Origin: Gammaproteobacteria bacterium 45_16_T64
GTDB taxonomy: Bacteria > Pseudomonadota > Gammaproteobacteria > Pseudomonadales > Ketobacteraceae
Assembly (NCBI GenBank): GCA_002162955.1
Contig: MABD01000050.1
Span: 1 to 36,464 of the forward strand
Reading direction: 5' to 3'
DNA: 36,464 bases
The notes beneath the pieces were generated by a model, which saw only the letters and a program-made list of their open reading frames with translations, made no database searches and was not told the origin of the DNA. The stretch's first letter is position 1, and every line of letters starts with the position of its first letter. Shown here piece after piece: positions 1-36,464 of this stretch. The position numbers and the translations under genes were made by a program.

Positions 1-24
1 TGTGAGAGTAGGTCATTGTTGGGC
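1..24 (+). rRNA. rrf: 5S ribosomal RNA, 3' end only
   Basis: The first bases (TGTGAGAGTAGGTCATTG and the following GTTGGGC) match the conserved 3' end of gammaproteobacterial 5S rRNA, where the GAGAGTAGG block precedes the closing strand of the terminal helix. The rest of the gene lies to the left of the window. A strong intrinsic terminator follows about ten bases later, as expected at the end of an rRNA operon. The exact last base is uncertain by one or two positions. Confidence 0.85.
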
Positions 25-33
25 ATTTAATAT

Positions 34-66
34 AAAAACCCTGATCAGAAATGGTCAGGGTTTTTT
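34..66 (+). terminator. Intrinsic terminator of the upstream rRNA operon
   Basis: An eight-base-pair stem, CCCTGATC with GGTCAGGG (one G-T pair) around the loop AGAAAT, is flanked by a run of A on the left and six T on the right. It sits just after the 5S rRNA end. The A and T flanks mean it could also stop transcription arriving on the minus strand. Confidence 0.9.
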
Positions 67-260
67 ATTGCCTGCGTTTTAATGACTTTCCAGCCTGATC
101 TAGATCACTCATTGTGTTCCCTGGTACTCTCTTGGTGTGAGTAAGGGCTTGGCGTGGTTTATGATTACGTTGCTCAAGGCGTGTTGATAGAGGGTTACAG
201 GTTAGAGGTAATGGCTGGAAGCCATAAGGTGAGTTGAAACTGCTTGCGAATCGGTATAAC

Positions 261-288
261 AAGCCTTCCAGAGAAGTCAGGAGGGCTT
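261..288 (-). terminator. Possible hairpin terminator after the GT-C-like gene
   Basis: AAGCCTTCC and GGAGGGCTT pair over nine positions (one wobble) around a ten-base loop, 18 bases beyond the stop codon of the minus-strand membrane protein gene. There is no clear U-tract on the minus strand, so it may be a 3'-protecting hairpin and not a true terminator. In the rest of the 67-306 interval I see nothing convincing. Confidence 0.35.
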
Positions 289-306
289 GATAAAACCGGT
301 GTGAGA

Positions 307-2166
307 TTACTTATTGGTTGTGGCGAGTTCGCCATTGCTAGAAAGCTCGGTATTTAGGCTTTCTGAAAGCGGGGTAGCTTCATCCTTGTTTACCCTCTGA
401 CTAACGCTGGCGTTGCTTAGCAGGTATGAGCTTTCAATAGTAGGTAGAGTGATGCGCTGATATTGTTTTGTCGCTGGATCCCAATCTAGCAGTAATAAGT
501 CGGGATCATCTAGCGATTTTTTGAAACGCACGTGAACCTCCGTTGGATGGCCTTGTTCGCCAACTTGGAGTACCTTAATAACCGCACCATTGAGTGGAAT
601 GGTATCCCCGACGATAATGGGCGAAGTTTCCAAATTTCTGGTTGCCAACTCTGGGCCTGTGACAAATCCTGTGGGTTTACTGACAAGTAGTTCATGGTTA
701 GAGAGCCGAGTAATATCTGTATCAGTTTTAGTTGTGCTGATGACCCACACTTTATCTGCAATTGGTTGGTTCTTTGATACCCGGGTAGAGGTAATGGCTA
801 AAGCTGACCCCATGGGCACATCAAACAGTACAATCTCTTTACCCTCTAACGAGTCGATGCCAGCAAACGTTGCTGGGCTTAGATCGAGTTGGTTGCTCCA
901 TACCTTTGTGCTGTAGGCCATCACAGGCATTAGGAGTGGCGCTAAAATGAGGTGTATAAATGCAAAGGGGTAAGCGCTTAATTTAGCGATTGACTGTTTT
1001 GTGCTATAAGTTTCTGCACCAAGCCGTAATGCTGAATAAATGATCGCAGCGGTGCAATATGTGCCGCCTAACCCGATGAAAAGCAACACCCTATCATGGG
1101 GGGCCGCAGAGCATACGGGCAGTGCGGAGAAAATCATCCCAAAGAACCAAAAGCGAACGTTTGCGTGCTTTTTTAAAATAGGCGTGAGCAGCAGTAGTGT
1201 CAGCACAATGACGCTGGACCCCACGATTAACGCAACGTTGGCGGCCATCGGAACACCCGGACCGACAAAGCCGTATACTTCAGCGGGGATAATTCCCCAT
1301 TGAGATCCAATCAGGGCTATCAGGCGCTCGCCTAGGGTAGACAGAAATAGGAGGGGCGACGCTATAGGGTCTAGATAGTATGCGTCTGCGTTTGCCGCGC
1401 CAAAATTGCCGACTTTGTAGATAATCCACCAGAGTACAGTGAGACTTGCATGGGGCACAATATTCATGAGTCCCTTTATTGGGCCACTTCTGTCCAGAAA
1501 TAGGGCAAATGCACCGAGATAAGCGCAGGTTGAGATACCAAATTCCGCAGAGAGCAACGAAAGAGCAAGCAGCCCTAAAGATAATAGGTAGTCCAAAAAG
1601 CGTTGTTCGTCGTGCCAACGGGTATAAAACAGCAGCGCACCCACGCCGAAGGTCGCAGCAATAAGGCTGTTTCGGTTGGCAATCCAGGAAATAGTGAAGC
1701 CATGACTACTGTCTAAAGCATAGATAAGCATGGCCAACACGGGAATAATGGTTGGTAATGAACCATTAATGCGTCGGAATAAATAGTATGTGAGGGTGAC
1801 CAGCAAAAGATACCAAGCAATATTTTGCGCATGCATTAGCATCGGAGTGTTAGGCCAAAGTGCATGGTCAATCCAGTGGGTTATTTCTGAAATGGGTCGC
1901 CAGAAAGCGTATTTGAGATCAGGGTTTGTCCACCAAGGAAGTAAGCCAAAATCCATTAGCTCATAGGTTCTTTGTGCGTCACCATTCACAAATGAGAAAA
2001 GTCCGAATAGTGAAAGATCATGGGGCTTTTGAACCGGGGAATTTTCCTGTAGTAGGGCGTGATGCATATAGTCATCACCAAAATAGCCTGTGAACAATGC
2101 AGGTAAACTGAGTACTAATGCGATTAAAACGATGGTACGCGGGGAGAGAAGCCACTTATTTAACAT
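307..2166 (-). CDS. Polytopic membrane protein, GT-C glycosyltransferase-like
   Basis: A 619-residue protein with about ten hydrophobic helices over residues 10-418 and a soluble C-terminal region of about 200 residues. After the first helix comes GYFGDDYMHH with an Asp pair at residues 31-32. This is where GT-C enzymes (dolichyl-phosphate-mannose or Tmtc-type transferases) carry acidic catalytic residues in the first outer loop. FWRPISE at residues 88-94, followed by a helix ending in LFRRI, also resembles that group. By family analogy it would move a sugar from a polyprenyl-phosphate donor to an acceptor at the outer face of the inner membrane. No glycan or O-antigen genes lie nearby, so the acceptor cannot be guessed. 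It could equally be a membrane protein of another function with a similar fold. It is transcribed towards the rRNA operon end and is divergent from the TetR gene. Confidence 0.6.
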   Translation of the reverse strand: MLNKWLLSPRTIVLIALVLSLPALFTGYFGDDYMHHALLQENSPVQKPHDLSLFGLFSFVNGDAQRTYELMDFGLLPWWTNPDLKYAFWRPISEITHWIDHALWPNTPMLMHAQNIAWYLLLVTLTYYLFRRINGSLPTIIPVLAMLIYALDSSHGFTISWIANRNSLIAATFGVGALLFYTRWHDEQRFLDYLLSLGLLALSLLSAEFGISTCAYLGAFALFLDRSGPIKGLMNIVPHASLTVLWWIIYKVGNFGAANADAYYLDPIASPLLFLSTLGERLIALIGSQWGIIPAEVYGFVGPGVPMAANVALIVGSSVIVLTLLLLTPILKKHANVRFWFFGMIFSALPVCSAAPHDRVLLFIGLGGTYCTAAIIYSALRLGAETYSTKQSIAKLSAYPFAFIHLILAPLLMPVMAYSTKVWSNQLDLSPATFAGIDSLEGKEIVLFDVPMGSALAITSTRVSKNQPIADKVWVISTTKTDTDITRLSNHELLVSKPTGFVTGPELATRNLETSPIIVGDTIPLNGAVIKVLQVGEQGHPTEVHVRFKKSLDDPDLLLLDWDPATKQYQRITLPTIESSYLLSNASVSQRVNKDEATPLSESLNTELSSNGELATTNK

Positions 2167-2218
2167 AGTTGATTATTTTTATTGTAGTTTTTAAGGATTT
2201 ATTTAGGGCACGATACGA

Positions 2219-2247
2219 ATTCTACGGTTAAAAAATAGACTGTACAA
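2219..2247 (-). promoter_or_regulatory. Candidate sigma-70 promoter of the GT-C-like gene
   Basis: Read on the minus strand, TTGTAC (2247-2242) and TAGAAT (2224-2219) are separated by 17 bases and lie about 50 bases before the start codon at 2166. The -10 matches the consensus at five of six positions and the -35 at three of six. The 250-bp divergent interval to the TetR gene is the natural place for both promoters. Confidence 0.4.
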
Positions 2248-2416
2248 GGGCGTCAATCACAGTTAACACAACAATAACATAATTGATTTTGGTAATTGTT
2301 GAATTATAGGAGCTAAACGCGTTGTATATGTCTGCGCAATGAGTAGAATGTTCCGGTAAAGATGTATATATCCTGGCCAATGGTGCTGGTTCTTACGTAG
2401 TTTATAGGAGCTTACA

Positions 2417-3148
2417 ATGGAAGAGATAACACCGAACACTGATGTGAAAAAAGAACAAGAGTCAGCTGACGATAATAATTTCATCGCTGCGCTGTTAAAA
2501 GAAACAGAAAGAGAGCTTGATCAGGCGTCAAAAAGGCCAAGTTTTCCGATGCCAGGACAGGGAGCAAAATCCGATGTTCTGTTCAACGCTATCGGAGTGT
2601 TTGCAAAAAAAGGCATCAATGATACAACGGTGCAAGATTTGCTGGAGGCGGCAAATATATCACGACGTACTTTTTATAAGTACTTCAAGAATAAAGTTGA
2701 TGTACTTGAGAGTATCTACCAGTTAGCGGCAGAGCTATTAACCACTCGGTTCAAAGAAGAGAGAGCAAATGCCAACTCTCTAGTTGAGTTTGTGATGAGC
2801 TGTGTTGACCTGTATTTTGACTATCATGCTAGCCTTGGACCTTTGGTTCGGATGATGACAGAGGAAGCCCGCCGTACCGGGTCCCCTTTGGCACGACACC
2901 GCGAAGCATTGATAAAACAAGTCGTCGGGTTGTTTGATGACAAGTACTTTGAAGTGAATGGGCGCCACTTAGATCCGTTGGTGCATTACTCGCTGATCTG
3001 GTCTATGGAAAGCACCTCCATTAACTTGCTAACCAGCACCGACTGCAAGCAAGAGGATGTCGATCGCTATAAGTCAGTTATGCGAGCCATTGCGGCACGA
3101 GTGGTTGCTGCTGGCGATAGTGACCTCCCAGAATTGCCCTCAATGTAA
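2417..3148 (+). CDS. TetR/AcrR family transcriptional regulator
   Basis: A 243-residue protein. Residues 50-97 form the TetR DNA-binding domain: VLFNAIGVFAKKGINDTTV, then a recognition helix region NISRRTFYKYFKNKVDVLESI. The remainder is an all-helical ligand/dimerisation domain that I cannot assign to a ligand. Before the HTH there is an acidic, polar extension of about 48 residues, longer than in typical TetR proteins. The start is supported by TAGGAG seven bases before ATG. It is divergent from the GT-C-like gene and lies 108 bp before the pseudo-receiver gene on the same strand. By the usual habit of the family it may repress the divergent neighbour or itself, but no clear operator was found in the divergent interval. 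Confidence 0.85.
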   Translation: MEEITPNTDVKKEQESADDNNFIAALLKETERELDQASKRPSFPMPGQGAKSDVLFNAIGVFAKKGINDTTVQDLLEAANISRRTFYKYFKNKVDVLESIYQLAAELLTTRFKEERANANSLVEFVMSCVDLYFDYHASLGPLVRMMTEEARRTGSPLARHREALIKQVVGLFDDKYFEVNGRHLDPLVHYSLIWSMESTSINLLTSTDCKQEDVDRYKSVMRAIAARVVAAGDSDLPELPSM

Positions 3149-3199
3149 GTTGTACCCCGTTTCGCCCTACATCTGTCTTGTTAGGGACGGCTTTTCCTT

Positions 3200-3244
3200 C
3201 TACGCTAAATAAGTGGGCCTTCATCATTGGAGCATTTAGCGTAG
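3200..3244. repeat. 11-bp inverted repeat before the pseudo-receiver gene
   Basis: CTACGCTAAAT (3200-3210) and its exact reverse complement ATTTAGCGTAG (3234-3244) are separated by 23 bases. The right arm ends just before the GGGAGGG ribosome-binding site of the gene starting at 3257. It may be an operator with two half sites about three helical turns apart, or an RNA hairpin next to the ribosome-binding site. Confidence 0.6.
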
Positions 3245-3256
3245 GGAGGGAAACAT

Positions 3257-4423
3257 ATGGCACCATCAGAACGTCGTTTATTGCTAATTAATTCACCGGA
3301 AAGCTTACCTGTTAGGGCGCTGTTAGAGCAGGATTTTATCGTTACCTGTTCCTGTTCGGTTGACGAAACGCTATCTTTGTCAGACCTTGAGAATATCGAT
3401 ATCATCTTTTTTGTGGCGGGTGATGGTGCTGAATGCCCAAGTGAGTGCGCGCGAATTAGAGATGTGTCTGTTTTGGAGGGGACGTCGCTAGTGGTGTACT
3501 GTCCCGATAAGGTCGTTGTAGATTCGATCGTTGCGTTTAATGCAGGGGTGGATGATATTGTCGACGCATCCATGGCGGATGTTGATATTGCTGCCCGCTT
3601 ACAAAAAGAAATTTTTCATCGGATTGCCAATGAGCAGCTAAAAAGTCGACTGCGTCAGGCAAATGACATGGTATTTTCCGCCATGTCAGATACCAGTGAT
3701 CTAGGGGCGAATGTACAGTTCCTATTGCATTGCCATGAGTGTGAGAACCTGGATGAATTGGTGCAGCTATTGTTTCGGTCGCTGTTAAATTACCAAATAA
3801 AATGCAGCCTGCAGATTCGAAGTGATTTCGAGATAAAGAATGTAGAAGAGAATGGGCTTTCCAAGGATTTGGAGTCTCGATTGTTGTGGGAGCTAAAGGA
3901 TGACGGGCGTTACATCGATTTTGGTCGACGTTGTATTATTAATTATGGGTGTGTGTCGTTATTGGTAAAAAACATGCCGACTGATGAGAAGCGTTATAGT
4001 GCTGTAAAAGATAACGTCGTCTCAATGGTGCAAGGTATGGATGCAAGGGTGCACAGCATCGATGGAGGCCGGATGCTTGCGATGGAAAAAGAGGTGATGG
4101 AGGGGCTTAGTCGTAAAATGCAACACGTAGTTGAGCAGGTGGATGAGGGGTATCAAACGGTAATGTCCAGTAGCGCTGAGCTAGTGGAGTCAATGTCTGC
4201 TTATGTTGAGGATGCCATGGTGTTTCTGGACCTTACTGAGCAGCAAGAGGAAGTCTTTAGTAAAATCATGGCTGATGGGGTGACGAAAATAAACAAGCTG
4301 TTTAATCAAGGGGTGAAAATAGATACGAGTTTCCGTCGCTTAATTTCACAGCTCAATACCATTTTTGAAAAGGACGGCCATATGACTCCTGACGAATTAC
4401 AGAATATCTTGGCCAAATTGTAG
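3257..4423 (+). CDS. Signalling protein with a degenerate receiver domain
   Basis: A 388-residue soluble protein. Residues 7-120 have the length and strand-helix rhythm of a response-regulator receiver, including GVDDIV at 97-102, which matches the GADDY turn before the conserved Lys. The functional residues are absent: the acidic pair is replaced by Asn-Ser (12-13), the phosphoacceptor Asp by Val53, and the Lys by Ala104. It is therefore expected to be a phosphorylation-independent pseudo-receiver. Residues 150-265 may be a small sensory or adaptor domain that I do not recognise. Residues 270-388 are helical and probably coiled-coil. There is no DNA-binding or enzymatic output domain. Start: GGGAGGG lies seven bases before ATG. 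It follows the TetR gene by 108 bp and converges on the DUF1653 gene. Its partner is unknown. Confidence 0.6.
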   Translation: MAPSERRLLLINSPESLPVRALLEQDFIVTCSCSVDETLSLSDLENIDIIFFVAGDGAECPSECARIRDVSVLEGTSLVVYCPDKVVVDSIVAFNAGVDDIVDASMADVDIAARLQKEIFHRIANEQLKSRLRQANDMVFSAMSDTSDLGANVQFLLHCHECENLDELVQLLFRSLLNYQIKCSLQIRSDFEIKNVEENGLSKDLESRLLWELKDDGRYIDFGRRCIINYGCVSLLVKNMPTDEKRYSAVKDNVVSMVQGMDARVHSIDGGRMLAMEKEVMEGLSRKMQHVVEQVDEGYQTVMSSSAELVESMSAYVEDAMVFLDLTEQQEEVFSKIMADGVTKINKLFNQGVKIDTSFRRLISQLNTIFEKDGHMTPDELQNILAKL

Positions 4424-4425
4424 TA

Positions 4426-4641
4426 TTAGCTATCGCGTGTCCAGCAGAACCGCGGAACCAGACGCTCGTTGACGGTGACCTGTTCAGTGAACATTTCTAG
4501 CGGTCTGACCCATAGATCGAACTTGCCATATAGTGTTCGATATACCACGACGCGTTCTTCGGTTTCACTATGGGTGGCGACATCAATGACTTCATATTCA
4601 TTGCCTTTATAGTGGGTGTAGATACCGGGTTTGGGGTCCAT
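4426..4641 (-). CDS. DUF1653 family small protein
   Basis: A 71-residue protein matching DUF1653: YTHYKGNEYEVIDVATHSET, then VVVYRTLYGKFDLWVRPLEMF and a closing VPRF. The family is widespread in bacteria, and its biochemical role is not established to my knowledge. I place the start at the ATG at 4641 because CAGGAG lies seven bases upstream. A reading frame extending nine residues further, to 4668, is open but has no ribosome-binding site. It is convergent with the pseudo-receiver gene, with two bases between the stops. Confidence 0.88.
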   Translation of the reverse strand: MDPKPGIYTHYKGNEYEVIDVATHSETEERVVVYRTLYGKFDLWVRPLEMFTEQVTVNERLVPRFCWTRDS

Positions 4642-4668
4642 TGTGAATAACTCCTGAGTTTTCATCAT

Positions 4669-4693
4669 AATAGCCGTCGAAGAGGCTATTTTT
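4669..4693 (+). terminator. Possible intrinsic terminator, plus strand
   Basis: AATAGCC pairs with GGCTATT around an eight-base loop, followed by further T to give a run of five. It sits beyond the DUF1653 gene and before the 7TMR-DISM gene, so it could end plus-strand transcripts from the pseudo-receiver gene. The stem is only seven pairs long. Confidence 0.4.
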
Positions 4694-4772
4694 GTAAATG
4701 GATGTGTTCTAATACTTATTTAGAGGCCTGCACTGTAAGGATTCCCAAGTACGATGGCAAGCAAAGACCCAA

Positions 4773-6665
4773 ATGACCTTACGTGAAAGAGCTAGTTGTG
4801 TGAATTGTAGGCCCCTGGTTGTGAGAGACTCCTGGAGTCTGGTGTATCATTTACTTCTTTTTTGCTGCCTATTCAGTGCTTCCTCCGTGGGAGCCGCGCC
4901 GGTTCATCAAGTTTCTATATCGACGGATATCAATCGACACGATATTAATCCGTCCTTGGTGTTTTTTGAAGACACGAAGGGTCAGTTATCTTTTTCTGAT
5001 GTTTACCAGGACAGACGTAGCATACCTTGGTTGCGTGTTCCCAATGGTATGCCAAGCTTTGGATTTTCAACATCTACCTATTGGATATACGCTAGTTTGG
5101 ATATTGATTCGACTGATACTCAGTGGTATCTCAACGTAGATAACTCCCAGTTGCGTAAATTGGATGTGTATTTGATTGAAAGCTCGGGGAAAACAAAAGT
5201 ATTTCAGACAGGTGATCGGTTTGAATTCTCAGGACGGCCTTTGCAGTACCGAACGTTCTTATTTCCATTGGACGTGAGTAAGAGAGGGGCGCTGGATGTG
5301 TTAGTGAGAATAGAAAGTCCCTATCCGCTTAGGGCACCATTGTTTATCGTTGAAAAAGATCGCTTTCTTCAAGACGCAGTGCAAACTGAATTGGCATATG
5401 GCGTGCTTTTTGGTTTTCTTGTCGTAATGGCAATCTATAATTTTTTCATCTTTTTAGCGACTCAAGAAGTGAGCTATCTTTTTTACGTCTTCTTTACTAT
5501 TTCGAGTGCGTTGTTTTTGGGAGCTGAATTGGGGTTTACATTCCAGTATTTGTGGCCTTCGGCGATATCTTGGCAGCAACATTCTGTTGGTGTGCTTGCG
5601 TGTCTTACAATGCTGTTTTCGGGGCTGTTTGTGTTGGAGTTTTTACAGTTGCGAGTTCATCACCGGATATTGCATTTTTTATTATGGGTATTTGTAATCT
5701 ATAGTATTGTTATGCTTTTTGTCGGCTTTATGTTGACGCCTTTTTACTTGCAGCAAATCAATTCGGCGGTGGTGTTGCTAGTCGGAGTGCTAGTACCTGT
5801 TGCAAGTGTGATTGTTTGGCGTAAAGGGCAAAAAGAGGCCGGTTATCTTGCGGTAGCAGGAGTGTTATACGTAATGGGCATCATGATAATGATTGCCCAC
5901 CGGCAAGGTTTGATACCCAGTGTGGCAGTGTCACGCTATACCTTAGAAATTGGCTCTGCATTAGAATTGACGCTGCTGTCTTTTGCGTTGGCGGACAAAT
6001 TGAAGCGTAAGAATAGTCAGCGCCTGATACTAGATCAACAAGCTCGAGATGTTAGAAGTCGAGTGCTAGTGGAGCAGGAGTTTGCGTTAGAAAGAGAGCG
6101 CGTAAGTAACGAACGGCTGGAGAAAAATGTCAAAGTGCGCACCGAGCGTTTGCATCAAGCACTTGCCGAGTTGACGGCGGTAAACCACAAGCTCGAAGAA
6201 ATGAGTACGATCGATTCTATTACTGGGTTGAAAAATCAAACCAGTTTTTTTGAACGTTTAAAAGAAGAGTGGGAGCGTGCATACCGAGATCAGACCCCGG
6301 TAGCGTTGTTGCTGGTATCAATTGATCGGTATGATTCGATTGGCGATTGTTACGGTCATGTGGCAGCAGAGGAATCGTTAAAAGTCGTCGGTCAAATGCT
6401 TCGTGCTTTAATAACGCGACCCGCCGATGTCGTGGCTCGAGTAGAGATCGCTATGTTTGGTGCTGTATTACCGAATACAGAGAAAGAAGGAATAGAGCAC
6501 TTGGCATTGGAGATAGAAACCAAGCTTAAGTCAGAGCCGATTAACCTTGGTGTGTGTTGTATTTCTGTTTCTGTGGGGTGTGGCGCTGCCGTAATGGTGC
6601 CGCAAGAGGTTGGTGACTCTGAATTATTACTTGATGCAGCGAGAGTTCAGCTGGGCTTCGGTTGA
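4773..6665 (+). CDS. 7TMR-DISM membrane sensor with degenerate GGDEF domain
   Basis: A 630-residue inner-membrane sensor. A signal peptide at about 22-42 (LVYHLLLFCCLFSASSVGA) leads to a periplasmic beta-rich domain of the 7TMR-DISM extracellular type 2 (about 48-190, with GFSTSTYWIYASLDI). About seven membrane helices follow (205-410), then a coiled coil (415-475) and a GGDEF-like domain (480-630). That domain keeps the entry motif TIDSITGLKNQTSFFERL and the allosteric I-site RPAD (549-552), but the GGDEF signature itself is EIAMF (558-562). Diguanylate cyclase activity is therefore unlikely. It may instead bind c-di-GMP through the I-site. No strong ribosome-binding site precedes the ATG; it was chosen because it gives a complete signal peptide. 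The 3' end overlaps the convergent rhombosortase gene by 19 bases. Confidence 0.8.
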   Translation: MTLRERASCVNCRPLVVRDSWSLVYHLLLFCCLFSASSVGAAPVHQVSISTDINRHDINPSLVFFEDTKGQLSFSDVYQDRRSIPWLRVPNGMPSFGFSTSTYWIYASLDIDSTDTQWYLNVDNSQLRKLDVYLIESSGKTKVFQTGDRFEFSGRPLQYRTFLFPLDVSKRGALDVLVRIESPYPLRAPLFIVEKDRFLQDAVQTELAYGVLFGFLVVMAIYNFFIFLATQEVSYLFYVFFTISSALFLGAELGFTFQYLWPSAISWQQHSVGVLACLTMLFSGLFVLEFLQLRVHHRILHFLLWVFVIYSIVMLFVGFMLTPFYLQQINSAVVLLVGVLVPVASVIVWRKGQKEAGYLAVAGVLYVMGIMIMIAHRQGLIPSVAVSRYTLEIGSALELTLLSFALADKLKRKNSQRLILDQQARDVRSRVLVEQEFALERERVSNERLEKNVKVRTERLHQALAELTAVNHKLEEMSTIDSITGLKNQTSFFERLKEEWERAYRDQTPVALLLVSIDRYDSIGDCYGHVAAEESLKVVGQMLRALITRPADVVARVEIAMFGAVLPNTEKEGIEHLALEIETKLKSEPINLGVCCISVSVGCGAAVMVPQEVGDSELLLDAARVQLGFG

Positions 6666-7294
6666 TTCATGTTGCGTGTCTTGCGAAGAAACCAAAATAA
6701 ACCCGGAAAAATACCGCTGATAGCCCCGTAAAGGTGGCTATCAATCGCCACCGAACCACCGATTAATTCTTCAGTAAATCGGTCGGTTGGAGCAAAGAAC
6801 TGTTCATAGATGATTTTTGTGACGACAAAGAATAGAAAGAAACCGGAGAGGAAGGGGGTTTTCTTCATGCTTATAATGACGTTGCTTACGAGCAAGCCGT
6901 AAGTGGCGCCGGAGAGCCCAACGTACCATGAAAGCTCGGGACTAAAAAAATAGATACCAAGCCCGACTCCTGTCATGGCAAAGAACAGTGCCGACATTTC
7001 TTCTTTAGGATTGACCTCGTTGCGAAACCCAAACCCTAGAATAAGGTAGCCGGTAACGTTCAGCAGCGCGTGATTGGGGCTTAGGTGTACAAAGTGAGCG
7101 CTTATCAGGCGCCACCATTCACCGCCATTGATCTTGTCGGCGTTGAGTGCCAGTGCTTGGGTGACGTCATTGCCGAACGCCGAGAGCACAATGATGCTGC
7201 CCATCATTAATAATGAGAACCACCACTGAGAAAAAAACAGTTGTGGGGAGAAGTCGCTGGCTGCGCCGGCAGGAGTATTTTCAGTATTATTCAT
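6647..7294 (-). CDS. rrtA: Rhombosortase, rhomboid-family intramembrane serine protease
   Basis: A 215-residue protein with about six membrane helices. SPELSWYVGLSGATYGLL (118-134) contains the GxSG catalytic motif with Ser128, and IDSHLYGAISG (184-194) supplies the catalytic His187. The WWRLISAHFVHLSPNHALLN block (60-79) is the usual rhomboid motif ahead of them. The WYVGLSG context and short length point to the rhombosortase subgroup. As known for that family, these enzymes cleave GlyGly-CTERM tails from proteins exported to the cell surface. No protein with a GlyGly-CTERM tail is encoded in this window, so substrates must lie elsewhere. It lies downstream of valS on the same strand but behind a terminator. 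No clear ribosome-binding site is visible. Confidence 0.75.
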   Translation of the reverse strand: MNNTENTPAGAASDFSPQLFFSQWWFSLLMMGSIIVLSAFGNDVTQALALNADKINGGEWWRLISAHFVHLSPNHALLNVTGYLILGFGFRNEVNPKEEMSALFFAMTGVGLGIYFFSPELSWYVGLSGATYGLLVSNVIISMKKTPFLSGFFLFFVVTKIIYEQFFAPTDRFTEELIGGSVAIDSHLYGAISGIFPGLFWFLRKTRNMNQPKPS

Positions 7295-7300
7295 GATGTT

Positions 7301-7324
7301 AAAAAGGGAGGCAGAGCCTCCCTT
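7301..7324 (-). terminator. Intrinsic terminator after valS
   Basis: GGGAGGC and GCCTCCC form a perfect seven-base-pair stem with a three-base loop. On the minus strand it is followed by five T. It lies between the valS stop and the rhombosortase start, only a few bases before the latter, so it should reduce read-through from valS into the protease gene. Confidence 0.85.
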
Positions 7325-7351
7325 GTTTTCTCGCAGTTAACGGATGTTTAC

Positions 7352-10186
7352 CTATAGCGCACTTATTTTTGCAGCTTTATCTTCCAAGATTGCTAGCGCA
7401 GCTTTAGCCTCGGCAATTTTTTGTTTTTCCTTGTCAACAACTGCAGTTGGAGCCTTATCAACGAACTTCGGATTAGTCAGCTTTTTCTCTGCGCGCTCGA
7501 TATCGGATTGTAGCTTGCCAATTTCCTTGTTAAGGCGAGCAAGCTCTGCATCCTTGTCGATCAAGCCAGCCATAGGGACTAGCACTTCCATATCTCCGAC
7601 CAATTGCGTGGCAGACATGGGTGCTTCATCATCGGCGGAGAGCCAGGTTAGGCTTTCTAATTTGGCCAGAGAAGTCAGGAATGTTGCGTTAGCCTCAAAG
7701 CGTTTCTTGTCTTCAGTGTCGCCATTTCTAAGCAGTACTGGTATCACCTTGTTATCGGAAATGTTCATTTCACCACGGATATTTCGGATCCCAGTGATTG
7801 CGCCCTTAACCCACTCAATGTCGGCTTCGGCCTGAGCATCAATGCTGCTCTCTTCTGCTTGTGGCATGGCGGCCAACATGATGCTGTCGCCTTTTTCGCC
7901 AACCATTGGTGCGATTTGTTGCCAAATCTCTTCGGTAATAAATGGCATCATTGGGTGGGCAAGACGTAGTACTGTTTCTAATACCCGTAGCAGCGTGCGG
8001 CGGGTACCGCGCTTCGCTTCTTCATTAACGTCATCGTTGGTAAGAATCGGTTTGGATAATTCTAAATACCAGCCGCAATACTCATCCCAAATGAATTCAT
8101 ATATCGCTTGTGACGCGTGATCAAAACGGAATTCATCAATGGCGGAGCTGACGGATTTTTCGGTTTGTTGTAGACGAGATATAATCCAGCGATCCGCTAA
8201 ACTCAGCTCCACCGCTTCTCCATTTATGCCGTTGTCTTCGCCTTCAGTGTTCATTAGAACGTAGCGAGTTGCATTCCAGATCTTGTTACAGAAATTTCGG
8301 TAACCTTCTAAGCGTCCGGTATCAAACTTAATGTCTCGCCCCGTGGAGGCGAGAGACAAAAAGGTAAAGCGCAACGCATCGGTGCCGTAAGAAGAAATAC
8401 CTTCTGGGAAGTGTTTGCGAGTTTGCTTCTCTATTTTAGCGGCCATTTTTGGCTGCATCATGCCACCGGTACGCTTGGTGACCAGCTCTTCTAGTTCGAT
8501 GCCGTCGATGATATCCAATGGATCCAAAACATTACCTTTGGACTTAGACATCTTTTGCCCTTCGGCGTCGCGCACTAACCCGTGGACATAGACTTTCTTA
8601 AAGGGCACTTCGTCTTTAAATTTAAGAGTCATCATAATCATTCTGGCAACCCAGAAAAAGATGATGTCAAAACCTGTCACCAATACATCGGTAGAGTGGA
8701 AGGTCTTAAGCTCTTTTGTATCCTCCGGCCAACCCAGGGTTGAAAAGGTCCACAAAGCGGATGAAAACCAAGTGTCCAATACATCATCATCTTGGCGAAG
8801 TGCTAAGTCGTCAGCAAGGTCATGCTTCTCGCGAACTTCAGCTTCGTCACGGCCGACATAGACATTGCCGTCATTGTCATACCATGCAGGGATACGATGC
8901 CCCCACCACAATTGGCGAGAGATACACCAATCCTGAATGTCACGCATCCAAGCAAAATAGGTGTTTTCCCATTGCTTGGGGACAAATTCAATGTCGCCAT
9001 CTTCTACGGCTTTAATGGCTGGCTCGGCCAAGGGAGCAACGCGAACATACCATTGGTCCGTCAGATAGGGTTCAATAATCACGCCAGAGCGGTCGCCACG
9101 TGGGACCTTTAATCCGTGGTCGTCGATTTTCTCCAATAGGCCGTTGTCATCAAATTCAGCGATGATTTGCTTTCGGGCAGCAAAGCGATCTAGCCCTGCA
9201 TAGGACGCAGGAAGGCTTGGGTCGACTTCGGTATTTTCAGTGCCATCAAGATTGTAAACGGTTGCCGTTTCGAGAATCGCCGCATCTTCAGATAGGATGT
9301 TAATCAGCGGCAAATTATGGCGCTTACCTACATCGTAATCGTTAAAGTCATGGGCTGGGGTAATCTTTACGCAACCAGTACCAAATTCCATATCCACATA
9401 ATCATCAGCAACGATGGGGATTTCACGATTCACTAGAGGCAGGAGTACTGTCTTACCCACCAACGCTTGATATCGCTCATCCTTCGGGTTTACTGCAACG
9501 GCAGAATCGCCCAACATGGTTTCAGGTCGAGTGGTAGCAACCACGATATGGTCCATACCATCAGCGGTTTTTTCGCCATTAGCCAGCGGATAGCGGAAAT
9601 GCCATAAGCTGCCTTTCTCGTCTTTATTCTCTACTTCTAAATCAGAGATGGCAGTATGTAATTTGGGGTCCCAGTTAACAAGACGTTTGCCACGATAGAT
9701 CAGGTCGTCTTCGTGTAGGCGCACAAATACTTCTTTGACCGCTTCCGATAAACCATCGTCCATTGTAAAGCGTTCGCGGGTCCAGTCTACGCTGGTACCC
9801 ATGCGACGTAATTGCTGTGTGATAATGCCGCCGGACTCTTCTTTCCATTCCCATACTTTGTCGAGGAATGCTTCGCGGCCTAAGCTGTGACGCGTGACAT
9901 TTTGCGCTTGTAATTGACGTTCCACCACCATTTGAGTGGCAATGCCGGCGTGATCTGAGCCCACTTGCCACAACGTATTATGACCTTTCATACGGTGGTA
10001 GCGGGTCAGGGTATCCATGATGGTATCTTGGAATGCATGTCCCATATGTAGGCGGCCTGTGACATTAGGCGGCGGGATCATAATGCAGTAAGGGTCACCT
10101 TCGCCACTGGGCTTAAAGTAACCATTTTCTTCCCAGGTTTTATACCAACGGGTCTCTATTTCACTTGGGTCAAACGTCTTTTCCAT
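7352..10186 (-). CDS. valS: Valine--tRNA ligase
   Basis: A 944-residue class I aminoacyl-tRNA synthetase that charges tRNA-Val with valine in the cytoplasm. The HIGH motif is present as HMGH (47-50, preceded by PPPNVTGRL), and KMSKS is intact at 545-549. The inserted editing domain lies between them, with [12 protein letters not shown] at 217-228 and the [12 protein letters not shown] block at 269-280. The tRNA-binding anticodon domain follows, with a C-terminal coiled coil ([21 protein letters not shown] and onward) typical of ValRS. Length is normal for the family. It is the last gene of a minus-strand group with pepA, holC and a small conserved gene, though a 120-bp gap before it holds its own likely promoter. 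Confidence 0.98.
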
Positions 10187-10274
10187 AGCACTAAAATATT
10201 ATTGAGTTCTTGAAAGGGAATACCAGCCTCGAAAAGGGTGGCAGTTATAGATAATCTTATCGTACGAAGGCGGC

Positions 10275-10280
10275 ATTATA
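10275..10280 (-). promoter_or_regulatory. Candidate -10 element for valS
   Basis: The minus strand reads GGTATAATGCCGCC here, a perfect TATAAT with a GC-rich discriminator, about 90 bases before the valS start. The -35 region is poor, so this is only a candidate. A GC-rich discriminator would fit stringent control, which is common for translation genes. Confidence 0.4.
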
Positions 10281-10306
10281 CCGATAGGGGCGTGTGAAAG
10301 CTCGGG

Positions 10307-11032
10307 TTAATCTTTGTTTTGCTGTCGGAATAGCGCGTCGACTTCCGTCTCAAGGCCCATGCGAAGCTCCGCTTCGAGTCTAGGAAGGTTGGTTTTAACG
10401 ATCTCATCGATCATCTTGGACGCACGCAAGCGTAATTGTTGGTATTCAGGGGACCCGGGGCGACCAGAGAAAGAGGCTGAGGTGGAGGGTTTCTTGAGTA
10501 GTTGATGCAGCTCTTCAGAGGCGTCAGCGTGATGTTCGCGGATACGATCCTTGGCCGACTGAGGTAAAAATGGATTATTCTCCAGCTTGCTCTGTGCAGC
10601 TTTGTCTGCGTTTTGTTCAACCAGCGAGCGAGCAGCTGTCGGTTTGGCTGTCGGTGTACTGGGTGAAGCCTCCGTTGTATCGGTAAGAGTCGGGTTTGGA
10701 GTCGTGTTACCTAGCGCAGCGGCGCGTTGTTGTTTGACATATTCGCTGATAGCCAATGGATCGCTATCGCTCGCAGCATTATCGTCATCTGGCACCATGG
10801 AGGCCGAAGGCTCTTCCTTGATGATGCGATCACTCAACACAGGTACATCTTCCACGAAACTTTTCAAAACCGGTAAATCTTCTAGCTGATGCTCAGCCTC
10901 CAAATCATAAGGCTCATTATCCAACGTAGTATTGAGAGACTCCAACTCTGATAGTAGGCGCTCACTCTCATTCGGCTTGTGATTGCCAGGAGGAGGGCTG
11001 CCAGGAGTGTGTGGTGGATGCTGAGGACTCAT
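10307..11032 (-). CDS. Conserved hypothetical protein between holC and valS
   Basis: A 241-residue protein that looks mostly disordered. It has a Pro-rich start (MSPQHPPHTPGSPPPG), an acidic middle (about 20-100), a Thr/Pro/Ala-rich linker (110-135), and a short ordered helical tail. The tail (about 200-241, KMIDEIVKTNLPRLEAELRMGLETEV) is the only part that looks conserved. A hypothetical gene with such a tail is often found at this spot next to holC in pseudomonads and relatives, as far as I recall. The function is unknown to me. It starts 14 bases after the holC stop and is probably co-transcribed with it. I could not identify a ribosome-binding site. Confidence 0.75.
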   Translation of the reverse strand: MSPQHPPHTPGSPPPGNHKPNESERLLSELESLNTTLDNEPYDLEAEHQLEDLPVLKSFVEDVPVLSDRIIKEEPSASMVPDDDNAASDSDPLAISEYVKQQRAAALGNTTPNPTLTDTTEASPSTPTAKPTAARSLVEQNADKAAQSKLENNPFLPQSAKDRIREHHADASEELHQLLKKPSTSASFSGRPGSPEYQQLRLRASKMIDEIVKTNLPRLEAELRMGLETEVDALFRQQNKD

Positions 11033-11046
11033 AAACGGACGCTCAA

Positions 11047-11481
11047 TTATCGTGGTATTTGTATGTTGTGAGTATGTAAAGGATAGCCCCTCTCTTTGTA
11101 AAAACGAAAGTTTTCTCTGCTCTTTGTACGCATCTCTTTATTCCCAGGGACAATTTCAGCGACGCGTTCGAATCGACTAAAGAAATTAGGAACATTTCCG
11201 GACAAATTGATCATCACATTACCGTGATGTGCAGGCTCGCCATCGTGACCCAGTAATACGGCAACGTCTGTTGTGGTATCAGACACAATTTCATGGGGAA
11301 TGAAGCTCTCGGGCGATAACTGCCAAAGCTGTTCGTCAAGGTACTGGGCGTCTTGAGCATTTTCCAAGTGAACATAAATACCATGACCCATTCGATATAC
11401 TTTATCGATCAGTCGGCTTGCATAGGTCAGCGGTGACTGTGGGTAATGGTCTGGTAAAATATAGAAATCAACGCGAGTCAT
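11047..11481 (-). CDS. holC: DNA polymerase III subunit chi
   Basis: A 144-residue protein beginning MTRVDFYIL, the usual N-terminus of the chi subunit, which belongs to the clamp-loader complex and links it to SSB. Family hallmarks visible are the ASRLIDKVYRMGHGIYVHLENAQ helix-strand unit, LWQLSPESFIPHE, and the closing RFYKERGYPLHTH region. I chose the ATG at 11481. A TTG three codons further upstream is open, but neither has a clear ribosome-binding site, and the family normally begins MTRVDFY. The gene lies between pepA and the small conserved gene on the same strand, a common arrangement in gammaproteobacteria. Confidence 0.92.
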   Translation of the reverse strand: MTRVDFYILPDHYPQSPLTYASRLIDKVYRMGHGIYVHLENAQDAQYLDEQLWQLSPESFIPHEIVSDTTTDVAVLLGHDGEPAHHGNVMINLSGNVPNFFSRFERVAEIVPGNKEMRTKSRENFRFYKERGYPLHTHNIQIPR

Positions 11482-11540
11482 ATAAGCCAAATTTACATGG
11501 AAAATGGGAGGGAAGTTGAAGAGCGCTTGAAGTCACACAT

Positions 11541-11579
11541 TAGCATATTTGGCATGCGGGAGGCATGCCAAATATGCTA
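11541..11579. repeat. Perfect 17-bp inverted repeat between pepA and holC
   Basis: TAGCATATTTGGCATGC (11541-11557) and its exact reverse complement (11563-11579) flank the five-base loop GGGAG. The element lies four bases after the pepA stop on the minus strand. No T-run follows on either strand, so it does not look like a classical intrinsic terminator. It may be an mRNA-stabilising or attenuating hairpin, or a small dispersed palindromic element. Confidence 0.9.
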
Positions 11580-11583
11580 CACA

Positions 11584-13071
11584 CTATACCTGGTTCATTA
11601 AGTACTGAGTAAGCAGCGGCACGGGGCGCCCGGTGGCACCTTTCTTTGGCCCAGCACTGATCCACGCAGTACCCGCAATATCTAAATGCGCCCAAGGATA
11701 ATCTTCAGTGAAACGTGACAGGAAGCAGGCAGCGGTGATGGTACCGGCATTACGGCCACCAATATTAGCCATATCAGCGAAAGGGCTGTCCAACTGACGC
11801 ATATATTCTTCACCCATAGGCAGCTGCCATACGGCATCTTGTGTGCTATCCGCGGCGAAGCGCAAATTATCCATCACTTCATCGTTATTACCTAACATGC
11901 CAGATGTATGGTTACCCAACGCAACCAGGCAAGCACCGGTAAGCGTCGCGATATCAATGACTGATGCTGGTTTGAACTTTTTCACATAGGTGAGAGCGTC
12001 ACACAATACTAAACGGCCTTCGGCATCGGTATTCAGGATTTCAACGGTAAGCCCTGCCATGGTGGTAACAATATCACCAGGTCGTGTCGCGCCACCGCTA
12101 GGCATATTCTCTGCAGCAGTGATCACACCGATAACATTGAGCGCTAGATCCATTTCGACGACCGCTTGCATTGTGCCTAGTACACTGGCAGCACCACACA
12201 TATCAAATTTCATTTGATCCATGTCGCCACCAGGTTTAAGTGAGATGCCGCCTGTATCAAAGGTCACCCCTTTACCGACGATTACGTGTGGGGCATCGTT
12301 TTTCTTGCCACCTTTATATTCCATGATAATCAGCTTGGCTGGTTGATCGCTACCAGCGCTGACGGAAAGTAAAGCGCCCATACCGAGCTCTTTCATTTCT
12401 TTTTCTTCAATAACCTTAATCGTAAGCTTTTTCTGACCTTTGGCGATCTTCTTCGCTTCTTTTGCCAAATAGGCTGGAGGGCACTCATTGCCAGGTAAAT
12501 TGCCTAAGGTACGGGTTGTATTCATGCCGTTGCCAATAGCCTGGGCGTTGTTGGCTGCATTGGTCAGTGCCGTCTGCTGTTTCTTGCCGTCGGCAAGAAA
12601 AGTCAACTTGGTTAAGTTGATGGCTTTCTTCTGCTCTTTACTTTTGAACTGATTAAAGGTGTACGTTGTCGTAGCCGCAAGCTCTCCGGTTTGCGCTACC
12701 ATCCATTCTATATCATGCTTATCGACGTCAACGCCATCAAAGCAAATGGATAGGTCTTTGGTCTTGCTGCTAATGACCCGGCTAAGCGCAGAGCTCATGC
12801 TGGAGCGGAAAGACTTTGCACTGACGGGAAGTTTGCCTAAACCAATCAAAAGTAGCCGTTGTGCCTGTATTCCTGCTGGCGCAGGGAGTAACATCGCTTG
12901 GCCAGAGGCACCGCTAAAGTCCCCTAATTTTACGATTTTTGATATAGCACCTTCGCTGGCGTCATCAATTTTTTTTGCGCTAACAGAGAGGGCGCCGCCA
13001 TCAAATAGGGTTATCGCAAGGCAGCCGCTCTTGTGTTTTTCGGGCTGCGCTGATTTTGCTAGGAATTCCAT
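11584..13071 (-). CDS. pepA: Cytosol (leucyl) aminopeptidase, M17 family
   Basis: A 495-residue protein. The M17 signature NTDAEGRLVL is intact, and the other metal-site block GKGVTFDTGGISLKPGG lies upstream, so both metal-binding and catalytic positions are present. The enzyme removes N-terminal residues from peptides. In E. coli the same protein also binds DNA in Xer recombination and in gene regulation. I place the start at the ATG at 13071 because GGAGAGAG lies five bases upstream; an upstream alternative at 13086 has no such site. It heads the minus-strand group and is divergent from lptF, the conserved arrangement in gammaproteobacteria. Confidence 0.95.
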   Translation of the reverse strand: MEFLAKSAQPEKHKSGCLAITLFDGGALSVSAKKIDDASEGAISKIVKLGDFSGASGQAMLLPAPAGIQAQRLLLIGLGKLPVSAKSFRSSMSSALSRVISSKTKDLSICFDGVDVDKHDIEWMVAQTGELAATTTYTFNQFKSKEQKKAINLTKLTFLADGKKQQTALTNAANNAQAIGNGMNTTRTLGNLPGNECPPAYLAKEAKKIAKGQKKLTIKVIEEKEMKELGMGALLSVSAGSDQPAKLIIMEYKGGKKNDAPHVIVGKGVTFDTGGISLKPGGDMDQMKFDMCGAASVLGTMQAVVEMDLALNVIGVITAAENMPSGGATRPGDIVTTMAGLTVEILNTDAEGRLVLCDALTYVKKFKPASVIDIATLTGACLVALGNHTSGMLGNNDEVMDNLRFAADSTQDAVWQLPMGEEYMRQLDSPFADMANIGGRNAGTITAACFLSRFTEDYPWAHLDIAGTAWISAGPKKGATGRPVPLLTQYLMNQV

Positions 13072-13240
13072 GTACTCTCTCCGCAAGACAAATGAATGTG
13101 TTTATTAGATAATCCCTTCGACGAGGACGGTGGTTAAGCCAGTAACCCTCGTTGGATTTGAACTAGAGTGTAACGATAAATGAAGAAGTTGTTTAGTTTT
13201 TGTGGACGCATTTTGATAGAGAGTAGCTGGAAGTGACATT

Positions 13241-14350
13241 GTGATAATTTATCGTTACCTATCTCGCCAATTATTCTGGACCACAATTGCGGTTAGCAGT
13301 GTGCTGGTGATTATTCTTGTGTGTGGTCAGTTTGTACGTTTTTTGACAGATGTTGCTGCTGGGAAAATAGGCAGTGACGTTGTGTTCCTGGTTATGGCCT
13401 ACCAGATGCCGAGCATGTTGCAATTGATATTGCCGTTGGGGTTATTTCTTGGGGTCATGCTGTGTTACGGACGAATGTATCTCGAAAATGAAATGGTGGT
13501 GCTAGAGGCTAGTGGCATGGGGCCTAATCGCTTAACTGCACTGACGATGATACCCGCGTTAATGATGGCGGGATTGATAGGCTTCTTAAGCTTTTATCTT
13601 AGCCCGGCAGGGTGGGTAGAGTCAGAGCTCCTAACCGAAGAGCAAAAGCGCAAGTCAGGTTTGGAGGTGTTGACTCCAGGGCGGTTTCATTCCACCAAAA
13701 AAGGCGACATGGTGACCTACATTGAGAGCGTTACCAATGATGGCGATACAATGGAAACTGTGTTTATAGTCACGCAAAACAAAGATATTCCAGGGCGCTT
13801 ATCGTTAGTTAGAGCAGATACCGCTCGTTATCGTGGAAACACCGATACTGGCGCAAAATTCCTTGTGCTAGAAAACGGCACTCGCGACGAAGGGTCCCCG
13901 GGTGAGGGGGATTTTTCGCGCTCGTCATTTGAGACGTATGAAATCAAAATTAATGATCCTGGTCCGGCAAAAATTGATGAAGAGTATGACAATACCGCCA
14001 CTCTAGCATTATGGGATGACGATCGCCCTGGAGCTCAGGCTGAGTTACAGTGGCGACTTTCGTTAGCGTTGCTGGTGCCTATTGTTGTGTTGTTGGCGGT
14101 CCCTTTGAGCAAAGTAAACCCTCGGCAAGGCCGCTACTTGAAACTATTGCCGTCAATCATGATACACCTGGTTTATATTACGCTGTTGATGTCTGCTAAA
14201 AATGCAATGGAAAAAGGTAAGCTACCAGCGGAGTTGGGTATTATGTGGGTGCATATACCGTTCATCATATTGGGTGTGCTATTGAATAACTGGTCGACGT
14301 TAAAATTGCGCCTACGCCCAGAAGCTCCGGCCATTGGGGAGCGATCATGA
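13241..14350 (+). CDS. lptF: LPS export ABC transporter permease LptF
   Basis: A 369-residue YjgP/YjgQ-family permease with the expected plan: membrane helices near the N-terminus (about 15-120), a periplasmic beta-jellyroll domain (about 130-265), then three C-terminal helices (about 270-355). With LptG and the ATPase LptB it drives lipopolysaccharide from the inner membrane into the Lpt bridge. The GTG start is preceded by GGAAG. The stop overlaps the lptG start as ATGA, so the two are translationally coupled. It is divergent from pepA across about 170 bp. Confidence 0.95.
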   Translation: MIIYRYLSRQLFWTTIAVSSVLVIILVCGQFVRFLTDVAAGKIGSDVVFLVMAYQMPSMLQLILPLGLFLGVMLCYGRMYLENEMVVLEASGMGPNRLTALTMIPALMMAGLIGFLSFYLSPAGWVESELLTEEQKRKSGLEVLTPGRFHSTKKGDMVTYIESVTNDGDTMETVFIVTQNKDIPGRLSLVRADTARYRGNTDTGAKFLVLENGTRDEGSPGEGDFSRSSFETYEIKINDPGPAKIDEEYDNTATLALWDDDRPGAQAELQWRLSLALLVPIVVLLAVPLSKVNPRQGRYLKLLPSIMIHLVYITLLMSAKNAMEKGKLPAELGIMWVHIPFIILGVLLNNWSTLKLRLRPEAPAIGERS

Positions 14351-15405
14351 ACAAACTAGACGCTTATGTAGGCAAAACAGTGTTGCTATCGGTTCTCGCC
14401 GTGTTTTTTGTGGTAGTGGGCTTAGATGTAGTGTTCGGCTTTATTGCTGAGCTGGATCAGTTGGAAAAGGACTATCAAACAAAAGAGGCGTTGATTTATA
14501 CTCTCTATACGATCCCTCGTAGAATCTACCTGTTTATTCCCGTATGTGCGTTAATCGGTTGCTTAATTGGGTTGGGAGCGCTTGCCAGTAATAGTGAGCT
14601 GACCGTGATGCGAGCGGCAGGCATATCGGTGCCTCGTATCGTGATGTATGCGACCAAGCCGCTAGTGATGGTCGTTGCTATTGGTCTATTACTCGCCCAG
14701 TTTGTGGTGCCGCAACTTGAGCAATATGCACAGAGTGAGCGGGCGATGCAGCAAAACGGGGGGAAAGCCATCAGTGCGCGGCATGGTTATTGGTATCGCG
14801 AAGAGAATCGTTTTATTCATGTGACAGCGATTCAGCCCAATGGCGTTATGTTTGGTGTTGCACGTTTTGACTATGATAATAATGGCACGCTGAAATCATC
14901 AGATTTTTCTGAAAAGGCAATCTTTCAAGGGGATCACTGGATTTTGCAAGATGTTCGACTGACGACACTTGAAAAGAATAGAAGCAGGGTGCAAGAGGTG
15001 TCCGCATTGCGCTGGAATACTGCCATCACCCCTGATATGTTGTCGACGATTGTATTGTTGCCCGACTATCTATCGATATCGGGGCTTTACGAGTACTCAA
15101 ATTATTTGGTGCTACAGGGAATTGATAGTACACCTTATTATTTCGCCTTTTGGAAAAAAGTGATGCAGCCCTTGGCGACGGTGGTTATGGTCTTTATTGC
15201 TGTATCTTTTATTTTTGGTCCTTTGCGATCAGTCACTATGGGGCAAAGGATTACTGCCGGTGTGGTGACAGGGTTGACGTTTAACTATACCCAGGACATA
15301 TTGGGACACGTCAGCATCGTTTTTCATGTGCCACCCGTGGTTGCTGCATCCGCACCCATTGTTGTGTGTTTAGTTTTTGGTGTTGTTATGTTGCGGAGAG
15401 CGTAA
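14347..15405 (+). CDS. lptG: LPS export ABC transporter permease LptG
   Basis: A 352-residue partner of LptF with the same layout of N-terminal helices, periplasmic jellyroll and C-terminal helices. The N-terminal stretch with TIPRRIYLFIPVCALIGCLIG and ELTVMRAAGISV is typical of LptG, including the coupling helix region that contacts LptB. The start overlaps the lptF stop by four bases. The next gene starts directly after the stop codon, suggesting a three-gene unit. Confidence 0.95.
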   Translation: MNKLDAYVGKTVLLSVLAVFFVVVGLDVVFGFIAELDQLEKDYQTKEALIYTLYTIPRRIYLFIPVCALIGCLIGLGALASNSELTVMRAAGISVPRIVMYATKPLVMVVAIGLLLAQFVVPQLEQYAQSERAMQQNGGKAISARHGYWYREENRFIHVTAIQPNGVMFGVARFDYDNNGTLKSSDFSEKAIFQGDHWILQDVRLTTLEKNRSRVQEVSALRWNTAITPDMLSTIVLLPDYLSISGLYEYSNYLVLQGIDSTPYYFAFWKKVMQPLATVVMVFIAVSFIFGPLRSVTMGQRITAGVVTGLTFNYTQDILGHVSIVFHVPPVVAASAPIVVCLVFGVVMLRRA

Positions 15406-16095
15406 TTGAGTAAAGTGAGAGAGATGGTCATTCGGCATTGGGTTACATTGGTTTTTGTGGTGTTAGCTGCAATATTTGTTATTTGGCCAGAAATTGATTT
15501 AGCGGTAGCGCGCCAGTTTTATTTTGGTGAGTTGGGTTTTAAATACGAAGATCAGTCGTGGGTAGTGATTATCTATGATGTGTTTCGTGATCTCCCGCGC
15601 GTTCTATTGCCAGCCCTCGTGGTCCTTGTTGGATTAACGTATCTCAAGCGCTTGCAGTGGGATAAGCGCCGAAAGTCCTTATTATTTTTGTTGGTTGTGC
15701 TTGTGCTGGGGCCGGGTTTTGTCGTGCACGCCATCTTTAAAGATACATGGGATCGGTCGCGACCAAGGCACTTGGTGGAGTTCGGTGGAGAGTGGCATTT
15801 CACTCCGGCATTTGTGATAGCTGACGAGTGTGAGCAGAACTGTTCTTTTGTGAGCGGTCATGCTGCGATGGGGTTTTATTGGATAGCATTGGCTTGGCCG
15901 TTGCGTAAGCGTCGCTGGCTAATTCCAGGCTTAATAACGGGGGCTGTTGTGGGAGGGGTGCGGATAATTCAAGGTGGACACTTTCTCAGTGACGTAATCT
16001 TTGCTGGCTTCTTTGTGTATTTTTCTTGTCAATGGGTGAGCTATTGGATATGGAGAGACTCGTCCATTCGTCGGGAGAGTACCGTTAACCAATAA
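15406..16095 (+). CDS. PAP2-family membrane phosphatase
   Basis: A 229-residue protein with about five membrane helices and the three phosphatase motifs of the PAP2 superfamily. These are KDTWDRSRPRH (motif 1), FVSGHA (motif 2, with the acid/base His) and VRIIQGGHFLSD (motif 3, with the nucleophilic His). Such enzymes remove phosphate from membrane lipids such as undecaprenyl pyrophosphate, lipid A or phosphatidylglycerol phosphate. Position directly after lptFG suggests, but does not prove, a lipid A or carrier-lipid substrate. The start is an unusual TTG immediately after the lptG stop, supported by GGAGAG five bases upstream; the GTG three codons later is an alternative. It converges on the RDD gene. 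Confidence 0.85.
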   Translation: MSKVREMVIRHWVTLVFVVLAAIFVIWPEIDLAVARQFYFGELGFKYEDQSWVVIIYDVFRDLPRVLLPALVVLVGLTYLKRLQWDKRRKSLLFLLVVLVLGPGFVVHAIFKDTWDRSRPRHLVEFGGEWHFTPAFVIADECEQNCSFVSGHAAMGFYWIALAWPLRKRRWLIPGLITGAVVGGVRIIQGGHFLSDVIFAGFFVYFSCQWVSYWIWRDSSIRRESTVNQ

Positions 16096-16101
16096 AGACT
16101 A

Positions 16102-16563
16102 TCAATGCTTCTTACTGGGTTTTGGCAAGCGAATAGTACGGGTACGTGATGCGGTGTCATGCCAGGTGTCGCTCGTACTATTAACCAGTACCCAAAGATA
16201 GCCCATGGCAAAACTAAATAACGAGAACATGGCAATGATCATCCGAATAGCGCATTGCAGAAGGGTGATCGGAGTGCCATCGAGGTTCTCGTGAACCACT
16301 TTCAGTCGCCAAGCGCGCATACCTATCGTTTGACCACCATGAGTCCAAAACCACGCATAGAACGCGAAGGTGCCTGCGAGCAAAAAAGGAAATAGAGTGA
16401 ATTGTAGGTTACTGGGTTCGGTCGTGGAAGGTTCGCCCAATATTGCCGTGTGTATTCCGCTGATCAGAACCCAGATAGCCATCAAAATGAGGGTGTCATA
16501 GCCCATAGCGGCAATGCGAGGGAAAAATCCAGCAGAAGGGTATTCTAGATACGATTGGCTCAT
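16102..16563 (-). CDS. RDD family membrane protein
   Basis: A 153-residue protein with three to four hydrophobic helices. It shows the RDD pattern: PRIAAMGYDTLIL in the first helix and GGQTIGMRAWRLKVV between later helices. The family has no settled general function; some members have been linked to ion transport. The reading frame stays open upstream into the tRNA-Leu gene, so I place the start at the ATG at 16563. No good ribosome-binding site precedes it. It begins only 33 bases after the tRNA on the same strand with no terminator between, so it is probably transcribed from the tRNA promoter. Confidence 0.8.
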   Translation of the reverse strand: MSQSYLEYPSAGFFPRIAAMGYDTLILMAIWVLISGIHTAILGEPSTTEPSNLQFTLFPFLLAGTFAFYAWFWTHGGQTIGMRAWRLKVVHENLDGTPITLLQCAIRMIIAMFSLFSFAMGYLWVLVNSTSDTWHDTASRTRTIRLPKPSKKH

Positions 16564-16596
16564 AAGGAGATCAATTTGATTAACAGAATAAAGAGG

Positions 16597-16681
16597 TGGT
16601 ACCAGTGGGCGGACTCGAACCGCCACGCCCGAAGGCAACGGATTTTGAATCCGTCGTGTATACCAATTTCACCACACTGGC
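16597..16681 (-). tRNA. tRNA-Leu, anticodon CAA
   Basis: The minus strand reads GCCAGTG at the 5' end and CACTGGT-A-CCA at the 3' end, giving a seven-pair acceptor stem (one G-U) with an encoded CCA. The anticodon stem ACGGA/TCCGT encloses TTCAAAA, so the anticodon is CAA (16645-16647), reading UUG. The T arm contains GGTTCGAGTCC. The long variable arm (TGCCTTCGGGCGT region) is typical of the class II tRNA-Leu. Length is 85 bases including CCA. Confidence 0.97.
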
Positions 16682-16725
16682 ACTACTTTATCTAAGAGAA
16701 AAAGAAATTTCTCTAGAGGGGCGGC

Positions 16726-16753
16726 AGTATATCAGTGAAAAACTTCTGGTCAA
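16726..16753 (-). promoter_or_regulatory. Promoter of tRNA-Leu
   Basis: On the minus strand TTGACC (16753-16748) and TATACT (16731-16726) are separated by 16 bases and followed by the GC-rich discriminator GCCGCCCC. This is the usual layout of stringently controlled stable-RNA promoters. The start point would be about 38 bases before the mature tRNA. Confidence 0.75.
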
Positions 16754-16910
16754 CAGGCGAATGCAAAATACTCCTGTAAAAATATCATCTTAGGCGAAAA
16801 AATGATGGTTTAGTCTCGCCCCTTTGGTTTTGATACAGGGATATCGTCAATTAAGCATAGATATTTGCCTCCAGGGCGCTAAATCCGTTCTGCTTAAGCC
16901 GCTGAACCTG

Positions 16911-16916
16911 TATAAT
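16911..16916 (+). promoter_or_regulatory. Candidate -10 element for the queA group
   Basis: A perfect TATAAT lies 30 bases before the queA start codon. The matching -35 region (around 16888-16893, TTCTGC) is weak, so an activator or a different start cannot be excluded. Confidence 0.4.
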
Positions 16917-16946
16917 CGCCCGCCAATTAAGGCGAAGGCAGACCCC

Positions 16947-19189
<2,243 letters not shown>

Positions 19190-19266
19190 CGTGAACTGTC
19201 ACGCTATCGATCGATCCAACCCCATGTACTAATCAACCATTTTAACGCTTACTTATTGAGGTAAAT

Positions 19267-19605
19267 ATGAGTTTCTTTATTTCAGACGCAATGGCAGAAG
19301 TTGCACCTATCGCCGGACCTGGTCAAGCTGACCCATTTGGCATGTTTCTACCCCTAATTCTATTTGCCGTAGTGTTCTACTTTTTTCTTTGGCGCCCACA
19401 GAGCAAGCGCAATAAGGAACAAAAAGAGCTAATGGGTGCCATATCCAAAGGTGACGAAGTAGTAATCTCTGGCGGCATGCTGGGCAAAGTCACTAAAGTC
19501 ACCGATGACTTTGTGGTCTGTGAAGTGGCCAACAACACCGAGATCCGCTTCCAGAAGCAAGCCATTACGGCAACCTTGCCGAAAGGCACCATAAAAACTA
19601 TATAA
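19267..19605 (+). CDS. yajC: Preprotein translocase subunit YajC
   Basis: A 112-residue single-pass membrane protein. The hydrophobic segment FGMFLPLILFAVVFYFFLWRPQ (about 26-46) is followed by the conserved QSKRNKEQKELMGAISKGDEVVISGG stretch, then a small cytoplasmic domain. It associates with SecDF at the Sec translocon. The ribosome-binding site is GAGG six bases before ATG. It sits between tgt and secD as usual. Confidence 0.97.
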   Translation: MSFFISDAMAEVAPIAGPGQADPFGMFLPLILFAVVFYFFLWRPQSKRNKEQKELMGAISKGDEVVISGGMLGKVTKVTDDFVVCEVANNTEIRFQKQAITATLPKGTIKTI

Positions 19606-19613
19606 GCATATGT

Positions 19614-19635
19614 AAGGGCGCCAGAAGGCGCCCTT
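19614..19635 (+). other. Stable RNA hairpin between yajC and secD
   Basis: AAGGGCGCC and GGCGCCCTT form a perfect nine-base-pair stem with the loop AGAA. Only AACTTAT follows, so the U-tract of a terminator is missing. It could lower read-through into secD or set mRNA ends, which would let YajC be made in excess over SecDF. Confidence 0.6.
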
Positions 19636-19670
19636 AACTTATCGTAAAGGCATACACTCAAGGCTTACCC

Positions 19671-21548
19671 ATGCTGAATAAATACCCTCTTTGGAAATAC
19701 CTACTGTTAGTGGTGGTGATCACCATTGGCACCATATACTCCTTACCGAATCTCTACCCTGATGACCCAGCGGTGCAAATTTCTGGCGCGTCGGCGGCGA
19801 TTAAAGTCGATCTACTTGCGGTAGACAGAGCTAAAGAGGCGCTCAATAAAGCGGGTATTGCGTATAAATCTGCCGACCTATTAACGCAGCTGCCCAAGTC
19901 AGGCTTGTTTCGTTTTAATGATACTGATGCTCAGTTAAAAGCCAAAAAGGTGATCTCGGAGACACTGGGTGAAAAGAATTTTGTCGTCGCGTTGAACCTG
20001 GCTCCTACGACGCCAGATTGGTTGGCAAGCTTAGGTGCGTCACCGATGAAGCTGGGTTTGGATCTTCGTGGTGGGGTTCACTTTCTGATGGAAGTGAATA
20101 TGGAGACTGCGCTTGATAAGCGGATGGAAGATACTGTGGCGCAAATCAGGGATAAATTGCGTGAGGACAAAATCTACTACAAGCAAGTGGTGCAACAAGC
20201 ACAAGGTGCCGTGGTGAGCTTTAAAGCAGTGGAATTGCAAGAGCAGGCCAGTGATGTGCTGAGCAAAGAGTTCCGTGAATATCTGGTGGAGGAATCCACC
20301 AAAGGTGATGAGTTGTTAGTGACCCTAACACTGACTGCCCAAGCCAGAAAAGATATAGAAGACTATGCCATCTCACAGAACTTAACCAGTATTCGTAACC
20401 GGGTGAATTTGTTGGGGGTTGCAGAGCCTATCGTGCAGCGCCAAGGTGCCAATCGAATTGTGATTCAAATTCCCGGCATTCAAGATGCCGCCGCCGCTAA
20501 GCGTGTTATTGGTAAGGCTGCTAGCCTTGAGTTCCGCCTAGTGGATTGGGAAAACCCCAATTTCACGGGTTCTCGTGCTCCTGCTGGCTCAGAGCTTTTG
20601 CCTTTTAATGAAGGCGGGGATGTACTGCTGAAGAAAAAGGTCATTGTTAACGGTGACCGGGTGATCGGTGCACGCTCCAACTACGATGAAAATGGCCGCC
20701 CACAGGTTAATATCAATCTCGATAGCCGTGGTGGAAAAATGATGAATACGGTGACGCGCAAGCACGTAAAAGACCGTATGGCGGTGGTTTTTATCGAGCT
20801 TAAGCCTGAGAAAAAAGTGGTTGTTGAGAACGGTGTTGAAACCACCAAAGTGGTGATTAAGAAAATTCGCGAAGTCATTAACATCGCGACGATTCAAAGT
20901 GCGCTGGGCAATGACTTTAGAATTACCGGTTTGGATAGCCCAGAAGAAGCCTCAGAACTAGCGCTACTATTACGCGCAGGTGCTTTAGCCGCACCGATGT
21001 ATTTTGTCGAAGAGCGTACCGTTGGGCCGAGCCTAGGTGCTGAGAATATTGCTTCTGGTTTGATGTCATTACAGATTGGTTTTGGCGTGGTCATGATCTT
21101 TATGATTGCTTACTACCGAGTCTTTGGTTTGTTTGCCAATATCGCGTTAACGGTCAATCTACTCTTATTGGTGGCAGTGATGTCCCTAATTCCGGGTGCG
21201 ACATTGTCCCTACCGGGCATGGCGGGTATTGTATTAACGGTGGGTATGGCGGTGGATGCCAATGTGCTGATTTTCTCGCGTATCAAAGAAGAACTGGCGG
21301 CCGGAGCGCGGACTCAAGAGGCTATTCATTCGGGATTTGATCGTGCTTTTGTCACTATCCTCGATGCCAATATCACAACGTTACTAGTGGCTTTGATTCT
21401 ATTTATCTTTGGTTCAGGTCCTGTGAAGGGTTTCTCGGTCACCTTATCGATCGGCATCATCACGTCCATGTTTACCGCAATAGTGGGAACCCGGGCATTG
21501 GTTAATCTAGTCTACGGCGGATCGTCGCAGAAGAAACTGAGCCTGTAG
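19671..21548 (+). CDS. secD: Protein translocase subunit SecD
   Basis: A 625-residue RND-like membrane protein. An N-terminal helix (WKYLLLVVVITIGTIYSLPNLYPD) is followed by a large periplasmic region that begins with the D1 motif GLDLRGGVHFLMEV (about residues 128-141). Five C-terminal helices (about 455-615) follow, including VGMAVDANVLIFSRIKEE, the conserved membrane motif linked to proton movement. It works with SecF to pull translocating proteins using the proton gradient. It is followed by secF after 15 bases. Confidence 0.98.
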   Translation: MLNKYPLWKYLLLVVVITIGTIYSLPNLYPDDPAVQISGASAAIKVDLLAVDRAKEALNKAGIAYKSADLLTQLPKSGLFRFNDTDAQLKAKKVISETLGEKNFVVALNLAPTTPDWLASLGASPMKLGLDLRGGVHFLMEVNMETALDKRMEDTVAQIRDKLREDKIYYKQVVQQAQGAVVSFKAVELQEQASDVLSKEFREYLVEESTKGDELLVTLTLTAQARKDIEDYAISQNLTSIRNRVNLLGVAEPIVQRQGANRIVIQIPGIQDAAAAKRVIGKAASLEFRLVDWENPNFTGSRAPAGSELLPFNEGGDVLLKKKVIVNGDRVIGARSNYDENGRPQVNINLDSRGGKMMNTVTRKHVKDRMAVVFIELKPEKKVVVENGVETTKVVIKKIREVINIATIQSALGNDFRITGLDSPEEASELALLLRAGALAAPMYFVEERTVGPSLGAENIASGLMSLQIGFGVVMIFMIAYYRVFGLFANIALTVNLLLLVAVMSLIPGATLSLPGMAGIVLTVGMAVDANVLIFSRIKEELAAGARTQEAIHSGFDRAFVTILDANITTLLVALILFIFGSGPVKGFSVTLSIGIITSMFTAIVGTRALVNLVYGGSSQKKLSL

Positions 21549-21563
21549 GGTAGGAGTAAAATA

Positions 21564-22475
21564 ATGAAAGCAAAAATTGATTTTATGGGCAAGCGCACCG
21601 TCGCTGCCATCTTCTCAGCGATACTGTTAGTGGTGTCTATCGGTTCGTTTGTTTTCCAAGGGTTTAATCTTGGGTTGGATTTTACCGGTGGTACCCAGGT
21701 AGAAGTGGGCTACAAAAATGCCGCAGACCTGAAAAGCATCCGTGCAATATTAAAGGCCAATGAATTTGGTGATGCGACGGTGCAGTTATTTGGTAAGCCC
21801 ACTGAGGTGCTTGTTCGGATACCTCCTCGTGAAGGCCAGGGCAAAGCTAAGGTTGGTGAAGTGGTATTGAATATACTGCGTGGCGCCGATGAAAACGTCA
21901 TTCTAAAGCGAGTGGAATTTGTCGGGCCACAGGTAGGCGAAGAGCTGCGCGATCAAAGTGGTTCCGCGATGATTTTTGCATTGGGGTTAATGCTAGTCTA
22001 CGTTACGCTGCGCTTCCAGTTTAAATTTGCGCTGGGTGCGGTGACCGCATTATTCCACGATGTCCTAATTGTGATGGGCTTCTTCTCTGTTTTTCAAATC
22101 ACCTTTGATCTTACGGTGCTAGCCGCAGTATTGGCGGTGATTGGTTATTCCCTGAACGATACCATTGTGGTGGCGGATCGAATTCGAGAGAACTTCCGCA
22201 AGCTGCGCGAAGGCAGTGGTATAGAGATAATTAATATTTCGCTCAACCAAACCCTGGGCCGTACTATTATTACCTCGCTGACAACGTTATTAGTGTTGAC
22301 GGCGTTAGCGGTATTGGGCGGTGAGTTAATTCATGGGTTTGCAGTGGCATTGCTTGTGGGTGTGGTGATTGGTACTTATTCCTCAATCTATGTTGCCAGT
22401 AACGTCTTGTTAGCGATGGATATTTCCCGTGAAGACTTCCTAGAAAAAGAAGAGGATATTCCTGAAGTTCCCTAA
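21564..22475 (+). CDS. secF: Protein translocase subunit SecF
   Basis: A 303-residue partner of SecD. After the first helix comes the GLDFTGGTQVEVGY motif, the SecF version of the D1 repeat. The membrane part contains YSLNDTIVVADRIREN, which matches the conserved SecF motif, and LNQTLGRTIITSLTTLLVL. AGGAGTAAAATA precedes the ATG. It is the last gene of the cluster and is followed by a strong terminator. Confidence 0.98.
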   Translation: MKAKIDFMGKRTVAAIFSAILLVVSIGSFVFQGFNLGLDFTGGTQVEVGYKNAADLKSIRAILKANEFGDATVQLFGKPTEVLVRIPPREGQGKAKVGEVVLNILRGADENVILKRVEFVGPQVGEELRDQSGSAMIFALGLMLVYVTLRFQFKFALGAVTALFHDVLIVMGFFSVFQITFDLTVLAAVLAVIGYSLNDTIVVADRIRENFRKLREGSGIEIINISLNQTLGRTIITSLTTLLVLTALAVLGGELIHGFAVALLVGVVIGTYSSIYVASNVLLAMDISREDFLEKEEDIPEVP

Positions 22476-22514
22476 CGGCTTGGCTTTGGTGTAAAAATAG
22501 CCATGTATTTTCTT

Positions 22515-22546
22515 AAAAAACCGCGTTCTTAAAACGCGGTTTTTTA
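22515..22546 (+). terminator. Intrinsic terminator of the queA-secF cluster
   Basis: CCGCGTT and AACGCGG form a perfect stem around a five-base loop, with six A before it and six T after it. It closes the secF transcript and isolates the chemoreceptor gene that follows. Confidence 0.93.
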
Positions 22547-22739
22547 TTGTCTTTTTGTTTGTCAATCTTTTCTCCCCGCCCTAGTTCTCTGATTAATCTA
22601 GTCTAAGCTGAAATGTACGAGCCGTGAATTGCGTCTCAAACTGGACACACATTTAGCATGAATCACCAATATTTTTGAGTCGACCCCGTGCTGCCGCTTT
22701 GGTTGAGAAGCGACAACGAGGGCGATGGAGAGGATACGC

Positions 22740-22799
22740 ATGAAAATATGTATGCCCGTCACCAAGAGAGATGGTAAGCGAGGAAGTCACAATGAATAA
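22740..22799 (+). CDS. Possible 19-residue leader peptide overlapping the chemoreceptor start
   Basis: An ATG with GGAGAGGA six bases upstream opens a frame encoding [19 protein letters not shown]. Its TAA (22797-22799) falls inside the third codon of the chemoreceptor, five bases after that gene's ATG. The geometry would allow translational coupling, with ribosomes ending here and restarting at the receptor. It is very short, and may simply be chance. Confidence 0.3.
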
Positions 22800-25700
22800 G
22801 ATTGAAAACTTGCAGTTGAAATGGAAATTAGTGCTGGGGTTTTCGATCCCATTGGTATTGATTGTGATGATGTCCAGTGTCGTGTATTGGGATCTGGGGA
22901 AATTGCTAAAGTCCACTGGTTGGGTCAACCATACGTATGAAGCCATTGATACAGGCAAAGGTATTACAGGCTCGTTGGTGAATATGGAAACCGGATTGCG
23001 CGGTTTCTTAGTGACGGGAGGTAATGAATTTCTTGAGCCCTATAACCAGGGGGGGATTGATTTCAAAACGCTTATGTCCAAAGCGAAAAAGAAAGTATCC
23101 GACAACCCAGGGCAAGTAGAGCGTCTAACGTCTGTTGAAGTGATGGAGGCCCAGTGGCAAAGCGAGCACGTTAAGCCTGCGTTGCAAATGCGAAGGGATG
23201 TAAGCGCCAACGACCGTTCGATGAAGGACGTCATTGAGTTTATTGAGCGTGGTATTGGCAAGAAGTACATGGATTCCATGCGAGGCATTTTGGACGAATT
23301 TGTCGCTGAAGAAACTGCACTTATTGCCGTGCGTAACCAAGAGCAGCAAGATATTGCCTCAACTACCACTCAGGTAACGATCTTTGGCGCACTGCTCGCG
23401 TTGGTTGTTGGTGGTGCAGTGACCTTTCTATTAACGCGCAGCATACTCGCACAACTGGGCGATGATCCTATTGCCCTTAAAAACATTGCGGATCGCATTG
23501 CATCGGGAGATGTGGAGTTCGACCTTAGTAGTGCGACTAGTGTTGGCGTACTAAAATCCATGGCGCAAATGCGAGAAAACTTAGCGGCGCGCAAAGTCAC
23601 CGATAATGAAGCGATGGCCATAAAGAACGCGTTAGAAGTCTGTAAGACTAGCGTGATGATGGCGGATAAAGATTACAACATTATGTATATGAATACCGCT
23701 GTGACAGAGATGATGAGTGGTGTGGAGTCAGCGGTGAAAGAAGCATTACCCAACTTTAATGCGTCCACTCTTATGGGCACCAATATAGATGTGTTTCATA
23801 AGAACCCGTCTCATCAGCGTAATATGCTGGATAATTTAACCGGTACCTATACCACCGAAATAGAAGTGGGTGAACTCACCATCGAGATTACCGCAACTCC
23901 GGTAAATGACGCTGACGGTAACCGTATTAATACCGTGGTGGAGTGGAAGGATCTCACCGCTATACTAGCCAAGGAGCGTGAAGATACTCGTATCGCTAAC
24001 GAGGCAATGGCCATTAAGAATGCGTTGGAAGTGTGTAAGACCAGCGTGATGATGGCGGATGCAGATTACAATATCATGTATATGAACGGCGCGGTGGTGG
24101 ATATGATGTCTGGCATTGAATCCGCGGTGAAAGAGGTGCTACCCAACTTTAATGCCAAGACGTTAATGGGCACTAATATTGATGTGTTCCATAACGATCC
24201 GTCCTATCAGCGTAATATGCTGGATAAGTTAACGGGCACTTACACCACCGAGATTGCGGTGGGTGCATTAACCATCGAAATTGTTGCTACGCCGGTGTTT
24301 GATGCTGATGGCAATCGACTCAACACAGTGGTGGAATGGAAAGATCTCACCGCGATGTTGGCGAAACAGAATGAAGAAATTCGCATTGCCAATGAATCCA
24401 TGGCAATCAAGAACGCGCTGGAAGTATGTAAGACCAGCGTGATGATGGCGGACAAAGATTACAACATCATGTATATGAACGGCGCGGTGGTGGATATGAT
24501 GTCTGACATCGAATCTGCTGTGAAAGAGGTGCTGCCCAACTTTAATGCCAAGGCGTTAATGGGTACCAATATTGATTTGTTCCATAAAGACCCATCCTAT
24601 CAACGTAATATGTTAGATAAATTAACGGGCACATACACCACTGAAATTGCAGTAGGTAAATTAACCATTGAGATTGTTGCCACACCAGTGTTTGATGCTG
24701 ATGGTAATCGACTTAACACCGTAGTGGAATGGAAAGATCTCACGGCGATGTTAGCGAAACAGACTGAAGAAACTCGCATTGCCAATGAATCTATGGCCAT
24801 TAAGAACGCGTTGGAAGTGTGTAAGACCAGCGTAATGATGGCGGATAAAGATTACAACATCATGTACATGAATAGTGCGGTAACGGAGATGATGTCCGAT
24901 ATCGAGTCCGGCGTAAGAGAGGTGCTGCCAAAGTTTGATGCGAAGACCTTGATGGGTACGAATATTGATGTGTTCCATAAAGACCCATCTCATCAGCGTC
25001 GCATGCTGGATGGTTTAACCGGTACTTATACGACAGAAATTGCGGTGGGAGCACTAACCATAGAGATTACCGCGACACCGGTATTTGACGTTGACGGCAA
25101 TCGATTGAATACGGTGGTGGAATGGAAAGATCTCACTGCGATGTTGGCGAAGCAAAATGAAGAAACCCGCATTGCCAATGAAAGCATGGCGATTAAGAAC
25201 GCGCTGGAGGTGTGTAAGACCAGCGTGATGATGGCGGATAAAGATTACAACATCATGTATATGAACGGTGCGGTGACGGAGATGATGTCCGACATAGAGT
25301 CCGCAGTGAAAGAGGTGCTGCCGAACTTTAATTCCAGTACCTTAATGGGCACGAATATTGATGTGTTCCACAAAGACCCATCGCATCAGCGAGGCATGCT
25401 CAATAAGTTAACCGGCACTTATACCACAGAGATTGTTGTTGGTGCGCTAACCATTGAGATCACGGCAACGCCAGTATTTGATGCCGAGGGTAATCGGTTG
25501 AATACCGTGGTAGAGTGGAAAGACCTTACGGAGATATTGGCCAAGCAGCAGGAAGAAACCCGTATCGCCAATGAAGCCATGGCCATCCAGAACGCCTTGG
25601 AGGTGTGTCAGACCAGCGTGATGATGTCCGACAAAGACTACAACATCATGTATATGAACCAAGCGGTAAAAGACATGATGAGTGATGCGGAGCGAGATAT

Positions 25701-27483
25701 TCGCACCTCGCTGCCGCAATTTGATGCTCGCACCTTAATGGGAACCAATATTGATATCTTCCATAAAGATCCATCCCATCAGCGCCGCATGCTGGATGGG
25801 CTCAAGGATACTTACAGCACCAATATCCAGGTGGGGTTGCGCACCATGAAGGTGACAGCAACGCCGGTATTCTCGGAAGATGGAGAGCGCTTGAATACTG
25901 TGGTGGAATGGCAGGATTTAACCCAGCAATTGGCAAAAGAAGCCGAGGACTTGCGCTTATCTAACGAGAATTCTCGTATCAAGCAAGCGTTGGATAATGT
26001 TACCGCTAATGTCATGGTGGCCGATAAGGATCTCAGGATCATTTATATGAATGATGCGGTTATCGGCATGATGCGTAATGCTGAGGCCGATATTCGTACT
26101 GATCTGCCGCAGTTCTCAGTGGATGGTTTGGATGGGGCTAATATTGATATCTTCCATAAAAACCCCGCGCATCAGCGCGGCTTGTTAGAAAATCAACGGG
26201 CAACGTTAAACTCTGAATTCCTATTGGGCGGGCGTACATTACAGGTTATTGCCAATACTATTCGGGATGATAGCGGTGAGCGCTTAGGCACCGTGGTGGA
26301 ATGGTCTGATCGCACTGAAGAGGTGGCGATTCAGAAAGAAATCGATAACTTGGTGGCTAGCGCCAGCGCAGGTGACTTGTCGGCCCGAGTGGATGAGGGC
26401 AATAAGTCTGGCTTCTTTAAGAATGTCAGTACCGGGTTGAATAACTTGGTTGGTGTATGTGAAGAGGTAATAACGGATCTTGGTCGCGTGCTTGGAGCTA
26501 TGGCGGGCGGTGATCTTACCCTGCAAATGACGGGAGATTATGAAGGTGATTTTGCGGCCTTAAAGGACAATACGAATCAGACTATTGATCAACTCACCAG
26601 TATTATCGGTGAGATTAACGAGGCATCAACACAGGTGCTTAGCGGCTCAGAAGAGATAGCCGCCGGTAACACGGATCTGAGTCAGCGCACGGAGGAGCAA
26701 GCGTCGTCACTGGAAGAAACCGCTGCTAGTATGGAGCAGATGACCAGTTCGGTGAAACAAAGTACTGATAATGTGCGCCAGGCAAATGGTTTGGCGACGG
26801 AGACCCAAGCGAAAGCAGAGGAGGGTGGAGCAGTTGTATCCAAAGCGGTTGATGCGATGGATAAGATCAGAGACAGTAGTAAGAAAATCTCGGATATTAT
26901 CGGGGTTATCGATGAGATTGCTTTCCAAACGAACTTGCTCGCACTGAACGCGGCGGTGGAAGCGGCGAGAGCCGGTGAACAGGGTCGAGGCTTTGCAGTG
27001 GTGGCAGGCGAGGTGCGTAACTTGGCGCAACGTTCGGCGGCAGCGGCAAAAGATATCAAGGATTTGATCAATGACAGTGTGGCGAAAGTGGAGGACGGTA
27101 CGCAGCTGGTGGGCAAATCAGGTGATACGTTAGCTGACATTGTAAAATCTGTACAGGAAGTGGGTACGTTGATTGCTGACGTTGCCTCTAGTGCAGAGGA
27201 GCAAAGCTCCGGTATTGACCAGGTCAACCAGGCTGTGTCCCAAATGGACGAAATGACCCAGCAAAATGCCGCATTGGTGGAAGAAGCAAGCGCTGCCAGT
27301 GAGGCAATGTCTAGCCAAGCGAAACAGTTGGGCGAGTTGGTGTCCTTCTTTACCACTGACGGAACTGGGGGAGGTACTCCAGCCCTTGGTGGCGGAGGTG
27401 CAGTCCATAGGCCTGCACCAGTGAGAGCCTCGGGAGGTGGTGGTAGCAGGGGTCACGACTCATCCGAGTGGGAGGAGTTCTAG
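22792..27483 (+). CDS. Giant methyl-accepting chemotaxis protein with seven haem-PAS-like repeats
   Basis: A 1563-residue transmembrane chemoreceptor. Order: helix 1 (11-33), CHASE3-like periplasmic domain (about 40-190, with [12 protein letters not shown]), helix 2 (193-216), HAMP (217-270), seven PAS domains of exactly 131 residues (272-1188), two HAMP-like units (about 1189-1280), and the MCP signalling domain (about 1290-1515). Its hairpin tip is [21 protein letters not shown] and nearby residues (1375-1411). A Gly-rich linker then leads to the CheR/CheB tether EWEEF (1559-1563). Each PAS carries FH and VVEW with His and Trp 49 residues apart, the spacing of the haem ligand and oxygen-stabilising Trp of Aer2. 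This suggests a multi-haem gas sensor (inference). I start at 22792 because AGGAAG lies seven bases upstream; an in-frame ATG at 22771 lacks a good site. No che genes lie nearby. Confidence 0.93.
23605..26355 (+). repeat. Seven tandem 393-bp repeats encoding PAS domains
   Basis: Copies begin at 23605, 23998, 24391, 24784, 25177, 25570 and 25963, each with an Asn codon, and all are exactly 393 bases long. Copies 1-5 are very alike in protein; copy 6 is more diverged and copy 7 most. Many differences between copies 2-5 are synonymous. The array is entirely inside the chemoreceptor gene. Confidence 0.97.
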
Positions 27484-27517
27484 CCGCTAAGGTTTTACCG
27501 TAAGCAGTGAACCCAAA

Positions 27518-27545
27518 AGAGGTGCCAATAGGCACCTCTTTTTTT
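27518..27545 (+). terminator. Intrinsic terminator of the chemoreceptor gene
   Basis: AGAGGTGCC and GGCACCTCT form a perfect nine-base-pair stem with the loop AATA, followed by at least six T. It lies 35 bases after the receptor stop. Confidence 0.93.
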
Positions 27546-27569
27546 ATGGGAGGAATAAAATTCAGACAT

Positions 27570-27602
27570 AAAAAAACCCGCGAGGGCAATCGCGAGTTTT
27601 TT
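27570..27602 (-). terminator. Bidirectional terminator shared by the small minus-strand gene
   Basis: CGCGA and TCGCG pair with flanking A and T runs on both sides (one mismatch in the lower stem). On the minus strand it follows the stop codon of the 44-residue ORF by 16 bases and is followed by seven T. On the plus strand it is a second barrier after the chemoreceptor terminator. Confidence 0.7.
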
Positions 27603-27618
27603 GCAAGACCAGGGTCTA

Positions 27619-27753
27619 TTACCGAGGCGGTGATGACTCTATCGGGATCGGTTGCAACCGAGTACCTGGTGGCACGTGGGGGTGGTCATCAAAGGGCAAA
27701 CTAAAGCTCTCGAATAATTCCAGTAATGCGTGTTTTAGTTCCTGCCAACTCAT
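27619..27753 (-). CDS. Unrecognised 44-residue protein
   Basis: On the minus strand an ATG at 27753, with GAGGT seven bases upstream, opens a frame of 44 codons starting MSWQELKHALLELFESFSLP. The first 18 residues could form an amphipathic helix. The remainder is rich in Pro (PFDDHPHVPPGTRLQPIP). No membrane segment or Cys is present. A promoter (27804-27831) precedes it and a terminator follows 16 bases after the stop, so it looks like a complete single-gene unit. I do not recognise the family. This stretch, 27484-27871, otherwise holds only the two terminators. Confidence 0.5.
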   Translation of the reverse strand: MSWQELKHALLELFESFSLPFDDHPHVPPGTRLQPIPIESSPPR

Positions 27754-27803
27754 AGAGAATACCTCATACCTTCTATCGGAACCCGTTACCTGGGCGTTCT
27801 TTC

Positions 27804-27831
27804 AGTATAGGCTTTCTCGAGGAGTTGACAG
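27804..27831 (-). promoter_or_regulatory. Candidate promoter of the 44-residue gene
   Basis: On the minus strand CTGTCA (27831-27826) and TATACT (27809-27804) are separated by 16 bases. The -35 matches at four of six and the -10 at five of six positions. The expected start is about 45 bases before the ATG. Confidence 0.5.
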
Positions 27832-27871
27832 TTATTTGTAGTTAAAAACGCCAAATAAAAAACAAAGAGAA

Positions 27872-28675
27872 TTAGCTTTGTAAATGAGGTCGAATGGTCT
27901 GCAGCATAGCCTTAAATAGCTTCGGTGGGGCGCATACGATATTGCCTGATTTAAAGTGGTCCATGCCACCGTGCAAGTCACCGACTAAGCCCCCGGCTTC
28001 TTGAACAATCAATGCTCCTGCGGCGATATCCCATTCTTTTAGGCCAAACTCCCAGAAACCGTCATATCGACCCGCCGCAACATAAGCGAGGTCTAATGAG
28101 GCTGCACCTTGGCGACGAATGCCAGAAGACTGTTGGGCAAAGTCTTTAAACATACCCATATAGCTATCAAAAATATTCAATTGATCTGGGCGGAATGGAA
28201 AGCCAGTGCCCAGTAAGCTGCCTTGTACTGTTTTGCGGCTGTTGACGCGTAAGCGCTTGCCATTCATTTGGGCGCCACGGCCACGCGCAGCAGTGAATTC
28301 TTCTTCACGCATAGGGTCGAGAACAACAGCAACTTCAATTTGATCTTTGATTTTTAACGCAATAGAGATAGCAAAATGTGGCACGCCGTTAATAAAATTG
28401 GTTGTGCCATCAAGGGGGTCGATAACCCACTGGTAATCCTTACCGTCATCCTTGCCTTCGATCAAGCCGGTTTCTTCACCCAAAAAACCATGGTTTGGGT
28501 AACGCTTTCGAATACCTTCTATAATGCTTTCTTCAGACATCTTGTCCACTTTAGTGACATAGTCGTTTACACCTTTGGCTTCTACATCCAGTAGGTCCAC
28601 TTGTTCAGCAGCTTGGGCAATCATATTGCCAGTGGTACGTGCGACGGATAATGCGGTATTCAGCATCGGATGCAT
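27872..28675 (-). CDS. suhB: Inositol-1-monophosphatase SuhB
   Basis: A 267-residue protein. GEETG (66-70), WVIDPLDGTTNFINGVPHF (83-101) and WDIAAGALIVQEAGG carry the metal-binding Glu and Asp residues of the inositol monophosphatase family. In E. coli SuhB also joins the rRNA antitermination complex, which makes its place in a segment bounded by rRNA signals mildly notable. It is divergent from trmJ across about 240 bp. The minus strand has TACAAT at 28786-28781, about 105 bases before the start, as a possible -10. Confidence 0.96.
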   Translation of the reverse strand: MHPMLNTALSVARTTGNMIAQAAEQVDLLDVEAKGVNDYVTKVDKMSEESIIEGIRKRYPNHGFLGEETGLIEGKDDGKDYQWVIDPLDGTTNFINGVPHFAISIALKIKDQIEVAVVLDPMREEEFTAARGRGAQMNGKRLRVNSRKTVQGSLLGTGFPFRPDQLNIFDSYMGMFKDFAQQSSGIRRQGAASLDLAYVAAGRYDGFWEFGLKEWDIAAGALIVQEAGGLVGDLHGGMDHFKSGNIVCAPPKLFKAMLQTIRPHLQS

Positions 28676-28916
28676 AAGAAATCACCTTAGGTAAAGAAAA
28701 CAAATTGAAAAAGAGCGGGATCTAGCGATAGGCCAAACCTATGGAGCAGTCCTATGAACTGACACCGTAGAATGGGCGGGATTGTACCAGAATCTGCGGG
28801 CAACCGCGTATAGGTTTTGTATATCTATGCTCTAACATGATGCCAACTGCGTTTTTATACAATATCTGTTAGTATGCGCGCGCTTTTCCTTCAACAGTAA
28901 TGCAACAGGTGCCCTT

Positions 28917-29726
28917 ATGATAAGCCTCGACAATATCCGTATCGTGATGATTAACACCAGTGATTCGGGCAATATCGGTGCCGCTGCTCGAGCCCTCAAA
29001 ACCATGGGGCTGAGTCGCCTGTATTTAGTGGACCCAGTGGAATACCCCACAGGTAAAGCAACGGCAAGGGCCTCTGGTGCTGCCGATGTGCTGCATAATG
29101 CTGCGGTGGTGGAGACGTTAGATGAGGCGATTGAAGGCTGCTCTTTAGTGTGGGGCGCCAGTGCACGCATGCGATCTATTCCTTGGCCTGTGATGACTCC
29201 ACGCCAAGCCGCTGAGCAAGTGGCTAATGAGCCCGATGAAAGCCAAGTTGCCATCGTATTTGGTCGTGAAAATTCGGGCATGACCAACGATGAATTGCGA
29301 AAATGTCACTATCACGTCTGTATTCCTGCCAATGAAGAATACGGTGTGCTTAATGTCGCGTCGGCTATTCAGCTGATTTGTTATGAGATGCGGGTGCGAT
29401 TATTTGAGCCTCAACCCGCAGTTCAGGGAGTGGATTTAGAAGCGGAAAAAGCTCTGGAGATGCCGTTATCCGTGACCAAATGGGATACTCCCTTAGTGAG
29501 TGTTCAGGATATGGAACGGTTCTTCCTGCATTTTGAACAAACTTTACTTGATATTGACTTCTTTGACCCCAATACACCTCGACAGTTGATGACAAGAGCG
29601 CGACGGTTGTTTAGTCGTACTCGCCTAGATCGCTTAGAGATGAACCTGATGCGCGGCTTTTTTTCTAAAGTACAGAAGCTGGCAGAAGGTCATGGCAAAA
29701 GCGGAGCCAGCCAAGAGAAGGAGTGA
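28917..29726 (+). CDS. trmJ: tRNA (cytidine/uridine-2'-O)-methyltransferase TrmJ
   Basis: A 269-residue SpoU/TrmH-class (SPOUT) methyltransferase that modifies tRNA position 32. Motif 1 is [26 protein letters not shown] with the conserved Asn and Arg. Motif 2 is [17 protein letters not shown]. Motif 3 is [14 protein letters not shown] near residue 150. A C-terminal helical extension (about 175-269) is typical of TrmJ. AGGTG precedes the ATG. The stop lies two bases before the cysE start, indicating coupling. Confidence 0.95.
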
Positions 29727-29728
29727 GT

Positions 29729-30508
29729 ATGTTTGACGGTATTAGAGAAGACATAGCATCCGTATTTGATCGAGACCCAGCCGCCCGTAATACCTTTGAG
29801 GTGTTAACGAATTACCCCGGGTTGCATGCGGTCCTATTGCACCGATTGGCCCATTGGTTATGGCGACAGAATGCTAAGTGGTTGGGCCGTAGTGTATCAA
29901 CCTTTAGCCGCTGGTTAACGGGCATAGAGATTCACCCTGGAGCAACCATTGGGCGACGCTTTTTTATCGATCATGGTATGGGGGTGGTGGTAGGTGAAAC
30001 CGCAGAGATTGGCGATGATGTGACGCTATACCACGGGGTGACCCTGGGTGGCACTAGTTGGAATAAAGGTAAGCGACACCCGACATTGGGTAGTGGCGTT
30101 GTCGTGGGAGCGGGCGCGAAGGTGCTGGGCCCCATTACGCTGGGTGATAATTCACGGGTTGGCTCTAATGCCGTGGTGACTAAAAACGTACCCAGCGATG
30201 CGACAGCCGTAGGTATTCCTGGTCGAATCATTAAGAAGCGTGACCCGGCAACGATCAAGTGTGAAGAGAAGCGCCGTATCGCGATGGCAAAGAAAATGGG
30301 GTTTGATGCCTATGGTATGACCGAGGATATGCCAGACCCTATCGTGCAATCGATCAATGCGATGTTAGATCATATGCACGCAGTCGATGCGAAAGTGGAT
30401 GGTATGTGTGGAGCCCTAAGAGCGTTAGGTAGTGATTTTTGTGACCAGAAATTGCCTGAGCTGGAAGCCGAGCATTTGGAAGATAATGCTGAAGAAATAG
30501 TCACTTAG
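29729..30508 (+). CDS. cysE: Serine O-acetyltransferase
   Basis: A 259-residue protein of the shorter SAT type. An N-terminal helical region (about 1-60) precedes the left-handed beta-helix: [24 protein letters not shown], then [15 protein letters not shown] and IGS-like hexapeptides up to [16 protein letters not shown]. It acetylates serine with acetyl-CoA, the first step to cysteine. Cysteine is the sulphur donor used by IscS encoded just downstream, a common pairing. I place the start at the ATG at 29729 because AAGGAG lies five bases upstream. The GTG at 29723 overlaps that ribosome-binding site. Confidence 0.95.
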
Positions 30509-30516
30509 TCCATTTG

Positions 30517-30541
30517 AAAGTTGACTGATTTACTCGGGTAT
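30517..30541 (+). promoter_or_regulatory. IscR type-1-like box 1 with overlapping promoter
   Basis: The 25-bp site fits the E. coli IscR type 1 consensus as I recall it: GTTGACT, a five-base A/T-rich core, then CTCGGGTAT, with one mismatch in the right half. TTGACT at 30521-30526 can serve as a -35, with CACAAT at 30544-30549 (17-bp spacing) as the -10. Holo-IscR bound here would block transcription of the isc operon. Confidence 0.75.
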
Positions 30542-30553
30542 TGCACAATGCAC

Positions 30554-30578
30554 AAAGTTGACCAGAATACTCAGGTAT
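30554..30578 (+). promoter_or_regulatory. IscR type-1-like box 2
   Basis: A second site with the same frame (GTTGACC, core, CTCAGGTAT) begins exactly 37 bases after box 1. The sequence surrounding both boxes is also duplicated (units 30517-30553 and 30554-30590). It lies 60 bases before the iscR start. Confidence 0.7.
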
Positions 30579-30637
30579 TACACGGAGCACGTTGAGAGAG
30601 CGAGGCTCAATTTGTGTACAAGTGATGAGGGCAAACC

Positions 30638-31159
30638 ATGAAATTGACGACGAAAGGTCGCTACGCAGTCACCGCTATGTTGGATTTGGCGGTACACGTG
30701 GATCAAGGCCCAGTAAGTCTTGCGGATATCTCTGAGCGTCAGGGCATATCGATCTCTTATTTGGAGCAGTTGTTTTCCAAGCTGCGCAAGAATGATTTAG
30801 TGAGTAGCGTAAGAGGCCCCGGTGGGGGTTATCGCCTAAGCCGTATTGGTGCAGAGATCTATGTTGCTGAAGTTATTGATGCCGTGGATGAGCCGGTTGA
30901 TGTTACTCGCTGCGAAGGTAGGGGAACCTGTCAGAACGGAGAACCTTGCCTTACTCACTATCTATGGCAGGACTTAAGCGATCAGCTACACCTGTTTTTG
31001 AGTGGTATTAGCCTTCAAGGGCTTGTAGATCGGTCAGAAATCCGTAAAGTTGCGATGCGCCAGGATCAGTACCAGAGAGATGGTGTTACGTCTCCTGCTG
31101 CCGCTGCGGAAGAGAAGCTTCTTCCTAGCAATCGTGTACCGGTAAATACAACATCTTAA
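30638..31159 (+). CDS. iscR: Fe-S cluster regulator IscR, Rrf2 family
   Basis: A 173-residue winged-helix regulator. The DNA-binding part (1-66) includes [17 protein letters not shown] and the wing [11 protein letters not shown]. The [2Fe-2S] ligands Cys92, Cys98, Cys104 and His107 are all present ([20 protein letters not shown]). Length and spacing match E. coli IscR. It is the first gene of the isc operon and probably represses it in the cluster-bound form through the boxes upstream. Confidence 0.98.
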
Positions 31160-31193
31160 TGGTGTTTAAGATGAGAGAGAGGAAATATTAGGC

Positions 31194-32408
31194 ATGAAAC
31201 GCCCTATCTATCTTGATTATGCGGCTACCACCCCAGTGGACCCGCGCGTTGTTGAAAAGATGACAGCTTGTTTATCTATGGATGGAAACTTCGGCAATCC
31301 AGCGTCGCGCTCCCATAGCTACGGCTGGCAGTCAGAAGAAGCGGTTGAATTGGCCCGTAAGCAGGTGGCTGATCTTATAAATGCAGACCCCCGTGAAGTG
31401 GTGTGGACATCTGGCGCTACAGAATCCGATAATCTTGCTATTAAAGGTGCTGCGCACTTCTATGGTAAGAAGGGTAAGCACATTATTACCTCTAAAATTG
31501 AACACAAAGCTGTACTCGATGCTTGTCGCCAATTAGAGAGAGAAGGCTTTGAGGTCACTTATCTTGATCCACAGTCAAATGGCATCGTAACCCCCGAGTT
31601 GGTGAAAGATGCTATCCGTGAGGACACCGTATTAGTGTCCATCATGCATGTGAACAATGAAATCGGCACAATTAATGATATTGCGGCGATTGGTGAAATG
31701 TTACGTGAGAAGAAAATCATCTTTCACGTGGATGCAGCGCAAAGTGCTGGTAAAATAGAGATAGACATGCAAGCGATGAAAGTTGACCTGTTGTCGCTAT
31801 CAGCCCATAAAGTGTATGGCCCTAAAGGAATGGGAGCACTGTATGTTCGACGCAAGCCCCGCATTCGTCTAGAAGCACAGATGCATGGTGGTGGTCATGA
31901 GCGTGGTATGCGTTCTGGTACATTGCCTACTCACCAAATCGTGGGTATGGGTGAAGCATTTCGCATCGCTAAAGAAGAGATGGCGGAAGAAAATACGCGA
32001 CTACTAACGTTACGTCGACGTTTGTGGGATGGACTGCAAGGGCTTGAGCAAGTCCATATTAATGGTGATCCAGAGTGTCGTGTATCGGGTAATTTAAATG
32101 TGAGTTTTGCTTTTGTAGAAGGTGAATCTCTATTGATGGCACTGAAAGATGTCGCGGTATCTTCAGGTTCTGCCTGTACTTCTGCCAGTTTAGAGCCATC
32201 TTATGTATTACGTGCACTAGGCCTAGAAGATGAGCTAGCCCATAGCTCGATTCGTTTTGCTATTGGTCGGTTTACCACGGAAGCAGATATTGACAGGGTT
32301 GTTGAGACTGCGAGCGAAGGGGTGACTAAATTGAGAGAGTTGTCGCCTTTGTGGGATATGTATAAAGATGGGATTGATTTAAGCACAGTTGAGTGGACTG
32401 CTCACTGA
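31194..32408 (+). CDS. iscS: Cysteine desulfurase IscS
   Basis: A 404-residue PLP enzyme of the usual length. His104 (SKIEHKAV), Asp180 (FHVDAAQ) and the PLP Lys206 ([12 protein letters not shown]) are present, and the active-site Cys328 lies in [17 protein letters not shown]. It removes sulphur from cysteine as a persulphide and passes it to IscU and to tRNA-thiolation partners. GAGG lies upstream of ATG, 34 bases after the iscR stop. Confidence 0.98.
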
Positions 32409-32441
32409 TATTGGCAGTTCATTGAGAGAGAGGAAAGTATC

Positions 32442-32822
32442 ATGGCTTACAGTGATAAAGTATTGGATCATTATGAAAACCCTCGCAACGTTGGTGCGAT
32501 GGACGCAGAAGAGAGTGATGTAGGTACCGGTATGGTCGGTGCCCCTGCGTGCGGCGATGTGATGCGTCTACAGATCAAAGTAAATGACGACGGTATTATA
32601 GAAGATGCCAAGTTCAAGACCTATGGGTGTGGTTCTGCTATAGCATCCAGCTCATTAGTGACTGAGTGGGTTAAAGGTAAAACGTTGGACGAAGCTGCGG
32701 AAATTAAAAATACCGCTATTGCGGAAGAGCTTGCGTTGCCTCCCGTGAAAATTCACTGCTCTGTACTTGCAGAAGATGCAATTAAAGCAGCGGTAAGTGA
32801 CTATAAGAAAAAGCAAGACTAG
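32442..32822 (+). CDS. iscU: Fe-S cluster assembly scaffold IscU
   Basis: A 126-residue scaffold. Cluster ligands Cys37, Asp39 (APACGD), Cys63 (YGCGS), His105 and Cys106 (IHCS) are all present, and the HscA recognition motif LPPVK lies at 99-103. It receives sulphur from IscS and iron to build [2Fe-2S] clusters, which HscA and HscB help release. Confidence 0.98.
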   Translation: MAYSDKVLDHYENPRNVGAMDAEESDVGTGMVGAPACGDVMRLQIKVNDDGIIEDAKFKTYGCGSAIASSSLVTEWVKGKTLDEAAEIKNTAIAEELALPPVKIHCSVLAEDAIKAAVSDYKKKQD

Positions 32823-32848
32823 TGCCCATTAGTCTTGTCGCTTAAAAA

Positions 32849-32872
32849 CACGCCCCGAATACTCGGGGTGTG
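32849..32872 (+). other. Stable hairpin between iscU and iscA
   Basis: CACGCCCCGA pairs with TCGGGGTGTG over ten positions (one G-T) with the four-base loop ATAC. No U-tract follows, so it is more likely an mRNA processing or stabilising structure than a terminator. It divides iscRSU from iscA-hscBA-fdx-iscX. Confidence 0.7.
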
Positions 32873-32907
32873 GTAGTAACGTAGTATGAAAAATCGGAGA
32901 AGTAATA

Positions 32908-33231
32908 GTGGCTATCACCATGACAGAAATCGCAGCTGAACACGTTAAAGCACATTTGCAGCAACGCGGTAAAGGGTTGGGTATTCGTGTTGGCATAAAG
33001 ACCACTGGCTGCTCCGGAATGTCTTATGTATTAGAGTTTGTTGATGAAGCGAACGAAGAAGACAGTGTGTTTGAAAGCCAAGGTGTGAGTATTATTGCTG
33101 ATCCAAAAGCCTTGGTTTATATTGATGGCACCGAGATGGACTACGTTAAAAGCGGTTTGAATGAAGGGTTTGAGTTCGTCAACCCTAATACGAAAGGTGA
33201 GTGTGGTTGCGGAGAGAGCTTTACCGTATAG
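32908..33231 (+). CDS. iscA: Iron-sulphur cluster carrier IscA
   Basis: A 107-residue A-type carrier with the three conserved cysteines Cys35 (TTGCSGMSY), Cys99 and Cys101 (GECGCGESF). It transfers clusters or iron to target proteins. The start is GTG with CGGAGA eight bases upstream; the protein then begins [13 protein letters not shown] like its homologues. Confidence 0.97.
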
Positions 33232-33287
33232 CGCGACCTGGTGTGACTTTTTACCTTCTTCCTATTTTCTAAACGAGGAATCTTCTC

Positions 33288-33821
33288 GTGGATCTTTCTA
33301 AGAACTTCTTTCAGCTATTTGCGCTGCCTGAGAGCTTTGATGTTGATACTGCAAAGCTTATGGATGCGTACCGTAGTCTCCAGAAGGTGGTTCATCCTGA
33401 TCATTTTGCATCTGGCACCGATAAAGAAAAGCGGCTTTCTATTGAAATGGCCGCTCACCTAAATGACGGCGTGGATACCCTAAAGAAACCCGTGAAACGT
33501 GCAATCTATTTGCTTGGGCTTAAAGGCCTAAATGTCGACTTTGAAAAAAACACTGCAATGTCGCCGATGTTTTTGATGGAGCAAATGGAGTTGCGGGAAA
33601 CGCTAGAGGCCGTGACCAATCAAGCGGATCCGTTTTTGGCAATTGATGCGCTGTACGAGCGCTTGAAGACAATGCAATCCGAGAGAACCGAGCGGTTTAA
33701 AGGGGCCTATAATTCTGGCGATAGCCAGTCCCTAGAGCGCGCCGAAGGTATTGTGGCAGAAATGCAGTTTATCGAAAAACTGTGTATTGATATTGAACGA
33801 CTTGAAGAAACGTTGGATTAA
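33288..33821 (+). CDS. hscB: Co-chaperone HscB, J-domain protein
   Basis: A 177-residue protein with an N-terminal J domain (about 1-75) carrying HPD at 36-38 within VVHPDHF, and a C-terminal helical domain that binds IscU. It brings IscU to HscA and stimulates its ATPase. The GTG start has GAGGAA upstream. It ends four bases before the hscA start. Confidence 0.96.
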
Positions 33822-33825
33822 ACCC

Positions 33826-35700
33826 ATGGCATTATTGCAAATATCAGAACCCGGTCAGTCTCCAGAGCCCCATCAGCGTAAGCTTGCTGTGGGTATTGAT
33901 TTGGGTACCACCAATTCTCTTGTAGCTGCCATGCGTTTGGGCAAACCAGAAACGTTACCTGATTTATCTGGGCGCCATATTTTACCGTCAGTGGTTCGTT
34001 ATTTGCCCGCGGGTGAGGTAGTCGTTGGTGATGAAGCGCGAGACGCTATTTTTGAGGATTCTCGCAATACCATTAGTTCCGTAAAACGTTTGATGGGGCG
34101 GGGGGTCGATGACGTTAAAACGTTAGGAGACTGCCTTCCCTACGAGTTTATCCAGTCAGAAACAGAGATGCCTTATATTCGGACCGAAGCCGGCGATAAA
34201 AGCCCGGTGGAAATTTCCAGTGAAATTCTAAAATCATTATCTGTTCGAGCGCAAGAGACGTTAGGTGGTGATATCAGTGGTGCTGTGATTACAGTGCCAG
34301 CTTATTTTGATGAGGCGCAGCGCCAAGCCACCAAGGATGCGGCCAAGCTGGCCGGGTTGCATGTTTATCGATTATTGAATGAGCCTACCGCTGCTGCGGT
34401 CGCTTATGGCTTGGATCGTGGTGCAGAGGGTGTGCACGCAATTTATGATTTGGGCGGCGGCACATTCGACATATCTATTTTACGGTTAAACAAAGGGGTG
34501 TTCGAAGTGCTGTCCACTGGGGGTGATTCTGCTCTGGGTGGCGATGACTTTGATCACGCAATTGCGCAATGGATATTAAAAGAGTCGGGCCAAGAATGTG
34601 TGGGCACTAGCGTTGCTCGTCAATTGATGGAGATTGCTCGGGGGCTAAAAGAGCAGCTAACTGATGCAGATTCAGTTAACGTGAATGTGGATACAGGGTG
34701 CTTCACCTGGCAAGGGGTGTTAACCCGCGAGGTTTTTCACTCGCTAGTGGATCCGCTTATCGCAAAGACAGTGCGGGCCTGCAAGAGAGCGTTGCGTGAT
34801 GCCAATTTAGGGCCTGGTGATATTCATGATGTCGTCATGGTTGGTGGGTCCACTCGGGTGCTTCGAGTGCGTGAGAAAGTGGCCGATTTTTTTGGTGCGA
34901 CGCCGTTGTGCGATATAGATCCAGATAGAGTCGTTGCGGTAGGGGCCTCTATTCAGGCCGACGTATTGGCGGGTAATAAACCCGATGATGAAATGGTGCT
35001 GCTGGATGTGATTCCGTTATCTCTAGGAATAGAAACCATGGGTGGTTTGATGGAAAAAATCATCCACCGCAACACAACAATACCGGTGACGCGAGCTCAG
35101 GAATTCACAACCTTTAAAGATGGCCAAACCGCTCTGGCGGTACAAGTGGTTCAGGGTGAGCGTGAATTGGTGTCGGATTGCCGATCATTAGCAAAATTTG
35201 AATTGCGTGGTATACCACCGATGGTGGCGGGTTCTGCTCGTATCCGGGTTACCTATCAGGTGGATGCCGATGGGTTGCTAAGTGTGTCCGCTAAAGAGCT
35301 TACCAGCAATGTCGAAACTAATGTGGAGGTGAAACCTTCATATGGTCTGAGTGATAACGAAGTTACGCGCATGCTGAAGGACTCCTTTGATTTTGCGGAA
35401 GGCGACAAAGATGCTCGTGCCCTAGCAGAAGAGCGAGTTGAGGCTGATCGTCAGCTGGAAGCGTTGCGCCAAGCCTTAGCTGAAAATGGCGAAGAATTAT
35501 TGAGTGCCGATGAGCGGAAACAGTTACACCAGTTGATGGAAGCGTTGGCGATAAGTAAGCAAGGTGAAGATAGCGTTGCAATACGTAAAGCCATCGATGA
35601 GTTAAATAGCACCAGTGAAGTATTTGCTGCCAGACGTATGGATAAGAGCATCAATCAGGCTTTATCCGGGCAGTCTATCGATAATTTGGGCGAGGAGTAG
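33826..35700 (+). CDS. hscA: Fe-S assembly chaperone HscA, Hsp70 family
   Basis: A 624-residue specialised Hsp70. Nucleotide-binding motifs include [13 protein letters not shown] near residue 24, [14 protein letters not shown], and [12 protein letters not shown]. The substrate domain follows from about residue 390. It binds the LPPVK motif of IscU. The frame is open upstream into hscB, but the ATG at 33826, giving [13 protein letters not shown], matches homologous N-termini. Confidence 0.97.
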
Positions 35701-35706
35701 TTAGCG

Positions 35707-36045
35707 ATGCCACAGATAATATTTTTACCCCATGATGACCTTTGTCCTGATGGCTTGGTGGTAGAGGCCGAGAAGGGTGAGACCGTGCTGGATGCCGCAT
35801 TGCGAAATGGCATTGATATTGAGCATGCCTGCGAGAAGTCTTGTGCCTGTACCACTTGTCATATTGTTGTTCGCGAGGGCTTTGATTCTCTTGAAGAATC
35901 CGATGAGCTAGAGGACGACATGCTGGATAAGGCGTGGGGGTTGGAGCCGGATTCTCGTCTCAGCTGTCAGGCCGCAGTGGAAGAGGATGACTTGGTCGTT
36001 GAGATTCCGAAGTACACCATTAACCAGGTATCAGAGCAGCACTAA
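35707..36045 (+). CDS. fdx: ISC-type [2Fe-2S] ferredoxin
   Basis: A 112-residue adrenodoxin-like ferredoxin. The cluster ligands are Cys42, Cys48, Cys51 and Cys87 (HACEKSCACTTCH and RLSCQ), in the same positions as E. coli Fdx, which also carries the extra Cys46. It gives electrons during cluster assembly. It follows hscA by six bases. Confidence 0.97.
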   Translation: MPQIIFLPHDDLCPDGLVVEAEKGETVLDAALRNGIDIEHACEKSCACTTCHIVVREGFDSLEESDELEDDMLDKAWGLEPDSRLSCQAAVEEDDLVVEIPKYTINQVSEQH

Positions 36046-36077
36046 CGGTTAGCGATTGCTGCCTTTGGGAGTGAGTT

Positions 36078-36278
36078 ATGAGTTTACGTTGGACAGATAG
36101 TCTAGATATCGCGTTAGATTTATTGGAGGCGCGCCCAGATATTGACCCTAAGACGATTGGTTTTATGGATTTGCGGGAGTGGGTGATGGCTTTGGAGGGC
36201 TTCGATGATGACCCTGCGCGCTGTGGCGAAAAAATATTAGAAGCGATCCAGATGGCTTGGATAGAGGAAATGGATTAG
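36078..36278 (+). CDS. iscX: Fe-S assembly protein IscX
   Basis: A 66-residue acidic protein beginning MSLRWTDSLDIALDL and containing the family block IDPKTIGFMDLREWV and a closing acidic tail IQMAWIEEMD. It binds IscS and iron and tunes cluster assembly. It is the last isc gene. GGGAGTGA precedes the ATG. No convincing terminator was seen downstream. Confidence 0.97.
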   Translation: MSLRWTDSLDIALDLLEARPDIDPKTIGFMDLREWVMALEGFDDDPARCGEKILEAIQMAWIEEMD

Positions 36279-36406
36279 CGACAAATGGCGGTACGTCGGT
36301 GCAAGATTTCTAGAGGCTGGTCTGGTGTGGTACGCAGCACGGTTTACAAAACCTAGTCAGGCTGCTTTTCGAGCCTAAGTTATTGAAAGAAAAGCAAAAT
36401 AAGCCA

Positions 36407-36434
36407 TTGACGGGGCGCGTTGAATCTCTATAAT
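36407..36434 (+). promoter_or_regulatory. rRNA-type promoter at the right edge
   Basis: TTGACG and TATAAT are separated by 16 bases and followed by GCGCCTCC, nearly the layout of E. coli rrn P1 promoters. An A-rich stretch (36380-36403) upstream could act as an UP element. No coding frame follows before the window ends. It probably drives an rRNA or tRNA operon just outside. Confidence 0.75.
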
Positions 36435-36464
36435 GCGCCTCCTCTTCAACGCAAACCCAGCGTC

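Follow-up and report, generated by a model that had tools for sequence, protein, structure and literature searches.

Why are long arrays of nearly identical PAS domains found in sensory proteins? To our knowledge this is an open question, and it is raised by a chemoreceptor gene in the 36,464-nucleotide stretch of Gammaproteobacteria bacterium 45_16_T64 that we analysed (contig MABD01000050.1, here called the window). The first-pass annotation of the window had described seven PAS units in this gene with a 393-bp period and no indel, and the description was borne out: seven ungapped units of 131 residues (393 bp) fill positions 23605-26355. The FHxxP His falls at residues 336, 467, 598, 729, 860, 991 and 1122, one in each of the seven units, and the VVEW Trp follows 49 residues later in every unit (385 to 1171), exactly where both had been placed. 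The features are listed in Table 1.

Table 1. Features of the receptor locus, in window coordinates
Feature	Position	Strand	Basis or remark
Terminator-like hairpin between secF and receptor gene	22514..22546	+	consensus scan
Chemoreceptor gene	22792..27483	+	1563 aa (1570 aa with ATG 22771); NCBIfam NF041847
First transmembrane segment	22822..22893	+	hydrophobic stretch, by eye
CHASE3 domain, predicted periplasmic	22915..23343	+	Pfam PF05227, E 2e-32; membrane side putative
Second transmembrane segment	23374..23436	+	hydrophobic stretch, scan and by eye
Putative HAMP-like linker after membrane	23437..23604	+	by eye; without Pfam HAMP match
PAS-haem unit 1	23605..23997	+	His codon 23797-23799
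PAS-haem unit 2	23998..24390	+	Tyr replaces second His of FHxxPxHQ
PAS-haem unit 3	24391..24783	+	Tyr replaces second His; sister of unit 2
PAS-haem unit 4	24784..25176	+	modelled, pLDDT 93.8; best PDB matches 4HI4, 3VOL, 6CEQ
PAS-haem unit 5	25177..25569	+	unit comparison
PAS-haem unit 6	25570..25962	+	penultimate type
PAS-haem unit 7	25963..26355	+	adjoins HAMP; groups with last PAS of other receptors
HAMP domain	26407..26595	+	Pfam PF18947 (HAMP_2)
MCP signalling domain	26791..27258	+	Pfam and Tsr alignment
C-terminal pentapeptide EWEEF	27466..27480	+	CheR-tether type

Tandem Repeats Finder detected the 393-bp array with a score of 2365, so the array is not due to chance; the divergence of units 6 and 7 brings its copy count down to 5.2 to 5.9. 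Units 1-5 are 83-93% identical in amino acid sequence and 76-88% in nucleotides, unit 6 is 66-71% identical to them at the amino acid level, and unit 7 shares 40-47% identity with the other units. On this score and these identities a chance or low-complexity repeat was ruled out. An assembly artefact is unlikely, since the units differ by at least 12% in DNA and same-genus genomes carry such a receptor gene at the same place. The linkers have a constant length in all seven units, and each unit holds the ligand His together with most of the columns that are near-invariant in the family. In Pfam scans of single units none of units 1-5 matched at E 0.001; we take the Pfam PAS models to be weak for Aer2-type PAS units. 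The open reading frame (22771-27483, forward strand) is free of internal stops. The residue numbering, which follows the first-pass annotation, starts at ATG 22792; GAGGAAG lies 5' of this codon, and a Met stands at the equivalent position in the printed frames of same-genus relatives.

Are the repeats haem-binding domains of the Aer2 type? Units 4 and 7, the two used as single queries against Aer2 structures, align without gaps with the P. aeruginosa Aer2 PAS-haem structures 3VOL and 4HI4 and keep the 49-residue His-Trp spacing, in agreement with the first-pass annotation; the full-length protein also matches solved Aer2 structures. A predicted structure, proposed earlier as a check, agreed: the unit-4 model, computed without haem, has Aer2 PAS-haem entries as its top three PDB matches (E 1.9e-15, 6.9e-14 and 8.2e-11), and DosP follows at E 3.8e-7. 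As expected of Aer2-like receptors, which carry the haem-ligand His on the E-eta helix, the His is present in every unit, and in the unit-4 model it comes directly after a short helix (61-64). In a model of PAS6-PAS7-HAMP, likewise predicted without haem, PAS6 passes into PAS7 through a single helix (residues 118-142). Sequence supports the identification of the repeats as Aer2-type PAS-haem domains, as does the predicted fold of the modelled parts, unit 4 and units 6-7, and seven haems per monomer are plausible. The Trp had been offered as a further sign of haem, and this part of the argument was ruled out. Every one of the 456 units found has the Trp, the 25 without His in the ligand column included, and V. 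cholerae Aer2 (6CEQ), which binds haem, matches the His in the alignment and has Leu in the Trp column; the Trp is therefore no haem marker. With Tyr in place of the second His, units 2 and 3 may differ from the others or bind haem poorly.

How unusual is an array of seven? The comparison of repeat number among relatives, another check suggested at first pass, puts this receptor above all others in 155 related reading frames, the next highest count being five. The earlier statement that known Aer2-type receptors have one to a few PAS units stands for the characterised proteins, which have 1, 2 or 3 in the available text of a review (PMC13401364), but not for uncharacterised relatives, in which four or five units are not rare (26 of the 155 reading frames). 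None of the papers listed by our literature searches deals with an Aer2 receptor of more than three PAS units. Relatives with 1, 2, 3, 4 and 5 copies occur; in L034 a stretch of N interrupts the units, and its count of 4 is a minimum. Five units are found in Exilibacterium (L002), Shewanella benthica (L001), Algicola (L003) and Vibrio amylolyticus (L041), and in the same-genus G001 (L101) and NORP69 (L005). Within the genus the PAS counts are seven here, five in three receptors, and two and one in second genes, and the number of CHASE3 domains varies too (two in G001, three in L005). The exact period, stressed at first pass, is not special to this gene, because 131 residues is the commonest spacing family-wide (124 of 245 His-His spacings). 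Spacings equal to 5 modulo 7 make up 134 of the 245; since the sequences are related, a heptad-phase reading of them was not taken as evidence.

How, then, did the array grow? The last PAS of a receptor finds its best match in the last PAS of another in 112 of 114 cases, and an upstream PAS in an upstream PAS of another in 217 of 231. In a tree of 58 units the 14 last units form one clade (support 100/99), and the upstream expansion of those five-PAS relatives that the tree includes is largely separate. Judged from these comparisons, the HAMP-adjacent last PAS is a single orthologous domain across receptors and the upstream units have multiplied separately in several lineages; both points are new here. 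Synonymous distances between units of the array run from 0.71 to saturation, values above 1 being rough with the simple method applied. For units 1-5, dN/dS was computable in eight of ten pairs and lies at 0.05-0.07 in these. The copies are old, yet the His is retained in every unit. A pseudogene is ruled out by the absence of a stop and by this strong purifying selection. Across the family the His is replaced by another residue in 23 of 456 units and faces a gap in 2; the receptors without any His include this genome's two other receptors that match unit 4. The receptor type is already known, and what is unusual is the length of the array and its mode of growth.

The domain order is TM-CHASE3-TM, seven PAS, HAMP, MCP domain and EWEEF. 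A hydrophobicity scan gave two TM-like segments N-terminal to PAS unit 1, which together with the EWEEF end agrees with the membrane receptor bearing a WEEF-type tether described at first pass. EWEEF fits the Aer2-like C-terminal pattern x-[HFYW]-x2-[HFYW]. Such a pentapeptide ends 137 of 147 His-bearing reading frames, some frames being cut by contig or locus ends, and the available text of PMC7184735 gives 96 of 130. Between the last PAS and the MCP domain, where Aer2-like receptors have two HAMP domains, there is one Pfam HAMP_2 match; judged from the 3VOL PAS-HAMP alignment, which spans residues 1067-1277, and from helices in the PAS6-PAS7-HAMP model, a second HAMP probably follows the first. 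The MCP region aligns without gaps with Tsr (6S1K) over 288 residues (1242-1529). Tsr belongs to heptad class 36H, and the alignment assigns the MCP domain to that class, a further Aer2-like feature. The protein scores 1459.3 bits against NCBIfam NF041847 (aerotaxis transducer Aer2, Vibrio; curated cut-off 1200), a value inflated because it adds up five separate stretches of a protein built of repeats. The full-length protein also gave Pfam matches to Herpesvir_UL11, Glyco_transf_18, SDE2 and similar, which we set aside as inflated by the repeats.

P. aeruginosa Aer2 (McpB/TlpG; 3VOL, 4HI4) shares the His of FHKNPxHQ with a Trp 49 residues on, the HAMP after PAS, the MCP domain and the C-terminal pentapeptide tether (the last from PMC7184735, available text). 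It has one PAS between HAMP1-3 and HAMP4-5 as outlined in PMC13401364, against seven here, and it is described as lacking a TM region and lying in an F7 che cluster (PMC7184735), whereas the present receptor has CHASE3 and two TM-like segments, and its gene has no che genes as neighbours. The Aer2 proteins of V. vulnificus (tri-PAS-haem) and V. cholerae (dual PAS-haem, 6CEQ) likewise carry PAS-haem units in tandem ahead of HAMP and MCP, three and two of them against seven; their description in PMC13401364 includes no CHASE3 module. In that account the three haem PAS of V. vulnificus have similar O2 affinity and unequal signalling roles, PAS3 transmitting and PAS2 regulating PAS3. The roles given below to upstream units are carried over from this receptor as reviewed. 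Leptospira interrogans Aer2, membrane-bound like the present receptor by a title cited in PMC13401364, has by description three N-terminal PAS against seven, and its response in E. coli is reported there to be of opposite sign. The five-PAS relatives have the same PAS-haem units, MCP domain and pentapeptide and differ in having five units.

What could seven units do? We propose, with a probability of roughly 0.6, an Aer2-type O2 receptor in which an expandable upstream haem-PAS array tunes a conserved output PAS. The protein would be an O2 (gas) chemoreceptor anchored in the membrane via its CHASE3 module. The FHxxP His of each PAS would bind one b-type haem, giving seven per chain and fourteen per dimer, and the units would be stacked in line in a parallel dimer, with continuous helices between them. 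Each PAS would be altered when it binds O2; PAS7 would be the output unit, signalling through HAMP and the MCP domain to CheA, and PAS1-6 would bias PAS7 and so set threshold, gain or working range. Copy number, altered by in-frame duplication, would act as an evolutionary knob. A fuller version, in which the count of upstream units sets O2 threshold and range, is altered by in-frame duplication and gives an array about 60 nm tall apart from the cell's others, is doubtful. The 'cooperative or graded' detection suggested at first pass is a guess, to be set beside the similar affinities and unequal roles in tri-PAS V. vulnificus Aer2. The PAS run has a checkable cofactor, copies that can be removed singly and natural relatives with 1, 2, 3, 4 and 5 copies. 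The division into a single conserved PAS for output and upstream units open to expansion allows a direct test of whether copy number tunes sensitivity; the proposed stacking predicts an unusually tall receptor array, visible to cryo-tomography.

The upstream PAS might instead be spacers that lengthen the receptor and give a very tall array apart from ordinary ones, the haem being structural or irrelevant. In F7 arrays the heights of the PAS layers over the baseplate are 24.5 +/- 1.4 and 30.1 +/- 2.3 nm (PMC7184735, section 9, available text), which gives about 5.6 nm per PAS and by extrapolation puts PAS1 here near 58 nm; the constant linker length also suits a spacer. Such a role is nonetheless unlikely, as it has no need for a haem ligand, yet the His is kept in seven of seven units here and, in receptors with at least one His (thus excluding 8 reading frames entirely without it), in 98% of non-redundant upstream units (n = 169) and 100% of last units (n = 79). 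Nor would we expect near-neutral drift, with recombination adding and removing units that bind haem and alter little, to be the explanation. The varying PAS and CHASE3 numbers of same-genus receptors fit drift, and PAS1 of the V. vulnificus receptor may matter little. The review's phrase for that unit, 'largely indispensable' (PMC13401364, available text), is ambiguous and conflicts with this. Drift is also at odds with the strong purifying selection on old duplicates (units 1-5) and with the fact that upstream units expanded more than once, each time in a different lineage.

It is improbable that some of the PAS units lack haem and bind another ligand: the second His differs in units 2 and 3 and His-less units occur in other receptors, but the ligand His and most near-invariant columns are present in all seven. 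Least credible is an array for storing haem or O2, or for sensing the supply of haem, that does not sense O2 for taxis; seven possible haems per chain would suit it, against which stand the complete MCP output with EWEEF and the O2-sensing role of the characterised relatives with 1-3 units (PMC13401364, available text).

The proposed tunable receptor is encoded between secF and suhB, and the hairpin upstream suggests that its gene is a separate transcription unit. No che cluster lies beside the gene, the F7 che cluster location being usual, not strictly defining, for Aer2-like receptors; matches to CheR and CheW lie on other contigs of the genome, and a cheY-A-W-R-D-B set is on contig C30. An upstream FNR/ANR-like box was not used, the one weak match (22858) lying inside the gene. 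Across the window such matches number 33 against 22.7 expected, a count that 3 of 100 shuffles reach.

The receptor gene occupies a single uninterrupted reading frame on the plus strand of the window (22771-27483), in which the ATG at 22792 is the likelier start, because GAGGAAG lies upstream of it, a Met stands at the same place in the same-genus frames, and the residue numbers of the first-pass annotation are reproduced from it. All seven PAS units carry the His of FHxxP and the Trp of VVEW, 49 residues apart, which confirms the earlier claim of seven exact 131-residue repeats; the WEEF-type C-terminal tether described there is found as EWEEF. The amino-acid identity is 83-93% among units 1-5, 66-71% between unit 6 and units 1-5, and 40-47% between unit 7 and the rest. 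Tandem Repeats Finder detected the array at a period of 393 with a copy count of 5.2 to 5.9. The receptor is real and intact, its assignment to the Aer2 type is sound, and the number of its units is exceptional. Residue 70 is Tyr in units 2 and 3 (window 23998-24783) and the second His of FHxxPxHQ in the other five. In units 2 and 3 the haem pocket or the affinity may therefore be different.

Features of the receptor gene and its upstream flank
Feature	Position	Strand	Remark
Hydrophobic segment	before the PAS array, first		
CHASE3 domain	before the PAS array, second		
Second hydrophobic segment	before the PAS array, third		
Seven PAS units	codons 23605 to 26355	+	131 residues each, ungapped
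HAMP domain	after the PAS array, first		
MCP signalling domain	after the PAS array, second		
EWEEF	after the PAS array, third		
Terminator-like hairpin	3' of secF		

Loci for comparison were taken from the best 80 of 590 confirmed matches in a genome contig collection. Others came from searches that covered 38 relatives, 390 genomes of the order, 369 of the class, 398 of the phylum and 394 of a second order; these search sets overlap, and the best 12 to 30 loci were fetched from each. Among the 155 frames fetched, some of which are cut at contig or locus ends and one (L034) interrupted by a run of N, the number with none, one, two, three, four, five and seven copies carrying both His and Trp is 8, 5, 42, 73, 14, 12 and 1, respectively. 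The window receptor is the only frame from these best-matching loci with more than five copies, so the proposed comparison of repeat numbers in related genomes places seven highest and five next. The statement that known receptors have one to a few PAS units holds for the characterised ones, which have one, two or three according to the review PMC13401364. Many-PAS proteins as such are known, with up to 19 PAS in one kinase (PMC10468136), and seven is therefore a record within the Aer2 type among the frames examined and not for PAS arrays generally.

In sequence searches of the PDB at E 0.01, unit 4 alone and unit 7 alone both hit the same three chains, 3VOL and 4HI4 from P. aeruginosa Aer2 and 6CEQ from V. 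cholerae Aer2. The His of both units aligns with that of 6CEQ, and both His and Trp align ungapped with 3VOL and 4HI4, in agreement with the His-Trp spacing claimed for P. aeruginosa Aer2. The structure model of unit 4, built from 80 aligned natural units, had a mean pLDDT of 93.8, and its best PDB matches were again these three entries (E of 1.9e-15, 6.9e-14 and 8.2e-11), followed by DosP at 3.8e-7. The model of PAS6-PAS7-HAMP (pLDDT 88.9, pTM 0.56), in which one continuous helix connects both PAS, matched 4HI4 and 3VOL best, so that structure prediction bears out the Aer2 likeness of unit 4 and of units 6-7. According to PMC10468136, the Aer2 His sits on E-alpha (E-eta), haem binding depends primarily on it, and it occurs in >200 (73%) of the sequences in its cluster. 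Taken together, the sequence matches, the models and the role of this His strongly suggest that the PAS units of the receptor bind haem.

The final census comprised 456 PAS units from the 155 distinct reading frames. The His is present in 431 units, replaced by another residue in 23 and gapped in 2, whereas the Trp is present in all 456. Since the Trp is retained even in His-less units, it is a feature of this PAS group and not a haem marker; moreover, 6CEQ has Leu in the Trp column, so a haem PAS manages without it. The diagnostic value given to the Trp was accordingly not borne out, and the exact 131-residue period also had to be corrected to a non-diagnostic feature. Eight reading frames lack the His entirely, including L111 and L112, the two other receptors of the same genome that match unit 4, and L105, a one-PAS receptor of the same genus. 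Because relatives can lose the His, its retention in seven of seven units carries meaning. In receptors with at least one His (the eight no-His frames left out), it is conserved in 98% of upstream units (n=169) and 100% of last units, those adjoining HAMP (n=79), after an 80% identity redundancy cut. The 80 units of the model alignment were pre-selected for His, and its invariance there is no independent evidence. L111 and L112 (contigs C19 and C28) are MCPs roughly 1300 aa long; in each, a profile finds two PAS, both His-less, and Pfam finds six HAMP_2 stretches, making long poly-HAMP chains. Four receptors of Pseudoalteromonas luteoviolacea (L070, L071, L074 and L079) have three PAS each and the haem-ligand His in none; from their sequences, a change of ligand is possible in this group.

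How did the array grow? In a 58-unit tree built on 15 hand-chosen loci (17 named, two without a usable row), window PAS7 falls among the PAS that come last in other receptors, and the 14 last units of the tree all form one clade (support 100/99). PAS6 clusters with penultimate-type units of its own genus (99/91), and units 1-5 lie inside a same-genus clade of 14 rows (99/97), with units 2 and 3 as sisters (99/88). In Exilibacterium, S. benthica, Bermanella, Algicola and G062, the upstream units cluster mainly within their own receptor, several of these forks being open or unstarred. Since upstream units group mostly by receptor, the tree indicates that upstream expansion took place more than once. 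When 345 usable units of 115 reading frames were each matched to their most similar unit in another receptor, 112 of 114 last units paired with a last unit and 217 of 231 upstream units with an upstream one. By simple Nei-Gojobori counts, rough at such divergence, the closest two window units are separated by a synonymous distance of 0.71 and all other pairs by at least 1.05, up to saturation, and dN/dS is 0.05-0.07 among units 1-5 (8 of 10 pairs computable). The window copies are old and strongly constrained. Five PAS are found with two CHASE3 in the receptors of G001 (L101) and G002, the latter cut by a contig end, and with three CHASE3 in the NORP69 receptor L005. The penultimate type occurs twice in L005, as units 2 and 4, a pattern that points to duplication of a block of two units. 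Of the second genes in the genus, L007 encodes two PAS-haem units, with no CHASE3 hit shown, and L105 (contig C172 of G004) encodes three CHASE3 and a single PAS that has lost the haem-ligand His. With one CHASE3 in the window receptor and two or three in L101, L005 and L105, both CHASE3 and PAS counts vary, so the predicted periplasmic and cytoplasmic sensory modules are both expandable in the genus.

These sequences are best read, by analogy with V. vulnificus, as a receptor in which an expandable upstream haem-PAS array would bias a conserved output PAS. According to the review PMC13401364, every PAS of the three-PAS V. vulnificus receptor binds haem with similar affinities, PAS3 transmits and PAS2 regulates PAS3, while the wording on PAS1 is ambiguous. 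That scheme fits the window phylogeny, in which the HAMP-adjacent unit is one orthologue and the upstream units multiply: the former, kept single, would be the output unit, and the latter, free to multiply, would bias it. The upstream units could possibly serve as a spacer, but the constraint on their His speaks against this role. Near-neutral drift of copy number is also possible, but old duplicates under selection argue against it. The conserved output PAS set against a repeatedly expanded upstream array, together with the demonstration that Trp and period are non-diagnostic, are the most useful additions made here. Published F7 arrays have their PAS layers at heights of 24.5 and 30.1 nm over the baseplate (PMC7184735); extrapolation with 5.6 nm for each PAS would put the first one of the window receptor near 58 nm, which suggests that array sharing with ordinary receptors is hardly to be expected.

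The gene order, named from recognised sequence, is secD-secF, the receptor gene and suhB-trmJ-cysE-iscR. A gene of this kind likewise lies between secF and suhB in G001 and G004; the G003 gene is in two halves on two contigs, flanked by secF and suhB. In G002, secF is followed by the five-PAS gene, and contig C324 carries the end of a similar gene, then the two-PAS receptor L007 on the same strand, then suhB. By eye, no che genes were recognised near the receptor gene. The same genome has 21 MCP, 7 CheR and 14 CheW-domain matches, and a cheY-A-W-R-D-B set adjoins flagellar genes on its contig C30, as read by eye and from the CheR and CheW matches; the order of this set presumably resembles that of the P. 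aeruginosa che2 cluster. Elsewhere in the window, 4773-6665 encodes a 7TMR-DISM diguanylate cyclase.
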